From Marinobacterium lutimaris (GTDB lineage Bacteria; Pseudomonadota; Gammaproteobacteria; Pseudomonadales; Balneatricaceae), in the NCBI RefSeq assembly GCF_900108065.1, contig NZ_FNVQ01000003.1:310001-374000 (forward strand): a DNA stretch of 64,000 nucleotides, read 5' to 3'. Positions within the stretch are counted from its first letter, which is position 1. Each line of letters opens with the position of its first letter. The notes under the pieces were generated by a model that saw only the letters and a program-made list of their open reading frames with translations, had not been told where the DNA came from and searched no databases. Both the position numbers and the translations under genes were made by a program. This document shows positions 1-64,000 of the stretch, piece after piece.

Positions 1-509
1 AACGTCAGCATCATCGGATCATCACAGATCTGCAGCCAATCCATATCCGCATCGGTGGGCACCAGGCTGGTGGCCAGCTCTACCTCGCCGTTGCGCAGGG
101 CATCCTCCTGCTCGACACCACCGCGTTCACGCAGATGGATCTCTATCTCGGGATAAGTGGCGCGAAACCGGGCGATGATCGGCGCGAAGATCTCGGCACT
201 GCCCAGCGGCGACAGACCAAGATTCAACTCACCGGATTCCAGCCCGCGCAATGCACACAGTTCATGGAGCATCTGCTCCCTTCGCGTCAACAGCTCCACG
301 GCGTGGCGATACACCACCTCACCGGCCGGGGTCAGTCTGACTTTTGAACCGCGGTAACCACGCTCCAGCAGAGTTTCATCCAGCTCCTCCTCCAACCCGC
401 GGATCGCCTTGCTCAGTGCGGGCTGAGAAAGATGAACCACCTCGGCAGCCTTGCCGAAGCCACCGCAATTGACGATCTCAACCAGAAAACGCAGCTCGCG
501 CAGATCCAT
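1..509 (-). CDS. LysR-family regulator, N-terminal part (CidR-like)
   Basis: The first 169 codons of a LysR-type transcription factor whose 3' end lies outside the window. The start is the ATG at 507-509. The N-terminus (MDLRELRFLVEIVNCGGFGK) is a typical winged helix-turn-helix, with the recognition region SQPALSKAIRGLEEEL at about residues 28-43. The effector domain begins near residue 90. It is divergent from the lrgA-lrgB pair, 141 bases away, and CidR-type LysR proteins are known to control cidA/lrgA-type genes, so that role is inferred from position. The inducer cannot be read from the sequence. Confidence 0.88.
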   Translation of the reverse strand, partial: MDLRELRFLVEIVNCGGFGKAAEVVHLSQPALSKAIRGLEEELDETLLERGYRGSKVRLTPAGEVVYRHAVELLTRREQMLHELCALRGLESGELNLGLSPLGSAEIFAPIIARFRATYPEIEIHLRERGGVEQEDALRNGEVELATSLVPTDADMDWLQICDDPMMLT

Positions 510-536
510 TTACATTGTCCAACCTATTACATAACT

Positions 537-564
537 AATGTTCATCTATTCGATGTTTAACATT
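537..564. promoter_or_regulatory. possible LysR operator upstream of lrgA
   Basis: AATGTT at 537-542 and AACATT at 559-564 form an interrupted dyad in the AT-rich gap between the divergent LysR and lrgA genes. The position fits an operator for the LysR protein. Support is the dyad and its location only. Confidence 0.3.
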
Positions 565-650
565 CATTATATCTATCGCATCGAGATCGTTAAACTTTAG
601 TCTTAATTCACCTTCAGTATCGCCCGATACGAACCGAACACCGGAAAATC

Positions 651-1070
651 ATGGCTCGCACCCGCTCTCTATTCTCTATTCTTCTGCAAATCACCGCTTT
701 CTGTGGACTGTTCTGGCTCTGCAACCTGCTGGTTGAGCTGGAGCATCTGCCCGTTCCCGCTGGCGTAATCGGCATGGTGCTGCTGGTGGTTCTGCTGCTG
801 ACCCGGCTGGTGCCGGAAAAAGCGGTGCGTTCAGGCTCCAACTTTCTGCTCGGCGAACTACTGCTGTTCTTCATCCCACCGGTGGTCTCGATCCTTAAAT
901 ACTGGTCGATGCTGCGTGATGATGGCTGGATGCTGATCGGGGCGCTGATTATCGGCACCGTGGTTGTGCTGACCGGCACCGCCTGGGTCGTGGATCGCAT
1001 CTTCACGCTGGAAAAACGCATGAACGAACGCCGCCTGTCGCAGATGAAGAGCAGCGCGGTTCATGTCTGA
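651..1070 (+). CDS. lrgA: CidA/LrgA family holin-like membrane protein
   Basis: A 139-residue membrane protein of the CidA/LrgA family, about the usual family length. It shows four hydrophobic segments, and residues about 35-45 (LPVPAGVIGMV) match the family's PGxxIGM-type motif. The family was linked to murein hydrolase control and later to export or uptake of small carboxylates such as pyruvate. It overlaps the following lrgB-like gene by 8 bases, so the two are co-translated and probably form one membrane complex. Control by the divergent LysR gene is inferred. Confidence 0.9.
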   Translation: MARTRSLFSILLQITAFCGLFWLCNLLVELEHLPVPAGVIGMVLLVVLLLTRLVPEKAVRSGSNFLLGELLLFFIPPVVSILKYWSMLRDDGWMLIGALIIGTVVVLTGTAWVVDRIFTLEKRMNERRLSQMKSSAVHV

Positions 1071-1752
1071 TACGCTGCTGGCGATCCTCAGTCTCGTTGC
1101 CACCCTCGCCTTCTACTACCTCACCAAGCTTGCCTACCGACGCAAGCGGATTATCTTTCTCGCGCCGATGCTGGCAGCACCGCTGGCGGTCATCGCACTG
1201 GTGCTGGCGGTGGATATTCCGCTGGAAGATTACTACCTCTACACCCACTTTCTGGTGATGATGTTGGGGCCGGCTACCATCGCGTTTGCGGTGCCGATCT
1301 ACCAGGAACGTGACGTGATCCGCCGCTACCCGATCACCCTGACGCTGGGCGTGATCACCGGCCTGATGCTGGGGCTGATATCTTCCTGGATACTGGTGCA
1401 GCTGTTCCCGCTACCGGACGAGCTGGCGAGCAGCATGATGGTGCGCTCGGTGTCCACTCCCTTTGCGGTGGAAGCGGTCTCCTCCTTTGGTGGCGTGCCA
1501 GATATCACCGCCATGCTCGTGATCATGACCGGCATTATCGGCATGGCCGTATCGGAAACCGTATTCAAGGTCGCGAAGATCCGCACTCCGCTGGCCAAGG
1601 GCGCAGCGCTCGGCGCGGCTTCTCATGGTGCAGGGACGGCAAAAGCCCGTGAACTGGGCCGTGAGGAGGGAGTCATCGCCAGCCTGACGATGATCTTTAC
1701 CGGCGTGGCGATGGTGATTGGTGCGCCGCTGTTTGCCAGCGTGCTGGGTTGA
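1063..1752 (+). CDS. lrgB: LrgB/CidB family membrane protein
   Basis: A 229-residue polytopic membrane protein of the LrgB/CidB family (YohK/YwbG type), full length. The conserved C-terminal motif SHGAGTAKA lies near residue 190, followed by a last hydrophobic helix. It starts inside the end of lrgA (8-base overlap), the standard arrangement for this pair. In bacteria the pair is tied to lysis control, overflow metabolism and pyruvate or glycolate transport; which applies here cannot be told from the sequence. Confidence 0.92.
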   Translation: MSDTLLAILSLVATLAFYYLTKLAYRRKRIIFLAPMLAAPLAVIALVLAVDIPLEDYYLYTHFLVMMLGPATIAFAVPIYQERDVIRRYPITLTLGVITGLMLGLISSWILVQLFPLPDELASSMMVRSVSTPFAVEAVSSFGGVPDITAMLVIMTGIIGMAVSETVFKVAKIRTPLAKGAALGAASHGAGTAKARELGREEGVIASLTMIFTGVAMVIGAPLFASVLG

Positions 1753-1763
1753 AAGCTTGAAAT

Positions 1764-1790
1764 TCCGTCCTGGCCTTGCACCAGGACGGA
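1764..1790. terminator. bidirectional terminator-like hairpin
   Basis: TCCGTCCTGG at 1764-1773 pairs perfectly with CCAGGACGGA at 1781-1790 around a 7-base loop. It sits between the convergent ends of lrgB and the MFS gene. There is no strong T tract on either side, so it may act with other factors. Confidence 0.5.
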
Positions 1791-1813
1791 TATCAACTGT
1801 TCAGGATATAGCG

Positions 1814-3043
1814 TCAGGATACCGCGGCCTGCGGCTGAGTCACACGGCGACCGATGCCCATGCAGATCAGCGCCATCACACCGGAGCCAACCAATAGCGC
1901 CGCACTGACCGAAAACGCGCTCTCAAAGCCCCAGCGGTCAAAGAGTATGCCGCCCACCGTAGAGCCCAGCCCGATAGCCAGCTGTACGATGGCGACCATC
2001 AGACCGCCACCGGCTTCGGCGTCGTCCGGCATAGACTGGGAGACCCAGGTCCACCAGCCCACCGGCGCGGAAGTCGCCACCAGCCCCCAGACCACCAGCA
2101 CGCCCAGCACCACGCCCAACTGCTCGCCAAACTGAACCAGTAACAGACCACAGATCCCCAGTATCACTGGCATCGCAATTAGCGCCCGGTAAACATTGCC
2201 CTTCAGTACATAGCCAATCAGGGAGGTGCCGACAAAACCGGCCACGCCAATCATCAGCAGCACCAGCGTCAACATCTGCTCACTGACACCGGTTTCCCCT
2301 TCCAGGAACGGACGGATATAGGTGTAGAGCGTGAACTGCCCCATAAACAGCAACCCGGTAGCCGCAAAACCAACAGCCACCATGCTGCGCTTGAGCGGGC
2401 GGAAAATATGGTGCAACTTGCGCCCACCGGTTTCGGCAGGCATGGAAGGCAGCACCAGCCACTGCCAGACCAGTGCGATCAGCGTCATCGGTACCAGAAA
2501 CATGAAAGCGCCGCGCCAGCTGACCAACGCCCCCAGGAAGCTGCCCAACGGCGCCGCGACCACCATCGCAAGCGCATTACCACCATTGAAGATAGCCAGC
2601 GCTTTAGGCACCTTATCCATCGGCACCATGCGCATCGCCGCCGATGCAGACATGGACCAGAAGCCCCCCAATGCCACGCCTACCAGGGCCCGGCCGATCA
2701 TATACACCAGGTAATTCGGCGCCAGCGCGATCAACACACCGGACAGCAGCATCACGGCTGTCAGCGCAACCAGTACCTTTTTACGATCCAACTTACCCGC
2801 CACGGATGAGATCGACAGCGCCACGATCACGGCAAACACGCCGGACATGGAGATCCCCTGCCCCACAGCGCCTTCGGAGACATCGAGCCCAGCAGCCATG
2901 GGGGTCAGCAGACTGACCGGCATAAACTCCGCCGCTACCATCACAAAGGCACAAAGCGACATGGCGAAGACGCCACTCCAGTTTGCCTCTTTAACCTCTT
3001 CCGTCGCGACGCCGGAGGTCTTGTCGCTTTTGGTTGAATCCAT
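1814..3043 (-). CDS. MFS exporter, NepI-like (purine ribonucleoside efflux family)
   Basis: A 409-residue major facilitator with twelve predicted membrane segments after a roughly 25-residue cytosolic lead. The stretches FMPVSLLTPMA, GGFWSMSASAAMRMVP and AAPLGSFLGALVSWR resemble E. coli NepI, the inosine/guanosine efflux pump, more than sugar or drug MFS proteins. The substrate is therefore a guess from family resemblance. It is a single gene, convergent with lrgB and separated by about 390 bases from the next gene upstream. Confidence 0.85.
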   Translation of the reverse strand: MDSTKSDKTSGVATEEVKEANWSGVFAMSLCAFVMVAAEFMPVSLLTPMAAGLDVSEGAVGQGISMSGVFAVIVALSISSVAGKLDRKKVLVALTAVMLLSGVLIALAPNYLVYMIGRALVGVALGGFWSMSASAAMRMVPMDKVPKALAIFNGGNALAMVVAAPLGSFLGALVSWRGAFMFLVPMTLIALVWQWLVLPSMPAETGGRKLHHIFRPLKRSMVAVGFAATGLLFMGQFTLYTYIRPFLEGETGVSEQMLTLVLLMIGVAGFVGTSLIGYVLKGNVYRALIAMPVILGICGLLLVQFGEQLGVVLGVLVVWGLVATSAPVGWWTWVSQSMPDDAEAGGGLMVAIVQLAIGLGSTVGGILFDRWGFESAFSVSAALLVGSGVMALICMGIGRRVTQPQAAVS

Positions 3044-3433
3044 TTTTCTGCTCTCGAATAGCTGCTATCGAATAACAACGCCGCCACCACGGCCAGGCTC
3101 TGTCACCGTGTGCGTTGCGGGTCTTAGGAATAACTGTCGTTAGCTCAGTAACGCCAGTGTGAGGAACCGCTATTAGAGCCAAAAGATGTAAAAGAGAGGT
3201 AGCAAATTCCACCTCCAGACTTGCCTGATTCTATGACCAGGCAGCTTTGAACAGCTTGAGCCTCGGTAACACGGCATCCGGGTTAGGAGTAGGAAAGGAA
3301 TAGGAAAGGAGGCGGGCTGCAACCACACCGATAGCGACCTATCGGAGTCGATGACTGCAGCCCACCGGTGCGGGTGACCGCTCTGTCCACCGGCGAAGCC
3401 TCAGAGCTCGCCGGCAAACAGGGACGGTATCTA
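3044..3433. other. 390-base intergenic region with nested stem-loops
   Basis: It lies upstream of the NepI-like gene and downstream of the FMN reductase gene (both on the minus strand). GGGCTGCA at 3314-3321 pairs with TGCAGCCC at 3356-3363, enclosing CCGATAG (3328-3334) paired with CTATCGG (3339-3345). A further CCGGTG/CACCGG pair follows at 3365-3370 and 3388-3393. A near-duplicate purine string (AATAGGAAAGG-like, twice) is at about 3288-3310. The hairpin is probably the reductase terminator; no gene is supported. Confidence 0.5.
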
Positions 3434-3997
3434 TCAGTCGCGGTTCATGCGAGTCGCGAAGGCGCTGAAGGTTTCCAGCTGTGCCGCCAGGAAGGAACGG
3501 GTCTCTTCATCGACCAGAGTGTCGTCGCTGATCTTGTTGTGGACCTGGGGCACCATCGCTTCCGGCTTGTTCATTACCATGGCATCGAAGAACACCAGGA
3601 TCTGACGCAGGTGGTACTGGGCACGCACACCACCGGCGTTACCCGGGCTGGCAGTCTGGATCAGCACCGGCTTGCCGGCCAGCGGCTGCGGAGAGACGCG
3701 GGAGATCCAGTCCAGGGTGTTTTTCAGCACACCGGGCACGGAGTAGTTGTATTCCGGTGTAACGATGATCAGGCCATCGGCCTTGGCGATCTCTTCAGCC
3801 ATGGCCTGAACAGCTGCCGGGAAGCCTTCAGCCTGAAGGTCCGCATCGTAGTGCGGAATATCGCCGATGGAACCCAGCTGTTTGATCTCAACCCCCTGAG
3901 TAGCAAGCTCAGGCAGGGTGCGGGCGATGGTAGCGTGGTAGGAGCCCTTGCGCAGGCTGCCGACCAGGGTAACGAAAGTTTGGGTTGTCTCACTCAT
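3434..3997 (-). CDS. NAD(P)H-dependent FMN reductase (ChrR/YieF type)
   Basis: A flavodoxin-fold FMN reductase of about 187 residues, the usual length. The phosphate-binding loop GSLRKGSYH is near the N-terminus, and PEYNYSVPGVLKNTLDW at mid-protein is the family signature. Such enzymes reduce FMN, quinones or chromate using NAD(P)H in the cytosol. I place the start at 3997 (MSETTQTF), because GGAG lies 9 bases upstream at 4007-4010; an in-frame ATG at 4024 would add nine residues. It is divergent from the IclR gene with an operator-like dyad between them, so IclR control is plausible. Confidence 0.9.
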   Translation of the reverse strand: MSETTQTFVTLVGSLRKGSYHATIARTLPELATQGVEIKQLGSIGDIPHYDADLQAEGFPAAVQAMAEEIAKADGLIIVTPEYNYSVPGVLKNTLDWISRVSPQPLAGKPVLIQTASPGNAGGVRAQYHLRQILVFFDAMVMNKPEAMVPQVHNKISDDTLVDEETRSFLAAQLETFSAFATRMNRD

Positions 3998-4103
3998 CTC
4001 GGTAAGCTCCGAATCAGTTTGCATGCGGGATCAAACGTACTGGACTGGATAATATAGACAGCCAGAGACGTTCAGGTTTCAGCTATATTAAATAAAAACC
4101 ATT

Positions 4104-4122
4104 ATGCGGTACACTACCGTAT
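4104..4122. promoter_or_regulatory. operator-like dyad between reductase and IclR genes
   Basis: ATGCGGTA and TACCGTAT flank CAC, a 19-base dyad with one mismatch. It lies in the divergent promoter region of the FMN reductase and IclR genes. IclR proteins bind dyads of this size, and the IclR gene is adjacent, so it is the likely ligand. Confidence 0.45.
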
Positions 4123-4202
4123 CACATAGCAATACAAACAACTAAGCAGCAAACCACTAAATAGAGTTCCGCAGATGGAGCTCTGCGACGGAACTTTCCA
4201 GC

Positions 4203-4949
4203 ATGGAAAATGAGAAACCCCAGCCCGGTATTCAGGTGATCTCACGCGCGATAGCGATCCTGCGGGTACTGAGTGATACGCCCCAGAGCCTGGGCAGTAT
4301 CGCCAACGCCACCCAGCTGCCCCGCTCCACGGTACAGCGCATCGTCGATGCCCTGGCGCTGGAGTCGCTGGTCGAGGCCGGCAGCAAAGGCGTTCGCCTC
4401 GGCTGGGGGCTGGCGGAGATCGCCAACCGCAACAAAACCAATATCGTCGAAACCGCCCGACCGGTGCTGGAGACCCTGTTTGCCAGAACCCACGAGACTG
4501 TGGATATCTCCACCGCCCTGGGCAAGGAAGTATCCTTTCTCGATCGTATCATCTCCGATCAGGAGCTGCGGGTGGTTTCCTTCCCCGACAAGCCCCGCCC
4601 GCTGCACGCCAAGGCTAATGGCAAGGCGCTGCTAGCCTGTCTCAGCAACGCCGAGATCGAGCGTCTTTACAGCGATCAGCCGATCGCGCTGACCGAACAC
4701 ACCCTGACCGATCTACCAACGCTGCTCGCAGAGCTCGAGAAAGTCAGGAAAAGCGGGTTCGCCTATGATCTGGAAGAACATGCTCTGGGCGTCTGTGCCA
4801 TCGGTACCGGCCTGATCGCGCCGGATGGCAAGGCTTACGCCTTTTCGGTGGCGATGCCGGCGAGCCGCTACCCGAGCGTCAAGCAAGAGGTCGAAATCGC
4901 ACTGCAGGAAGCCCGCGACATGCTGAGCGGGCTGCTTGAGCGGCTCTAG
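4203..4949 (+). CDS. IclR-family transcriptional regulator
   Basis: A 248-residue IclR regulator of full length. Residues about 12-65 are the winged helix-turn-helix (SIANATQLPRSTVQRIVDAL), and residues about 80-248 form the GAF-like effector domain, with HAKANGKALLA and GVCAIGTGL matching conserved positions. It probably controls itself and the divergent FMN reductase through the dyad at 4104-4122. The ligand, typically an organic or aromatic acid, is not evident. Confidence 0.9.
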   Translation: MENEKPQPGIQVISRAIAILRVLSDTPQSLGSIANATQLPRSTVQRIVDALALESLVEAGSKGVRLGWGLAEIANRNKTNIVETARPVLETLFARTHETVDISTALGKEVSFLDRIISDQELRVVSFPDKPRPLHAKANGKALLACLSNAEIERLYSDQPIALTEHTLTDLPTLLAELEKVRKSGFAYDLEEHALGVCAIGTGLIAPDGKAYAFSVAMPASRYPSVKQEVEIALQEARDMLSGLLERL

Positions 4950-5011
4950 AGCCAGGCTCAAAGCGGCTCCTAAACCAACCTCTAAATCGGCCCCGGCATC
5001 AACAGCACCGC

Positions 5012-5701
5012 TCAGCTGCCGGGGTCACTCTCCGCAGCGCCGTTATCCTTGCGGCTTTCCAGCTGCTTCTTCAGCGCCGGCAGCCGCTCGCTGCGGATAA
5101 TTACAACGATCTCATCTTCTACCTGAATACGATCCGTCTCATCCGGCAGTACCAGCTTGCCGGCACGATAGAGACAGATGATGCGGGTACTTTTTGGCAG
5201 GCTCAGCTCGCTGATAGGCCCCGCCTCCGATTCGGCCGCGACAAAGGAGAACACCTCTGCGTCGGCATGAATAATGGCGGACAGCTCCAGGCTTTTCTCG
5301 CCCCGGATCATATTCACCAGGTGACGCGCCACCGCCCGGTTCGGCGCCACGGTATCCTCAAGCCCCAGTTCGACACAGATATGTTCAAACTCCGGCGCGG
5401 TCACCAGCAGGATCACCCGGCGGAACTTCAATGATCGCGCCACCAGCGCGGCGATAATGTTGTCACGTTCGTTATTGAGCAGTGCGAACAGCGCATCGGT
5501 GCTGCCGGGGTCCGCCTGCTCAAGCACATCCGGCAGGCTGCCATCGCCATGCAGAAAGCCGCACTCGATCTGCTCCGACAGCTCATCGATCCGCGCCTTG
5601 CTCTTCTCTACCAGCACCACATCGCAGCCCTCAACCAGCAGCATGCGCGCGGTGGCGAGTGTCAACGTGTTAGTGCCCAGAAATACAAATCTCATGCTCA
5701 A
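5012..5701 (-). CDS. half-size TrkA/KtrA-type potassium channel regulator
   Basis: A 229-residue RCK protein, half the length of E. coli TrkA and close to KtrA. Residues 1-120 are a Rossmann domain, and about 140-220 is a TrkA_C domain. It overlaps the TrkH gene by 4 bases, so the pair forms a K+ uptake complex in which this cytosolic subunit would gate the pore by nucleotide binding. Oddly, the glycine-rich loop reads LGTNTLT rather than GxGxxG, losing two glycines, which may alter NAD(H)/ATP binding. Confidence 0.87.
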   Translation of the reverse strand: MSMRFVFLGTNTLTLATARMLLVEGCDVVLVEKSKARIDELSEQIECGFLHGDGSLPDVLEQADPGSTDALFALLNNERDNIIAALVARSLKFRRVILLVTAPEFEHICVELGLEDTVAPNRAVARHLVNMIRGEKSLELSAIIHADAEVFSFVAAESEAGPISELSLPKSTRIICLYRAGKLVLPDETDRIQVEDEIVVIIRSERLPALKKQLESRKDNGAAESDPGS

Positions 5702-7155
5702 TCATGCCTCCGGCCGATCCAGGTCCGCGGAAGAAACAGCACCAGCAGCGCGACGATCTCCACGCGCCCCAACAGCATATCGATGCACAGCACCACCTTC
5801 AGTGCAGGCGCCAGCTCCGGCCGCACCACACCACTGGAGAGCCCCACGGTACTGACCGCGGAAACCACCTCAAACAGCGCGTTCAGCGGTGGCTCTCCAT
5901 AGAGCAGGAACACCCACCAGGAGAGCATCACCACCAGAAACCAGAGCCCCAGCAATACCAGCACGCTGCCGATATCCTCGGCGTCGATTACCTCCCGCCC
6001 CAGCCGCGGCGACAGCACCGCCCGGGAAGGCGCATTGATCCGCTGCAGCGCCACCCGGATCACCTGAAACAAGATCAACAACCGGATCAGCTTGAAGCCG
6101 CCCGCGGTGGAACCAGCGCTGCCACCCACCAGCATAGACAGGATCAACACCAGCATAAGCCCCGGATCCAGCGAGGTTAGATCCAGGCTGGTAAAGCCGG
6201 TGGTCGACTGGGCCGACACTGCCAGCACCAGCGCGTTACCGAACGCATCCGAGGCATTAAAGCGGCCGCTGATCAACAGGTAAGCCGTGAAGAGCAGCGT
6301 CAGCAGCAGCACCGCGAGCAACAGCGCCCGGGTCTCCTCCTCCAACAGACGCCGCGGCTGCCTTTTGCTCAGCGCGACAAAATAGAGCGGCAGGCCGATA
6401 GCACCTGCCAGCGACAGCAGAGTGATCGCCAGTTGCGGCGCAATCGACAGCGATTCCAGGCTGTTATCAAAACCGGAAAAGCCGCCGGTAGAGACCGCGG
6501 CCAGCGCATGGATCAACGCCTCGAAACCATCATGATGGGTCAGCCAGATCAGCACAAAGCCGAACAGGGTCAGACTGCTGTAGACCAGCAAAACCTGGCG
6601 CGCATAGCTCCTGGCGGTAGAACTGGCGCCTTCCTCGCCGCTGGGCTGCAGCAACTTGCGGCTTGCTACCTGGTGCCCCATCAACAGAGCAACCGCCAGC
6701 ACCGCGATACCGAGACCGCCGTACCACTGCATCCAGGCGCGGGTGAACAAAAACGCACGAGAGTGGGATTCAACCGAGGAGAGGGTGCTCAAGCCGGTAG
6801 TGGTGATCGCGGATACCGCCTCAAACCAGGCATCGAGCCAGAACAAACCCTCGGCCCTGAGCGCGTAGCTCATCAGCAAAGGGACAATCAGAAATACCAG
6901 CGCGGTGATGCAGAGCGCCTCGTTCCGCTGCACATAACGCGGTTCAGGCAGAAAACTGAGCGGAACGAACACCAGCAGCAAAACAAGAATCAGCTCGATA
7001 AGACGCAGACCCAGCTCCTGGGCGCCGGCCCCGAGGGACACCAGCGCCGGCACCAGCGTCAGCACGGCCAGGGCGATCAACAGCTGGGCCAGGGAGCGCA
7101 GCACCACCCTGGGCCTTACCGACCGCATCAACGCATGAGCAGGTGCATCCGGCAC
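5698..7155 (-). CDS. TrkH-type potassium uptake channel
   Basis: A 485-residue integral membrane protein of the TrkH/KtrB superfamily, full length. Four pore-loop signatures can be read in order: SAITTTGLSTL, AAVSTGGFSGFD, SAQSTTGFTSLD and SAVSTVGLSSG. The motif GGSAGSTAGGFK precedes the last repeat. It transports K+ across the inner membrane with the overlapping RCK subunit. The first codon is probably GTG at 7153-7155, with GGGAG about 8 bases upstream; an ATG nine codons later is an alternative. Its promoter must lie in 7156-7324. Confidence 0.92.
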   Translation of the reverse strand: MPDAPAHALMRSVRPRVVLRSLAQLLIALAVLTLVPALVSLGAGAQELGLRLIELILVLLLVFVPLSFLPEPRYVQRNEALCITALVFLIVPLLMSYALRAEGLFWLDAWFEAVSAITTTGLSTLSSVESHSRAFLFTRAWMQWYGGLGIAVLAVALLMGHQVASRKLLQPSGEEGASSTARSYARQVLLVYSSLTLFGFVLIWLTHHDGFEALIHALAAVSTGGFSGFDNSLESLSIAPQLAITLLSLAGAIGLPLYFVALSKRQPRRLLEEETRALLLAVLLLTLLFTAYLLISGRFNASDAFGNALVLAVSAQSTTGFTSLDLTSLDPGLMLVLILSMLVGGSAGSTAGGFKLIRLLILFQVIRVALQRINAPSRAVLSPRLGREVIDAEDIGSVLVLLGLWFLVVMLSWWVFLLYGEPPLNALFEVVSAVSTVGLSSGVVRPELAPALKVVLCIDMLLGRVEIVALLVLFLPRTWIGRRHD

Positions 7156-7324
7156 GGGCCAAACTCCCTGTTAGGTAATTTTAGTGGCGGGCTAATTATT
7201 ACGTGCTACTTATCGCAAGCTAATTGTCTCGTACGAACTGTCCGGTAACAGGAGTCACCTTGAGTGTAGGCCAAGCCGCCGAGGTTGGTTTGGGCCTCGG
7301 TACCCAGATCCGCCGGCAGTACCG

Positions 7325-8386
7325 CTATTCCCTGAATCTGTTGATCGCCAGATAAGCCAGTAGCGTGGTCAGCAGCACCAGGATCATCAGCACCACGAAA
7401 AAGCCGTGGCCATATTCCTCCATGGGTACGCCGCCCACGTTCATGCCGAACAGCCCCGCCATGATATTGGCCGGCAGCGCCAGCACGGTGACCACGGTCA
7501 GGATCGCCAGGGTCCGGTTGGTCTGCTCGTTAACCGACTCCGACAGCTCCTGCTGCAACAGCTTGATCCGCTCCACCAGCGCCCCGGAATCACCGATGGC
7601 GGTGGCGAACTCCTCTGTAGCGGCCTGCAGGTCACGCACATCCTCTTCAGTTATCCAGTGCGGCGGCCGATTCAACAGGCGGAACAGGGCCGCGGGCTCA
7701 GGCGCCAGCAGCCGCTGCAGGCGCACCAGGGTTCGGCGCAGCGTACCCAGCTCGGAACGGCCAGAGCTGCCGATACGATGCGCCAGCAGACGATCTTCCA
7801 CCCGATCCACATGTACCGTAGAGCGACGCAGCACATCCACAAGCACGCCCGCCTGCGACTCCAGCAGATGACCGAGCAGCGCCGTTGTCGAGCGGAAAGT
7901 TTCGCCCTTGCGCACTGCGGGCCGCAGATGGTCGATGGAGCGCAAGGGTTTGAGGCGGACACTGACCAGCAGGTTGGGTTTGATACAAAGACTGGTGGTG
8001 GAAATAGCGGCGGGATCAAAGCTGAAATCGAACAGCAGGTCATGTACGACCGCAATCAGGGCATCGTCCTCCTGCTCCAGCCTGGTAGAACCTACCTCAC
8101 TGCCAATCGACTCATAAAAGGCCTGCGGCAGCCGCAAATGCTTGCGTAGCCAGGGCACCGAAACCGTATTGGAGAGGGAGAAATGCAGCCAGACGAAGTC
8201 GCCGTTGCTCTGTGGCTCTAACTCTTCTCCCTGCTCTGGGCTCGGGGCTTCACCAGCGCGGGAGGCCGACAGGATATTCACCGCCTCTTCAGCATTGATC
8301 GGGCGCGCGGGTGTATCGGGTTTGAAGTGGTATCCCCAGATCAGCCCCTGCTGATCTGATCCATAGGAAGCACTGTGAGTCTGCAT
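7325..8386 (-). CDS. CorA/ZntB-family divalent cation transporter
   Basis: A 353-residue member of the CorA superfamily. The long N-terminal cytosolic part is followed by two C-terminal membrane helices, and the signature FGMNVGG sits at the end of the first, as in CorA and ZntB. The sequence WGYHFKPDTPARPI near the N-terminus and the overall length (E. coli ZntB is 327) favour ZntB, a zinc transporter, over magnesium CorA. Metal specificity is inferred. It stands alone, 169 bases downstream of trkH. Confidence 0.87.
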   Translation of the reverse strand: MQTHSASYGSDQQGLIWGYHFKPDTPARPINAEEAVNILSASRAGEAPSPEQGEELEPQSNGDFVWLHFSLSNTVSVPWLRKHLRLPQAFYESIGSEVGSTRLEQEDDALIAVVHDLLFDFSFDPAAISTTSLCIKPNLLVSVRLKPLRSIDHLRPAVRKGETFRSTTALLGHLLESQAGVLVDVLRRSTVHVDRVEDRLLAHRIGSSGRSELGTLRRTLVRLQRLLAPEPAALFRLLNRPPHWITEEDVRDLQAATEEFATAIGDSGALVERIKLLQQELSESVNEQTNRTLAILTVVTVLALPANIMAGLFGMNVGGVPMEEYGHGFFVVLMILVLLTTLLAYLAINRFRE

Positions 8387-8701
8387 GGTTGTTCCGATGT
8401 CCAGGTAAAAATCGAAAAATTCGGCGAAAGCCTCTCCGGGCGTCTATTCTCTGTAAACGGCCAATCGCGCCTTATGCCAGATCGCATAACTGGCTGGATA
8501 TGCTGCTTGCAGGCCGCTTAGAAGCAAGCCGCCCGACCGGCCTGCTACTAGACTGAACCAAAATCGTTACCGGCGTTATAGCCGATCACTGTCAGAGACT
8601 ATTAATGTGCAACAGATATCTTTTTGTCTGCCGCTATAATTAATAACACCTAAATTAGTCCGTCTTTTACAACAGCGTTTTAACTGGCTCCGGATGCAGT
8701 T
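8387..8701. other. 315-base divergent intergenic region
   Basis: It separates the ZntB-like gene and the GGDEF gene. A TATAAT at 8635-8640 lies about 60 bases upstream of the GGDEF start and is a possible -10 element, without a convincing -35. A weak 8-bp stem (GCAGGCCG at 8509-8516, CGGCCTGC at 8538-8545) has a 21-base loop. No gene is seen. Confidence 0.4.
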
Positions 8702-9757
8702 ATGGAACAACGAAAACCAGTGATCACATACACGCACACAAGTCTGGAAGCAGCCGACGCGACTCTGAACAACCTTCTGGACCTGATCGTCGAAGGCACC
8801 TGGGACTGGAGCCGCTCATCCGGCGAAGTTAAACGCAGCCCCGGCTGGTACCGTATGCTTGGCTTTGAAGTGGGTGTGTTCCGGGAGGATGTGTTCACCT
8901 GGGAAAACCTGATTCACCCGGACGACTACCAGCGGGTGATGCAGAACTTCGAGCAGTTCACCTCGGGCCAGATCGACAACTACAGCATCGACTACCGCTG
9001 TAAAAAGTGCGACGGCAACTACCTCTGGATTACCGACAACGCCCAGATCATCGAGCGTGACCCGAATGGCGTCGTCACCCGGATTATCGGCGCGCACCTG
9101 GATATCCATGAGCGCAAAACAGCCCAGCTGGAGCTGTTCGAACAGAACCGCCTGCTGCGGGCAGACAATGTCACCCTGGAAAAGCTGATCACCCAGAAAG
9201 CCCGGGAGCTGGAGATCCGTAACCGGGAACTGCAGCAAAAGGTGCTGGAGATCGAGCTGATATCCAACACCGATCCGCTGACCCAGGTTCCCAACCGTAA
9301 AAAGTTTGAAGAAGAGCTGCTGAACGAAAAGTGCCGCTCCGACCGTTACGGCCATGAACTGTCGGTGGCGATGCTGGATATCGATCACTTTAAGAACATC
9401 AACGATACCTTCGGCCACGAAACCGGTGACCGGGTACTGAAAAAGCTCGCCGCGTTTGTCACCGAGAACATCCGCGAAATCGACTTTTTCGCGCGCTGGG
9501 GCGGTGAAGAGTTCGTGCTGATCTTTCCGGATGTGGGTCTCGAAGGCGCCGTCAGCTGCGCCCAAAAGCTGCGCCAGCTGATCGCCGAACACGAGCTTTA
9601 CCCGGGCTTCAAGATCACCTGCAGCTTCGGCGTCACCGCTTACCACAGCGGCGATTCGCTGGATGATCTGTTTTCACGCATCGACAACGCACTCTACGTG
9701 GCGAAAAACTCAGGTCGAGACCAGGTGGTCGAACTGCGGGCAAAAGCGCTTACCTAG
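8702..9757 (+). CDS. PAS-GGDEF diguanylate cyclase
   Basis: A 351-residue soluble protein. Residues about 15-140 form a PAS_3-type fold with a PAC tail (YRCKKCDGNYLWI, IIGAHLDIHERK), then a coiled-coil-like linker to about 190, then a GGDEF domain. The active site is GGEEF in RWGGEEFVLIF, and RxxD (REID) lies five residues before it, the classic inhibitory c-di-GMP site. So it should make c-di-GMP in response to a cytosolic PAS signal and be product-inhibited. It is monocistronic, and no membrane segment is seen. Confidence 0.93.
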   Translation: MEQRKPVITYTHTSLEAADATLNNLLDLIVEGTWDWSRSSGEVKRSPGWYRMLGFEVGVFREDVFTWENLIHPDDYQRVMQNFEQFTSGQIDNYSIDYRCKKCDGNYLWITDNAQIIERDPNGVVTRIIGAHLDIHERKTAQLELFEQNRLLRADNVTLEKLITQKARELEIRNRELQQKVLEIELISNTDPLTQVPNRKKFEEELLNEKCRSDRYGHELSVAMLDIDHFKNINDTFGHETGDRVLKKLAAFVTENIREIDFFARWGGEEFVLIFPDVGLEGAVSCAQKLRQLIAEHELYPGFKITCSFGVTAYHSGDSLDDLFSRIDNALYVAKNSGRDQVVELRAKALT

Positions 9758-10258
9758 CGCCGATAATGCCGGCATCAGCGGTAAAACCCCTCATTTAAGC
9801 CGCTATCAAGCCACTGCAGTATTCCTCACAAGTGCAGCGGAGATCCAATCTTGCGGTCCTTCTGCATAACCGCTGTGCAAAAAAGACCCAGATCCTCTTA
9901 ACGGGTGCCTCGCGCCCCCCGTATTAACAGGCTTTCCAACCATACCCGTCACAGCTGGCTGCCCCCCTGGCTGGCTAAAAATGCATCGATCTCAAACGAC
10001 GTTAACCGACCGTAAATATGAAGTCTATTTTTCGACGATTCTACAAATATCTTATTTTAAGAAAAATATTACTACATATTTTATTTTAAGCAGCCATATA
10101 AACTTATTTAAAAAACAAAAGCAGGTTATTAAAACTTCACAAAATCATGAAGTGATTATTTCATTTTTACTATTTAACAGATGGGGTGCCGCTCCTAACA
10201 TCCGGATAAAAACAACTATGCACTGATGATTTATCGCCCCGGATAGAGGATTAGAACC
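9758..10258. other. 501-base intergenic region with AT-rich core
   Basis: It lies between the GGDEF gene and the ureohydrolase operon. From about 10000 to 10215 the sequence becomes very AT-rich compared with everything around it. An open frame there (81 codons at 9981-10226) has no ribosome-binding site or recognisable protein character, so I do not call it. The region probably holds the operon promoter and perhaps an upstream regulatory tract. I searched by eye for guanidine riboswitch hallmarks and found none. Confidence 0.4.
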
Positions 10259-11209
10259 ATGGATACCCCCCTCAACCAACCTCAGGGTGGCAACGAAATG
10301 CCCCGCTTCGGCGGCCGCGCCACCATGTTGCGCCTGCCGTTTGCCGAAACCGCTGAGGGGCTGGATGCTGCCTTTATCGGCATTCCTCTTGATATCGGCA
10401 CCTCTCAGCGCGCCGGCACCCGCTACGGGCCGCGCCAGATCCGTGCCGAGTCCGTGATGATCCGTCCTTACAACATGGCCACGGGCGCCGCGCCGTTCGA
10501 CTCGCTGCAGGTGGCCGATATCGGCGATGTGCCGATCAACACCTATAACCTGCTGAAGTCCGTCGACATCATCGAGGACTACTACACCCAGCTGAACCCT
10601 CATTCGGTGATTCCGCTGACCCTCGGCGGCGACCACACCATCACGCTGCCGATCCTGCGCGCCATGGCGAAAAAGCATGGCCCCGTGGGGCTGATCCATG
10701 TCGATGCGCACACCGACACCAACGACAACATGTTCGGTGAGAAGATCGCCCACGGCACCACCTTCCGCCGCGCCGTCGAAGAAGGCCTGCTCGACTGCAA
10801 CCGCGTGGTGCAGATCGGCCAGCGCGCCCAGGGTTACTCCGCCAACGACTTCAGATGGGGAGAGAGCCAGGGTTTCCGCCTGTTCACCGCCGAGCAGTGC
10901 TGGCATAAGTCCCTCGCTCCGCTGATGCAAGAGATCAGCCAGCTGATGGGTGAAGGCCCGGTCTATCTCTCCTTCGATATCGATGGTATCGACCCGGCCT
11001 GGGCGCCGGGCACCGGCACCCCGGAAGTAGGTGGCCTGACCTCGATCCAGGCGCTGGAAATTGTCCGCGGCTGCAAGGGCCTCAACCTGGTCGGCGCCGA
11101 TCTGGTTGAGGTTTCACCGCCCTACGATCTGAGCGGAAACACCTCTCAGCTGGGCGCCAACCTGCTTTACGAAATGCTCTGCGTTCTGCCCGGCGTTACT
11201 TATAAGTAG
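10259..11209 (+). CDS. ureohydrolase, guanidinobutyrase-like (agmatinase family)
   Basis: A 316-residue binuclear-metal ureohydrolase that would release urea from a guanidino compound. Metal-binding motifs are GGDHTI, DAHTD and SFDIDGIDP. The segments GGNEMPRFGG and RAESVMIRPYNMATGAAP closely resemble Pseudomonas GbuA (4-guanidinobutyrase) rather than classical agmatinase, so 4-guanidinobutyrate or a relative is the best substrate guess. It heads an operon with an NCS1 permease, an aldehyde dehydrogenase and an Fe-type alcohol dehydrogenase; a stem-loop follows the stop codon. The start ATG has AGGATTAG upstream. Confidence 0.88.
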   Translation: MDTPLNQPQGGNEMPRFGGRATMLRLPFAETAEGLDAAFIGIPLDIGTSQRAGTRYGPRQIRAESVMIRPYNMATGAAPFDSLQVADIGDVPINTYNLLKSVDIIEDYYTQLNPHSVIPLTLGGDHTITLPILRAMAKKHGPVGLIHVDAHTDTNDNMFGEKIAHGTTFRRAVEEGLLDCNRVVQIGQRAQGYSANDFRWGESQGFRLFTAEQCWHKSLAPLMQEISQLMGEGPVYLSFDIDGIDPAWAPGTGTPEVGGLTSIQALEIVRGCKGLNLVGADLVEVSPPYDLSGNTSQLGANLLYEMLCVLPGVTYK

Positions 11210-11247
11210 AGCTACACCTAAAGCTACAAGCAACGCCAAAGCCATGC

Positions 11248-11279
11248 ACAGGTCGGTCGCCACAGAAGCGACCACCTGT
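11248..11279 (+). other. intercistronic stem-loop after the ureohydrolase gene
   Basis: ACAGGTCGGTCGC at 11248-11260 pairs with GCGACCACCTGT at 11268-11279 with one bulged C and a 7-base loop. There is no T tract, so it is more likely an mRNA-stabilising or partial-termination structure between the ureohydrolase and permease genes than a full terminator. Confidence 0.55.
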
Positions 11280-11355
11280 TCAGCCGCTTACAAAGCTGCA
11301 AGACCTCTCGAATGCGAAAAACAATAAAACATTAAACGTGCATGGAGTTTTAAAA

Positions 11356-12702
11356 ATGGAAATACATAGCGGACACGATACGATCCTCCCCACCAGTGCG
11401 GAAGACCGTAATCTGGGGCTTCTGGGAACCATTTTTCTCTGGACCGCCGCCACGCTGGTGACTCCGACCATCATGACGGGACAGATGTTCATCCCGGACG
11501 TCACCCCCTACTCCGCCTTTATGACGGTGCTGATCGGCTCCATCCTGGGCTGTATCGCGCTGGCATCCGTGGCGATTATCGGCACAAAAACCGGCCTGCC
11601 GACCTTTGTTATTGCCCGCTCAACTTACGGCTATCACGGCTCTAAAATCTTTGCTGCCCTCAACGTGGTCATACTTGCAGGCTGGTCTCTTATTCAGGGT
11701 TACCTCGGTGCGATGGCCCTTAATAAAGTGACCAGCTTGGTGTTCGGCCTGGATAATATCGTACTGTGTATTTTTATTACCCAGGGCCTGGTGATGGTGA
11801 TCACCATTCTCGGCCACTCCGGCATCCAGAAGATAGAGGGCGTCGCCTCCTCGCTGATGCTGATCATGGCGCTGTCGGTGACCTACAAACTGCTGAGTGA
11901 ACACGGCCTGACCGAGGTTAAAAACCTGCCGCTGTCCGATACACCGAGCCTCACCCTGGCGATCGTATTCGATATCGTGCTGGCCACCGCGTTCTCCTGG
12001 ATCACTCTGCCCTGCGACTACAACCGCTACTGCAAGAGCAAGAAAGTCAGCGGCATCGGCATCGTCAGCGGCTACATGCTAGGCACCATCATCGCCATGG
12101 GCCTGGGTATTCTCGTCGGTGCGTTCTCCATCATCGGCGGCCACACCCCGACCTATGACCCGGCGGATATCATGCAGGGCAAATATGTCGCCCTGGGCTC
12201 GCTGGTGATGTTCCTCTCCGTGGTCACCACCAACATCATGAGCCTGTACAGCGTATCGATGAGCAGCATGTCCGTACTGCCGAAGTTGCGCTTCCCGGTG
12301 GCCGTGCTGTTCTGGGGTATTTTGATCATCCTTGGCACCCTGCTGCAGGAGATGCTACTGGCCTCCTTCTTTGACTGGGTTCTGCTGGTAGGCGCGCTGA
12401 TGATTCCGGTGTTTGCGATCATCATTACCGACTACTACCTGATCAATAACCGCACCCTTAACGACAGCTCCGTTAACTACACCTCCGTTAACAACAAGGC
12501 TGGCCAGGGTCTGGATTTCAATATCATCGCCCTGATCACCTACGTGCTCAGTGCCGTGTTTGCGATCTACTTCACCTATTCAGCCCCGCTGGAGATCGGC
12601 TCAACCGCACTGACCTTCGTTTTTGCAGCCACGGTCTATTTCGTGCTGACCAAGCTGTTCGGTGCGCGCAACAGCCAGAACCTTTCAACCGCACAACTAT
12701 AA
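11356..12702 (+). CDS. NCS1-family (CodB-like) permease
   Basis: A 448-residue transporter of the nucleobase-cation symport-1 family with about twelve membrane helices. STYGYHGSKIFAALNVV and the cluster WITLPCDYNRYCKSKK match cytosine permease CodB-like members. I start it at ATG 11356, since GGAG lies 8 bases upstream at 11344-11347, rather than at an in-frame GTG at 11338. Its place between a ureohydrolase and two dehydrogenases suggests it imports the guanidino substrate, although NCS1 proteins are better known for purines, pyrimidines and hydantoins. Confidence 0.88.
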   Translation: MEIHSGHDTILPTSAEDRNLGLLGTIFLWTAATLVTPTIMTGQMFIPDVTPYSAFMTVLIGSILGCIALASVAIIGTKTGLPTFVIARSTYGYHGSKIFAALNVVILAGWSLIQGYLGAMALNKVTSLVFGLDNIVLCIFITQGLVMVITILGHSGIQKIEGVASSLMLIMALSVTYKLLSEHGLTEVKNLPLSDTPSLTLAIVFDIVLATAFSWITLPCDYNRYCKSKKVSGIGIVSGYMLGTIIAMGLGILVGAFSIIGGHTPTYDPADIMQGKYVALGSLVMFLSVVTTNIMSLYSVSMSSMSVLPKLRFPVAVLFWGILIILGTLLQEMLLASFFDWVLLVGALMIPVFAIIITDYYLINNRTLNDSSVNYTSVNNKAGQGLDFNIIALITYVLSAVFAIYFTYSAPLEIGSTALTFVFAATVYFVLTKLFGARNSQNLSTAQL

Positions 12703-12715
12703 AACCCGGTTAACT

Positions 12716-14155
12716 ATGACTCGTATCGAAAACTACATCGCAGGGGAAGCGAAGCCGGTAAAGGCCTACGCTCCCTCGTTTAATCCCTACAACCAGGAAA
12801 CCATCGCCGAGTATCCCCTGTCCGGTGCGGCCGATGTGGATAACGCCGTCGCCAGCGCCAACCGTGCGCTACGCGACTGGCGCCGGCTGTCATTCCGCCA
12901 GCGCGGCGAATACCTGGACAAGATCGCTAGTGAGATCGAGCAGCGCTCCGAAGCCATCGCCCAGGCAATTACCCTGAGCGGCGGCAAGCCGATCTCCGAG
13001 GCGCGCTTTGATGTGCTGGATTCCATCGACTGCTACCGCTACTACGCCAAACTGGCGCGAGCGCAGGACTCGCAGCAGAACGCCGTGGTCGAGACCGAGG
13101 CTGACGACCTCTCCAGCCGCACCCGCCGCGAGCCGGTCGGCGTAGTCGCGCTGATTACGCCCTGGAACTTCCCCACGGTGACCACCTCCTGGAAGCTGGC
13201 CCCTGCGCTGGCGGCCGGTTGCACCGTGGTGCTCAAGCCGTCGGAGATCACACCGCTGCCGGAGTCTTACCTGGCGGAGATCTGCGCCGCGGTCGACCTG
13301 CCCGCCGGTGTCGTCAACATCACCTACGGTGCCGGTGAGACCGGCGCCGAGCTGGTGCGCCACCCGGATGTACGCAAGGTATCGTTCACCGGAAGCACCG
13401 AAACCGGTGGCCGTATCGCGGCTGCCGTGGCGGCTGATATCAAGAACCTGAGCCTGGAACTGGGCGGCAAGTCCTCGATTATCGTCTGCGAAGATGCAGA
13501 CCTTGAGCTGGCCACCTCCGCCGTGATCGGCGGCATCTTCTTCAACAACGGCCAGATCTGCTCGGCGACTTCACGTCTGCTGGTGCACGAATCGATCGCG
13601 CCGGCCCTGCTGGAACGCCTGGCCGCCGAAGTGGCCGGCATGAAGCCCTCCGACCCGAGCGCTGAGGACGCCGTGCTCGGCCCGCTCGCCTGCAAGGCGC
13701 AGTTCGATAAAGTGAGCTCCTACCTGCAGATCGCTAAAGAGGAAGGCCTTAATGCACTCACCGGTGGCGGCACCTTCGCTCACCCGAGCTGCGAACTGAT
13801 GATCGAGCCCACCATCTACACCGATGTACCGGCGAGCAGCCGCCTTTGGAACGAAGAGATCTTTGGCCCGGTGCTCTGCTGCCGCATCTTCGGCAGCGAT
13901 GAAGAGGCGATCCGCGAAGCCAACAACTGCGAATACGGCCTCGCCGCCACGATAATCAGCAGCGATGAAACGCGTGCCGACAACCTCGCCTTTGAGCTGG
14001 AAGCGGGCCATATCTGGATCAACACAGACCAGCGCGTACTGGCGGAAACCAGCTGGGGCGGTATGAAAAAAAGCGGTATCGGCCGCGAGCTGGGCCCCTG
14101 GGGCCTGGCCGCGTTCACCGAGATCAAGCACATCACCAAGCCGTCGGGAGTCTGA
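12716..14155 (+). CDS. NAD(P)-dependent aldehyde dehydrogenase
   Basis: A 479-residue aldehyde dehydrogenase. The catalytic cysteine lies in NNGQICSATSRL and the general-base glutamate in LELGGKSS; the cofactor site includes FTGSTETGG and the N-terminal part TPWNFPT. It is most like betaine-aldehyde and aminoaldehyde dehydrogenases. The start is ATG 12716, 13 bases after the permease stop codon; an upstream in-frame start would run into the permease. Within this operon it likely oxidises an amino- or guanidino-aldehyde to the acid. The exact substrate is inferred only. Confidence 0.92.
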   Translation: MTRIENYIAGEAKPVKAYAPSFNPYNQETIAEYPLSGAADVDNAVASANRALRDWRRLSFRQRGEYLDKIASEIEQRSEAIAQAITLSGGKPISEARFDVLDSIDCYRYYAKLARAQDSQQNAVVETEADDLSSRTRREPVGVVALITPWNFPTVTTSWKLAPALAAGCTVVLKPSEITPLPESYLAEICAAVDLPAGVVNITYGAGETGAELVRHPDVRKVSFTGSTETGGRIAAAVAADIKNLSLELGGKSSIIVCEDADLELATSAVIGGIFFNNGQICSATSRLLVHESIAPALLERLAAEVAGMKPSDPSAEDAVLGPLACKAQFDKVSSYLQIAKEEGLNALTGGGTFAHPSCELMIEPTIYTDVPASSRLWNEEIFGPVLCCRIFGSDEEAIREANNCEYGLAATIISSDETRADNLAFELEAGHIWINTDQRVLAETSWGGMKKSGIGRELGPWGLAAFTEIKHITKPSGV

Positions 14156-14156
14156 G

Positions 14157-15344
14157 ATGACCTATCCGCTACTCAATGACTGGAGCGCCTATGTACCGCC
14201 CGTACACTTTGGTGCGGGCCGCAGCGCTGAAACCGCCGAGCTGCTTAAAGCCAAGGGGCTGCAGAACCTGCTGGTCGTCACCGACCCGGGCGTTCGCAGC
14301 CAGCCGTTCTTCGACAGCTTTATCGCGTCCCTGGATCAGCAGAACGTAAAGCTGAGCCTGTTCAGCGATATCCGCAGCAACCCCACCTCCGATAGCGTCA
14401 CCGCCTGCGCCGAGGCCTATCGCGCCAACGGCTGCGACGGCATTGTCGCCATCGGTGGCGGCAGCGCCATCGACGTGGCCAAGGCGGTCTCACTGACCGC
14501 CAATAACGGCATCAGCCTCTGGGAGTTCTGTCAGCTGGAAAACCCGGACCGGCTGCCGAAGGTGGAAGGCGAGAACTTCTTTGTGCCGCTGATGATCATC
14601 CCGACCACCGCGGGCACAGGGTCTGAGCTGTCCGGCAGTTTCTGCGTAATCACCGATACCGAAACCCATCGCAAGCGGGTAGCGTTTCACACGGAGCACT
14701 TCCCCTTTGCGATCATCGATGACCCGCAGTTGCTCACCGGCCTGCCGGCGAACCTGACAGCCTGGACCGGCATGGATGCGCTGACCCACGCGCTGGAAGC
14801 CTACGCGGCGCCCTCTTACAACCCATTGTGCGATGGCATAGCGCTGGAGGCGATCCGCCTGTGCGAACAGTGGCTGGAGCCTAGTTTCAAGGATGGCCAC
14901 AACGCCGAAGCCCGTGCCCATATGATGTCTGCATCGAGCATCGCGGCGGTGGCATTCAGCTCGAAGGGGCTCGGTGCCGTGCACTCCATGGCGCATGCGG
15001 TAGGTGCACTGTTCGATACTCACCATGGTCTGGCCAACGCGGTACTGCTGCCCTACGTGCTGGAGCACAACAAGGGCGCTATCGAAGAGAAGCTGACCAC
15101 CGTGGCCAGGCTGCTGGATCTGGAACAGCGCTCCGCCGACGGCGTGATCGCCTGGCTGCTGCAGTTGCGCAAGTCGCTGTCGATTCCGCATACCCTGGCG
15201 GAGCTAGGCATCGAGCGCAGCACCCTGGCAGAGATCGCCCAGGCCTCCTTCCAGGATGCCGAGCATCAGACCAACCCGGTCGAGATGACAGAGGCGGACT
15301 TTATGGCCATCGCCGAGCGCGCCTTCGACGGCTACGTCTGTTAA
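14157..15344 (+). CDS. iron-containing alcohol dehydrogenase
   Basis: A 395-residue group III (iron-dependent) alcohol dehydrogenase. The NAD-binding signature GGGSAIDVAK, then PTTAGTGSE, DALTHALEAY and the metal-binding HSMAHAVGALFDTHHG are all present, so the enzyme should be active. It begins 1 base after the aldehyde dehydrogenase stop codon and is translationally coupled to it. Together they could take an amino or guanidino alcohol to an acid; the enzyme could equally work as a 4-hydroxybutyrate or 1,3-propanediol dehydrogenase. A strong terminator follows. Confidence 0.92.
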   Translation: MTYPLLNDWSAYVPPVHFGAGRSAETAELLKAKGLQNLLVVTDPGVRSQPFFDSFIASLDQQNVKLSLFSDIRSNPTSDSVTACAEAYRANGCDGIVAIGGGSAIDVAKAVSLTANNGISLWEFCQLENPDRLPKVEGENFFVPLMIIPTTAGTGSELSGSFCVITDTETHRKRVAFHTEHFPFAIIDDPQLLTGLPANLTAWTGMDALTHALEAYAAPSYNPLCDGIALEAIRLCEQWLEPSFKDGHNAEARAHMMSASSIAAVAFSSKGLGAVHSMAHAVGALFDTHHGLANAVLLPYVLEHNKGAIEEKLTTVARLLDLEQRSADGVIAWLLQLRKSLSIPHTLAELGIERSTLAEIAQASFQDAEHQTNPVEMTEADFMAIAERAFDGYVC

Positions 15345-15362
15345 TGCCGAGCCGGTAACGCT

Positions 15363-15401
15363 AGACAAGCCCCTTACCACAGAATCCTAAGGGGCTTGTC
15401 T
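15363..15401. terminator. bidirectional rho-independent terminator
   Basis: AGACAAGCCCCTTA (15363-15376) pairs perfectly with TAAGGGGCTTGTCT (15388-15401), an 11-base loop between, followed by TTCT. It ends the ureohydrolase operon and also serves the convergent LysR gene. Confidence 0.8.
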
Positions 15402-15430
15402 TCTATCTGCCGTAGCGGCCTTAGCCCCAT

Positions 15431-16342
15431 TTACAGCGTGCCCGGCCCTTCCATCTTCTCCAGCAGATAATCGATAAACACCCGCACCCGTGCCGGCATC
15501 GTTTTGCCGCCGATAAACACCGCGTGAATCGCCTCGGTATCGCCGGGATTGTACTCATCAAGCAGACTGACCAGCCGCCCGGACGCCAGCTCCGGCCCGA
15601 TATGAAAATCGCCCAGCCGGGTGATTCCCACCCCCTGTAGCGCCAGCTGCACCAGCGTCTCGCCGTTGTTGGCGTGGGCGTTGCCATCCACCGGCAGCAT
15701 GATCTCTTCGCCATCCACCCGGAACGGCCAGCCCGGCTCGATCCGTTTGAAGCTGAAGTCCATGCAGTTATGGTTCAGCAGATCCTGGGGCTCTCGCGGA
15801 TAGCCATGCTTTTTAAGATACTCCGGCGAGGCCACCACCGAACGCCCGGTTTCTCCCAATCGACGGGCGCTAAGCAGGCTGTCGGGCAGCGGCCCAAAGC
15901 GGATCGCCACATCGATATGTCCACCCTCCACATCGGAGACCTCATCACTGAGGTGCATATCCACGGTGATATCGGGGTAGCGGGCGAGAAACTCCGGAAT
16001 CAGCGGCACTATATAAAGTCGCCCGTGCGCCACCGCCGCGCTAACGCGTACCAGCCCCTTGGGGCTGCCCCGGTCGGCGATGGCGGTTTCCGTCTCGTTA
16101 AGGTCTGCCAGAATCCGCCGCGCCGCCAGAGCGTAATCCTCCCCTTCCCGGGTCAGACGCAGGCTGCGCGTGGTGCGCACCACCAGCTGCACACCCAGGC
16201 GCTGCTCGATACGACTGACCAAGCGGCTCACTGCCGAGGGAGTCAGCCCCGACTCGCGAGCAGCACCGCTGAACGACCCGGCGCAGGCAACGGCCAGGAA
16301 GGTCTCCATCTCGGCGGTGCGGTCTGTTCTTCTGTTTTCCAT
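15431..16342 (-). CDS. LysR-family transcriptional regulator
   Basis: A 303-residue LysR regulator of full length. The helix-turn-helix covers residues about 13-70 (GSFSGAARESGLTPSAVSRL), and the effector-binding domain covers about 100-295 (VRVSAAVAHGRLYIVP). It is divergent from an AraJ-like MFS gene 192 bases away, the usual arrangement when a LysR protein controls an exporter, so that is its most likely target. It is convergent with the Fe-alcohol dehydrogenase and probably not its regulator. Confidence 0.9.
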   Translation of the reverse strand: MENRRTDRTAEMETFLAVACAGSFSGAARESGLTPSAVSRLVSRIEQRLGVQLVVRTTRSLRLTREGEDYALAARRILADLNETETAIADRGSPKGLVRVSAAVAHGRLYIVPLIPEFLARYPDITVDMHLSDEVSDVEGGHIDVAIRFGPLPDSLLSARRLGETGRSVVASPEYLKKHGYPREPQDLLNHNCMDFSFKRIEPGWPFRVDGEEIMLPVDGNAHANNGETLVQLALQGVGITRLGDFHIGPELASGRLVSLLDEYNPGDTEAIHAVFIGGKTMPARVRVFIDYLLEKMEGPGTL

Positions 16343-16534
16343 TGATGGTTCTCACGGGCAAGACAGGCAAAGGGTTAACAAGCCTTGAGTCTAATGACTC
16401 TGTCATCCTGCTGCGACCGCCGCAACCGCTTTATTTATGAATTCAATGCACAGCTGGTTGGCATCAGCACCGGATTATCAGTCTTGTTGCGATGCAGTAT
16501 ATTCCCCACATGTAAAAACCTTGGAGAAAACCTG

Positions 16535-17710
16535 ATGAAACTAAACCTGCCCCTGATGGCACTGGCGCTGGGTGCCTTCGGTATCGGAGTGACCGAATTC
16601 TCGCCCATGGGCATGCTGTCGATCATTGCCGGTGACCTGGATGTGAGCATCCCCACCGCCGGCATGCTGATCAGCGCCTACGCTTTCGGTGTGGTGGTCG
16701 GCGCGCCGATCATGACGCTGGGCTTTGCGAAAATGTCGCGCCGCAGTCTTCTGCTGCTGGCGATGAGCCTGTTCACTATCGGCAACCTGATCTCGGCGCT
16801 GTCCGACAGCTACGGCACCCTGCTGCTGGGCCGTATCGTCACCTCGTTCAACCACGGCGCCTTCTTCGGTGTCGGCGCTGTGGTCGCCACCCAGCTGGTA
16901 CCGCCGGAGAAGCGTGCCGGCGCCGTGGCCGCCATGTTCTCCGGCCTCACCATCGCCAATATCGGCGGTGTGCCCCTGGCCACCTATGTGGGTGAAACTC
17001 TGGGCTGGCGTAGCGCCTTTATGGGGATGACCGTGATCGGCCTGATCACCATGCTGGCCCTGCGCGCTTCCATGCCGAAACTGGCCGTGGATGGCCAGAC
17101 CACCATCGCCAATGAGATCCGTGTGCTCGGCAAAAGCTCGGTGCTGTTCGCGCTGCTGCTCACGGTGGTTGGCTCCAGCTCCATGTTCACAGTGTTCAGC
17201 TATATCGCGCCGATCTTGCAGGATGAAACCCGCGTCGGCACCCTGTTCGTTACCAGCATGCTGGTGCTCTACGGCCTGGGCCTTGCGGTGGGTAACATGC
17301 TCTCTGGCCGTTTTGCCGACCGCAACCTGACCGGCACCCTGGTGATCTCCATGCTGGCCACGGTGATCCTGCTGACGGTCTTTGCCGCCACCATGCAGAA
17401 CATGCTGATCGTGCCGCCGCTGATCTTCTTCTGGGGTATAGCCAGCTTCGCCGTGGTACCGCCGCTGCAGGCGCTGGTGGTATCCGAAGCCAGCGATGCA
17501 CCGAATCTCGCCTCTGCCATGAACATCGCCGCCTTCAACCTGGGTAACGCCACCGGTGCTGCCCTGGGCGGAGCAGTGATTCACCTGGGGCTGGGCCTGC
17601 CCAGCGTGGCGCTGGCCGGTGCCGCCACCTCAGCGGCGGGACTGGTACTGGTATTGATGTTCCAGAAACACAAGAAGGCACAGGGAGAGGAGCTGGTAGG
17701 CGCGAGCTAA
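16535..17710 (+). CDS. MFS exporter, AraJ/Bcr-like
   Basis: A 391-residue major facilitator of the drug/sugar efflux (DHA1) type with twelve predicted helices. GVTEFSPMGML near the N-terminus, and a loop between helices 2 and 3 (AKMSRRSLLLL) match AraJ/YdhP-like exporters. I start it at ATG 16535, with GGAG at 16523-16526 eight bases upstream, rather than fifty codons earlier at a frame-open position with no ribosome-binding site. Regulation by the divergent LysR gene is likely. The substrate is unknown. Confidence 0.88.
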   Translation: MKLNLPLMALALGAFGIGVTEFSPMGMLSIIAGDLDVSIPTAGMLISAYAFGVVVGAPIMTLGFAKMSRRSLLLLAMSLFTIGNLISALSDSYGTLLLGRIVTSFNHGAFFGVGAVVATQLVPPEKRAGAVAAMFSGLTIANIGGVPLATYVGETLGWRSAFMGMTVIGLITMLALRASMPKLAVDGQTTIANEIRVLGKSSVLFALLLTVVGSSSMFTVFSYIAPILQDETRVGTLFVTSMLVLYGLGLAVGNMLSGRFADRNLTGTLVISMLATVILLTVFAATMQNMLIVPPLIFFWGIASFAVVPPLQALVVSEASDAPNLASAMNIAAFNLGNATGAALGGAVIHLGLGLPSVALAGAATSAAGLVLVLMFQKHKKAQGEELVGAS

Positions 17711-17737
17711 GCCTTACCTTTCACTCGCCCCAAAACG

Positions 17738-17765
17738 AACAAAGCAGCCAGATGGCTGCTTTGTT
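17738..17765. terminator. rho-independent terminator
   Basis: AACAAAGCAGCC (17738-17749) pairs with GGCTGCTTTGTT (17754-17765) around AGAT, followed by TTT. The stem is almost identical to the terminator at 24611-24636. It separates the MFS gene from the convergent LysR gene. Confidence 0.85.
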
Positions 17766-17804
17766 TTTGCCTGTACGGCCAACACTTTTAAGCAACACCA
17801 ATAC

Positions 17805-18734
17805 TTAGCTTTCAGAGCCTGAGGCACCGCTTCCCTCCACCCCCAGCGCAGCAATAATCAGCTGCCGCATCCAGGTCAGTGCCGGTGAGCGCTCACTGCG
17901 CTCCGACCAGTACAGCGCCACATCGATGGCCGGTACTTCAAACGGCAGCGGGCAGATCTTGAGCGCCGCACCCTCGGCGTGCATCTCGGCGAAAAGCTCG
18001 GCGATCTCCAGTGGCACTATGGCCAGCAGGTCGGTTTCTCCCAGTACGGTCGGCAGGATCGAGAAGTGCGGCAGCACCAGGCTGACCTTACGCTGCAACC
18101 CCAGGTCCGCCAGCACCTCTTCCGCCAGGCCATGGCCCAGCGAGCGGCTCACTACCAGGTGCTTTCGCGCCAGAAACTCATCCATGCTGAGCTGATCGGG
18201 CGCGGTTTTGCCGTTCATGATGCAGACGTAGCGATCCTGCAGGATCACCTGCCGGTTGATATCGCGACCCGGCAACGGCCGACTGCAGATCACCGCGTCG
18301 ATCCGCCCGGTGGACATCCACTCCGCCACCTTGTCGATCTCCAGCGGCAGCACCTCCAGCTCGACGTTGGGGGCCTCGCGCTGCAGCCGCCGGAAGATCC
18401 GTGGGAACAGCGCCATCTCGCCCAGGTCGGTCATCGCCAGGGTAAAGCGCTTGTTCGAGCTGGAGGGGTCAAAGCTGCGTGCGCCCTCCAGCGTCGTTTC
18501 GATCTGGGTCAGCGATCCGTGCAATTCACGGTACAGCTGCTCGGCAGCGGCGGTGGGTTCCATCCCCTCTTTGCTGCGCACAAACAGGCGATCGTTGAAC
18601 AGCTCCCGCAATCGCGACAGGGCGTAGCTGACCGAAGGCTGGGTGACATACAGCTGCTCGGCGGCGAGCGTCACGCTGCGCAGTTCGTACAGGGTGATAA
18701 AGGTGCGGATAAGGTTGAGATCGACATTGGACAT
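17805..18734 (-). CDS. LysR regulator of the mandelate cluster
   Basis: A 309-residue LysR protein of the NodD/LinR/NahR type. MSNVDLNLIRTFITLYELRS and VTQPSVSYALSRLRELFNDR are typical of regulators of aromatic-compound degradation. It is divergent from the benzoylformate decarboxylase gene with 117 AT-rich bases between, including the perfect dyad ATCAATTTGAT. It is therefore the probable activator of the mandelate genes, with mandelate, benzoylformate or a related compound as inducer. That assignment rests on position. Confidence 0.9.
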   Translation of the reverse strand: MSNVDLNLIRTFITLYELRSVTLAAEQLYVTQPSVSYALSRLRELFNDRLFVRSKEGMEPTAAAEQLYRELHGSLTQIETTLEGARSFDPSSSNKRFTLAMTDLGEMALFPRIFRRLQREAPNVELEVLPLEIDKVAEWMSTGRIDAVICSRPLPGRDINRQVILQDRYVCIMNGKTAPDQLSMDEFLARKHLVVSRSLGHGLAEEVLADLGLQRKVSLVLPHFSILPTVLGETDLLAIVPLEIAELFAEMHAEGAALKICPLPFEVPAIDVALYWSERSERSPALTWMRQLIIAALGVEGSGASGSES

Positions 18735-18767
18735 ATATAGATCACATCTATTTTTATTAGCAAAACT

Positions 18768-18778
18768 ATCAATTTGAT
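18768..18778. promoter_or_regulatory. putative LysR operator of the mandelate genes
   Basis: ATCAATTTGAT is a perfect 11-base dyad (ATCAA-T-TTGAT) midway in the divergent LysR/mdlC promoter region, next to a TGATCA. Size and position fit a LysR recognition half-site pair. Confidence 0.45.
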
Positions 18779-18839
18779 CAATTAATACAGTCCTCTTAAG
18801 GTGGAATCAAGCCAAGACGCCAACGCTAAAGACCTATAA

Positions 18840-20497
<1,658 letters not shown>

Positions 20498-20533
20498 CCA
20501 AGGGCCAAGAGAAGAGACCACCCGGAGATAATA

Positions 20534-21556
20534 ATGAAAAAAATAATTTCCACCTCTCTGCTGACCGCCGCTGTCGTCCTGGGCGCCCAGACCGCCAGTG
20601 CATCCACCACACTGCGCTTTTCCCACATGTTCCCGTCCGCTTCGGCCTACCAGACCGAGCTGTTCGAAGCCTGGGCGAAAAGCGTAGAGGAAGACTCCAA
20701 CGGCGAGCTCAACATCAACATCTACCCGTCACAGACCCTGGTGAAAGCCGCCACCGCCTACGAAGGCACCATCAACGGCATCTCCGATATCACCGTGGTG
20801 ATTCAGGGCTACAACGCGGGCCGTTTTATCCTCTCTGAGATCACCCAGCTGCCGGGTATCACCTCCTCTGCGCAGCAGGGCTCCTGCATCCTGCAGACGC
20901 TCTACGACGAGGACAAAATCAGCGGCGAATACGAAGACACCAAAACCCTGTTCCTCTTCTCCACCGGCCCCGCCTACCTGCACACCCGGGATCGCGAGAT
21001 CAAGGAACCTGCAGACCTGGCCGGCCTGAGAATGCGTCGCCCGAATGAAGTAGCGGGCACCCTGCTCACCCAGATGGGCGCCACCCCGGTCGCTACCCCG
21101 GCACCGGAGATCTACCAGGGGCTGGAACGCGGTGTCTTCGATGGACTCAGCTTCCCGTTCGAGGGGATGAAGGGCTTCCGTATCAACGAACTCACCAACT
21201 ACCACCTGCAAATCCCCTACACCAGCAGCATCTTCGTGGTCTCCATGAACCAGAGTTCCTACGACAAACTGTCACCGCAGCAGAAAGCCGCCATCGATAA
21301 AAACAGTGGCATGAAATGGGCGATGAAAGCGGGAGACGTGTTTGCCGAGCTCGACAAGGAAGGGCTGGAAGAAGCGCAGAACCTGGGCCACGTCGTGCAG
21401 TCTATAGAAAACCCGCTGGAAGACGCCAAGTGGAGCCAGCCGCTGAAACAGGGCACGGAAACCTACCTGGAACGGGCAGAACAGCGCGGCAAGCCGCAGG
21501 CGCGAGAGGTCTACGAGCGGGCCCTGGCCCTGCGCTCGGAATGTGCTTCGGTCTGA
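20534..21556 (+). CDS. TRAP transporter solute-binding receptor (DctP family), orphan
   Basis: A 340-residue periplasmic receptor with a clear signal peptide (MKKIISTSLLTAAVVLGAQ, cleavage after TASA). The central DctP segment LAGLRMRRPNEVAGTLLTQ and the following PEIYQGLERGVFDG carry the conserved arginine that binds a carboxylate. It sits between benzoylformate decarboxylase and the aldehyde dehydrogenase, so mandelate or benzoylformate is the likely ligand. No DctQ or DctM gene is adjacent, so it must use permease subunits encoded elsewhere. GGAG precedes the start. Confidence 0.9.
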   Translation: MKKIISTSLLTAAVVLGAQTASASTTLRFSHMFPSASAYQTELFEAWAKSVEEDSNGELNINIYPSQTLVKAATAYEGTINGISDITVVIQGYNAGRFILSEITQLPGITSSAQQGSCILQTLYDEDKISGEYEDTKTLFLFSTGPAYLHTRDREIKEPADLAGLRMRRPNEVAGTLLTQMGATPVATPAPEIYQGLERGVFDGLSFPFEGMKGFRINELTNYHLQIPYTSSIFVVSMNQSSYDKLSPQQKAAIDKNSGMKWAMKAGDVFAELDKEGLEEAQNLGHVVQSIENPLEDAKWSQPLKQGTETYLERAEQRGKPQAREVYERALALRSECASV

Positions 21557-21597
21557 AACGCATCCCGGTATAAAGTCCGCATGGGAATCCAAGGAAC

Positions 21598-21624
21598 AGC
21601 CGAGGCTGCAAGCGGCCTCGGGCT
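21598..21624 (+). other. intercistronic stem-loop after the orphan TRAP receptor gene
   Basis: AGCCGAGGC (21598-21606) pairs with GCCTCGGGCT (21615-21624) with one extra G. There is no T tract. It lies between the receptor gene and the aldehyde dehydrogenase gene and probably protects the upstream message. Confidence 0.5.
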
Positions 21625-21645
21625 GGAACAACAAGGTTAGTGAGA

Positions 21646-23100
21646 ATGATGAACGACTTAAAACTTCTGATCGCCGGTGAAGAGCTGGCCGCAAGCAACG
21701 GCGCCAGCTTTCAACGCTTTAACCCCCTCAGCAACCAGCCGGTAACCACCGCACCGGCCGCCAGCGTCGACGATGCCAAGGCCGCCGCCGATGCCGCTGC
21801 CGCTGCGTTCAAGCAATGGTCCGCATCCAGCGTCGGCGAGCGCCGCGCCAAGCTGCTGAAAGCCGCCGACCTGATGGAATCCTATCAGGATGAATTTATC
21901 GCCCGCATGGTCGCTGAAACCGGCGCCACCCCGACCTGGGCCGGCTTCAACGTCATGGTCGCTGCAGGCATTCTGCGTGAAGCCGCCTCGCTGACCACCC
22001 AGGTGGGCGGTGAACTCATTCCCTCCAACGTGCCCGATAACCTGGCCATGGGGATGCGTGTACCTTGCGGTGTGGTACTGGGCATCGCGCCCTGGAACGC
22101 ACCGATCATTCTCGGTACCCGCGCCCTGGCGATGCCGATCGCCTGCGGTAATACCGTTATCCTTAAGGCCTCTGAGCAGTGCCCCGCCACCCATCACCTG
22201 ATCGGGCAGGTCCTGATCGAAGCCGGCCTTGGCGAGGGTGTGGTCAACGTGGTCACCAACGCGCCGGAACAGGCCGCCGAAGTTGTCGCCACCCTGGTTG
22301 AACACCCGTCCGTACGCCGCGTGAACTTCACCGGCTCCACCGGCGTAGGCCGCATCATCGCCGAGAAAGCCGCGCATCACCTGAAACCGGTACTGCTGGA
22401 ACTGGGCGGCAAGGCGCCGTTTGTGGTGCTGGAAGATGCCGACCTGGATGCCGCCGTGGAAGCGGCCGCCTTTGGCGCCTTCTTCAACCAGGGTCAGATC
22501 TGCATGTCCACCGAACGCCTGATCGTGGTCGATGCCGTAGCCGATGCCTTTGCGGAAAAACTCGCCGCCAAGGCCAACAGCCTCAAGGCGGGCGATCCGC
22601 TGGCCGAAGGCAACGCCCTCGGCACGCTGATCAACACCCAGTCCGGTCATAAGCTCAACGAGCTGCTCGAAGATGCGCTGAGCAAAGGCGCGTTCAAACG
22701 CTCCGGCGGCCCGGCGGAAGGTGTGGTGATGCAGGCGACACTGGTGGACGGCGTTACCCCGGAGATGCGCCTTTACAGCGAAGAGTCGTTCGGCCCCATG
22801 GTTGCGCTGATTCGCGCCAAGGATGAAGCGGACGCCATCCGCCTGGCCAACGATACCGAATACGGCCTCTCCTCTGCCGTGTTCAGCCGCGATATCGCCC
22901 GCGCCATGAAGGTGGCTAAACAGATCGAATCCGGTATCTGCCATATCAACGGACCGACCGTGCACGATGAGCCGCAGATGCCTTTCGGCGGCGTGAAGGC
23001 CAGCGGCTACGGACGCTTCGGCGGCAAGGCCGGTATCGAGGAGTTTACCGACCTGCGCTGGATGACGATCCAGATGGGACCGCGCCACTATCCCATTTAA
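21646..23100 (+). CDS. mdlD: benzaldehyde dehydrogenase (aldehyde dehydrogenase family)
   Basis: An aldehyde dehydrogenase of about 484 residues. The catalytic cysteine is in FFNQGQICMSTERL and the glutamate in LELGGKAPFVV; IAPWNAPIILGTRA and FTGSTGVG mark the NAD site. The pattern NQGQICMSTERLIV is typical of benzaldehyde, salicylaldehyde and vanillin dehydrogenases. After decarboxylation of benzoylformate it would oxidise benzaldehyde to benzoate. Two ATG codons at 21646 and 21649 are equally possible starts; an in-frame GTG is at 21640. The gene symbol rests on context as well as family. Confidence 0.88.
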   Translation: MMNDLKLLIAGEELAASNGASFQRFNPLSNQPVTTAPAASVDDAKAAADAAAAAFKQWSASSVGERRAKLLKAADLMESYQDEFIARMVAETGATPTWAGFNVMVAAGILREAASLTTQVGGELIPSNVPDNLAMGMRVPCGVVLGIAPWNAPIILGTRALAMPIACGNTVILKASEQCPATHHLIGQVLIEAGLGEGVVNVVTNAPEQAAEVVATLVEHPSVRRVNFTGSTGVGRIIAEKAAHHLKPVLLELGGKAPFVVLEDADLDAAVEAAAFGAFFNQGQICMSTERLIVVDAVADAFAEKLAAKANSLKAGDPLAEGNALGTLINTQSGHKLNELLEDALSKGAFKRSGGPAEGVVMQATLVDGVTPEMRLYSEESFGPMVALIRAKDEADAIRLANDTEYGLSSAVFSRDIARAMKVAKQIESGICHINGPTVHDEPQMPFGGVKASGYGRFGGKAGIEEFTDLRWMTIQMGPRHYPI

Positions 23101-23430
23101 TAGGGAGACGGATACTCGATTTGAAAAGCGGCCGTACACCACGGCTTAGGCAGTAACACTCGGGCAGGCGAAACCCTGCCCGAGTCTGCCGGACTCAATC
23201 AATCGCCCAACCAGACACCGACCTTTGCAGAGTTCTCTCATCCCTGTAATTCAATGGCAAACCAAGCACTTAGGTGCCGCTGATATCAGGTATGATCCCT
23301 TCCCCGCGTGTCTGAATAACGCGGTAATAAACGGATTTATAAATGCCTGAAGTTTTCAAACCGGAACCGCCCCAGCGCAGGCTCCGAACTGTCTACAAAA
23401 AATACAGGCTCGACAGGTAGAAGTATAAAA
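23101..23430 (+). other. 330-base gap with a stem-loop between mdlD and mdlB
   Basis: ACTCGGGCAGG (23158-23168) pairs perfectly with CCTGCCCGAGT (23175-23185) around CGAAAC, without a T tract. It probably ends the mdlC-DctP-mdlD message at least partly. The remaining 240 bases presumably carry a separate promoter for the dehydrogenase gene that follows; I see no convincing -35/-10 pair. Confidence 0.5.
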
Positions 23431-24558
23431 ATGCGAAAGCCGATCAAGATCGAAGATTACCGCCACCTGGCCCGCCAGCGTCTGCCCCGCATGGTATTCG
23501 ATTACCTGGATGGCGCCGCCGAGGATGAGATCGGCCTCAACCACAACCGCAGCGCACTGGAGAGCATCCGCTTTAATCCCAAGCGACTGGTGGATGTGAG
23601 CCAGCGCAGCCTCGCCACCAACCTGTTCGGCAAACGTCTTCCCGCCCCGCTGGCGGTGGCGCCCACGGGGCTTAATGGCGTGTTCTGGCCCAAGGGCGAT
23701 CTGGCGCTGGCCCGGGCCGCGGCCAAGTTCGATATCCCCTTCATCCTCTCCACCGCCTCTACCGCCTCCATTGAAGAGGTCGCCCAATGCAGCAGTGGCG
23801 AGAAGTGGTTCCAGCTCTACGTGGTGCATCGCCGCCTTGCCAAACAGCTGGTGGGGCGCGCCCTGAACGCCGGTTACACCACGCTGATTCTGACCACCGA
23901 TATCGCGGTGAATGGCCTTAGGGAGCGCGACCTGCGCAATGACTTCGGCCTGCCGATCCGCTACACGCCAAGGGTGATGCTCGATGGCTGCCTGCACCCG
24001 CGCTGGTCATTGGACCTTTTGCGTCACGGCGTGCCGGAGCTGGCAAACTTCAAAGGCGCCGACGCCCAGGACACCGAGATTCAGGCCGCGCTGCTCTCAC
24101 GCCAGATGGATGCCAGCTTCGACTGGGAAGCGTTGAAATGGCTACGTGAACTCTGGCCCCACACCCTGCTGGTCAAAGGCATCATCGACCCACTCGACGC
24201 CCAGCGCTGCACCGAACTCGGCGCCGATGGCGTTATCCTCTCCAACCACGGCGGTCGCCAGCTCGATACCTGCCTGGCACCGATAGAACGGCTGGAAGAA
24301 GCGGTATCGCTGACCGACAAGCCGGTGCTGATCGATAGCGGCTTCCGCCGAGGCGCCGATGTGGTGAAGGCGATAGCCATGGGCGCCCAGGGTGTTCTGC
24401 TCGGCCGCGCCCTGCTCTATGCACTGGCCGCCAAGGGCGAAGCGGGCGTCGAACACGCGCTGGAGCTGATGTTCAGCGAAATCGACCGCACCCTGGCAAA
24501 CCTGGGCTGCGCATCGATTGAGGATTTGAACGGGGATTATGTGCGCTCGCCGTTTTAA
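23431..24558 (+). CDS. mdlB: FMN-dependent alpha-hydroxyacid dehydrogenase, (S)-mandelate dehydrogenase-like
   Basis: A 375-residue member of the FMN-dependent alpha-hydroxyacid oxidase/dehydrogenase family. The active-site stretch SNHGGRQLD with its catalytic histidine and following arginine, the FMN-binding IDSGFRRGADVVKA, and LAVAPTGLNG near residue 75 are all present. Family members oxidise L-lactate, glycolate or (S)-mandelate. With benzoylformate decarboxylase and a benzaldehyde dehydrogenase upstream, (S)-mandelate is the best call; L-lactate dehydrogenase remains possible. A rho-independent terminator follows. Confidence 0.85.
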   Translation: MRKPIKIEDYRHLARQRLPRMVFDYLDGAAEDEIGLNHNRSALESIRFNPKRLVDVSQRSLATNLFGKRLPAPLAVAPTGLNGVFWPKGDLALARAAAKFDIPFILSTASTASIEEVAQCSSGEKWFQLYVVHRRLAKQLVGRALNAGYTTLILTTDIAVNGLRERDLRNDFGLPIRYTPRVMLDGCLHPRWSLDLLRHGVPELANFKGADAQDTEIQAALLSRQMDASFDWEALKWLRELWPHTLLVKGIIDPLDAQRCTELGADGVILSNHGGRQLDTCLAPIERLEEAVSLTDKPVLIDSGFRRGADVVKAIAMGAQGVLLGRALLYALAAKGEAGVEHALELMFSEIDRTLANLGCASIEDLNGDYVRSPF

Positions 24559-24610
24559 GCGGGGTCGCAGCTCCATCCAACGGATTGGTTTTACCCCGCT
24601 CCCTAAAAAA

Positions 24611-24636
24611 ACAAAGCAGCCCTCAGGCTGCTTTGT
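24611..24636. terminator. rho-independent terminator
   Basis: ACAAAGCAGCC (24611-24621) pairs with GGCTGCTTTGT (24626-24636) around CTCA. A and T runs on the two sides suit termination in both directions. It lies between mdlB and the convergent nitroreductase gene. Confidence 0.85.
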
Positions 24637-24668
24637 TCGTTCTAGCGCAAGGCCTGTGGCCTAAGCGC

Positions 24669-25328
24669 TTAGAGCTCGGTAAATACCACATCATGCGGCA
24701 GGCGGGATTTAGACAGACCCACGTTGAAGTCCGCTTCCGCATCGCGGTAACCCAGTGCCACCAGCACCAGGCTCGTGAGGCCTTTTTCCGCCAGACCGAG
24801 TTCTGCATCCAGCGCTTCAGGATCAAAGCCTTCAATCGGGCAGGCATCCACACCTTCAGCGGCAGCGGCCAGCAACAGCGAACCCAGCGCCAGGTAAAGC
24901 TGCTTCGCCGCCCAGGCGCTTTCAGCTACGGGGCCTGCATCGCGGTGCAGGTTACGGAAGAACTTGCGCTTCTCGAAGCTATCGGTCTTCACCTCATCCG
25001 AAGGATAACGGCCATCTTTGGCTTCCTGCTCGGTCACCTGCCAGAGATGCTCATCGCTCACCTCTTTCGGCGCGCAGAACACCAGCACATGAGAGGCGTT
25101 CTTCACCTTGCCTTCATTAAACGCGTAGGTGCCCTGGGTACCCTTGGCGATACGCGCCTTGCCGGCATCATCCTTGGCCACCACAAAGTGCCAGGGCTGA
25201 GAGTTGGTGGAGGAAGCGCTCAGACGCAATGTTTCCAGCAGATCCGCAGCCAGGCTCTCGGGAATTTTCTTACTCGGGTCGAAAGCTTTGGTGGTGTAAC
25301 GGGCACGTGCGGCATCGACTATAGACAT
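24669..25328 (-). CDS. nfsB: oxygen-insensitive NAD(P)H nitroreductase
   Basis: A 219-residue FMN enzyme very similar to E. coli NfsB (217 residues). ARYTTKAFDPSKKI, SSTNSQPWHFVVA, the central FNEGKVKNASHVLVFCAP and the C-terminal SRLPHDVVFTEL follow NfsB nearly throughout. It reduces nitroaromatics and quinones by two electrons as a cytosolic dimer. AAGGAG precedes the start. It is a single gene, convergent with mdlB. Confidence 0.93.
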   Translation of the reverse strand: MSIVDAARARYTTKAFDPSKKIPESLAADLLETLRLSASSTNSQPWHFVVAKDDAGKARIAKGTQGTYAFNEGKVKNASHVLVFCAPKEVSDEHLWQVTEQEAKDGRYPSDEVKTDSFEKRKFFRNLHRDAGPVAESAWAAKQLYLALGSLLLAAAAEGVDACPIEGFDPEALDAELGLAEKGLTSLVLVALGYRDAEADFNVGLSKSRLPHDVVFTEL

Positions 25329-25448
25329 TGAATAGATCTCCTTGGTGAGTCAGTGCTTAGGTAGATGGAGGCATTGGGGGGGAGTTTCAAGATGGGAGGA
25401 CTGGGGTATCTAGGATGCCCGTTACCGGACAAAGGACACACTAACAAC

Positions 25449-26948
25449 TCAATCAACTGGCGGCAAAGGCGATTGACTAGATTGATTTGTTATTTCGAAC
25501 CCTATCGGCACAATATTTTTAATATTTTCCCACTCAGAAGCAACCCCAAAAATAGTCGCTACTGTCACAACAATAGATAAGATAAACATACGCTTCTGTA
25601 GTTTATACATAACATAAATACTTTGAGCAGTTAAATAACCAGTAAGTCCTGCATCAATTATTTTTGCCGAATCCTTTATTACTTTCAACTGATATTGTGT
25701 GGTATCAATAGTATATTTCCCTAGATCATGAGGATTTTCTCTAAGAAAGCACTCAAGGTCACCAACTTCAGAAATAGAGTCAGATATCCAATAGCTTGAC
25801 TCGGTTAACTCATGTTGCAGCCTGGATATTATAACAATTGCTCTTTTTATTTCCTGAATATTATCCTGACTTCTCCTATTTATTTTTCTTCGTTTGTATA
25901 GACTTTTAAACCCATCCCCTCTTAATCGTTCAATCTTCTTACGATATTTATCTATCACGCCAAAGGTTATCGACGAGATCGCAACAGCTCTTACTTTAAA
26001 ATCAAAAAAATCACCAAATTCAGAATCATTTTTCGAATCAATTTTGGCTACTATATTTGAAACTTTGAATTTTCCATCCCTATCCTTTTTCTTGGATAGT
26101 AAAATATCTTCTCCTACATATAGCTCAAAGTCTCTTTGGGTTAACCCATACTCCTCCAGCCAACGTAATTTTTTATTTAACCAGGCTTTTCTCTCAATAT
26201 TTTCTTTAGGATTTCCATTGATTTCATATACATCAATATACGATCCTGAATCTAGTAACACTGACCTCCAAGAGAATTCCTTTCTAATCCATTTTTTTAA
26301 AATTGCTCTTACGGAGTCCTTACCTTCATTTATAGCTTCAATTGCGTCCTCGTTACCAACACCAGATGAATATCTTCTAGCAATTTTTCTCAAAGGCCAA
26401 AACTTTTTGAATACTACAGGCGCTATATATTTCTTGCGCTGAATCTCATTTAAATTTTCACTCACATAGTCTTCTAGGTAAAACTCAAAAATTATGCACC
26501 CTACTGACGGTAGTATTCTATGGAATGATAAAGCCAAATATTTCACTTCTTCTGGTAGGCTTGAATCAATTTCTCTATCTGGAAAGTATAACTCTTCTTT
26601 TTTTACAATATTTGCGAGATTATACCAACCCAAACTATACAAACTATCCTTAGATTCTTTTAGTGAGGATGTTATTTTTTTTACTTTATCATTTTTAGTG
26701 AAGTATTTTCTCAACCCATTTATCAAAGAGTTAAAATCTTCGTGTTCAAATGTCAAAATATAAGTTATACAATTTAATTTTATTTCGGTATTATTTGGAC
26801 ATTCTCTTTCAGCAGCATGATCTAAAGATTTATTTCTTTGCCTTTCTCTAATTTCTTGAAGTTCAGAAATAAGCCCCTTTCTAAACTTTGGCAACCCTTC
26901 GACAGAATCAAGTATTATAGTTGAAATTTTTCTCTTTAATTTTTCCAT
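25449..26948 (-). CDS. AT-rich orphan protein with C-terminal membrane anchor, function unknown
   Basis: A 499-residue protein I do not recognise. It is rich in Lys, Arg, Ile and Ser and predicted mostly helical. Residues about 455-475 (MFILSIVVTVATIFGVASEW) form the only clear membrane segment, just before a short Ser/Pro-rich tail, so it looks like a C-tail-anchored protein with a large cytosolic part. No nuclease, helicase or nucleotide-binding motif is visible. Codon use differs strongly from all neighbours, indicating recent acquisition. A TATAAT-like element lies at 26966-26971. A defence or stress role is possible but unsupported by any motif. Confidence 0.75.
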   Translation of the reverse strand: MEKLKRKISTIILDSVEGLPKFRKGLISELQEIRERQRNKSLDHAAERECPNNTEIKLNCITYILTFEHEDFNSLINGLRKYFTKNDKVKKITSSLKESKDSLYSLGWYNLANIVKKEELYFPDREIDSSLPEEVKYLALSFHRILPSVGCIIFEFYLEDYVSENLNEIQRKKYIAPVVFKKFWPLRKIARRYSSGVGNEDAIEAINEGKDSVRAILKKWIRKEFSWRSVLLDSGSYIDVYEINGNPKENIERKAWLNKKLRWLEEYGLTQRDFELYVGEDILLSKKKDRDGKFKVSNIVAKIDSKNDSEFGDFFDFKVRAVAISSITFGVIDKYRKKIERLRGDGFKSLYKRRKINRRSQDNIQEIKRAIVIISRLQHELTESSYWISDSISEVGDLECFLRENPHDLGKYTIDTTQYQLKVIKDSAKIIDAGLTGYLTAQSIYVMYKLQKRMFILSIVVTVATIFGVASEWENIKNIVPIGFEITNQSSQSPLPPVD

Positions 26949-27039
26949 TACTGACTCTAAAGGTAATTATATTTTAAGGAATAAAACCGCCATAAAATGC
27001 AGCCGAAGCGTATAATTTCCAGAGCATATAGCATATTGG

Positions 27040-27066
27040 GGTCAGCGTAACATTTATAATTTGACC
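27040..27066. repeat. GGTCA...TGACC motif at the island edge
   Basis: GGTCA at 27040-27044 and TGACC at 27062-27066 bracket an AT-rich spacer, within a longer GGGGTCAGCGTAACATTTA-type context. Very similar motifs flank REP-associated transposase genes in many gammaproteobacteria. No such transposase is present here. Confidence 0.4.
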
Positions 27067-27093
27067 TAACAGCCCGCTTGGGATCAAAACCAG

Positions 27094-27675
27094 TTACCCA
27101 ACCACCCCAGATATATTCGCCCCACCGTTCTCCAAATTATCTTTCTCTCCAGCCCCAACTTTTTCCACCTTAACCGAAACCCCAGCTAAAGCCGCTTTAA
27201 CCTCTTCCAACTGATACCCACGCTTCGCCGGCACTCTTACCAACGGTAAACCCACCTGCCCACACACCTTTTCCAGAAACTCGTCCCGCTGCTGGCGTTT
27301 GTTCTGCTTATGGCTGGCATCGTCCAGTTCTATGGCGGCCACCGGTGTCAGGTCATCGGCGTTACAGATGACGAAGTCGAAGTGTTTGGCGTTTATGCGG
27401 TTAAAGGCGGATTTCCACTGGCCGCGGTTGCGGTTGGGTTCCGGTTCGATCAGGTCGGCCACGCGGACCTTGCCGAAGATACGGTGCTGGCTGGGGTCTA
27501 TGACTGAGTCGAGTACGCCGAGAAAGGAGCGTTCGGCGGCGGTGAAGAGGGTCTTGCGAGAGCGGTAACGGTGGTCAGTGCCGCTTTCTTTGACAGCGCC
27601 TGCACCGGCGTTGAGTTTCTTCGCGGCGATCGCGAGCACAAACAGCAGAATGACGAACAGAATCATCCATTCCAT
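27094..27675 (-). CDS. membrane-anchored DUF2726 protein
   Basis: A 193-residue protein with one N-terminal membrane helix (residues about 4-17, ILFVILLFVLAIAAKK) and a cytosolic DUF2726 domain at about 40-170. The domain's FDFVICNADDLTPVAAIELD followed by DASH is the pattern of the restriction-endonuclease-like fold (Asp, then ExDD-type), so a nuclease or nucleic-acid-binding role is possible but not established. The C-terminal 25 residues are a Gly/Asn-rich tail. Its base composition matches the chromosome, unlike the neighbouring orphan gene. Confidence 0.8.
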   Translation of the reverse strand: MEWMILFVILLFVLAIAAKKLNAGAGAVKESGTDHRYRSRKTLFTAAERSFLGVLDSVIDPSQHRIFGKVRVADLIEPEPNRNRGQWKSAFNRINAKHFDFVICNADDLTPVAAIELDDASHKQNKRQQRDEFLEKVCGQVGLPLVRVPAKRGYQLEEVKAALAGVSVKVEKVGAGEKDNLENGGANISGVVG

Positions 27676-28011
27676 CGACGTTTATCCTTAGGTTCCCTGT
27701 CGGTATGCGCTGACTGCCCTGCTAGCGCTCAAGCCTTGAGTCTGGTCAGTAACCGCTCGATTGGCAAGGTTTTGATCGATGATCTGCTACTAATTGGCGA
27801 CAGGCTTAACCGCTCCAGCGGTATCGATCAGCATGGATCTGGGCAGATCTTCAGAAAACGTTTGAGTTTGCAGTATTTGTCTAGACGCTCTTTCCGCTGC
27901 CTACCACGATTGTTACCGCTACAACAGTCATACCCAACAACCGCTGGTGATCCTCGATAACGGGGAAGTTCGGTGGCTTAAAAATAAATATAATTAACGA
28001 GGGTTTTCTAG
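27676..28011. other. 336-base gap upstream of the first tannase gene
   Basis: It holds the tannase promoter, which I cannot place. A frame open from about 27860 to the TAA at 27995-27997 reads like protein (for example YHDCYRYNSHTQQPLV) but has no start codon or ribosome-binding site; it may be the remnant of a broken gene. GAGGG before 28012 is the ribosome-binding site of the tannase gene. Confidence 0.35.
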
Positions 28012-29691
28012 ATGAGTAGTTTTTCTTCGCGAAAACGTTTTGCACTGGCCACGCTAAGCGCGGCTATTCTTGCTGCCGCATCCCAAAGTGCTTCGGCACA
28101 GCTGGTGTGCGACGAGCTCACCACCGATACGTTAAACGTGATCGGGGTTCGCGTGACTTCAGCGCAACCGGTGGCCGCAACCGACGCCCTCCCTGCGCAC
28201 TGTTCGATCAATGCTATTACGGCCGAGCGTGTGGGCGAGGATGGCAAGGCGTATGCCGTGCGCTTTGAGATGAATCTACCGGATGACTGGAACGGCGATT
28301 TCGTGCATCAGTTCAATGGTGGCATCGATGGCACTGTTTCGCCGGCTACGGGCCCACTGCTTGGCGGCAACAGGGAGAACACCGCCCTGGGGCGAGGTTA
28401 TGCGGTGCTGTCCTCTGACGGGGGGCATGATGGTCAGGCAAACCCTGAAGCAGGACTTGCCGGCTCGGGCCGCTTCGGCTTTGATCCTGAGGCACGAGCC
28501 TTTTACGGCTACAAAGCGGTTCAGGTACTGACACCGATTGCCAAGCAGATAATCCACAATTATTACGACTACGATCCGCGATACTCCTATGGCATTGGCT
28601 GCTCTAACGGCGGCCGGCACGGCATGGTGGCGGCATCGCGCCTGGGCGACGCCTACGACGGCTTTCTGATCGGCGCACCTGGGTTCAACCTGCCAAAGGC
28701 CGGGGTCCAACTGGCGATGGATGCACAACTGCTGGACAGCATAAACGGCGATATCCGTGAGTCACTGACTGCAGAAGACCGATCGTTGGTGGCATCGGCT
28801 GTGCTGCACGCCTGCGATAATTTGGACGGGCTGGAAGATGACATGGTCTCCGATACCGCTGCCTGTCAGGCCACCTTTAATATCGATAACTATGTCTGCC
28901 CGGTCGGTGAAACGGAAAACTGTATCGATCCGCAGAAAGCGGAGGTACTGAAGGCGATCCATGCCGGCCCACAGGACGCCAAGGGCCGCCCGATTTACAG
29001 CGACTGGTCCTGGGATGCCGGTATCGCGGGCAGCAACTGGAGCTTCTGGAAGGTCTCCAGCGGGCTGCCGTTCTGGGATGGCTATCCGCTGATCGGCATC
29101 ATGGGCGCCTCTTCGCTAGCCCAGATCTTTACCACGCCTCCCACCCGCGTCGGCCCCACCGGGGACGATCTGGTTAATTACCTGCTCGATTTCGATGTTG
29201 AAAACGGCAGCAGGCTAATCAACGCGCGTCGCGGAAAATTCCATGAATCCGCCATGTCATTTATGACGCCGCCGGATGTAGATAATCCGAAGATGAAAAA
29301 ATTCCAGCGCGGCGGCGGCAAGATGATCATCTTCCACGGGGTGTCTGATCCAATCTTCTCCTACAACGATACGGTCAACTGGTACAACCGCCTGGACAAG
29401 AACTACAAGAATGGAGCGGACCAATTCGTCAAACTCTACCCGGTACCTGGCATGAACCACTGTTCAGGCGGCCCCGCTACCGACGATTTCGATCTGTTCA
29501 CACGACTGGTGGATTGGGTGGAAAGCGGTGATGAGCCTCAGGCGGTTACCGCCAGTCTCGCCGAGGGTAACGGAGAGCGTTTCTCAGACTGGTCACCGGA
29601 GCGTACCCGCAAGCTCTGCCCTTACCCGCAGGTCGCGGTGTACAACGGCAGCGGCGATCCCGAAAGCGCAGAAAGCTTTACCTGCCAGTAA
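28012..29691 (+). CDS. secreted tannase/feruloyl esterase family hydrolase, copy 1
   Basis: A 559-residue exported esterase with a signal peptide ending at about SASAQ (residue 27). The family's CS-D-HC arrangement is complete: the nucleophile serine in GCSNGGRHG (near residue 200), the aspartate in HGVSDPIF (near 446) and the histidine in GMNHCSGG (near 483), with the two flanking cysteines that bridge serine and histidine. Such enzymes release gallate, ferulate or other phenolic acids from plant or algal esters. A near-identical paralogue follows 251 bases downstream. Confidence 0.9.
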   Translation: MSSFSSRKRFALATLSAAILAAASQSASAQLVCDELTTDTLNVIGVRVTSAQPVAATDALPAHCSINAITAERVGEDGKAYAVRFEMNLPDDWNGDFVHQFNGGIDGTVSPATGPLLGGNRENTALGRGYAVLSSDGGHDGQANPEAGLAGSGRFGFDPEARAFYGYKAVQVLTPIAKQIIHNYYDYDPRYSYGIGCSNGGRHGMVAASRLGDAYDGFLIGAPGFNLPKAGVQLAMDAQLLDSINGDIRESLTAEDRSLVASAVLHACDNLDGLEDDMVSDTAACQATFNIDNYVCPVGETENCIDPQKAEVLKAIHAGPQDAKGRPIYSDWSWDAGIAGSNWSFWKVSSGLPFWDGYPLIGIMGASSLAQIFTTPPTRVGPTGDDLVNYLLDFDVENGSRLINARRGKFHESAMSFMTPPDVDNPKMKKFQRGGGKMIIFHGVSDPIFSYNDTVNWYNRLDKNYKNGADQFVKLYPVPGMNHCSGGPATDDFDLFTRLVDWVESGDEPQAVTASLAEGNGERFSDWSPERTRKLCPYPQVAVYNGSGDPESAESFTCQ

Positions 29692-29942
29692 CAGCCTCAA
29701 CGCTCCACAGCCGGCCCTGCGGGGTCGGCTTTCAATAACCGTCCCGCCAACACTTTTTCTCCAACTTTCTCCAGCCGCTCGCCAAAGCCTTAAATCCCCC
29801 TGCCCGACATTGACGAAATCAACGTTGAGGACCAGTATTGTTTTTGCAAAAAACAGTAAATCCCAACATCAGCTGCGCGCCTCACCTGACAGGGCGCTGA
29901 TGACTGACTCGAAAATAACTATAAGTACCGAGGATCCAACCG

Positions 29943-31622
29943 ATGAGTAGTAATTCTGCTAGCCGCAGTCTCGGCGTGGCCACGCTGAGCGCAGCGATTC
30001 TTGCTGTTATCTCCCAGGGCGCTTCCGCTCAAATGATCTGCGATGACATCAATACCGAAACGCTCGGCGTGATCGGCGTTGAAGTCACCTCCCGCGAGGC
30101 GGTCGCCGCCACCGATACCCTGCCCGCGCACTGCCGGATCAATGCGACCACGGCACAGCGAGTGGGTGAAGATGGACAGGATTATCAGGTCCGGTTTCAG
30201 ATGAACCTGCCCGATGACTGGAACGGTGACTTTGTGCACCAGTTCAACGGCGGCAACGATGGTTCGGTCAATGCCGCCACCGGTCCTCTGCTTAGCGGTA
30301 ACCAGGAGCGTACCGCGCTGGGCCGGGGTTATGCGGTGCTCTCGTCCGATGCAGGGCATGATGGTGCCGCCCAGAACGCCACGGCCGGTCTTGCCGCCGG
30401 TTCCCGTTTTGGCCTGGACCCTGAGGCCCGCTCCTTTTACGGCTACAAAACCGTCGAGGTACTGACCCCCATCGCCAAGCAGATCATGCATAATTTTTAC
30501 GGTAACGATCCTCAATACTCCTACGGAGTGGGCTGTTCCAATGGCGGACGTCACGGCATGGTGGCGGCTTCACGCCTGGGCGATGCCTACGATGGTTTCC
30601 TGATCGGCGCGCCCGGCTTTAACCTGCCGCGTGCCGCGGTACAGCATGCCCTGGATGTGCAGCAGCTCAGCTCGCTGACCGGCGATGTGCGTTCCTCGCT
30701 GACCGATCACGACCGCCTGCTGGTCGCCTCTGCCGTGCTGGACGCCTGCGATACCCTGGATGGTGTAAAGGATGACCTGGTATCGAATACTGCCGCCTGC
30801 CAGGCCACCTTCAATATCGATAACTACGTCTGCCCCATGGGTGAAACCGAGAACTGCATCGACCCGGACAAGGCCGAAGTGCTTAAAACCATTCACGCCG
30901 GCCCGAAAGACCGTAAAGGCAACCCTATCTACAGCGACTGGGCCTGGGATTCCGGCATTGCCGGTGGCGACTGGCGCTTCTGGAAGATCTCCAGCGGTAT
31001 CCCGCCCTGGGGCGGTTATCCGCTGATCGGTGTGATGGGCGCCTCTTCACTGGCACAGGTATTTACCACCCCGCCCACCGCCGTGAGTGGTGCGCCGGAA
31101 GATCTGATCGATTTTCTGATGAACTTCGATATCGCCAATGACGGCGACATGATCGATGCCCGCCGCGGCAAGTTCAACGAATCCGCCATGGCGTTCATGA
31201 CACCACCGGACGCAAAAAATCCGAAGTTGAAGAAGTTCCAGCGCGGCGGCGGCAAGATGATCATCTTCCACGGCGTGGCTGACCCGGTGTTCTCGTACAA
31301 CGATACCGTTAACTGGTACAACCGGTTGGACGAGAACTACAAGGGCGAGGCAGACAAGTTCGTCAAACTTTACCCGGTGCCGGGCATGAACCACTGCGCC
31401 GGGGGACCAACCACCGATGACTTCGACCTGTTCACCCAACTGGTGGGCTGGGTTGAAAGCGGCGACGAGCCCGCGGCGGTCACCGCCAGCATCGCTGCCG
31501 GCAACGGCGAGAAGTTTGAAGGCTGGTCAGACAACCGCACCCGCAAACTCTGCGCCTACCCGCAAACCGCCGTCTACGAGGGTGGCGATATCGAAAGCGC
31601 AGCCAGCTTCCGCTGCGAGTAA
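29943..31622 (+). CDS. secreted tannase/feruloyl esterase family hydrolase, copy 2
   Basis: A 559-residue paralogue of the preceding gene, the same length and alignable by eye without large gaps. The catalytic motifs are GCSNGGRHG, HGVADPVF and GMNHCAGG. Differences cluster in the signal peptide, around residues 115-145 (extra Asn/Ala) and in the 225-245 segment, near the expected lid, so the two may differ in substrate. GAGGAT precedes the start. It ends at a strong terminator. Confidence 0.9.
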   Translation: MSSNSASRSLGVATLSAAILAVISQGASAQMICDDINTETLGVIGVEVTSREAVAATDTLPAHCRINATTAQRVGEDGQDYQVRFQMNLPDDWNGDFVHQFNGGNDGSVNAATGPLLSGNQERTALGRGYAVLSSDAGHDGAAQNATAGLAAGSRFGLDPEARSFYGYKTVEVLTPIAKQIMHNFYGNDPQYSYGVGCSNGGRHGMVAASRLGDAYDGFLIGAPGFNLPRAAVQHALDVQQLSSLTGDVRSSLTDHDRLLVASAVLDACDTLDGVKDDLVSNTAACQATFNIDNYVCPMGETENCIDPDKAEVLKTIHAGPKDRKGNPIYSDWAWDSGIAGGDWRFWKISSGIPPWGGYPLIGVMGASSLAQVFTTPPTAVSGAPEDLIDFLMNFDIANDGDMIDARRGKFNESAMAFMTPPDAKNPKLKKFQRGGGKMIIFHGVADPVFSYNDTVNWYNRLDENYKGEADKFVKLYPVPGMNHCAGGPTTDDFDLFTQLVGWVESGDEPAAVTASIAAGNGEKFEGWSDNRTRKLCAYPQTAVYEGGDIESAASFRCE

Positions 31623-31636
31623 CGCGATAAAGAATC

Positions 31637-31666
31637 AAAAAGCCGGCCCCTGAAGGCCGGCTTTTT
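31637..31666 (+). terminator. rho-independent terminator after tannase copy 2
   Basis: AAAAAGCCGGCC (31637-31648) pairs with GGCCGGCTTTTT (31655-31666) around CCTGAA, with the T run inside and after the stem. Confidence 0.9.
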
Positions 31667-31762
31667 CTTTCCCTCATGTACTACCTCCGAGAGAAGCGGT
31701 GATCGAGACTAGAAATTACTCTGCCCGATTGATAGCAGAGCACGATGTCTACTGGCCGTCTT

Positions 31763-32000
31763 AACGCAGCGATCCATCCCCTTTGGCGAAGCCGAGCATC
31801 GCAGGCTGAAAGAGAAACAAGGGAAAGGCTGTTTGAGCCGCGAAGCGGTGACTTCCCTTGAGGCAGAACGCCTTTCCCGCTCTTTCAGCTGAGAAGCACA
31901 GGAAAGTCGGTGCAGCCGACCAAGCCTCAGGGGCGGTTTGGGATTGATAAGGTACTTGTCCGTACAAGTACCTTATCTCGCCAGCAGGCGAAACCGGCCT
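31763..32000 (-). repeat. structured dispersed repeat, copy A
   Basis: About 238 bases, most alike copies B and C when read on the minus strand. In that orientation it holds hairpin 1 TCGCC/GGCGA, hairpin 2 (31947-31959 with 31964-31976), the conserved core CAATCCCAAACCGCCCCT (31929-31946), hairpin 3 GTCGG/CCGAC (31906-31920) and a long arm pairing CTGAAAGAG...GGGAAAGG with CCTTTCCC...CTCTTTCAG. It lies between the convergent tannase 2 and haem ATPase genes. No open reading frame with protein character is present. Confidence 0.85.
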
Positions 32001-32016
32001 TTAGAAGACTGCAGCG

Positions 32017-32044
32017 CTGGAGAGCTTAGACTGGAGAGCTTAGA
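32017..32044 (+). repeat. 14-base tandem duplication
   Basis: CTGGAGAGCTTAGA occurs twice in perfect succession at 32017-32030 and 32031-32044, just downstream of the hmuV stop codon on the other strand. Confidence 0.8.
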
Positions 32045-32060
32045 CATGCATAAGTCTTAA

Positions 32061-32816
32061 TCAAGCCAGTACCAGCCGATCATCCTGCAGCCAGCCAAAG
32101 GTGGGCCGGTAGTTCCAGATCTCGCCGATATGTTCCGGCGCCAGCACATCGTCCGGCCGCCCCTGGTAGCGCACACGTCCGTTCTCCAGCACGATGCAGC
32201 GCTTGCAGTAATGCAGAGTGTGATTGAGGTCATGCAGGATGCTGATGACTCCGTAGCCCTCCCGGGCCAGTTGGTTGGTCAGCCGCAGCATAAGGTGTTG
32301 ATGGCCCAGGTCCTGGGCTGAGGTGGGTTCATCCAGTAACAGCAGCGGCGACTCTTCCGCCTGGCTCAGCTGCAGCAGCACCCGCGCCAGCTGGACGCGC
32401 TGTTTCTCGCCGCCGGAGAGGCTTGGAAACAGGCGTTCGCTCAGGTGGTCGCAATCGCAGAGTTTCATCACCCGCCGGATCTCTTCACGCATGCCGCGCT
32501 GCGACAGCTTCAGCGGAATCGCCCCCAGCGACACCACCTCATGCGCCAGAAAAGGAAAGGTCAGCACACTGGACTGGGGCAGAACGCCGAGATGACGCGC
32601 CAGGTAGTTGGAGCGCCAGTTGCGGCGGCTGCGGCCATGCACCAGTACTTCGCCGTCGTAGCCGCAGTCGCCGCTGATCGCTCGGAGCAAGGTGGATTTA
32701 CCGGCGCCGTTGGGCCCCAGCACTGCCAGGGTTTCCCCCCCCTTCACATGCAGCCCCTCGATATCGAGCAGGCTTTTGCCATCGCTGTGGCAAACCAGAT
32801 TTTCGATTCTCAACAT
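32061..32816 (-). CDS. hmuV: haem ABC transporter ATPase
   Basis: A 251-residue ABC ATPase of the FecE/HmuV group. Walker A is GPNGAGKST, the signature LSGGEKQRVQLARVL and Walker B LLLLDEPTS; the ExxxDLxHT switch region follows as ILHDLNHTLHYCKR. It drives haem import across the inner membrane together with the permease gene that ends 1 base upstream. The order hmuT-hmuU-hmuV on one strand and the divergent haem receptor define the cluster. Confidence 0.93.
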   Translation of the reverse strand: MLRIENLVCHSDGKSLLDIEGLHVKGGETLAVLGPNGAGKSTLLRAISGDCGYDGEVLVHGRSRRNWRSNYLARHLGVLPQSSVLTFPFLAHEVVSLGAIPLKLSQRGMREEIRRVMKLCDCDHLSERLFPSLSGGEKQRVQLARVLLQLSQAEESPLLLLDEPTSAQDLGHQHLMLRLTNQLAREGYGVISILHDLNHTLHYCKRCIVLENGRVRYQGRPDDVLAPEHIGEIWNYRPTFGWLQDDRLVLA

Positions 32817-32817
32817 C

Positions 32818-33843
32818 TTAAAGCTTCCCCAGCCTGCGCTGTTTGACCAGCAGAAACAGAAAGAACGGCGCGCCGATCAGCGCCGTGATAATCCCAACCG
32901 GAATCTCTGCCGGCGGCACCAATACCCGCGCCAGCGTATCCGCCAGCAATAGCATCAACGCACCGCACACGGCCGAAAGCGGTAGCAGGCGCTTGTGATC
33001 CGGCCCCACCAGCATGCGCACGATATGCGGCACCACCAGGCCAACAAAACCGATCACCCCTGTATTGGCCACGGCGATCCCCACCGCCACTGCGGTAAGC
33101 AGAATCAGTTCGAGCTTGAGCCTTTCCACCTGGATGCCCAGGTGACGCGCTTCCGCCTCGCCCAGCAGCAACGCGTTGAGCGCCGCGGCACGGCGCTGAA
33201 ACTGCAGCGAGGTGAGCAACAGCGCCGCCAGTGACAGCAGCAGCCCGGTGTTTGAAGAGGCGGTCAGCGAGCCCATCTGCCAGAGGCTGAGCGAGCGCAG
33301 ATCCTGGTCGCTGGCGAAGTAACTCATCAGGCCGATGGCGGATCCAGCAAACGCCGCCAGCGCAACGCCAGCCAGCAGCAGTATGGTGACCGAGGTCCCG
33401 TTGGCGGTCCGCGCCAGGCCGTAGACCGCCAGCGTGGTCAGAAGACCGGTGGAAAACGCTGCCACTGGTGTGGCCCAGGCGACCCAGGCCGCAGGCGCTG
33501 CAACAATCGCCAGCACCGCGCCCACGGCAGCACCGGATGACACACCGATAATGCCAGGGTCTGCCAGCGGGTTACGGAACAGCCCCTGCATCACCGCGCC
33601 ACACTGGGCCAGCAGCGCACCGGTCAGCACCGCCAGCAGTGTACGCGGCAGGCGCATGTCCACAATGACGGCGCGCTGATATTCCTGCAGTTGCGCCAGC
33701 TGCAAGTCGAACAGATGATCGACCAGCGCGAGCAGGCTTTGTGAGCCGGATAACGCCAGGGGACCCGTGGCGATCGACAGCATCAGGCTTACGGCCAGTG
33801 CCGCCAGCAGCACTGCGCCTACCCGTAACCCGGAAAAGCGCAT
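32818..33843 (-). CDS. hmuU: haem ABC transporter permease
   Basis: A 341-residue FecCD-family permease with about ten membrane segments. RNPLADPGIIGVSSGAAVGA and GFVGLVVPHIVRMLVGPDHK are family signatures, the latter being the ATPase-coupling region. I start it at ATG 33843 (MRFSGLRVG), which directly follows the hmuT stop codon; the frame stays open another 28 codons upstream but would overlap hmuT. It works with the binding protein and ATPase encoded on either side. Confidence 0.92.
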   Translation of the reverse strand: MRFSGLRVGAVLLAALAVSLMLSIATGPLALSGSQSLLALVDHLFDLQLAQLQEYQRAVIVDMRLPRTLLAVLTGALLAQCGAVMQGLFRNPLADPGIIGVSSGAAVGAVLAIVAAPAAWVAWATPVAAFSTGLLTTLAVYGLARTANGTSVTILLLAGVALAAFAGSAIGLMSYFASDQDLRSLSLWQMGSLTASSNTGLLLSLAALLLTSLQFQRRAAALNALLLGEAEARHLGIQVERLKLELILLTAVAVGIAVANTGVIGFVGLVVPHIVRMLVGPDHKRLLPLSAVCGALMLLLADTLARVLVPPAEIPVGIITALIGAPFFLFLLVKQRRLGKL

Positions 33844-33844
33844 C

Positions 33845-34696
33845 TCAACGGGCCTGCAACAGCTCGACGACGCGCAGCGCCTCACGCACGGCGCCGGGGC
33901 CGATACCGGCCACCAGCGTGCGGCCATCCACAGCGATGATGCGCTGGTTCTGCGCCGCCGGCGTGTGGCTCAGCATCGGCTGTGCGTTGAGTAGTGCCTC
34001 TGCCGTATCGCTCTCCCCTTCGCCCGCGACGATGATCAGTTCAGGCTCGTAGGAGAGCAGGGTTTCTGCAGTCACCGAACGGTAGTTATCAAAATCGGCG
34101 GGGTTGCTGGCACCGGTGAGCTGAATCAGCGCGTCACCGGCGGTACCACGCCCGGACAGGCGCAGGCGGTTCTCGGCGGTGAGCAGAAAGATCGCCCGCA
34201 TCCCTTTCAGGCTTTGCTGCTGCAGTTTCTGCTGCTGTTCATCGATCTTCGCAAGCAGTGCGCTACTGTCAGCGCCATCGGCCAGGCTGGCGGCCAGCTG
34301 TTCGATATTGGCCTTGAGACCCTCGATGCTGTGTGCCGGCGGCTGGCGCACAACGCCGACGCCGGCCGCTTCCAGCTGCGCGATCACCGGCGGTGGCCCC
34401 ATATGCTCGCTACCTACGACGAGATCTGGATCCATGCTCATCACCCCTTCCGCCGACAGTGTGCGGTGATAACCGACGCTGGGCAGGTCGGCCTGGGCCT
34501 TCGGCAATACGCTGGTGACATCCACCGCCACCAGCGAATCCTGCATCCCCAGCGCCAGCAGCACCTCAGTGGTCGCGCCATCGGTGCTGACTATACGCTG
34601 GCTGCCTGGCCGGCCTTCCGCGTAGCTTCCGGGCGCCAGCAGCATCGCCGACATCAGAACCAGACCGATCACCACTATTCGTACTGACAAAAGCAT
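33845..34696 (-). CDS. hmuT: periplasmic haem-binding protein
   Basis: A 283-residue class III solute-binding protein with an N-terminal signal (VIGLVLMSAMLLAPG, cleavage after SYA). QRIVSTDGATTEVLLALG and VGYHRTLSAEGVMSMDPDLV match HmuT/ShuT proteins, the tyrosine in VGYHR being at the position of the haem-ligating tyrosine. It hands haem from the outer-membrane receptor to the permease. The promoter lies in the Fur-box region shared with the divergent receptor gene. Unlike the other receptors in this window, no stem-loop follows it. Confidence 0.92.
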   Translation of the reverse strand: MLLSVRIVVIGLVLMSAMLLAPGSYAEGRPGSQRIVSTDGATTEVLLALGMQDSLVAVDVTSVLPKAQADLPSVGYHRTLSAEGVMSMDPDLVVGSEHMGPPPVIAQLEAAGVGVVRQPPAHSIEGLKANIEQLAASLADGADSSALLAKIDEQQQKLQQQSLKGMRAIFLLTAENRLRLSGRGTAGDALIQLTGASNPADFDNYRSVTAETLLSYEPELIIVAGEGESDTAEALLNAQPMLSHTPAAQNQRIIAVDGRTLVAGIGPGAVREALRVVELLQAR

Positions 34697-34799
34697 CGCT
34701 ATTTCCTTTGTATCGCTGGCTTTGTGTATCGAAGGTTGTACTTCCAGACTAGCTTCGTGCTGGCTTCATGCCCCACTGCACCGCTCAACCTTTATAAAT

Positions 34800-34824
34800 A
34801 TTAATGATAACGATTTGCATTAGC
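34800..34824. promoter_or_regulatory. Fur box (two overlapping sites) of the haem cluster
   Basis: GATAACGATTTGCATTAGC at 34806-34824 matches the 19-base Fur consensus at 14 positions, and a second site six bases upstream (34800-34818) matches at 13. Overlapping sites at a 6-base step are typical of Fur operators. It lies between hmuT and the haem receptor gene, so both should be iron-repressed. Confidence 0.75.
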
Positions 34825-34854
34825 AATAATTACATGCTTTGGTAATAGGAGAAT

Positions 34855-36972
34855 TTGACTACGGCCTCGAACGCGAGATGGGACATGCAGCAACAGGTAG
34901 ATCTAAACGGAATTACTGATACACCGGATAACAACGCCAAAACCCGTAATCGGTTTGCACACAAACAGCTAGCCGGCCCCTGCGGACTGGCGCTGGCGAT
35001 AGGCACGGCACTCTGCACGATCTCGAGCGCAAGCCAGGCAGCGGAGCCGCAGTTCAACCTGGGCGAGATCAGGATCAACGCTACCCGCAGCGATGAAACG
35101 GTAAGCGAGAGCGGTCGTTCCGTATCGGTTGTTGAGCAGGACGACCTCGATCAGCAGCAGCCGCAGTCGGTGCCCGAGGCGGTTGCTACTTCGCCCAACG
35201 TCAGTATTCAGGGCGGCCCCCGCGCCAATGGCCAGACGGTGAATATCCGCGGTCTTTCCGGCCCTCGCGTGCTGCAAACGCTGGACGGAGTGCGTCAGGA
35301 CTTCCAGTCCGGCCACCGCCCGGATTACCTGCTGCCGCCGCAGCTGATCAGCCGCATCGAGGTGATCAAGGGGCCGGCCAGTTCGCTCTGGGGTTCCGGC
35401 GCTATCGGCGGTGTGATCGCCCAGGAAACGCTGACACCGGAAGATCTGCTTGAAGAGGGTGCAGACTTCGGCGGCCTGGTGAAAACAGGCCATAACGCCA
35501 ACAACGATATGCAGTCATCGGTGGGCGCCATCGCCGGCCGTGCGGACTCGGTGAGCTGGCTGCTGGGCGGCTTCTACCGCGACAGCAACAATATCGAACA
35601 GGGCGACGGCAGCGACCTGGAAGGCTCGGCAATTAAGGATAACGGCGGCCTGGCCAAGCTGCAGTGGCAGATCGATGCGGATCAGTCGCTGGAGCTGAGC
35701 TACCTGGAGGCCAAAGGTGACGGTTCCGTTCCGTCCAACGGCGCGGCGCCGGTGGGCAGCAGCAACTTTATGATCGACCGCGACACCCGCACCCGCAACT
35801 ACCGCCTGGGTTACAACCTGGATACGGCATCGCCGCTGCTGAACGCCAACCTGACGCTCTGGCGCAGCGAAGTGGATATGGATGAAACCCGCATCAGCGA
35901 CGGACGTGCCGACAGCACTGAACTGGAGTCCTACGGTTTTAACTTCAGCAACCAGTCGGATCTGGATAAGTGGCGCCTGCTCTACGGCATCGACGGCTAC
36001 CACGAAGACTTTGTCGGCCGCCGCAGCGGCGCAAACCGCCCCGCCCCGCCGGATGGCGAAACCGATAATATCGGCGCCTTCATGCAGGCGCGGGTGATGT
36101 TTAACGACGACTGGTCCGCAGAGTTGGGTGGCCGCTATGACCGCTTTGCCACCGATGCGGATGGCATGGATGACCGCTCAGACAGCGCCTTTTCACCGGC
36201 GGCAACGCTGACCTGGTCACCGGTACCCTGGGGTAACCTGTCGTTGCGTCACGAACGCGCCTTCCGCGCACCCAGCGTCGAGGAGCTATACACCACCGGC
36301 ACCCACTTCTGCCTGTTCCCCGGCTTCTGTAACAACTTTATTTCCAACCCGGACCTGGATGCCGAGGAAGCCGCCAACACCGAGATTATCGCCAACGGTC
36401 ACTGGAACGACCTGATCGGCAACGACGAGCTGAGCCTGCAGTTCTCCGTGTTCGAGAACCGGGTGGATAACTTCATCGAGCAGATCGTTACCAACCCGAG
36501 CTTCGCCCCGGTGATGGATGCCGGTTACACCACCTGGACCAACGTGGACAAGGCGCGGCTGCGCGGTTTCGAGCTGAGCACCGCCTACCGTCTTAACGGC
36601 CTGAAGCTGGAGCTCGGCTACGGCATGACCCGCGGCGAAGACCGCGAAACCGGCGACGACCTGACCAATATCCCGGCAGATACGCTGAAGGCGGATCTGA
36701 GCTACCGCTTCTGGAACGATCAACTGCTCACCGGCATGCGTGTTCAGCACGCCCGCCAGCAGAACCACACCGATTACGCCGAAAGCGATGGCAGCGCCTA
36801 CGACGGCTATACCCTGACCGACCTCTACGCCAGCTGGTCGCCGCAGCAGATGCCGGGGCTGTCTTTCGATCTCACCGTAAACAACCTGACGGACCGGGAT
36901 TACCGCCGCGCCTGGGAGAGCCTGGATGAGGCCGGTCGCGAAGTAATTCTGTCCACCACCTATAGATTCTGA
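34855..36972 (+). CDS. TonB-dependent haem/haemoglobin receptor
   Basis: An outer-membrane receptor of about 705 residues. A plug domain (INATRSDETVSESGRSVSVV carries the TonB-box region; VIKGPASSLWGSGAIGGVI) is followed by a 22-strand barrel ending in phenylalanine (TTYRF). FRAPSVEELY and NPDL, with a histidine between them, are the haem-receptor hallmarks. The start is unclear: TTG 34855 has AGGAG only 3 bases away; ATG 34885 has a weak site. Either gives a long lead before the hydrophobic signal LALAIGTALCTISSASQA. No tonB-exbBD genes are in the cluster. Confidence 0.9.
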   Translation: MTTASNARWDMQQQVDLNGITDTPDNNAKTRNRFAHKQLAGPCGLALAIGTALCTISSASQAAEPQFNLGEIRINATRSDETVSESGRSVSVVEQDDLDQQQPQSVPEAVATSPNVSIQGGPRANGQTVNIRGLSGPRVLQTLDGVRQDFQSGHRPDYLLPPQLISRIEVIKGPASSLWGSGAIGGVIAQETLTPEDLLEEGADFGGLVKTGHNANNDMQSSVGAIAGRADSVSWLLGGFYRDSNNIEQGDGSDLEGSAIKDNGGLAKLQWQIDADQSLELSYLEAKGDGSVPSNGAAPVGSSNFMIDRDTRTRNYRLGYNLDTASPLLNANLTLWRSEVDMDETRISDGRADSTELESYGFNFSNQSDLDKWRLLYGIDGYHEDFVGRRSGANRPAPPDGETDNIGAFMQARVMFNDDWSAELGGRYDRFATDADGMDDRSDSAFSPAATLTWSPVPWGNLSLRHERAFRAPSVEELYTTGTHFCLFPGFCNNFISNPDLDAEEAANTEIIANGHWNDLIGNDELSLQFSVFENRVDNFIEQIVTNPSFAPVMDAGYTTWTNVDKARLRGFELSTAYRLNGLKLELGYGMTRGEDRETGDDLTNIPADTLKADLSYRFWNDQLLTGMRVQHARQQNHTDYAESDGSAYDGYTLTDLYASWSPQQMPGLSFDLTVNNLTDRDYRRAWESLDEAGREVILSTTYRF

Positions 36973-36988
36973 CCACCTATAGATTCTG
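36955..36988 (+). repeat. 17-base tandem duplication over the receptor stop codon
   Basis: ACCACCTATAGATTCTG occurs at 36955-36971 and again at 36972-36988. The first copy encodes the last residues of the barrel including the terminal phenylalanine; the second is untranslated. Confidence 0.85.
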
Positions 36989-37000
36989 AGGAGTCTCGCC

Positions 37001-37483
37001 ATGACAGAGCTTGCTATTACAGAGCTGGCCACGACAGGAAAAGTCGCGGTGCTGCCCGGTGATCGGGCGCAGGGATTGCTGGAAGCACTCACCGAATGGG
37101 GTGAGCTGATGACCATCGTGCAGCACGGCGGCTCGGTGTTCGAGTTCAAGGGCCCCTTTCCCAAGGGGCAGCCGGGGCACGGCTACTTCAACCTGACACC
37201 GGAGGGCGCCGGCTTTCAGGGCCACCTGGCGTTGAACCGGGTCAGCGAGATCCGCTTTCAGGAGAGCCTGCGCGGCGGTCGCGAGAGCTACGCCTTTGTC
37301 TTCTGCGACGCCGCGGGTGAGGTGATCTTCAAGGTGTTTCTCGGTCGCGACGAGTACGGCAGCCTGTTCTCGGATCAGATCGCGGCGTTTCAACAGGTCA
37401 AGGAAGACGCACTGGCCAACGCGCCTTTAACCGAGGCAATACCGGAGCCAACCCGAGAGAAAGTCGCAGGAATCGCATCATGA
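37001..37483 (+). CDS. hutX: HutX/ChuX family cytosolic haem carrier
   Basis: A 160-residue protein of the HutX/HuvX/ChuX family. GELMTIVQHGGSVFEFKGPF and GYFNLTPEGAGFQGHL cover the haem-pocket region known in HutX, and KVFLGRDEYGSLFSDQIAAF follows. It binds haem in the cytosol and passes it to the degrading enzyme HugZ/HutZ, whose gene overlaps it by 4 bases (ATGA). GAGGAG stands before the start codon. Confidence 0.9.
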   Translation: MTELAITELATTGKVAVLPGDRAQGLLEALTEWGELMTIVQHGGSVFEFKGPFPKGQPGHGYFNLTPEGAGFQGHLALNRVSEIRFQESLRGGRESYAFVFCDAAGEVIFKVFLGRDEYGSLFSDQIAAFQQVKEDALANAPLTEAIPEPTREKVAGIAS

Positions 37484-38034
37484 CTCTGAACAACCACGGC
37501 GAAAAAGTTGCCGCCGAAGTGCTGGCGTTTATCCACAGCCGTCGCAGCCTGATGCTGTCGACCCTGACCCCGGAGGGATATCCCTATGCGTCGTACGCGC
37601 CGTTTACCTGTGTGGATGGGCAGATTTATCTGCTGCTTAGCGAGATCGCCATCCACGCCGTTAACCTGCAGAACAACCGGGTTGCGTCTGTACTGATTAT
37701 CGAGGACGAAGACAGCGCCGAAGAGCTGTTCGCCCGCCGTCGCGTCAGCTACATGGTGCAATCCGAGATGATCGAAACCGAAAGCCAAGCCTGGCACACC
37801 GGAGTGCAGCATCTCGCCGATCGTCTCGGACCGCGTATCGAGGGCCTGAGCAAACTCACCGACTTCAAACTGTTCCGCCTGACACCGAGGCGCGGACGCT
37901 ATGTAAAAGGCTTCGGCAAGGCGTTCGCGCTGGAGGGGATGAACCTCAGCGGCGAGGGTATTTCCCACCTGCGCGACGGCCACAAACGTCGTGAAGCAAA
38001 TGATGCAAAGGAGGTGGAACACACGCCGGCCTGA
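37480..38034 (+). CDS. hugZ: HugZ/HutZ family haem-degrading protein
   Basis: A 184-residue pyridoxamine-oxidase-fold protein of the HugZ/HutZ family. LMLSTLTPEGYPYASYAPF is the flavin-like fold signature, and GRYVKGFGKAF with HLRDGH at the C-terminus is specific for the haem-utilisation branch; the last histidine is near the known haem site. It oxidatively opens haem to release iron. It is translationally coupled to hutX. A hairpin at 38220-38245 may end the transcript. Confidence 0.92.
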   Translation: MTLNNHGEKVAAEVLAFIHSRRSLMLSTLTPEGYPYASYAPFTCVDGQIYLLLSEIAIHAVNLQNNRVASVLIIEDEDSAEELFARRRVSYMVQSEMIETESQAWHTGVQHLADRLGPRIEGLSKLTDFKLFRLTPRRGRYVKGFGKAFALEGMNLSGEGISHLRDGHKRREANDAKEVEHTPA

Positions 38035-38219
38035 GTGGTCCCAAATTAAGAGGTTATAAATTAAGCAGTAACAACTCCCCAGAGACCCCATTCGACTGCC
38101 TCCCCTTCCAGTCGTCCGGCTCAGGTGGTCTCAGTGGAGGTTGAGCAAGTACCATTTTTGTCGCGGCGCCTCACCCGCGACTCCACACACTGATGGCTCT
38201 TGAAGCGCTCACCTTCACA

Positions 38220-38245
38220 GGTGCCCGAATAACCGGGCGGGCACC
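38220..38245. terminator. possible terminator between hugZ and the response regulator
   Basis: GGTGCCC (38220-38226) pairs with GGGCACC (38239-38245), and CTTATTT follows a few bases later. It sits in the 256-base gap between convergent genes. Confidence 0.5.
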
Positions 38246-38290
38246 ACTCCTTATTTCCCCTGCTCCTCCCTCGTACTCAAGCCAGCGGTG

Positions 38291-39004
38291 TTAACCGTCG
38301 TAGCGATAACCCACACCATGCACGGTGACGATAATCTCCGGCGCCTGTACGTCGCGCTCCACCGCCTTGCGCAGCTTGGAGATATGCTGATCCAGGGTAC
38401 GGCTATTGGGCAGGTAACGCCGCCCCCAGCACTCGTCGAACAGTTCGTCCCGGCTTAACACCCGCCCCTTGTTACGATAGAGCAGATGCAGAATCTGCAG
38501 ATCACGCAGGCTCAGATCGATCTTTACACCGCCGCGCTCTGCCCGAAGCTGCGCAGGAAAAACGCGCAGGTCGGCCATCTCGAAACTGTCAGTGCCGTTC
38601 TCACTCACCGACGGTGGCTGAGCCGCCGCCAGGCAGCGCCGGGTCACCGCATGGATGCGGGCGATCACCTCGCGGCTGCCAAACGGCTTTTTGATGTAGT
38701 CATCGGCGCCGAGCTCCAGCCCCAGCACCTGGTCGATCTCTTCCGACTTGGCGGTGATAAAGATCACCGGGATCTGCTGATCCTGCTGGCGGATGCGCTT
38801 GCAGACGCTGTAGCCATCCAGCTTCGGCATCATGATATCGAGCAGCACCAGTGCCGGCTCCGGTTGCCCGGCGATGCGCTCGCTATAGAGCGTCCAGGCT
38901 TGCTCGCCGTCCGCCGCCTCAATACAGTCGTAGCCCTCCGCTTCCAGCAGGTCACACAACCCCAGCCGGATGTTGAGATCATCCTCGGCGATCAGCACTT
39001 TCAT
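38291..39004 (-). CDS. OmpR-family response regulator
   Basis: A 237-residue response regulator. The receiver domain (residues 1-120) has the acidic pocket LIAEDDLN, the phosphoacceptor aspartate in LVLLDIMMPKLDG and the lysine in KKPFGSREV; the C-terminal winged helix (LSRDELFDECWGRR, VTVHGVGYRYDG) is OmpR type. I start it at ATG 39004, which overlaps the kinase stop codon by 4 bases; the frame is open a further 15 codons upstream. It is the output of the kinase encoded just before it. Confidence 0.93.
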   Translation of the reverse strand: MKVLIAEDDLNIRLGLCDLLEAEGYDCIEAADGEQAWTLYSERIAGQPEPALVLLDIMMPKLDGYSVCKRIRQQDQQIPVIFITAKSEEIDQVLGLELGADDYIKKPFGSREVIARIHAVTRRCLAAAQPPSVSENGTDSFEMADLRVFPAQLRAERGGVKIDLSLRDLQILHLLYRNKGRVLSRDELFDECWGRRYLPNSRTLDQHISKLRKAVERDVQAPEIIVTVHGVGYRYDG

Positions 39005-40983
39005 CGTCCGGTCTCCAGTCGAATCGTAAAACAGGCGCCCTTGTCGCAACGTTCCAGGCTCAGCTCGCCGCCGTGGGCACGCGCCAGATCCCGCGCCAGC
39101 CCCAGGCCAATACCGGTGCCGGAAACGCCATCGGTCAAACGGCTGCTGCTGCGGTAGAACGGATCGAAAATCCTCTCCCGCTCGCTGTCCTCAATGCCGG
39201 GGCCGTTGTCCTGAACCTGAATACAGAGCATCGAGCCTTCCATCCAGGAGCTGAGCTTCAGCTCACCGCTGTCGGGGGCGTATTTCTCGCAGTTGCTCAG
39301 CAAGTTGTTAAGAATCTGCTCCAGCGCGGCGCTGTCGTAGCGCTGGCTTGTACCGATACCGGGTTCAAACACGGGCTCGATTCCGCGCTGTCGCAGCAAG
39401 GGCGCAAAGGTGCCCAGCACCCTGCTGATCTGCTCATCCGGATCGGCCAGTTGCGGTGATAGCTTGAGCTGCTGACGTTGCAGCCGCGAGAAGCTGAGCA
39501 CGTTGTCGATCAGCCGCGACAGGCGCTGGCTCTCATCGGTGATCACGCCGAGATAACGTCCGGTGGCAGGGTCAGCCTCGCCCTCCAGGCGCTGTTCCAG
39601 CATCTCGGCATAGAGGCGCACGTTGGTCAGCGGCGTTTTCAGTTCATGGGAGACCTGGTTAACGAAGTTGACCCGCTGCCGCGCCAGCAGCGACTCGCGC
39701 TTCTGTTCGCGATAGAGCAAATAACCGAGCCCCGCGAGCCCCAGCCCCAGCAGCACCAGCGGCGTCGCCAACGTCAGCCATAGCGAAGGCGCCGCCCGCT
39801 GCAAATCCGGGCCGTGGTATTCAAGGCGCCAGCTACCCAGCGGATGACTCAGACCCAGGCTTCTTAGCGCGGGACCGTCGTTCGGGTAATCGCCCCAGCT
39901 GTAGATATTTTCGTTACGGCTGTTGAGCAGGCGGATCTGTGCATCGCCCAGCTCTTCAATGCCCTGCTGCTGGTCCGGCAGGCGGGCAATCAGATCGGCC
40001 TGCAAACGGCCGGGATCGAGGACAAAGCCCAGGGTGCGCCCCACCGGGTCGCGCCACCAGAAGATATGCATCAGGCGGGAATCCACGTACCAGGATATCC
40101 AGCCGGAGCTCTCTTCGCCGCTTGCGCTGTGGCCTTCAGGCTGAGCGTCGCTTTCCAACAGAGCGTCGCCTTCCAGACCGGAGCGCGCCCAGGCCTCGGG
40201 GGCTGAGACCGCCTGCTCCGCTTGTCGGCTGGAAAGTCGGCTGGAAAGAAGGCCGCGGGAAGCGATCTCGGCCTCAGCTTCGGCACTGGGCTGCGGCTCA
40301 GCCAAGGCGCTATCGCTATCGGCTCCATCGTTTGCTGCGCTTTCCTTTTTGCCGCTATCTGCGATGCCGATCTTTGCACTGTCGGCGCTTTTCATGACCT
40401 GGCTGTCTGCGTAGTCACTCATCGGCGCGGACAGCTCCGCTGGTGCGCGCTGGGCAAGCTGGCCGGTGGCAAAGTACTCGGCAGATTTGGAGAGGCCTGG
40501 GGCGGCGCTTAGCTCTTCCATCTGTGCCGGCGCTACCTCGTTGGAGACAGGAGAGCCAGGCTGCCCAGGATGGAACAGACCGGGAGAACTCCAGAGCGGC
40601 TCCAGCACATCGACCAGTCGCTGTTCGCCAGCGTTCAACGGCGTATCGAGTGGCGGAAACAGACGCTGGTCATTCTGGTCCAGCACGAACAGCTGCTGCA
40701 CCTGGCCGGAGCCGAAGACAAAATTGCGCAAACGGTTGCTGGGATAGTCGGGATCGGCCAGACGGAAAAGGCTGTCCGCCTGACGCTGGAGTAGCACCTC
40801 AAGCTGCTGAAAATGGGTCTGCAGCTGGTTATCCACCGACTCGAGCTGCTGCTCGATCAGCTTCTGCAACTGCAGCCCCACCAGCTCCTGCTCGTTCTGC
40901 TGAAACTTGAAACCGAGCCAGCCCAACAGCAGCAGCGGCAGCACAACCAGCAGGATCAACAGTACGGCGGCTCGGCGTTTCAT
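39001..40983 (-). CDS. membrane sensor histidine kinase with large low-complexity periplasmic region
   Basis: A 660-residue kinase. Membrane segment 1 is residues about 6-25 (VLLILLVVLPLLLLGWLGF), a second lies near 405-425, and the phosphorylated His446 is in VSHELKTPLTNV; the ATP domain has LNNLLSNCEKYA, DNGPGI and GTGIGLGLA. The roughly 380-residue periplasmic part contains a Ser/Ala/Asp/Glu-rich stretch at about 185-300 of low complexity, unusual for a sensor. GGGAG precedes the start. It is in an apparent operon with the upstream VWA gene and the downstream regulator. Confidence 0.92.
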   Translation of the reverse strand: MKRRAAVLLILLVVLPLLLLGWLGFKFQQNEQELVGLQLQKLIEQQLESVDNQLQTHFQQLEVLLQRQADSLFRLADPDYPSNRLRNFVFGSGQVQQLFVLDQNDQRLFPPLDTPLNAGEQRLVDVLEPLWSSPGLFHPGQPGSPVSNEVAPAQMEELSAAPGLSKSAEYFATGQLAQRAPAELSAPMSDYADSQVMKSADSAKIGIADSGKKESAANDGADSDSALAEPQPSAEAEAEIASRGLLSSRLSSRQAEQAVSAPEAWARSGLEGDALLESDAQPEGHSASGEESSGWISWYVDSRLMHIFWWRDPVGRTLGFVLDPGRLQADLIARLPDQQQGIEELGDAQIRLLNSRNENIYSWGDYPNDGPALRSLGLSHPLGSWRLEYHGPDLQRAAPSLWLTLATPLVLLGLGLAGLGYLLYREQKRESLLARQRVNFVNQVSHELKTPLTNVRLYAEMLEQRLEGEADPATGRYLGVITDESQRLSRLIDNVLSFSRLQRQQLKLSPQLADPDEQISRVLGTFAPLLRQRGIEPVFEPGIGTSQRYDSAALEQILNNLLSNCEKYAPDSGELKLSSWMEGSMLCIQVQDNGPGIEDSERERIFDPFYRSSSRLTDGVSGTGIGLGLARDLARAHGGELSLERCDKGACFTIRLETGR

Positions 40984-41017
40984 CGGACTCCCGACTTTGG
41001 ATTATTGACTGTACGGG

Positions 41018-41150
41018 TTGCTCAAAAGCGTTATCGAGGCAGCCGAGGCAAGGAAACGACAGGCGAATAAGCGCAGTTTAGTGAACTAAATGAGCATTAT
41101 GAGCCTGTCGGTGACGCAGCATTCGGCAACGCAGATAGCTTTTCAGCAGC
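41018..41150. repeat. long nested inverted repeat
   Basis: Three nested dyads share one centre. The outer pair is TTGCTCAAAAGCGTTATC (41018-41035) with GATAGCTTTTCAGCAGC (41134-41150), imperfect; the middle pair is CGACAGGC (41057-41064) with GCCTGTCG (41103-41110); the inner pair is TTTAGT with ACTAAA (41077-41090). It fills the gap between the VWA and kinase genes. It has no coding character and looks like a mobile or structural intergenic element. Confidence 0.75.
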
Positions 41151-41152
41151 TA

Positions 41153-42487
41153 TTAATAGGACTGCTGGTTCGAGCGCTTATACTGCTTTTCACGCAGCTC
41201 TTTGCGCTGACGGTTCCAGTCCTGTTCTGACGATAGCTTATCAGCATCCTGCAACGCTTCCTCCTCCTGTGCTTTGAGCTCCGGTGAAGCCAGCGCTTTC
41301 GCCTGGACACCGAGATAAGCAGCGCTTTCGCGCATCAGGCTGCGGGCCCCGGCTATATCGCCCCGGTCGCGGCGTTCCACCGCTTTACGGCTGTATTCAT
41401 TGGCCACCTGCTCAACGGCGGATTCCAGCGCCGGTTTATCCACCGCCTGCTGAACCTCCTCTTGCGAGGTGGTGAAGCTGGCGAGCACATTGCCATCCAA
41501 ACGGCTCTGTCGCTGGGTGGCCAGGTTGGCGTAATCGATCTGCACCTTGGCCAGTTCCAGCTCTTTACCCGCCTGCTGCGCCGGTACTTCCACCTCCAGC
41601 ACCAGGTATTTCTCCTGCTCGCTGTAGAGCTGATTCAAACGTGTGCTGACACGATCCCCACTCACCTCGCCTTCACGCCCCAGCAGACGCAGCGGGCGCA
41701 CGCCGTTAAGGCAGTGGATCTCGATCACCAGGTCCTGGGCCACCACAGACATCACATCGCCAAACTCATACTGGAAGATTCTCGCCAGATCGGCGGCGTT
41801 CTCGACAAAGGCGTGGTTACCATCGCTCATGCCCGCCAGCTGGGTCATCAGGTCCTCGTTATACCCCAGGCCCAGGCCTATTGTGGTGACGCTGATCCCC
41901 TCGCGCGACAGCTCCATCCCGAGACGCCCCAACTCGCTGGGTGTCTGCGGCCCCACGTTGGCCAGACCGTCGGAGAGCAGGATCACACGGTTTACCCGGT
42001 TGCGATCGAGAAACTTGCGCAGCTCCCTGGCGCCCTGGCTGACCCCGGCATACAGCGCGGTATTACCGCCGGCGCGGATATGGCGAATGGCGCGATACAC
42101 CGGCTGTGGCTCACTCAGTTTGGTGGCCGGCACGACAACCTCCACTGCATTGTCGTAGGCGACGATGGACACTATATCGCGTTGATCGAGACGCTCCAGC
42201 GCCATGATCGCCGCCTCCCGCGCCTGTTCTATTTTCTCGCCACTCATGGAGCCGGAGCGGTCCAGCACGATTGCTACGTTGGCCGGCGTGCGCTGCCGCT
42301 CGCCCGGCAGCTCGAAACCATCGAGGGATATCTTGATATACGCTTTTTGCACCTGGTCCGCCGCCATTACCGGGGTGGCCAGGCTCAGATCGAGCGCCAC
42401 CTCCTGAGCCCTCAACGTTGTTGAGATACAGCCCAGCAATAACAGCAGCGGCATCATCCATCGTCCAACCTTAAAATTTCTGTTCAT
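41153..42487 (-). CDS. exported von Willebrand factor A domain protein
   Basis: A 444-residue exported protein. The N-terminal signal (MMPLLLLLGC at 11-20) may be a lipobox ending at Cys20, or signal peptidase I may cut after LRA (27). The VWA domain starts near residue 70, and the metal-binding DRSGSMS is at 76-82, with LSDGLANVG supplying the last aspartate. The C-terminal 130 residues are charged and helical (Glu/Arg/Gln-rich). It is upstream of a kinase and regulator on the same strand, so it may report an envelope state to them. Partner unknown. Confidence 0.88.
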   Translation of the reverse strand: MNRNFKVGRWMMPLLLLLGCISTTLRAQEVALDLSLATPVMAADQVQKAYIKISLDGFELPGERQRTPANVAIVLDRSGSMSGEKIEQAREAAIMALERLDQRDIVSIVAYDNAVEVVVPATKLSEPQPVYRAIRHIRAGGNTALYAGVSQGARELRKFLDRNRVNRVILLSDGLANVGPQTPSELGRLGMELSREGISVTTIGLGLGYNEDLMTQLAGMSDGNHAFVENAADLARIFQYEFGDVMSVVAQDLVIEIHCLNGVRPLRLLGREGEVSGDRVSTRLNQLYSEQEKYLVLEVEVPAQQAGKELELAKVQIDYANLATQRQSRLDGNVLASFTTSQEEVQQAVDKPALESAVEQVANEYSRKAVERRDRGDIAGARSLMRESAAYLGVQAKALASPELKAQEEEALQDADKLSSEQDWNRQRKELREKQYKRSNQQSY

Positions 42488-42659
42488 GACCTTGCTCCTT
42501 TTTATGTGCTCATTGCGGCAAGACCCGAGACACAGGCTGAGGTGAGCCGCGTTACCTGCACTCTAGGAGCAGTCGGTTTCCGGTTGGTCAGACAGATGTA
42601 TGGAGTTTGTAAAAGATTTGTAAGTGCGCTCGTCGCCGGCCGACAACACCAGGGAGCTA

Positions 42660-42701
42660 TTCATCTAGAGAAATTCATCTAGAGAAACTCATCTAGAGAA
42701 A
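42660..42701 (+). repeat. three 14-base tandem units
   Basis: The unit TTCATCTAGAGAAA is present at 42660-42673, 42674-42687 and 42688-42701 (the last starts with C). It is followed by two more diverged units reading TTACCTGAAGCTAT and TCACCTGAAGCTTT. The function is unknown. Confidence 0.85.
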
Positions 42702-42933
42702 TTTACCTGAAGCTATTCACCTGAAGCTTTTAGCCGACAAAGAATTTTTATCAGAAAAGTTAAAACCTATAGTTAACCGCTATATGAAATTGCACCAAAA
42801 CCTGAAGAACCACCGTGAACCAGCACCAATCCAGTGCAAAACCAGCCAGCCCGTCTAAAAAACCACTAATTTAGGAAGTTAACGCTGTTTTCACACCGGA
42901 TTGATACTTTTAACCACACTCATAAAACAATCA

Positions 42934-42957
42934 GTCATGATTGTTTTTTTCTTTTTG
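42934..42957. promoter_or_regulatory. putative TetR operator of the TRAP operon
   Basis: AAAACAATCA (42934-42943) and TGATTGTTTT (42948-42957) form a perfect 10-bp dyad around GTCA. Although a T run follows, no plus-strand gene ends nearby, so an operator is more likely than a terminator. It lies 131 bases before the operon that encodes a TetR regulator. Confidence 0.5.
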
Positions 42958-43087
42958 TTTACCTAGTATCGACTTCCAAGAGGGGTTTGGGTCGCTTTAA
43001 CCCAAGCTATTTTCCCGTTGCGGCCACAAATTTTTGTTGGCACTAAGCGCCCACTTCCACAACAAATCGAATCGATGGGAGAAGCAC

Positions 43088-44224
43088 GTGAAACTAAGTA
43101 AGAAAAGCATCATTACGGCCCTGGCCGCTGTCTCTGCGCCGTTTCTGGTAACACCGGCATCCGCCGCTACCAGTTTTCTGGCAAACTCGTTCTACGACCA
43201 GCAGCACCCGCTGTCCAAATACGGATATGAAGAGTGGGCCGAGAGCGTCAAAGAGCTCTCCAATGGCGACCTGAACCCGAAGGTCTACACCGGCACCGTA
43301 CTGCTGGCACCGCGCGCCAACCTCCAGGGTATCCGCGACAACGTGGTTCAGGTAGCGAGCCACGCAGCGATCTACACCCCTACCGACCTGCCGGTAGCGA
43401 ATGCGATTCAGGAACTGGGTTTCAACTTCTCCGATCCGCTGACCACTATCCTCGCCGTCACCGACTTCAGCACCCATAACGCCACTCAGCTGGCCGAGTG
43501 GGACAAGTCCGGCGTGGTTTACCTGGGCTCTTATGCGACTCCGCCGTACATCCTGTTCTGCCGCGAACCCGTGCGTAACCTGGCAGAGATCAAGGGCAAG
43601 CGTATCCGCGCCGCTGGCTCCACCGTTTCCCAGTGGCTGGAAGAAGCCGGCGCGATTCCGGTTAACGTACCCTCCAGCGAGATGTACACAGGCCTGGACC
43701 GTGGCTCTCTGGATTGCGCCACCAACGCCGCAAACGACCTGATCGACCGCTCCATGTACGAAGTGGCCGAATACACCACCCTGCTGCCCACCGGCATGTA
43801 CTGGTCCGGCCCGCACTGGGGCTTTAACCCCGGTTTCTGGTCTGGCCTGAACGACACCCAGCGTGATGTCTTCAAGCAGGCCACCGCCAAAGCGATGACC
43901 CGCATGGCAGTGCAGTACATCAAGTCTTCCGAGTCTGCGCTCGAAGCGGCCAAGGCCAAGGGCAACCAGGTGTTCGAACCGGAAGCGGACCTGAAAAAAT
44001 CTGCCGATGATTTCCGTCAGAAATCACTGGATGGCATCTACGACCTGGTTGAAGAGAAGTACGACATTGCCGACGGCAAGGCGCTGATCGACGACTACCT
44101 GCAGACCTATGAAAAGTGGGAAAATCTGCTGAAGGATATCGACCGGGAAGACGAAGACGCTCTGGCCGAGCTGGCTAAGCAGGAGATTTACGACACCCTG
44201 CCCGCCGACTACGGCATCCGGTAA
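43088..44224 (+). CDS. TRAP transporter solute-binding receptor (DctP family)
   Basis: A 378-residue periplasmic receptor. I start it at GTG 43088 with GGGAG six bases upstream; this puts the signal peptide (SKKSIITALAAVSAPFLVT, cleavage after ASA) right at the N-terminus. LAEIKGKRIRAAGSTVSQWL and PSSEMYTGLDRGSLDCATN are the DctP ligand-binding core, with two extra cysteines (FCRE and DCAT). Full DctQ and DctM subunits and an amidohydrolase lie downstream, so the ligand is probably an amide- or lactam-containing acid. A stem-loop follows the stop codon. Confidence 0.92.
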   Translation: MKLSKKSIITALAAVSAPFLVTPASAATSFLANSFYDQQHPLSKYGYEEWAESVKELSNGDLNPKVYTGTVLLAPRANLQGIRDNVVQVASHAAIYTPTDLPVANAIQELGFNFSDPLTTILAVTDFSTHNATQLAEWDKSGVVYLGSYATPPYILFCREPVRNLAEIKGKRIRAAGSTVSQWLEEAGAIPVNVPSSEMYTGLDRGSLDCATNAANDLIDRSMYEVAEYTTLLPTGMYWSGPHWGFNPGFWSGLNDTQRDVFKQATAKAMTRMAVQYIKSSESALEAAKAKGNQVFEPEADLKKSADDFRQKSLDGIYDLVEEKYDIADGKALIDDYLQTYEKWENLLKDIDREDEDALAELAKQEIYDTLPADYGIR

Positions 44225-44232
44225 TGGGAACC

Positions 44233-44258
44233 ACGCCCCTTTCACCTTAAAGGGGCGT
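44233..44258 (+). other. intercistronic stem-loop after the TRAP receptor gene
   Basis: ACGCCCCTTT (44233-44242) pairs perfectly with AAAGGGGCGT (44249-44258) around CACCTT. There is no T tract. It separates the receptor gene from the tetR-like gene and probably allows extra receptor expression. Confidence 0.6.
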
Positions 44259-44276
44259 CTGTCGTAAGGAATTAGC

Positions 44277-44891
44277 ATGCTGAAAAAACGCTCACAGTCC
44301 GAGCGCTCCGCCGAAACCCAGGGCCTGATCATGCAGGCCACCCTGGACTGCATCCTGCAGAAAGGGATTCGGGAAACCTCCACGGTCGACGTGGCGAAAC
44401 AGGCCGGGGTGTCCCGCGGCGCACTGCTGCATCACTATCCTACCAAGGAGAGTCTGATGCACGCGGCGCTGGAAAAGGTGTTGAGCGAAGAGATCAGCCT
44501 GGTTCAGCAGATCGCCTCGGACGTAAACGAAGGCAAGGCCGACCTGGACAGTTTTCTGCAGGCGATGTGGGAACACTTCGCCGGCGATCTTTTCAAGATC
44601 GCACTGGAATATCTGACCACGGCTCGCACCGATGAGGCGATTCGCGATGTGCTCACGCCCCTGGCGGCGCACTACAACGAATCCATGGAGCAGATCTGGG
44701 AACAGCTCACCAAAGAGGCAGAAAACGCCAGCGAAAGCCGCGTCGCACTGACCGCAACACTCTGCATGATGCGCGGTATGGCGGCCCAGGGTATCTGGCG
44801 TGAAGACCCCGAGCTGTTTCAGGATGTGCTGCACTTCTGGCGAAAGTCCCTGGCGAACACCGGGCTTTTACCGGTAAAACGGAGTAACTAG
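44277..44891 (+). CDS. TetR-family regulator inside the TRAP operon
   Basis: A 204-residue TetR/AcrR repressor. Residues about 15-60 (GIRETSTVDVAKQAGVSRGA, LLHHYPTKESLM) are the DNA-binding helices; the rest is the ligand-binding and dimer domain. It lies between the receptor gene and the two membrane subunit genes, with only 2 bases before the next start, so it is co-transcribed and should auto-regulate the operon, probably through the dyad at 42934-42957. The inducer is presumably the transported compound. Confidence 0.9.
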   Translation: MLKKRSQSERSAETQGLIMQATLDCILQKGIRETSTVDVAKQAGVSRGALLHHYPTKESLMHAALEKVLSEEISLVQQIASDVNEGKADLDSFLQAMWEHFAGDLFKIALEYLTTARTDEAIRDVLTPLAAHYNESMEQIWEQLTKEAENASESRVALTATLCMMRGMAAQGIWREDPELFQDVLHFWRKSLANTGLLPVKRSN

Positions 44892-44893
44892 CG

Positions 44894-45394
44894 ATGTTCT
44901 ATAACGGCATCGAGCGCTGCGCCTCCTTCGCAGCCAAGGCAACCCTGGTTCTCAGCGGCTGCTTTATCGCGCTTATGGCGCTGCATATCACCCTGGACGT
45001 CGTCCTGCGTTTTGTTTTTGGCAACTCCTTCCAGGGCACGCTGGAAGTGGTTTCCTTCTACTACATGGTTTGCGCGATCTTCCTGTCTCTGGCCTATGTC
45101 GAGTACAAGCGTGAACACATCAGCGTCGATGTGGTGGTCCAGCGACTGCCCGAGGCGATGAAACTGCCGCTTTACGTGTTTGCCTGCCTGCTCGGGATCA
45201 TCTACTTCAGCATGCTGGGCTACCAGAGCACTCTGGATGCACTGCGCGCGACCCAGAGCCAGGAAACGGCCATGGCCAACTTCACCTTTTATATCTGGCC
45301 CAGTCGCTGGGCATTGCCGGTGGGATTCTTCGCGACCAGCATCGCCACCTTTGCCAACATGGTGAAGGCGATAGCCGAGCGCAAGGCACTCTGA
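44894..45394 (+). CDS. TRAP transporter small membrane subunit (DctQ family)
   Basis: A 166-residue membrane protein with four helices, the usual form of DctQ. LDVVLRFVFGNSFQGTLEVV and YVEYKREHISVDVVV match the family. It pairs with the large subunit encoded after a 92-base gap, and with the receptor encoded two genes upstream. It could in principle also serve the orphan receptor at 20534-21556, but that is speculation. Confidence 0.9.
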   Translation: MFYNGIERCASFAAKATLVLSGCFIALMALHITLDVVLRFVFGNSFQGTLEVVSFYYMVCAIFLSLAYVEYKREHISVDVVVQRLPEAMKLPLYVFACLLGIIYFSMLGYQSTLDALRATQSQETAMANFTFYIWPSRWALPVGFFATSIATFANMVKAIAERKAL

Positions 45395-45486
45395 CCTCCG
45401 ATCAACGCTCTGCTCGCACTGCTGAAAGTGCGCTGAATTACTGATTCAGGCACAGCTTCGAGCAACCATTCGAGTTAGGACCCGAA

Positions 45487-46794
45487 ATGACAAATCTTCA
45501 GATCGGTATGGCGGGAATCGCCATTGCCCTGGGCCTTATCGCGCTGAGAGTGCCAATTGGCGTTGCGCTGGGCCTTGTATCCATCGCCGGCCTCGCGATG
45601 ATGACCAACCTCAGCGTAGCACTGGGTATGGTCTCGGCCACGCCGTTCGACTTCGCCGGCCAGTGGGAACTGTCGGCGGCGCCGATGTTCCTGTTCATGG
45701 GCTATCTGTGCACCAGCACCAACATGACGCAGGGGCTGTTTACCGCCATGCGGCTGTTCCTGGCGCGCCTGCCGGGCGGCCTTGCGGTCTCCAGCGTTAT
45801 CGCCTCGGCCTTCTTCGCGGCGGCTTCCGGCTCCAGTGTGGCCACCTCGGCGGCCATGTCGCGCATTGCTGTGCCGGAGATGCTCAAGCACAACTACAAC
45901 CGTGGCCTGGCCACCGGCACCATCGCCGCGTCCGGCACACTGGGCTCACTGATTCCGCCCAGCGTGCTGCTGGTGCTGTACGGCGTTTACGCCCAGGTTT
46001 CTGTGGGCCAGCTGTTCATGGCGGGCTTCCTGCCCGGCATCATGTCGGCGGGTCTGTATATCCTGATGATCATGCTGCGCGTCAAGCGCAACCCGGAACT
46101 GGCGGGCAACAGCGCCGAACGCGCCACCAGCCGCGAGAAAATCGACGCCATCAAAGAGATCTGGCCGCTGCCGCTGCTAATCGGTGCAGTGCTGGGCGGT
46201 ATCTTCCTTGGCATCTTCTCGCCCACCGAGGCGGGTGCCGTGGGTACCTGCATCGCCGCGCTGATCGCCATCACCCGTCGCACGCTGACGGTAAGCGCAG
46301 TGAAAGACGCGATCGTCAACACCGCCTCCAGCACCGCCAGTATCTTTATCATTCTGATCGGCTCGCTGTTCTTCACTCGCTTCCTCGCCCTGAGTGGCGT
46401 GCCCACCGCCTTCTCTGACCTGATCCTTGGTGTCAGCACCGAGACCTGGTGGATTCTGCTGGCCGTCGCGCTGATCTACCTGGTGCTCGGCATGTTCATC
46501 GATTCCATCGGCCTGATGCTGCTGACCCTGCCGCTGATCCTGCCGCTGGTTCAGGGTGCCGACATGAACCTGATCTGGTTCGGCATCATCGTCGTCAAGC
46601 TGCTGGAGGTTGGCCTGGTAACACCGCCCATCGGTCTGAACGTTTATGTGATCAAGGGCGCGCTCGGCAATACCGTTTCCCTGCCTGAGGTCTTCAAAGG
46701 CGTCAGCTGGTTCATCCTGATGGACATCATCGCCCTTCTCCTCATCATTCTCATCCCCGCGCTGTCGCTCTATCTGCCCGCCCAGATGCAATAA
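45487..46794 (+). CDS. TRAP transporter large membrane subunit (DctM family)
   Basis: A 435-residue integral membrane protein with about twelve helices, the ion-coupled channel part of a TRAP transporter. FAAASGSSVATSAAMSRIAV and GTLGSLIPPSVLLVLYGV are the conserved substrate and sodium site stretches, and a second set (LVTPPIGLNVYVIKGA) lies near the C-terminus. Length and order are normal for the family. It is followed after 23 bases by the amidohydrolase gene. Confidence 0.93.
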   Translation: MTNLQIGMAGIAIALGLIALRVPIGVALGLVSIAGLAMMTNLSVALGMVSATPFDFAGQWELSAAPMFLFMGYLCTSTNMTQGLFTAMRLFLARLPGGLAVSSVIASAFFAAASGSSVATSAAMSRIAVPEMLKHNYNRGLATGTIAASGTLGSLIPPSVLLVLYGVYAQVSVGQLFMAGFLPGIMSAGLYILMIMLRVKRNPELAGNSAERATSREKIDAIKEIWPLPLLIGAVLGGIFLGIFSPTEAGAVGTCIAALIAITRRTLTVSAVKDAIVNTASSTASIFIILIGSLFFTRFLALSGVPTAFSDLILGVSTETWWILLAVALIYLVLGMFIDSIGLMLLTLPLILPLVQGADMNLIWFGIIVVKLLEVGLVTPPIGLNVYVIKGALGNTVSLPEVFKGVSWFILMDIIALLLIILIPALSLYLPAQMQ

Positions 46795-46817
46795 CGCCCA
46801 GCTAATCGAGGTTAACA

Positions 46818-48044
46818 ATGCAAAACGTACTTTTTACCAACGCCAATGTTATCGACACCCGCAACGGCAAGGTTCTGGCCGATCAGCAGGTTCTGGTCAG
46901 CAACGGACGCATCGCACAGGTTTCTGCCGGCCCGATCCAGGCTGAAGACGCCCAGGTGATCGATCTGCACGGGCGCTTCCTGACGCCGGGCCTGTGTGAC
47001 TCCCACGTACACGTGACAGCGATCACACCGAATTTCGCCCTGCTGGGCACCATGTCCCCGTTTTACGTGACCGCTAAAACCGGTCCGATGCTGGAAAGCA
47101 TGCTGATGCGCGGTTTTACCACCGTGCGTGACGCCGGCGGCGCCGACTACGGCCTGGCCCTGGCGGTCGAAGAAGACGCCCTGCTCGGCCCCCGTATCCT
47201 TTACTGCGGCAAGGCAATCTCCCAGACCGGCGGCCACGGCGACATGCGCTCTCCCGGCCAGCACACCTTCGAAGGCTGCTTTTGCTGCGCGGGCCTCGGC
47301 CGCGTCTGCGATGGCGTTGCTGAAGTGCGTCGCGCCTGCCGTGACGAAATCCGCAAGGGCGCTACCCAGATCAAGATCATGGCCTCCGGTGGCGTATCCT
47401 CTCCGACCGATCGCATCGACAGCACCCAGTTCTCGCTGGAAGAGATCGACGCCATCGTTGAAGAAGCCACCGCCGCCAATATCCACACCATGGCCCACGC
47501 CTACACCGCGCGCGCCATCAACCGTCTGCTGCCCCGTGGCGTGAAAACCATCGAGCACGGCAACCTGATGGATGAAGAGAGCTGCCGCCTGTTCGTCGAG
47601 CACGATGCCTACCTGACACCGACCCTGGTGATCTACGACTCCCTGGCGAAAGAGGGCGTGGAAGCTGGCCTGCCAAAAGAGATGGCCGCCAAGGTATTCG
47701 ACGTACTCGAAGCCGGTGGCAAGGCCCTGGAGATGGCTCAACGCAGCGGCGTGAAGATGCTGTTCGGTACCGACCTGCTCGGCCAGATGGAGCGCCACCA
47801 GCTGCACGAGTTCAACATCCGCTCAGAGGTGGTACCCGCTGACGACCTGCTCCGCGCCGCCACCTGCAACGCCGCCGATGCCTTCGGCTACACCGGTGAC
47901 TTCGGCGAAATCATCGAAGGCGCCCGCGCCGATATGCTGGTGCTGGAACACAACCCGCTGGACGACATCAAGGTACTGACCCGTCCGGAAACCGAACTGA
48001 GCCTGATCATGAAGGCCGGCCGCATCTACAAGCAGACCCTCTAA
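46818..48044 (+). CDS. metal-dependent amidohydrolase (imidazolonepropionase-like)
   Basis: A 408-residue amidohydrolase. Metal-binding motifs are DSHVHV near residue 62, a lysine in IKIMASGGV, HAYTARAINR, EHGN and the aspartate in LFGTDLLG, all in expected order. The group includes imidazolonepropionases, Xaa-Pro dipeptidases and carboxypeptidase-like enzymes, so it cleaves a C-N bond in a cyclic or peptide amide. As the last gene of the TRAP operon it likely makes the first cytosolic cut of the imported compound. There is no signal peptide. A terminator follows. Confidence 0.9.
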   Translation: MQNVLFTNANVIDTRNGKVLADQQVLVSNGRIAQVSAGPIQAEDAQVIDLHGRFLTPGLCDSHVHVTAITPNFALLGTMSPFYVTAKTGPMLESMLMRGFTTVRDAGGADYGLALAVEEDALLGPRILYCGKAISQTGGHGDMRSPGQHTFEGCFCCAGLGRVCDGVAEVRRACRDEIRKGATQIKIMASGGVSSPTDRIDSTQFSLEEIDAIVEEATAANIHTMAHAYTARAINRLLPRGVKTIEHGNLMDEESCRLFVEHDAYLTPTLVIYDSLAKEGVEAGLPKEMAAKVFDVLEAGGKALEMAQRSGVKMLFGTDLLGQMERHQLHEFNIRSEVVPADDLLRAATCNAADAFGYTGDFGEIIEGARADMLVLEHNPLDDIKVLTRPETELSLIMKAGRIYKQTL

Positions 48045-48056
48045 CCTGCTGCATAA

Positions 48057-48087
48057 AAAAGCGGAGGCTCTATCAGCCTCCGCTTTT
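48057..48087. terminator. bidirectional rho-independent terminator
   Basis: AAAAGCGGAGGCT (48057-48069) pairs with AGCCTCCGCTTTT (48075-48087) around a 5-base loop. It ends the TRAP operon and the convergent ABC operon. Confidence 0.9.
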
Positions 48088-48139
48088 GGTATAAAGCTGG
48101 ACCTATGCATCGACATAGATCGGCCGCTGCAGGATACAC

Positions 48140-48907
48140 CTAGTGATCGAGGATCTGGCTCAGGAATAGTTTGGTTCGCGGATGCTCGGGATTGCTGAAG
48201 AAGTTTTCCGGCGTATTCATCTCAACCACCTTGCCAGAGTCCATGAATATAACTCTGTCCGCTACCTCTCTTGCGAAGCCCATCTCATGGGTCACGCAGA
48301 TCATCGTCATCCCCTCCTCTGCCAGCTCGACCATCGTATCCAGCACCTCTTTGATCATTTCCGGATCAAGCGCCGAGGTCGGCTCGTCGAACAGCATGAT
48401 TTTGGGTTTCATACAGAGCGAACGGGCGATGGCAACCCTCTGCTGTTGCCCGCCGGAAAGCTGGGATGGAAATTTATGCGCCTGATCCGGTATTTTCACT
48501 TTCTCAAGAAAGTGCATGGCGGTTTCTTCGGCTTCCTGTCTGGATACATTCCTGAGCGTTAAAGGCGCCAGTGTGCAGTTATCGAGTATGGATAGATGCG
48601 GGAACAGGTTGAAATGCTGAAAAACCATTCCGACCTCCGCCCGGACTTTTGAGATGGATTTAATATCCTTCTCCAGCACCTTTCCTTCGACTTCGATCTG
48701 ACCTTCCTGGTGTTCTTCAAGACCGTTCACGCAACGAATCAGGGTCGACTTTCCTGAACCCGAGGGCCCGCAAATGACGACCTTTTCGCCGTTATCGATG
48801 TTAAGGTCTATCGCCTCAAGCACCTTGAAGTCACCGTACCATTTACTCAGCCCCTTGATACTGATGGCGGATCCTGCGAGCTGATCGATACTCATACTGT
48901 TAACCAT
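48140..48907 (-). CDS. polar amino acid ABC transporter ATPase, second copy in the operon
   Basis: A 255-residue GlnQ-type ATPase. Walker [10 protein letters not shown], signature [15 protein letters not shown] and Walker [16 protein letters not shown] are intact; [14 protein letters not shown] is the switch region. It is the last gene of an operon that already encodes a similar ATPase 44 bases upstream. Two ATPases with two permeases and one binding protein suggest a heterodimeric ATPase or a duplication. The start could be Met1 or Met5. Confidence 0.92.
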
Positions 48908-48950
48908 TACTCGGCCTCAAACGATGAATCTATGAAAAACCAGGACGACA

Positions 48951-49706
48951 TCAACCGTGGTGGCTGGATATCAGATCGAGAAAACGACGGCTGCGGTCCG
49001 ACTCCGGCGCAGAGAAAAACTTCTGTGGCGGCGCCTCTTCAACGATTTCGCCCTTGTCCATAAACACAATGCGATCTGCTGCGCTTTTTGCGAACCCCAT
49101 CTCATGAGTCACGCAGATCATGGTAACCCCCTCATCAGCGAGCCGCCTCATAACAGACAGGACCTCGCCCACCATTTCCGGATCCAAGGCTGAAGTGGGC
49201 TCGTCAAACAGGATCGCTTTAGGTTTCATCGCCAGCGCCCTGCAGATCGCTATTCGCTGCTGCTGCCCACCGGACAACGAGGCCACCGGTGAGTTTTCTT
49301 TAGCCGCTAAACCGACCAGCTCAAGCAACCGACGAGCTTCCTGAACTGCTTCTTCCTTTTTCAGCACCCCCGCTCGTAACGGAGCGAGGGTGATGTTCTT
49401 GATCACATTGAGATGAGGAAAAAGCGCATAGTTTTGAAACACCATGCCTACTTCCAGGCGATGATTTCGCCACTTTCTTTCGGAGTTTCCTGCCAGCGAC
49501 TTTCCTTCAACCTTAATCTCACCCGAGGTTGTCTCCTCCAGCCCATTGATACAGCGGATAAGCGTGGACTTTCCGGAGCCCGACGGTCCAAGAATTACAA
49601 CGACCTCCCCACGATTGACCGACAGGTTGATATCGTTCAAGGCGCGAATCCCGCCACGGAACTCCTTACATAGACCAGAAACGTTGATGAGAGGCGGCTG
49701 AATCAT
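48951..49706 (-). CDS. polar amino acid ABC transporter ATPase, first copy
   Basis: A 251-residue GlnQ-type ATPase with Walker [10 protein letters not shown], signature [15 protein letters not shown] and Walker [16 protein letters not shown]. It resembles the following ATPase clearly but is not identical, with different N- and C-termini. Its start overlaps the lyase stop codon by 4 bases, so it is translationally coupled to the enzyme gene. It should power uptake of the operon's substrate. Confidence 0.92.
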   Translation of the reverse strand: MIQPPLINVSGLCKEFRGGIRALNDINLSVNRGEVVVILGPSGSGKSTLIRCINGLEETTSGEIKVEGKSLAGNSERKWRNHRLEVGMVFQNYALFPHLNVIKNITLAPLRAGVLKKEEAVQEARRLLELVGLAAKENSPVASLSGGQQQRIAICRALAMKPKAILFDEPTSALDPEMVGEVLSVMRRLADEGVTMICVTHEMGFAKSAADRIVFMDKGEIVEEAPPQKFFSAPESDRSRRFLDLISSHHG

Positions 49707-51256
49707 GAGACGGCCATCTCCTCTGCAGCTTTGCGAACCAGCTGATTGGAAACCGTATTCAGCTGAAGCTCCGCACTGGCACGGCGTTGCAGACGCTCGG
49801 CGGAGGCTTTTCTGTCTTTCTCCAAACGGGTCAGACCATCACGGTGAAGCACGTCTGATTCTGCGCGGCTGGGACCGCACCCGGTGGTCGCATCGAGAAT
49901 GCCAGCCGGATCCAGCGCTTCGACCAGCAGCGTCTCGATATCATCCAGCGGCTGACCTGTTTCCTCTTCGTAGGCGCCTCGAATAGCTTCCTGGGGTGAA
50001 TTACCGTCCAGAACCAAACGCACATAACGCCCCGTAATATGGTGCGCCTGACGGAAAGGCAGGCCATAGCGGGAGCTGAGAAGATCCGCCAACGCCGTTG
50101 CGGTACAAAAGTTTTCACCCGCCAGGTCCTTCATACGCTCTTTACGTGGCGTCGCACACTCAACGACAACACGCGCAGCAGGAAGAATCCCTTTTAACTC
50201 TTCCAGCGAATCCCATACCCAGCGTGCAGAATCGATACTTACCTCCTGGCTGTGACCAAAAGGCACCGCGCGAAGAGTGGCGACCGCAGTACTCATTGCA
50301 CCGAGAAGAATGGTGGGACGAGCCTTGAGGTTTTCCAGAACCGTCAGGTTTTTCTTTTGCGGCATGATCGACGAGGTACTGGCTACTCGATCGGGAAACT
50401 CCAGCATTCCGAACTCATAGGTCGCCCAGAGATAAAAGTCCTGACTCATGCGACCAATGGTCATCGACAGCTGCATCGCTGCGCTCATCAGCTCAACCAT
50501 CGCGTCTCTGTTACCGACCGCATCCATCGAATGCTGCTGAACACCATCGAACCCCAGTAGCTCTGCGGTACGCTCGCGGTTGATCGAAAAGCGGGTACCT
50601 GCAAACGCTCCGGCCCCAAGCGGACAGTTATTCATGCGGACCAGGGCGCTTTCGATACGGCTGGTATCACGGCTAAGTGCCGCTTCAATACCCAGCAAAT
50701 ACCAGCCAAAGGTGATCGGCTGAGCATGCTGCAAATGGGTATACCCCGGCATCACTGTATCCACCTCAGCTTTCGCCCGCTCCAGCAGCGCCTCTCGGAT
50801 AGCAAGACTGCCAGCCACCAGCTCTTCAGCCAACTTTATACAACGCATTCTTTCCTGTGTTTTCTTCAGGTCGTTACGTGAACGTGCCATGTGCAGGCGT
50901 CCTGCCTCAGGCCCGGCACGGCGAGTCAGCTCTGCCTCGTAATTAAACCAGGGGTCCTCTCGTTCAGGGTCCAGCGAAAATGCTTTAGAACCCTCTTGGT
51001 CCAGATCTGATATGTGTTGCAGAAGACGCCCTGCAACCTCTACTTCAATCAATCCTTGTTCCGAAAGCATGACCAGGTGAGCACGGTTAATTTTGGTAAA
51101 CCAGTAGAGCGCGTCATCAAAGGCCCGATAAAGGTTTGGCGCCGTTATCCCTTCTATGATCTCTTTCGCCAATGGTTCGCTCAACAACCCACTCACTTTA
51201 GATTTACCTTCAGCAGCCCCATGTACGTTCGCTGTTTCGACTGAGGTGTTAGTCAT
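49703..51256 (-). CDS. argininosuccinate-lyase-like C-N lyase within an ABC transporter operon
   Basis: A 517-residue member of the fumarase/aspartase superfamily, nearest argininosuccinate lyase. MARSRND (residues 123-129), THLQHAQP with His174 (173-180) and the mobile loop SSIMPQKKN (295-303) with the catalytic serine are present; after it the usual proline is leucine. The N-terminus is about 30 residues longer than in ArgH. It is coupled to permease (8-base overlap) and ATPase genes, so it should release fumarate from an imported N-substituted aspartate, as EDDS lyases of this family do, rather than make arginine. Confidence 0.87.
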   Translation of the reverse strand: MTNTSVETANVHGAAEGKSKVSGLLSEPLAKEIIEGITAPNLYRAFDDALYWFTKINRAHLVMLSEQGLIEVEVAGRLLQHISDLDQEGSKAFSLDPEREDPWFNYEAELTRRAGPEAGRLHMARSRNDLKKTQERMRCIKLAEELVAGSLAIREALLERAKAEVDTVMPGYTHLQHAQPITFGWYLLGIEAALSRDTSRIESALVRMNNCPLGAGAFAGTRFSINRERTAELLGFDGVQQHSMDAVGNRDAMVELMSAAMQLSMTIGRMSQDFYLWATYEFGMLEFPDRVASTSSIMPQKKNLTVLENLKARPTILLGAMSTAVATLRAVPFGHSQEVSIDSARWVWDSLEELKGILPAARVVVECATPRKERMKDLAGENFCTATALADLLSSRYGLPFRQAHHITGRYVRLVLDGNSPQEAIRGAYEEETGQPLDDIETLLVEALDPAGILDATTGCGPSRAESDVLHRDGLTRLEKDRKASAERLQRRASAELQLNTVSNQLVRKAAEEMAVS

Positions 51257-52004
51257 GACTTTTTCTCCATTTCAAGGCGCTGAATGATTCAGTAAATGCT
51301 TTTAACAAATTGCTGCTATTTTTCTCTTCCTGACTTTGCATCGTCCGGGATTTAACTAATTTTCTTTCCAGCTTTGACGTAAGCACGTTCAAGCTGAAAC
51401 AAATAACGAAATAAACACAAAGTACGAACCCAAACACTGCAAATGCCGGACTTTCACCTGTCATCATCGTTGTTCTTTCCACGATGATGTTTGCGGTTCG
51501 AAGGAACTCCGAGGCTCCCACTAGAGTTGCCAGCGAGGTCGCCTGAATCAGCAGGGAAAACAACCCGGTAAAGGATGGCAGGACCGGCACAATGACCTGA
51601 GGTAGCAGTACGAAAAGCATTGTTTCCCAAGGCCTTAGTCCAAGCGCCATGGCACTTTCCCGCTGATGCTTTGCTAAAGAGTTGAAGCCACCTCGAATAA
51701 TTTCTGAGCCATTGGCGCTCCCCCAGGAAGTCAGGCTGACCAATGCAGCAGTGAACGGATCCAAAGCCAGCCCAAGGAGCGGCGCACCGAAATAGACAAA
51801 AAGCAGGTTAACTACGATCGGTATATCACGAAAAACTTCGACAAATACAATCGATATAATACGAAGCATCTTGTATCGTGAAACCGACATAATTCCGAAA
51901 ATTAGTGATATAAATGCCGTTAATATCAGTGTCAGTGAAGCCAGCTTGAAAGTAATTAACAACCCGGAAAATAATAGGGGAAGGCTATCTATAATAAGTT
52001 GCAT
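51249..52004 (-). CDS. polar amino acid ABC transporter permease, second subunit
   Basis: A 251-residue HisM/GlnP-type permease. Five hydrophobic segments cover residues 1-210, and the EAA loop reads ESAMALGLRPWETMLFVLLP. VFRDIPIVVNLLFVYFG is the usual helix-linking motif. A roughly 35-residue charged C-terminal tail (SQEEKNSSNLLKAFTESF) is longer than normal. It overlaps the lyase gene by 8 bases and follows the other permease gene by 10 bases. Confidence 0.92.
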   Translation of the reverse strand: MQLIIDSLPLLFSGLLITFKLASLTLILTAFISLIFGIMSVSRYKMLRIISIVFVEVFRDIPIVVNLLFVYFGAPLLGLALDPFTAALVSLTSWGSANGSEIIRGGFNSLAKHQRESAMALGLRPWETMLFVLLPQVIVPVLPSFTGLFSLLIQATSLATLVGASEFLRTANIIVERTTMMTGESPAFAVFGFVLCVYFVICFSLNVLTSKLERKLVKSRTMQSQEEKNSSNLLKAFTESFSALKWRKSHD

Positions 52005-52014
52005 TTTATATTCC

Positions 52015-52686
52015 TTACGCTGTGTTGAACGGCGCTTTCAGAAACGTTTCCAATCTCCGAACAGCGGTGGAAAGCAACAGAACAATTACCAGGTAGATAA
52101 GACCTATAGCCAAGAACATCTCCAAGGTTCTAAAATCCATCGCAACCCTATCCATAGCTACAAACGTCAGTTCAGCGACACCGATAGCCTGGAGGTAAGA
52201 TGAGTTTTTCAACACTGAAACCGCGGTATTCAAAAGCGCCGGAATACAAACTCTCAAACCGATGGGCAAAGCAACAAGCCGAAGATAGTGAATAGGCCTC
52301 AGCCCCAGCGAATAAGCAGCCTCCTTTAACCCTTTATCGACCGCAGATAAGCCGCCCCTTATGTTTTCAGTGTTGTATGCTCCGCCCCAAAGCGATAGCG
52401 CTAGCACACCTGACCAGAAGCCGCTCAACCCAAATCCCAGTGAGGCAAGTCCATAGAAAATAAAAAATATCTGCACAAGCAGCGGTGTTGACCTTATAAA
52501 GTGCACATATCCCGCAGCTACACTGGAAAGGACCGGCACGTGGAACACCCTAAGGCTTGCACAAACAACACCGATAATGACTGAAAAAATTATTGATAAT
52601 AAGCTGACTATTAGCGTGATCCACAGCCCATCTAATAAATCCGGGGTTGCCCCCCATATATAGGGAAAGCTAAATTGATAATCCAT
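52015..52686 (-). CDS. polar amino acid ABC transporter permease, first subunit
   Basis: A permease of about 223 residues of the HisQ/GlnP type. The EAA loop is KEAAYSLGLRPIHYLRLVAL and FIRSTPLLVQIFFIFYG precedes it. I start it at ATG 52686 (MDYQFSFPYIWG): an in-frame TTG at 52740 would put a strong hairpin (52706-52727) inside the coding sequence. With the second permease it forms the heterodimeric channel. Confidence 0.9.
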   Translation of the reverse strand: MDYQFSFPYIWGATPDLLDGLWITLIVSLLSIIFSVIIGVVCASLRVFHVPVLSSVAAGYVHFIRSTPLLVQIFFIFYGLASLGFGLSGFWSGVLALSLWGGAYNTENIRGGLSAVDKGLKEAAYSLGLRPIHYLRLVALPIGLRVCIPALLNTAVSVLKNSSYLQAIGVAELTFVAMDRVAMDFRTLEMFLAIGLIYLVIVLLLSTAVRRLETFLKAPFNTA

Positions 52687-52705
52687 ACAATCACTTCTTA
52701 ATATT

Positions 52706-52727
52706 GAGCACTCTTCAAAGAGTGCTC
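52706..52727 (-). other. intercistronic stem-loop after the ABC binding-protein gene
   Basis: GAGCACTCTT (52706-52715) pairs perfectly with AAGAGTGCTC (52718-52727). It lies between the binding-protein gene and the first permease gene on the minus strand and has no T tract. It probably protects the binding-protein message or trims read-through. Confidence 0.65.
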
Positions 52728-52749
52728 GGATATCGGACAAGTATATCTA

Positions 52750-53610
52750 TTAGCTATTCGGCTTTTTATCCATATCCCAGAAGTTAAGTTTAACTTCCAT
52801 ATTTTCATCGTTTGCATACTCTTCAAACCAATCGCGGAACCTGTCCTCCGCAGCCATGCGCTTTAAAGAGCTGTTTACATAACTCAACAGTTCCTCATTA
52901 CCTGGGCGCACAGCTGCAGCACGAAGGCTGAACTTAAACTGTTGATCGATCAAACGGATCTTTGAGTTTTGACTAACCAACGACATCAGTATCGGCGTAT
53001 CGTGTGCATAGCCTTCAACACGATTAGTCATTAAGGCCTGGACAGCATTCGATACTCCATCCAGCTGTAGCCGTTCGATACTGGGATAATTTTCATCAAA
53101 GTAGGGAATAGCGAGAGCCCCCTTTACAAAGGCAACAGGCTTATCCTTAAGCTGCTCCAAAGAGGTATAGTCATCCTCGCTACGAACCACCATTCCTTGG
53201 GATGACCAAGCATAAGGCTCTGTAAATTCAACAACTTGCTGACGCTCAGGGGTAATCCCCATGGTCGCTATGATCAGATCAATCTTGCCGCCGAGAAGTG
53301 CTGGAACGCGATTCGAGGTTGTTACGCAAACTATCTCTGCTTCTGCCTCATCACCAAATATATATTTAGCAATCTGATGAGCCATGGATACTTCGACACC
53401 TACAGGGGTGCCAGAGTTATCGAGAAACCCCTCTGGGGGATAGTCACATTTAGTACCGACTTTAAGCACACCGGCTTCTTGAACTGAATCAGGAACCTTA
53501 GGCATTTCTGTAGTATCAGCCTGTGCGATACCAACACTCGCAAAACTAAATGCAACTCCTGCGAGCAGGTTAGGTAATCTTTTATTGCAAGTAAACGTTC
53601 GTAACTTCAT
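52750..53610 (-). CDS. periplasmic polar amino acid-binding protein
   Basis: A 286-residue family 3 solute-binding protein with a signal peptide (NLLAGVAFSFASVGIAQA, cleavage after AQA). VGTKCDYPPEGFLDNSGTPV is the ligand-domain start; the segments RVPALLGGKIDLIIATMG and RQQVVEFTEPYAWSSQGMVV are family signatures. The two halves of the fold are complete. It is the first gene of the operon and divergent from a LysR gene. Ligand unknown; the lyase in the operon suggests an N-substituted aspartate or related acidic compound. Confidence 0.92.
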   Translation of the reverse strand: MKLRTFTCNKRLPNLLAGVAFSFASVGIAQADTTEMPKVPDSVQEAGVLKVGTKCDYPPEGFLDNSGTPVGVEVSMAHQIAKYIFGDEAEAEIVCVTTSNRVPALLGGKIDLIIATMGITPERQQVVEFTEPYAWSSQGMVVRSEDDYTSLEQLKDKPVAFVKGALAIPYFDENYPSIERLQLDGVSNAVQALMTNRVEGYAHDTPILMSLVSQNSKIRLIDQQFKFSLRAAAVRPGNEELLSYVNSSLKRMAAEDRFRDWFEEYANDENMEVKLNFWDMDKKPNS

Positions 53611-53813
53611 CGTGTTTTCTCCTAGCTGACTTCAATAAAATCCAGACTGAAAATCTTATAAACAGACTAATTCTCGTTAAGAACTCACTTATTTAGCGTT
53701 CTATGATCACGATCACGGTAAGACTTAATCTATTTCAGCTAGCAACATTACGTCAAAGCATATATTCTGATGCAGATATAACCTCACCTCATGAGGCAAG
53801 GGAGTAATCAAGC

Positions 53814-54746
53814 ATGCAACAGATGCGCTTGACTCACAGGCAGATAGAAGCATTTCGAGCACTCATGCTGACAGGCTCTTTTACAGAGGCCGCTCGATTT
53901 TTATCGGTTACGCAGCCAGCCGTCTCAAAGATAATTTCGCAACTGGAAGAGGAGTTGGGTTTTGCTTTATTTGAGAGAATCCAGGGAAAGATCAGCGCCA
54001 CAGAGGACGCCCATATACTCTATTCCGAGGTAGAGCAAAGCTATCGTGGGCTGGACTGTGTAAAGCGAGCCGCCCGCCGTATCAAGAACAACTCTGGCGG
54101 TAGCCTGCACATTGCGGTTATGCCTGCGCTCGCAGTGGGCTTTATTGCGCAAGTGATCAAAAGACTTTATGAACAGGATGGAGATCTGGAGCTATCCCTC
54201 CACGGGTATGGCTCGGATGAAATAGTAGAACTCGTCGCCTCAGGCTTATTCGATCTTGGTTTCGTCACTACGCCCGTCGACACCTCTCAAGTCACTACAG
54301 GTCCGGTGTTATCTACCCCGTCGTTCTGCATTCTACCGCCGGACCACCATCTCAGCGCCAAAAGAGAAATCTCGGTATTTGATCTCGAGGGCGAGAAAAT
54401 AATCACCACGCCCGAGGGTGCCGCAAGCCGATTGAGAATCGATTCCCTGCTCAGCTCACTGAACATCAGCCGCACACAGATAATAGAGGCAAGGTGGTCA
54501 CTGACCATTGCAGAACTGGTACAGGCGGGTTTGGGATGCAGTATCGTCGATGGGTTCACAGCCTCAGCCTTTGCACAGCGCGGTGGGCTAGTTAAACCTT
54601 TGGTGGAAAGCCTCGATTTTTCATTCACTTACATAACATCAAAAACATGCAGCAAGACAAAAATCGTAAAACGCTTTAATGAGTCCTTCGATCAGGAGTT
54701 CAAAACTTTCAAAGACCGTCTGCTATCAAATAGCTTTATCAACTAA
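53814..54746 (+). CDS. LysR regulator of the ABC-lyase operon
   Basis: A 310-residue LysR protein. RLTHRQIEAFRALMLTGSFT and VTQPAVSKIISQLEEELGFA form the helix-turn-helix, and the effector domain follows (GGSLHIAVMPALAVGFIAQV). It resembles LysR proteins that control opine and amino acid catabolism (OccR/NocR-like). It is divergent from the binding-protein gene with 203 bases between and is its probable activator; the inducer would be the lyase substrate. Its base composition is slightly AT-richer than average. Confidence 0.9.
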   Translation: MQQMRLTHRQIEAFRALMLTGSFTEAARFLSVTQPAVSKIISQLEEELGFALFERIQGKISATEDAHILYSEVEQSYRGLDCVKRAARRIKNNSGGSLHIAVMPALAVGFIAQVIKRLYEQDGDLELSLHGYGSDEIVELVASGLFDLGFVTTPVDTSQVTTGPVLSTPSFCILPPDHHLSAKREISVFDLEGEKIITTPEGAASRLRIDSLLSSLNISRTQIIEARWSLTIAELVQAGLGCSIVDGFTASAFAQRGGLVKPLVESLDFSFTYITSKTCSKTKIVKRFNESFDQEFKTFKDRLLSNSFIN

Positions 54747-54871
54747 CCTGACACGGTCACCAGGCCAAAAACCGGAGCCGCTAAACCTGTGCTTCCTTAC
54801 TTCGCTTATCATGAGCACTAGCTCGGAGAGCGAGAGGCAAACCAGTTTAGCCAGTCTGACAGGAGCAATTA

Positions 54872-56365
54872 ATGCGCGCGTACCAATCCCTCGTCGATCA
54901 GTTCACCCGCCTGAACCGGCTTGCCCACGCCAGCACCTTCCTTGGCTGGGATCAGGAGGTGATGATGCCGCCGGGCGGGGCCGAGAGCCGAGCCCAGGCG
55001 ATGGCGGAGCTGCATCAGCTACAGCATGAGATGCTGACGGCGCCGCAGTTGGGCGACTGGTTCGCTGAAGCCCAGCAACAGACCCTCAGCGCCGACGAAC
55101 AGGCGAGCCTGCGCGAGATGCATCGACAGTGGCTGCAGGCGAGCTGCCTGCCGTCGGACTTGGTTCAGGCGCAGTCGCTGGCCTCGAGCCGCTGCTCCCA
55201 CGCCTGGCGCGAGCAGCGTGGCAAGAACGACTGGCAGGGTTTCCTCAGTAACTTCAAGGAGCTGGTCAACCTGTCACGCCAAGAAGCCAAAGCCCGCATG
55301 GATGCTGCCGATGGCGCCTTCGATACCCCTTACGATGCCCTGCTGGATCTCTATTCCAGCGGCGACACCAGCACTTCCATCGGCAAGGTATTTGATGGAC
55401 TGAAAGCGGAGCTGCCAGAGCTGATCAACACGGTGATCGAGCGCCAGCGCCGCCGGCCCCACGTGGATCTGAGCGGTCACTACCCGGTCGCCTCGCAGGA
55501 GCAGCTAAGCCGCGAGGTGATGAAGCTGCTGGGTTTCGACTTCAACAACGGTCGACTCGATATCAGCAGCCATCCATTCAGCACCGGCGTACGCGGTGAT
55601 CACCGTATCACCACCCGTTACAACGAAGACGGCTTTATCGATGCGCTGATGGGCACGGTGCATGAAACCGGTCACGCCAGCTATGAAGCGGGGCTGCCGG
55701 AAGCCTGGAACGGCCTGCCGGTGGGCGAAGCACGCAGCATGAGCATCCATGAAAGCCAGAGCCTGCTGTTTGAAAAGCAGCTGCTGCTGTCTCAACCCTT
55801 TGTCCGATACCTGACGCCGATGATCCAGCGCCACTTCCCAGCCTTGAAAGAGGTGGATAACGACGAGTTCTGGCACGCCATGACCCACGTGCAGCGCGGC
55901 TTTATCCGCGTGGATGCGGATGAGGTCACCTACCCGATGCATATCGTGCTGCGCTACGAGATCGAATCCAAGCTGATCAACGGCGAGATGGAGGCGGAGG
56001 ATATTCCCGACGCCTGGGCAGAGAAGATGCACGACTACCTGGGCCTGGATACCCGCGGCAACTATAAGGATGGCTGCCTGCAGGATATTCACTGGCCGTC
56101 TGGCGCTTTCGGCTATTTCCCCTCCTACACCCTGGGTGCACTGAACGCGGCGCAGCTGTTTGCTGCCATGCACCGGGATATGGAGGATCTGGATGCGCAC
56201 CTGGGTCGCGGTGATGTGACGCCGCTGCGTCAGTGGCTGGGTGAGAAGATCTGGAGCAAGGGATCGTTTCTCAGCTCAGAGGAGCTGATGACTCAGGCGA
56301 CCGGTGAGACGACCAATCCGGAGTATTTTATTCGGCATATTCGGAGTCGGTACCTTGAGGGGTAA
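54872..56365 (+). CDS. M32-family metallocarboxypeptidase (carboxypeptidase Taq type)
   Basis: A 497-residue zinc carboxypeptidase of family M32, normal length. The active-site motif HETGH is in GTVHETGHASYEAGLP, and further conserved stretches are GVRGDHRITTRYNEDGF, ESQSLLFEKQL and the C-terminal FGYFPSYTLGALNAAQLF. It removes C-terminal residues from peptides in the cytosol. It lies 125 bases after the LysR gene on the same strand; whether it belongs to the ABC-lyase module or is an independent housekeeping gene is not clear. Confidence 0.93.
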   Translation: MRAYQSLVDQFTRLNRLAHASTFLGWDQEVMMPPGGAESRAQAMAELHQLQHEMLTAPQLGDWFAEAQQQTLSADEQASLREMHRQWLQASCLPSDLVQAQSLASSRCSHAWREQRGKNDWQGFLSNFKELVNLSRQEAKARMDAADGAFDTPYDALLDLYSSGDTSTSIGKVFDGLKAELPELINTVIERQRRRPHVDLSGHYPVASQEQLSREVMKLLGFDFNNGRLDISSHPFSTGVRGDHRITTRYNEDGFIDALMGTVHETGHASYEAGLPEAWNGLPVGEARSMSIHESQSLLFEKQLLLSQPFVRYLTPMIQRHFPALKEVDNDEFWHAMTHVQRGFIRVDADEVTYPMHIVLRYEIESKLINGEMEAEDIPDAWAEKMHDYLGLDTRGNYKDGCLQDIHWPSGAFGYFPSYTLGALNAAQLFAAMHRDMEDLDAHLGRGDVTPLRQWLGEKIWSKGSFLSSEELMTQATGETTNPEYFIRHIRSRYLEG

Positions 56366-56454
56366 GCTTGCGCTTACTTCATGGGAAGCTTTTTAAACCA
56401 GGTGACTCGTTTAATTTTTTCGCGTGCCGAAGACCTATCAGCGTTTACTTAACT

Positions 56455-56665
56455 CCCGTTTCGCCTGCTGGCGAGCCAAGGGACTTGTGCGGACAAGTCC
56501 CTTGGCAATCCCAAACCGCCCCTGCTGCTTGATCGGCTGCGCCGATTTCCCTGTGCTTCTCGCCTGAAAGAGCGGGAAAGGAAACTCGCTTCGCTCAAAC
56601 AACCTTTCCCTTGTTTCTCTTTCACGCTGCGATGCTCGGCTGCGCAGAAGGGGTTGAAAAGCGGC
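56455..56665 (+). repeat. structured dispersed repeat, copy B
   Basis: About 211 bases within the 325-base gap between the convergent carboxypeptidase and dabA genes; the rest of the gap shows nothing. Hairpin 1 is TCGCC/GGCGA, hairpin 2 is GCCAAGGGACTTGT (56475-56488) with ACAAGTCCCTTGGC (56493-56506), the core CAATCCCAAACCGCCCCT is at 56506-56523, hairpin 3 is ATCGGC/GCCGAT, and the long arm CTGAAAGAGCGGGAAAGG pairs with CCTTTCCC...CTCTTTCA. Confidence 0.85.
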
Positions 56666-56690
56666 TGCGCTTAGCAAATTCCTGCCAAAC

Positions 56691-59159
56691 TCAAATTTCG
56701 GGTTTAGCCGTTGGCTTGATCGCCTCCACCCCATTCCCCCCAAACCGCATCAGGTAGAGCCAGCCGTTGTTGACCAGTCTGGCGACTACTTCGTGTTTGT
56801 CGATCACGGCCTGGATACGTTCGCGCGGTGCGTCGATCACTACGGTGAGGCGTAGTGGCTGGTGACGCCAGTTTTGGCCGTCGTGCAGGGACTGCATTGC
56901 AAGGCCAATGCGCAGGTCGCCGCCGTTTCCTTCGAACACGCCGATACGGCCGCCCACCACGTTGTGCAGGGTTTTGTTGCCTGCGCCGTAGCGGCGGTTG
57001 TCCACCGTGGAGGCGTAGTACTGCATGTTGATCCAGTGGGCGACAATCATCGGCGCGGTCATGATCTGTTCCAGCAGTGCGCCTTCGCTGTCGAGCTGCG
57101 GATCGTATTCGTGCAGGAAGACGCGGCCGTCGAGGTCGACGCCGCGGCTGCGACAGCGCGGGCCGATGATAAAGGCGGCGTTGTTGCCCAGGCCCCATTC
57201 AGGACGAGTCTGGGCCCAGTCGTTACCGCGCTGACGCACCTTTTTCAGCAGCGCTTCCGGGTCATGGGCCAGCTTTTCAAGGCCCAGGCTGGCTGCCCGC
57301 TCACGGCGCGCCTGCTTGCCGGCTTCGGCCAGTTGCAGCCGCACGTAATCCAGCTTTTCGATAGGCAACTGGTTAAGGTCGGCATCGAACAGGCCCACCT
57401 CTTCGGTGGTGGTGTTATGGAAGCCAGCAATAAAGCGGGTGTCTTCCGGCAGGTTGATCCCCTGCTCTTTCAGGCCTTCGCGCACCTGTGGATCGTTCAG
57501 CAGGTTGGCCAGTGCGCGGGCATTTACTTCACCGGTCTGACCGCAGCAGGCGCCGCAGTCCAGGCCCGCCTTGTGCGGGTTGTTGACGCTATGGGCACCA
57601 TGCCCGATCAACAGCACCAGCGGCGCTGCGCCTTCGACCAGGTTCATACCGCGCAGCACCTTGGCGGCCAGATCGATTTTGTTGGCGAGATCCACGCCGC
57701 TGAGCTGCGGACGGATACCGGCACCCGCTTTAAGGATGCCCTGCTCCGACAATGCCGATTTCGAACTCGGCTTGCTGCGTTTGATCAGCTTGCCCAGGTA
57801 ACCCAGGCCCAGGGTTTCTACCAGGCTGAAGGCGGAACCGGGCATGGAGGCAAAGGGCTGCCAGGTGCTGTTACGCGCCAACTGGCGCTGACGCTCGGCA
57901 GCGGTTTGCTTATCTTTGTCAGCATCGCCACTGCTGTCGGTGACCGAGAGTACCGGCGCCAGCAGGCCCGGCAGCTGTGGGCGGGTGGCTTCGGTGCCCA
58001 GCGGGGTATAGGCCACCGGCAGGCCGAAGAAGCCGGCAAAGCCGAGGGTTTCAATATCCTGCGCCGCTTCCAGATGGCGGCGGAACACTTCGGAGCGTAC
58101 GTCGATGCAGAACACCGCCTGCGCCAGCGGCCGCTCTGCCGCAGGCTTGGCCGGCGCAGCCTGGAGTGCGTCACCCAGACGACGCTGATAACCGATCTCC
58201 ATGGCCCGCTGCCAAAGGCTGTGGGTCTGCACGGCGACGTCGTCCAGGGTCAGAAAATGGCGTTCCCAACGGGCGTGCCACTGCTTAAGCAGTGAATCCT
58301 CACCCCGGCTGCCGTCATCGAGCAGGCATTCCCAGCCAAGGCGGATCGCCAGCAACTCAACGATGGCGTCGTCATCAGCGCCCTGCTGATTCGCCAGCCA
58401 GCGACGGTAAGCACACCAGGAGGCCCAACCGCTGATTCTCAGGATGACCGCATGCAGGAAAGCCTGCCAGTCGGACTCTTTGACCTCGAGGCGCTTCAGC
58501 GCGTATTCGATCAGCGCCATCGGCTCTTCGGGCAGTTGCTCCACGCGACCGGCGATCCAGGGCGACTGCATCAGCCGCTCGACGCTATGGCCAAACTGCA
58601 TCACCTCGCGCCAGCCGCTGTAGAGACAGCTGTCATCGTCCGGGCGCCAGTCTGCCTGATCACGGTCGAACCAGGCGCCGCAGAACTGGGAAACCTGATG
58701 GGTAATCGTGTCACACCAGGCCGGCTCGTGGCTCAGGTCACGCTGACCATCCAGCAGGTCGCTGGGCAGCGGTGCGGAATACTTCTGCGGGTAACGGCGA
58801 TCCAGCTGTGCAACCAGCAGTTCAGGGGTCTGATGTCCGCCCTGTTCGTCGATGGCAGCCTGCAGATCCTGTTCGTTGATAGCGCCCTGCTTCCACTGTT
58901 CGCGGTAGTAGCTCAGCGGCATAAATAGTGTGGAGCCGCCAAGGGAAGCGAGACGACGATGGACCTGTTCAAACGACTTATCCACCATGCCCCAGTAGGG
59001 GTTTACGGCGATCATGCGGTCCAGCGGCCAGTTCGGAGCTACCATACCGCAAGCGGCGTCCACCGCTGCCTTCAGTGCTTCACCCTTATCACTGACCGTG
59101 TCCTGCTGCGCCGCTGAACTCATCGTTTCGCTCCTTACTTCCTCTGCCAAAGCGCTCAT
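56691..59159 (-). CDS. dabA: DabA-type inorganic carbon transporter subunit (DUF2309)
   Basis: An 822-residue DUF2309 protein, the zinc-containing carbonic-anhydrase-like subunit of the DAB inorganic carbon accumulator. Ligand positions are Cys351 and Asp353 in VFCIDVRSE, and His520 (GHGAHSVNNP) and Cys535 (LDCGACC). After Cys538 the usual glycine of CGACGG is a cysteine. It starts inside the dabB stop codon (TAATG overlap) with GGGAGG before it; Met13 at 59123 has its own AGGAG and is an alternative start. It works with DabB to turn CO2 into trapped bicarbonate. Confidence 0.93.
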   Translation of the reverse strand: MSALAEEVRSETMSSAAQQDTVSDKGEALKAAVDAACGMVAPNWPLDRMIAVNPYWGMVDKSFEQVHRRLASLGGSTLFMPLSYYREQWKQGAINEQDLQAAIDEQGGHQTPELLVAQLDRRYPQKYSAPLPSDLLDGQRDLSHEPAWCDTITHQVSQFCGAWFDRDQADWRPDDDSCLYSGWREVMQFGHSVERLMQSPWIAGRVEQLPEEPMALIEYALKRLEVKESDWQAFLHAVILRISGWASWCAYRRWLANQQGADDDAIVELLAIRLGWECLLDDGSRGEDSLLKQWHARWERHFLTLDDVAVQTHSLWQRAMEIGYQRRLGDALQAAPAKPAAERPLAQAVFCIDVRSEVFRRHLEAAQDIETLGFAGFFGLPVAYTPLGTEATRPQLPGLLAPVLSVTDSSGDADKDKQTAAERQRQLARNSTWQPFASMPGSAFSLVETLGLGYLGKLIKRSKPSSKSALSEQGILKAGAGIRPQLSGVDLANKIDLAAKVLRGMNLVEGAAPLVLLIGHGAHSVNNPHKAGLDCGACCGQTGEVNARALANLLNDPQVREGLKEQGINLPEDTRFIAGFHNTTTEEVGLFDADLNQLPIEKLDYVRLQLAEAGKQARRERAASLGLEKLAHDPEALLKKVRQRGNDWAQTRPEWGLGNNAAFIIGPRCRSRGVDLDGRVFLHEYDPQLDSEGALLEQIMTAPMIVAHWINMQYYASTVDNRRYGAGNKTLHNVVGGRIGVFEGNGGDLRIGLAMQSLHDGQNWRHQPLRLTVVIDAPRERIQAVIDKHEVVARLVNNGWLYLMRFGGNGVEAIKPTAKPEI

Positions 59160-60703
59160 TAATGAAACCCTCCCGCGTTCGCCGGCTGATGATCGACACG
59201 GGTGCGGGCCTGGCGGTCATTCAGTCGCACCGGCCAGAAGCGGAAGGTCAGGCGGGTGAAGGTCTCGTCCAGATAAAAACCATTGTAGACCCAGGGATAA
59301 AGACGCTGTGACAGCGCACCGCGCGGGTTGCTCTGCAGCTGTGCCTGCAGCAGGTAGAGCGCGATAAAGCAGACCGCCACCCAGCCGACCAGCACTGCGG
59401 ACTCCACCGGAGCCGCCGGCACCACCGCGGCAAACACCAGGTGCCAGACCAGGTAGAGCTGGGTCAGGGCAAACACCTGCAGCAGAGCCCGGCCAAAGGC
59501 GATAAGCGAGCGCTCACCCGCCTGCCAAAGCAGCGGTGCAAACCCCAGCACCAGGATCAGCGTTACCACCGAAGGCAGCTCCAGGGCCAGGGCCCAGTGC
59601 CAGGTCTTGGCAGAGAGAACTACCAGTGCGCCGCTCAGCACCAGCGCCAGCAGCATCCGTGAAAATACGCCGGGCTGACGGGTGTGGCGATACAGGTCAT
59701 GGGCACGCACCTGCGCCACGGTATCGCCGCTGCTAAGGAAGGAGTATGCCTTGTAGAAGGAGTGCGCGATCAGGTGCAGCATCGCCAGTTCGTAAAGACC
59801 CAGCCCCACTTCCATCAGCATGAAGCCCATCTGGCTGCAGGTGGACCAGGCCAGGCGAACCTTGATGCTGATGCGGGTCATCATCACCAGCCCTGCCAGT
59901 ACGGCGGTGAGACTACCGACGATCACCAGCAGCCACTGGGCGACTGGCGCCAGGCTAAGCAGATCTGCAAGACGGATCATCACGAAGCCGCCCATGTTAA
60001 CGACACCCGCGTGCAGCAGCGCGGAAACCGGTGTCGGCGCCTCCATTACCTGGATCAGCCAGCCGTGCAGCGGCAGCTGGGCAGACTTCAGAATCGCCGC
60101 CAGGGCAAAGAGCACCATCGCCGCATGCACGGAAACCGGCAGCGTCGACCAGCCGGCCAGTTCATCGTGAATCACGTCCAGGGAGAGGCTGTCGGTGACG
60201 CTGTAGATCAGACCCAGCGCCACCAGGAGGCAGGCGTCGGCCATACGGCTGACGAGAAATTTTTTGTGTGCCACCACCTGGGCAGTCTTGCGATCGCCGT
60301 AAAAGGTCAGCAGGAAGTGCAGGCCCACGCTGGTGGCGCCCCAGGCCAGAACGATGACCGCCAGATGACGGCTCAGTACCAGCACGCCGACCGAAGCCAG
60401 GGTAAACATCATGGCGCTGACAAAGCGGCGCTGGTTGGGCTCGCCCTGAAGGTAACGGCAAGAGAAACGGATGATAACCCAGGCCAGCATCGCGATCAGC
60501 AGCGCCGTCGTCAGCCCGAGACCGTCGATCTCTGCCTTGCCGGAGGCATCGGCAACAACACCTGCAATGGCTGCGACCAGCGTCATCGGCAGACCGATGT
60601 TGGCAGCTATTCGAGCCGGCTTCCAGGGATCAGCCGCGCCAAGCGAGCGAATAAAAGCCGCACCGAATAGCAGCGGCAACAACCAGGGCAGCGCTGAGAT
60701 CAA
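59159..60703 (-). CDS. dabB: DabB-type proton-conducting membrane subunit (NuoL-like)
   Basis: A 514-residue NuoL/MrpA-like membrane protein with about fourteen helices. LHGWLIQVMEAPTPVSALLHAG carries the antiporter-type lysine and glutamate region; the tandem transmembrane pattern continues to the C-terminus. In the DAB system it couples the proton gradient to DabA. The gene pair without other complex I genes, the TAATG overlap with dabA, and the divergent LysR gene identify it as DabB rather than a respiratory subunit. Confidence 0.92.
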   Translation of the reverse strand: MISALPWLLPLLFGAAFIRSLGAADPWKPARIAANIGLPMTLVAAIAGVVADASGKAEIDGLGLTTALLIAMLAWVIIRFSCRYLQGEPNQRRFVSAMMFTLASVGVLVLSRHLAVIVLAWGATSVGLHFLLTFYGDRKTAQVVAHKKFLVSRMADACLLVALGLIYSVTDSLSLDVIHDELAGWSTLPVSVHAAMVLFALAAILKSAQLPLHGWLIQVMEAPTPVSALLHAGVVNMGGFVMIRLADLLSLAPVAQWLLVIVGSLTAVLAGLVMMTRISIKVRLAWSTCSQMGFMLMEVGLGLYELAMLHLIAHSFYKAYSFLSSGDTVAQVRAHDLYRHTRQPGVFSRMLLALVLSGALVVLSAKTWHWALALELPSVVTLILVLGFAPLLWQAGERSLIAFGRALLQVFALTQLYLVWHLVFAAVVPAAPVESAVLVGWVAVCFIALYLLQAQLQSNPRGALSQRLYPWVYNGFYLDETFTRLTFRFWPVRLNDRQARTRVDHQPANAGGFH

Positions 60704-60913
60704 GGGGATACCTCCGGGGAAAAAGAACGAATTCCGATGGCGCTAATGGTGCGGATTTGAGCTATGCTTGTAAAATAGATTGATCTGAATAATTCGTTCA
60801 CTTAAATAGAACAGAGTATTAAAACTCAACCATTTTGCCTGCCTGGACCCTCTATGGAGAGCGCCCGGGAAGAACAGCCTCAATCCAGCAACGAGAACCC
60901 TTAAGACATCGCC

Positions 60914-61804
60914 ATGCGCAACCTGAACTTTCACCACCTTTACTACTTCTGGACCGTTGCCAAGGAGGGGCACCTGACCCGAGCTGCACAGCAGCTGCAT
61001 GTCTCCCAGTCGGCGCTTTCGTCCCAGATCAAGCAGCTTGAGGAGCAGCTGGGTCAGCGCCTGTTCGACCGCGAGGGGCGCAAGCTGGAGCTCACCACCG
61101 TGGGCCACCGGGTGCTGGAATACGCCGAGAACATCTTTGGCCTGGGGAGCGAGCTGCTGGCGATGCTGGAAAGCGGTGAGCACCAACAGGTGCAGCGGCT
61201 GCGAATCGGCGCGGTGACCACCCTGTCGCGTAACTTCCAGGATAACTTTCTGCGTCCCGTCATCGGCTCACCGGATGTACAGCTGGTGGTTGAATCCGCC
61301 ACACTGGAAGAGCTGCTGGAGCGGTTACGGGTTCACAAGCTCGACCTGATTCTCTCCAACCGCGCCGTGGCCGCCGATGCCAGCACCCCCTGGCGTTGCC
61401 GCCGCATCGCCCAGCAGAGCGCCTGTCTGGTAGGACCGCCCGAGGGCGCCGACAGCTTCCGCTACCCTGAAGATCTGGAGAACGTGCTGCTGCTGGCTCC
61501 GGCTCCGGGCAGCGATATCCGCAGCCAGTTCGACCTGTTATGCGAAGAACAGGGGCTAAACGTGCACTATCACGCCGAGGTTGAGGATATGGCGATGCTG
61601 CGCCTGCTAGCCCGAGACTCCGGCGGCATCACCGTGGTGCCAGAGATCGTGGTACAGGACGAGTTGCAGCAGGGTCTGCTGCGCAACTACCGCCCTTTGC
61701 CCACGGTGCAGGAGAACTTCTATGCCATCATGGGCAAGCGCCAGTTTGCACCCAAGCTGTTATCGACCCTGATGGAGGGCGAGGTGCTGGAGCGCGAGCA
61801 CTGA
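60914..61804 (+). CDS. LysR regulator of dabAB (NhaR-like)
   Basis: A 296-residue LysR protein resembling NhaR. MRNLNFHHLYYFWTVAKEGH and VSQSALSSQIKQLEEQLGQR are the DNA-binding part, GVGAVTTLSR-like RIGAVTTLSRNFQDNFL starts the effector domain. It is divergent from dabB with 210 bases between and most likely controls dabAB in response to CO2 or bicarbonate supply; this is by position and by analogy with other LysR-dab pairs. Confidence 0.9.
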   Translation: MRNLNFHHLYYFWTVAKEGHLTRAAQQLHVSQSALSSQIKQLEEQLGQRLFDREGRKLELTTVGHRVLEYAENIFGLGSELLAMLESGEHQQVQRLRIGAVTTLSRNFQDNFLRPVIGSPDVQLVVESATLEELLERLRVHKLDLILSNRAVAADASTPWRCRRIAQQSACLVGPPEGADSFRYPEDLENVLLLAPAPGSDIRSQFDLLCEEQGLNVHYHAEVEDMAMLRLLARDSGGITVVPEIVVQDELQQGLLRNYRPLPTVQENFYAIMGKRQFAPKLLSTLMEGEVLEREH

Positions 61805-61896
61805 CGCTCCGCTGTCGTGCACAAATATTCCAGACATCCGCCTGCCGAGATGTTTAACTGGCGAATCAGCCAATAACGTTTTAAAAAGCCTGCTCC

Positions 61897-62757
61897 ATGA
61901 AAGCTGCCGAGCCCCAAAACTGGATCGACTTCTCCCGCGACAGCGAGACCGGGGTAGAGCTGTTTCGTACCCATTTTGTCGGCAACAGCCAGGCTTACGA
62001 TCCGCACTGGCACGATGATTATCTGATCGGCTACACCGAACAGGGCCTGCAGCAGTTCAGCTGTCGGCGCCAGGTCCAGCGCTCCACGCCGGGGAACATT
62101 TTCCTTATCGAGCCGGGCGAACTGCACGACGGCGAAGCGCCGCAGCAGGATGGATTCACCTACCGCGCGCTCTACCTGCCCACCGACTGGCTGCACCGAC
62201 AGTTGGCCGATATTTTTGAGGATCTTCCCGACCGCTTTGAGCTGCGCGTGGAGCAGACGCTGTGCGATGATCGCCGCCTGATGGCCAGCCTGGCCTCCGC
62301 CTACATGGCGCTGAAGGAGGGAGAACCGCGCATGGTCCGCGACGCCTGCATCGATCAGCTGATGGAACGGATGACGGCCCACTTCAGTTGGCGTAAGCGC
62401 CAGCGCGACGAACTGCTGCTACCCGGGCTGGCCCGACAGGGGCGCGATTTTCTGCATGCCCATCTGCACCAGGATATCGGCCTCGATGATCTGGCGCTGG
62501 CGCTTAACTCCGACCGCTTCAAGATAAATCGAGCCTTCAAGGCCGCGTTTGGCGTTGCGCCTCACACCTACCTTCTGCAACTGCGGCTGATCAAAGCCCG
62601 AGAGCTGCTTGCACGTGGCCGCCGCCCAGCCGAGGTGGCAGCTGATCTCTGTTTCTCCGACCAGAGCCACCTGGGGCGCTGGTTCAGACGCGCCTACAAA
62701 CTGACGCCTGCGGCCTATCGCAGCCTGTGCACGGGCGTTCCAGACGGAGTTGGCTAA
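61897..62757 (+). CDS. AraC-family regulator
   Basis: A 286-residue AraC protein. Residues about 30-110 form the N-terminal cupin (HWHDDYLIGYTEQGLQQFSC, IEPGELHDGE), and residues about 185-280 hold two helix-turn-helix units (LDDLALALNSDRFKINRAFK; AADLCFSDQSHLGRWFRRAY). It lies 42 bases before a LysE-type exporter on the same strand, the common pairing in which the AraC protein senses an amino acid and activates its export. The specific ligand is unknown. Confidence 0.92.
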   Translation: MKAAEPQNWIDFSRDSETGVELFRTHFVGNSQAYDPHWHDDYLIGYTEQGLQQFSCRRQVQRSTPGNIFLIEPGELHDGEAPQQDGFTYRALYLPTDWLHRQLADIFEDLPDRFELRVEQTLCDDRRLMASLASAYMALKEGEPRMVRDACIDQLMERMTAHFSWRKRQRDELLLPGLARQGRDFLHAHLHQDIGLDDLALALNSDRFKINRAFKAAFGVAPHTYLLQLRLIKARELLARGRRPAEVAADLCFSDQSHLGRWFRRAYKLTPAAYRSLCTGVPDGVG

Positions 62758-62798
62758 TAGCGCGACACTAAGCGGGAACCACCTGATAAGGAATCCCG

Positions 62799-63413
62799 AT
62801 GTCCGCGCTTGTTGTCAGTTTTTCCCTCTTTGCCTTTGTCGCCTCGGCCACGCCCGGCCCCACGAACCTGCTGGCCCTGAGTAACGGCAGCCGCTTTGGT
62901 ACCCGCTCTACCCTGCCCTTCGCCTTCGGCGCATCGCTGGGTGCGGCCGCGGTGCTGCTGCTGACCGCCAGTGGATTGGGCCGGTTGATTCAGGAGTATC
63001 CCCTGCTACGGCTTTCACTGGCTCTTTGTGGCGTACTTTGGCTGACAAGCCTGGCCTGGAAGCTCTACCACGCCCCGGCCGTTCAGACAGACGACGGGAC
63101 CGAATGCGCCAGGGCCAGCTGGTATCACGGCGCGTTGATGCAGCCGGTCAATCCGAAAACCTGGATGATGGCGCTGACCGCTACCAGCCTGTTCGCACCG
63201 GTCGCTCCGTCCGGCTCGACGGCTCAGGGATTCACCCACGCTATGCTGATGGCGACGATCTTCTTTATCGTGACCCTGCCCTGCATCGCCGCTTGGGCCT
63301 GGCTGGGCGATGCCTGCGTCAGGCTGCTGAAAAGCGAGCAACGCCTGCAACTGCTCAATCGCGTATTGGCGGTGCTGCTCGGTGTGTCTGTCTGGTCGGC
63401 GCTATTACTCTGA
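62799..63413 (+). CDS. LysE/RhtB-family amino acid exporter
   Basis: A 204-residue inner-membrane protein with six hydrophobic segments. FVASATPGPTNLLALSNGSR at the N-terminus is the family signature, and QPVNPKTWMMALTATSLF lies in the third conserved region. It exports an amino acid or metabolite, under the AraC protein encoded directly upstream. The length is normal for the family. Confidence 0.9.
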   Translation: MSALVVSFSLFAFVASATPGPTNLLALSNGSRFGTRSTLPFAFGASLGAAAVLLLTASGLGRLIQEYPLLRLSLALCGVLWLTSLAWKLYHAPAVQTDDGTECARASWYHGALMQPVNPKTWMMALTATSLFAPVAPSGSTAQGFTHAMLMATIFFIVTLPCIAAWAWLGDACVRLLKSEQRLQLLNRVLAVLLGVSVWSALLL

Positions 63414-63553
63414 AACGGCGACTCAACTGGCATAAGCCACCCATAGTAATAATCCGCCTGTATGGCAGATGCTTTTGCATCTAGCTCCCTGTAAGGGAGC
63501 CTCGGCAAACCTTCCGACGAATTCAGGGATCGTCCATATCCGAGTCCTTTTTA

Positions 63554-63690
63554 AGGCCGGTTTCGGCTGCTGCCGAGCAAAGAGACTTGTGCGGCTTTCG
63601 TTGCTAAGTGAGTCCCTTTGCAATCCCAAACCGCCCCTAAGGCTTGGTCGGCTACGCCGACTTCCCTGCGCCAAAGGGGATAGATTGATC
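63554..63690 (+). repeat. structured dispersed repeat, copy C (short form)
   Basis: About 137 bases. Hairpin 1 is TCGGC/GCCGA, hairpin 2 is GCAAAGAGACT (63577-63587) with AGTCCCTTTGC (63611-63621) with one mismatch and a longer loop, the core CAATCCCAAACCGCCCCT is at 63621-63638, and hairpin 3 is GTCGGC/GCCGAC. Compared with copies A and B the long fourth arm is cleanly missing, while the terminal CGCCAAAGGGGAT is retained. Confidence 0.8.
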
Positions 63691-63765
63691 CGCTCAGATA
63701 ACTATGAGACATCGAGCCCCATTATCGCTGTGGCACGAAACAGGCCTAGCCTCGACTAAACGATC

Positions 63766-63786
63766 ACCACCTCCATAGGAGGTGGT
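63766..63786. other. isolated perfect hairpin
   Basis: ACCACCTCC (63766-63774) pairs perfectly with GGAGGTGGT (63778-63786) around ATA, then TTTAAG. It resembles terminal hairpins of IS200/IS605-type elements but no transposase is present. It could also be a terminator of lysE. Confidence 0.45.
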
Positions 63787-63802
63787 TTAAGAGCGACAAC
63801 AA

Positions 63803-63832
63803 AAAAGGGCCTGCATCTCTGCAGGCCCTTTT
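63803..63832. terminator. rho-independent terminator before the Tim44-like gene end
   Basis: AAAAGGGCCTGCA (63803-63815) pairs with TGCAGGCCCTTTT (63820-63832) around TCTC. The A and T runs suit both directions; it lies 30 bases past the stop codon of the minus-strand Tim44-like gene. Confidence 0.9.
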
Positions 63833-63862
63833 CTATTTGCCTAATTGGCGTAGCGGTTAAGC

Positions 63863-64000
63863 TTACTTGGGCTGTTCGATACCGACGATAAACCAGTCAG
63901 CGTTTTCGACGCTCATGTCACGGCTCAGGTGCCAGATTTCGCTGAACTCGGCGAGGCCGGACTGCTCATCTTCACGCAGCCAACCGTAGAAGTTGATCGA
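63863..64000 (-). CDS. Tim44-like domain protein, C-terminal fragment
   Basis: The last 45 codons of a gene entering from the right edge; the stop codon is at 63863-63865. The readable end contains LAEFSEIWHLSRDMS and ends in WFIVGIEQPK, the pattern of bacterial Tim44-like (TIM44/mL45) domain proteins, which end in a W-x-x-x-GIQQ-type motif. These are membrane-associated proteins of unclear function. The start and most of the domain are outside the window. Confidence 0.7.
   Translation of the reverse strand, partial: SINFYGWLREDEQSGLAEFSEIWHLSRDMSVENADWFIVGIEQPK

Follow-up and report, generated by a model that had tools for sequence, protein, structure and literature searches.

The window analysed here is a 64,000-nucleotide stretch (C20:310001-374000) of a 5.57-Mb draft genome. 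It contains three copies (A, B and C) of a hairpin-forming intergenic repeat, and all three lie in gaps between convergent genes, as an original prediction from the sequence had described. The coordinates that it gave were correct, with the core of A at 31775-31997 on the minus strand, B inside 56440-56680 on the plus strand and C at 63554-63690 on the plus strand. The copies, the hairpins of copy B (P1 to P6) and the adjoining terminators are as follows.

31637-31666: intrinsic terminator following the upstream gene (AAAAAGCCGGCC...GGCCGGCTTTTT), abutted by the right part of copy A
31775-31997, minus strand: core of copy A with all arms present, its right part toward the terminator at 31637-31666
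56461-56653, plus strand: core of copy B, from hairpin 1 through the closing GGGG
56461-56474, plus strand: hairpin P1 of copy B, TCGCC-TGCT-GGCGA
56475-56506, plus strand: hairpin P2 of copy B, 14-bp arms and a GCGG loop, with double changes in the family at 8 pairs
56506-56522, plus strand: conserved linker of copy B, CAATCCCAAACCGCCCC, whose final CCCC pairs with the GGGG at 56650-56653 to form P3
56531-56547, plus strand: hairpin P4 of copy B, with a TGC loop that reads c(GCA)g on the bottom strand
56549-56643, plus strand: long arm P5 of copy B, CCCTGTGCTTCTCG...CTGCGATGCTCGGCTGC, an arm absent in copy C
56584-56601, plus strand: tip hairpin P6 of copy B, ACTCGCTTCGCTCAAACA, which contains d(GCGAAGC) on the bottom strand
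63447-63803, plus strand: copy C in its extended form, with a left extension at 63447-63542 and a right extension at 63683-63803
About 63563-63679, plus strand: core of copy C without P5 and P6; CTGCGC direct repeats flank the deleted arm, with the junction at about 63667-63672
63801-63833: intrinsic terminator immediately beyond the right end of copy C

The common core of the three copies, CAATCCCAAACCGCCCC, has three exact matches in the window; with up to three mismatches allowed, four matches were found against 0.19 expected. Hairpins 1 to 3 have the predicted form in A, B and C, and the paired differences among the copies are genuine. The fourth arm is indeed missing from copy C: the ortholog in the near relative that we used for comparison, M. 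mangrovicola DSM 27697 (G003), retains it, and the deletion has brought together two CTGCGC repeats. An identical junction at CTGCGC marks the arm loss in the M. mangrovicola ortholog of L003, another copy in this genome, and the arm is retained in L003 itself. Such loss of an arm between repeats is the expected trace of slipped replication across a hairpin. Copy A has an ortholog in the same orientation in M. mangrovicola (91.96% identity across 3223 aligned columns). The M. mangrovicola assembly breaks within the ortholog of copy B (start of SMFU01000011 and end of SMFU01000002), perhaps a sign of another repeat at that place.

The original prediction had staked its claim on further copies in the genome, and these are numerous: we count about 41 in total, made up of 40 places of ~200 bp (the best 40 of 69 candidates from a BLAST search with copy B) and copy C. 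Consistent counts were obtained with a 15-mer from the long arm (one mismatch allowed), which has 42 matches in this genome, 40 of them among the BLAST-derived copies, and 41 in M. mangrovicola. The core motif with at most two mismatches has 33 matches in the genome, compared with none for the reversed control. The core measures ~200 bp and the fully extended element ~450 bp, with five or six hairpins. In the orientation of copy B, P1 is followed by P2 (12-14 bp), the linker AATCCCAAACCG, P3 (CCCC..GGGG, enclosing the remaining downstream hairpins), P4 (a hairpin with a three-base loop), P5 (a long arm whose internal loops are conserved) and P6, a sixth hairpin at the tip that is hypervariable in sequence and goes beyond the earlier description. 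Nine copies in this genome, including C, carry extensions on both sides (~96 bp on the left and 56 to 122 bp on the right), and the remaining copies have partial extensions at most. Read on the bottom strand, the extended left end is GCCACCTGC-TATG-CAGGTGGATTTTTAC. An extended copy on C19 was considered as an 'empty' form lacking the core; it keeps hairpin 1 and is instead an internal deletion. This copy (L234, reverse strand ~1590-1700, G000:C19 ~45500) has lost most of P2 to P5. At L029, the right part of the element gives way to a short array of tandem GCCTGAAA units.

We assessed whether the paired changes hold across the family, using an alignment (A1) of 40 copies from which C was excluded owing to its missing arm. 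Across 56 pairs, 98.2% of 2236 cells form pairs, and 20 pairs show double changes. The alignment contains 200 double-change cells, compared with 57.6 ± 5.8 in shuffled alignments and at most 11 with slid structures. The covariation anticipated by the original prediction is therefore strong on the larger alignment, and its conclusion that structure matters is upheld. A second measure, the number of further pair types, was not above the shuffled level on A1 (275 of 500 shuffles were as high). The covarying pairs are nearly free of wobble: their 800 cells comprise 768 Watson-Crick, 17 A-C, 2 G-T and 13 other combinations, and 9 of the 17 A-C cells are concentrated in one pair. Wobble is not fully absent from the structure, as all 40 copies have G-U at two further pairs and 22 have U-G at one more.

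The pairing looks like DNA folding, on the bottom strand. In 37 of 40 copies P4 has a T-N-C loop with a C-G closing pair, and 32 of 40 contain C(TNC)G within P6, a motif whose bottom-strand reading is c(GNA)g. Hairpins of the d(GCGNAGC) type are described, in the portion of the source drawn on here, as extraordinarily stable DNA mini-hairpins (PMC6895277, citing Hirao 1994 and Yoshizawa 1997). Triloop hairpins in A1 with a C-G closing pair have TNC and GNA loops in a ratio of 52:1, compared with 106:107 in the background, and the few with a G-C closing pair lean the opposite way (TNC 1, GNA 5). In 28 windows of the wider superfamily described below, from which the tip was removed, the ratios are 10:1 with C-G closing and 0:3 with G-C closing. 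The bottom strand is the more stable one in 34 of 40 copies with DNA parameters and in 21 of 40 with RNA parameters. Loop and strand counts alike come from related copies and are thus not independent.

Placement relative to genes is strongly biased. Using a codon-usage script to call the gene neighbours, we found 26 of the 41 copies in this genome between convergent genes, 6 with both genes against the element, 3 with both genes in its direction and 1 between divergent genes; the remaining 5 have one flanking side without a called gene. No called gene overlaps any of the 41 cores. In 1.16 Mb of M. mangrovicola we found 27 copies, and 19 of the 26 that lie between called genes occupy convergent gaps, compared with 103 of 800 other gaps, although 6 of the 19 share two gaps and the number of independent sites is accordingly smaller.

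In fully extended copies the right end tends to lie at a terminator. By eye, this holds for 8 of the 9 doubly extended copies; the terminator sequence varies by site, that of L007 is weak and L002 has none. A strict detector (search distance ≤165 bp) is barely asymmetric in this genome, with a terminator on the right of 11 of 41 copies and on the left of 9 of 41, and 4 of those 9 left-side detections fall on the left hairpin of the element itself. The same detector is clearly asymmetric in M. mangrovicola (8 of 26 on the right and 1 of 26 on the left), and it reports terminators in 25 of 600 random windows. These counts are affected by terminators that are visible by eye and that the detector misses, such as those at L014 and L020. 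Inward pairing of neighbouring copies was considered as a general rule and rejected: within 6 kb, in this genome and the M. mangrovicola stretch, 5 pairs are inward, 1 is outward and 7 are tandem, which shows no clear bias.

To follow the element over time, we mapped the flanks of the copies in this genome to M. mangrovicola DNA. At least one flank was mapped for 20 copies and both flanks for 14, and these 14 sites were unselected for the content of the relative, although the contigs were picked for known copies. The relative is empty at 3 sites (L002, L009 and L016), carries an inverted element at 3 (L005, L014 and L015) and has an element in the same orientation at 8, of which 5 hold a divergent member. 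Thus, 8 of the 11 occupied sites hold an inverted or divergent member, with flanks that are ~88-97% identical. One of the three empty sites is clean: L016 is an insertion into the A-tract preceding a terminator stem, with TAAAAA on either side. At L002 and L009, a terminator or terminator-like hairpin stands in the empty site and is missing from the filled one. A left-truncated insertion at AAGCT microhomology was also found. At L014 a terminator is common to both species, and the element lies to its left here and to its right, reversed, in the relative, so that the right end points to the shared terminator in both. L015 has the same layout; the two terminators differ there in the inner half of the stem, and we are less sure that they are the same terminator.

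We then compared the occupants within sites. The comparison covers 16 ortholog pairs in the same orientation, of which 13 come from the mapped stretch and 3 from other loci; inverted sites were excluded, as were the pairs of C and L003 with their deleted arm. The pairs were split into resident, cargo-site and divergent groups after the data were seen. In nine resident pairs, 9 of 994 paired columns changed, compared with 24 of 778 unpaired columns, and the changed pairs comprise 9 one-sided and no double changes. The cargo-site pairs L202 and L203 have 5 one-sided and no double changes. The five sites with divergent occupants (L018, L024, L026, L200 and L201) have 11 one-sided and 30 double changes. 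Because resident orthologs show one-sided changes only, double changes distinguish lineages and are not seen accruing in copies that stay in place. In resident copies the stem columns change at a lower rate than the unpaired ones, so some host-level constraint is possible.

We consider it somewhat better than an even bet that the family is a non-autonomous, MITE-like mobile DNA element that acts by single-stranded folding of its bottom strand. An enzyme supplied in trans would recognise the folded strand and place it next to a second hairpin, that of the terminator; copies landing elsewhere would be purged by selection. Pairing would be maintained as only foldable copies get mobilised, which would yield double changes when lineages are compared and none among resident orthologs. 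The slower stem change in resident orthologs counts against the mobile reading, because a host-level role predicts the same. Like MITEs, the element is short (200-450 bp), multicopy (about 41 copies) and without an open reading frame. Degenerate CTNAGCGCA and TGCGCTNAG, candidate terminal inverted repeats, are visible by eye at the core ends in some copies, and the extended ends are not inverted repeats. A direct repeat that is a candidate target-site duplication, the TAAAAA on both sides, occurs at one of the three empty sites.

The mobilising enzyme may be gone from this genome, where it was not found among the reverse transcriptase (RT) and Y1 transposase families: there was no RT match and one weak Y1 match. 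The other seven genomes of the genus have 0 to 4 RT matches each, and 6 of the 8 genus genomes together hold 7 Y1 loci. When the element and its relatives were compared by BLAST with ~3 kb around each Y1 locus, they flanked none of the 7, and the matches were short (15 bases in a gene that resembles ComEA by eye, and 31 bases at 84% in L381). A resident RT or Y1 transposase is not supported as the partner.

The competing explanation that retains most weight, which we nevertheless think rather unlikely, is that the hairpins are transcribed by readthrough from the upstream gene and retained because they serve the host as RNA, either as a two-way transcription barrier or as a stabiliser of mRNA 3' ends between convergent genes. 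The convergent bias and the gene-free cores fit such a role, as do the greater conservation of resident stems and the RNA folds of copy B, which are very stable on the two strands (z of -3.9 and -3.5). RNA is disfavoured because G-T is nearly absent from the covarying pairs, because the loops and the DNA energies favour bottom-strand DNA, with DNA-type loops on one strand, and because stem changes in resident orthologs are one-sided only (9 one-sided, 0 double). Moreover, the occupant is inverted, divergent or absent at 11 of the 14 orthologous sites, and a separate terminator often adjoins the element. The suggestion of REP-like elements or an RNA accordingly stands as far as a dispersed, hairpin-forming repeat at gene ends is concerned; it is not a REP proper, and we do not favour RNA.

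Retro-insertion in the manner of a SINE, in which a bottom-strand RNA with its own hairpin and U-run would be reverse-transcribed from a primer in the terminator A-tract, is a doubtful alternative. The bottom-strand reading of the left end suits it, as do the insertion into TAAAAAA that leaves TAAAAA on either flank, the left-truncated insertion at AAGCT and the reported presence, in the part of the source used, of a terminator stem-loop upstream of the target of group IIC introns (PMC7923331). It is opposed by the lack of an RT match in this genome, by the small number of empty sites (three) and by Rfam searches in which group II intron RNA was absent from the window and five cargo loci at the gathering threshold and from nine further loci at E ≤ 1.

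We regard it as very unlikely that the paired changes are purely mutational, arising from strand switching during replication that copies one arm onto the other without structural selection. The near-perfect Watson-Crick arms with almost no wobble intermediates are what such copying would leave, and the arm deletions between short repeats suggest that the hairpins do form during replication; yet the 9 changed pairs in the nine resident orthologs are all one-sided, and double changes (30, with 11 one-sided, at 5 sites) appear only where the occupant differs. Least probable is a family of structured non-coding RNA genes with their own promoter and terminator, for although the core is flanked in nine copies by ~96 bp of common upstream sequence and 56 to 122 bp of common downstream sequence, and 8 of these copies stop at a terminator, the terminator sequences vary by site, that of L014 belongs to the site in both species with the element on opposite sides, and Rfam gave no relevant match.

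The Rfam searches returned no match in the window and the five cargo loci at the gathering threshold, and in nine loci at E ≤ 1 they returned only a sub-threshold rnk leader (E 0.95) and a trypanosomatid snoRNA (E 0.72), both outside the core; an RNA gene known to Rfam was thus rejected.

We compared the element with known dispersed repeats and folding DNA. In Pseudomonas fluorescens, the consulted sections of Silby 2009 (PMC2718517) describe R0-R200 as dispersed repeats of non-coding sequence, 50-352 bp in length; two of the families were proposed to be MITEs, and a Tail-repeat-Tail bias is explained as the least harmful location. The dispersal, the non-coding nature and the convergent bias resemble those of the element (PMC2718517). 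Unlike the element, 5 of the 12 P. fluorescens families consist of two inverted repeats around a core, and those sections of the account, which we compared by description, contain no terminator-facing rule and no bottom-strand triloops (PMC2718517). REPs are given as 20-40 bp in the part of Di Nocera 2013 used here (PMC3733652), which portrays REP/REPIN sequences as palindromic, mostly downstream of genes and often close together in opposite orientation, all of which resembles the element. The element differs in its ~200-bp core with several hairpins, and, in contrast to the RAYT/TIRYT association of REPs, it flanks none of the Y1 loci found in the genus.

The tip ACTCGCTNCGCTCAAACA also stands at the hairpin end of L290, L291 and L294 (~1500), from other genomes of the class, which by eye we take to be integron attC-like sites. 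Bottom-strand folding would be shared with attC sites, whose recombination as a folded bottom strand is reported in the part of the review consulted (PMC7923331). Unlike attC sites, the element has no cassette array, and its copies are solo, inverted or tandem. Group IIC introns resemble it in their insertion beside terminator stem-loops, as reported in the same part of that review (PMC7923331), and the element differs from group II introns in having no RT match in the genome and no Rfam intron match.

We found no published name for the family in a literature search that covered few subscription papers and no supplements, nothing relevant when searching by the P2 and P6 sequence strings, and no literature on Marinobacterium repeats. 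Repeats at gene ends are known, and the placement rule and the moving form mostly are not. This family offers a testable case through the one-sided terminator position of its extended copies, the DNA-type loops on a single strand and the change of occupant between sister species.

The element is part of a superfamily, apparently unnamed, that extends across proteobacteria. BLAST detected it in 11 of 57 genomes including this one, with ~70% identity in other genera, where the hairpin order is similar by eye despite differing sequences. A scan with the core pattern returned at least 112 stretches, of which 11 (10 from Marinobacterium and 1 from Pseudomaricurvus) match A to C well beyond the pattern. 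Matches to the P6 pattern ACTCGCTNCGCTCARACA were found in 22 of 398 genomes of the same phylum including this one, all of the same class, with up to 36 copies, and the reversed control of the pattern gave one match, in a genome with one match. Chromosomal elements of this kind may thus form a widespread class that awaits its mobilising enzyme. The best match among named records was Variovorax paradoxus, covering 79% of the query and lying in a convergent gap, and matches in Pasteurella and Paraburkholderia covered 18-30% of the query. A plasmid or phage vehicle was considered and rejected. Neither collection matched copy B or one related element. Three other superfamily queries returned, in turn, the Variovorax record with 79% coverage of the query, 12 records with coverage of up to 30%, from Paraburkholderia (7), Pasteurella (3), Pseudoalteromonas (1) and Aureibacter (1), and the Variovorax record a second time; one of the three was searched against phages and had no match there.

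Among the P6 pairs listed within 400 bases, 8 have their right ends inward, 1 outward and 4 are in tandem. At seven inspected sites, inward pairs enclose DNA of 35-49% GC, whereas the M. mangrovicola contig has 56% GC and the window 58%. One such site lies beside a gene that we read as a hydantoinase. In this genome, the inward pair there holds three genes without a Pfam or PADLOC match; at the same site, M. mangrovicola has a retron RT-protease (PADLOC RT-Protease_XI, E 8.3e-188) and G001 a GIY-YIG gene. Genome-wide, the count for low-GC islands near copies is 5 of 27, compared with 2.1 ± 1.3 for shifted copies, a weak excess that was reached in 94 of 2000 shifts. A speculative extension, to which we attach a low probability, is that the superfamily is bound to the chromosome and docks on terminators across Gamma- and Betaproteobacteria and that its facing pairs are exchange points for accessory or defence genes, presumably without an integrase of their own.

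Several minor observations concern the neighbourhood of the element and its relatives. A type XI retron gene lies at L375:424-2304 (G003:C2 ~143051-144931) in a stretch of 34.7% GC with inward copies on both sides. A 27-kb island of 39% GC at G003:C2:757123-784091 has no element copy within 600 bp. Genes resembling toxin-antitoxin genes (HTH and RelE/ParE-like by eye) adjoin relatives of the element at L276, L277 and L390 in three genomes, and the toxin-antitoxin-like neighbours in Variovorax are annotated as HigB and a regulator.
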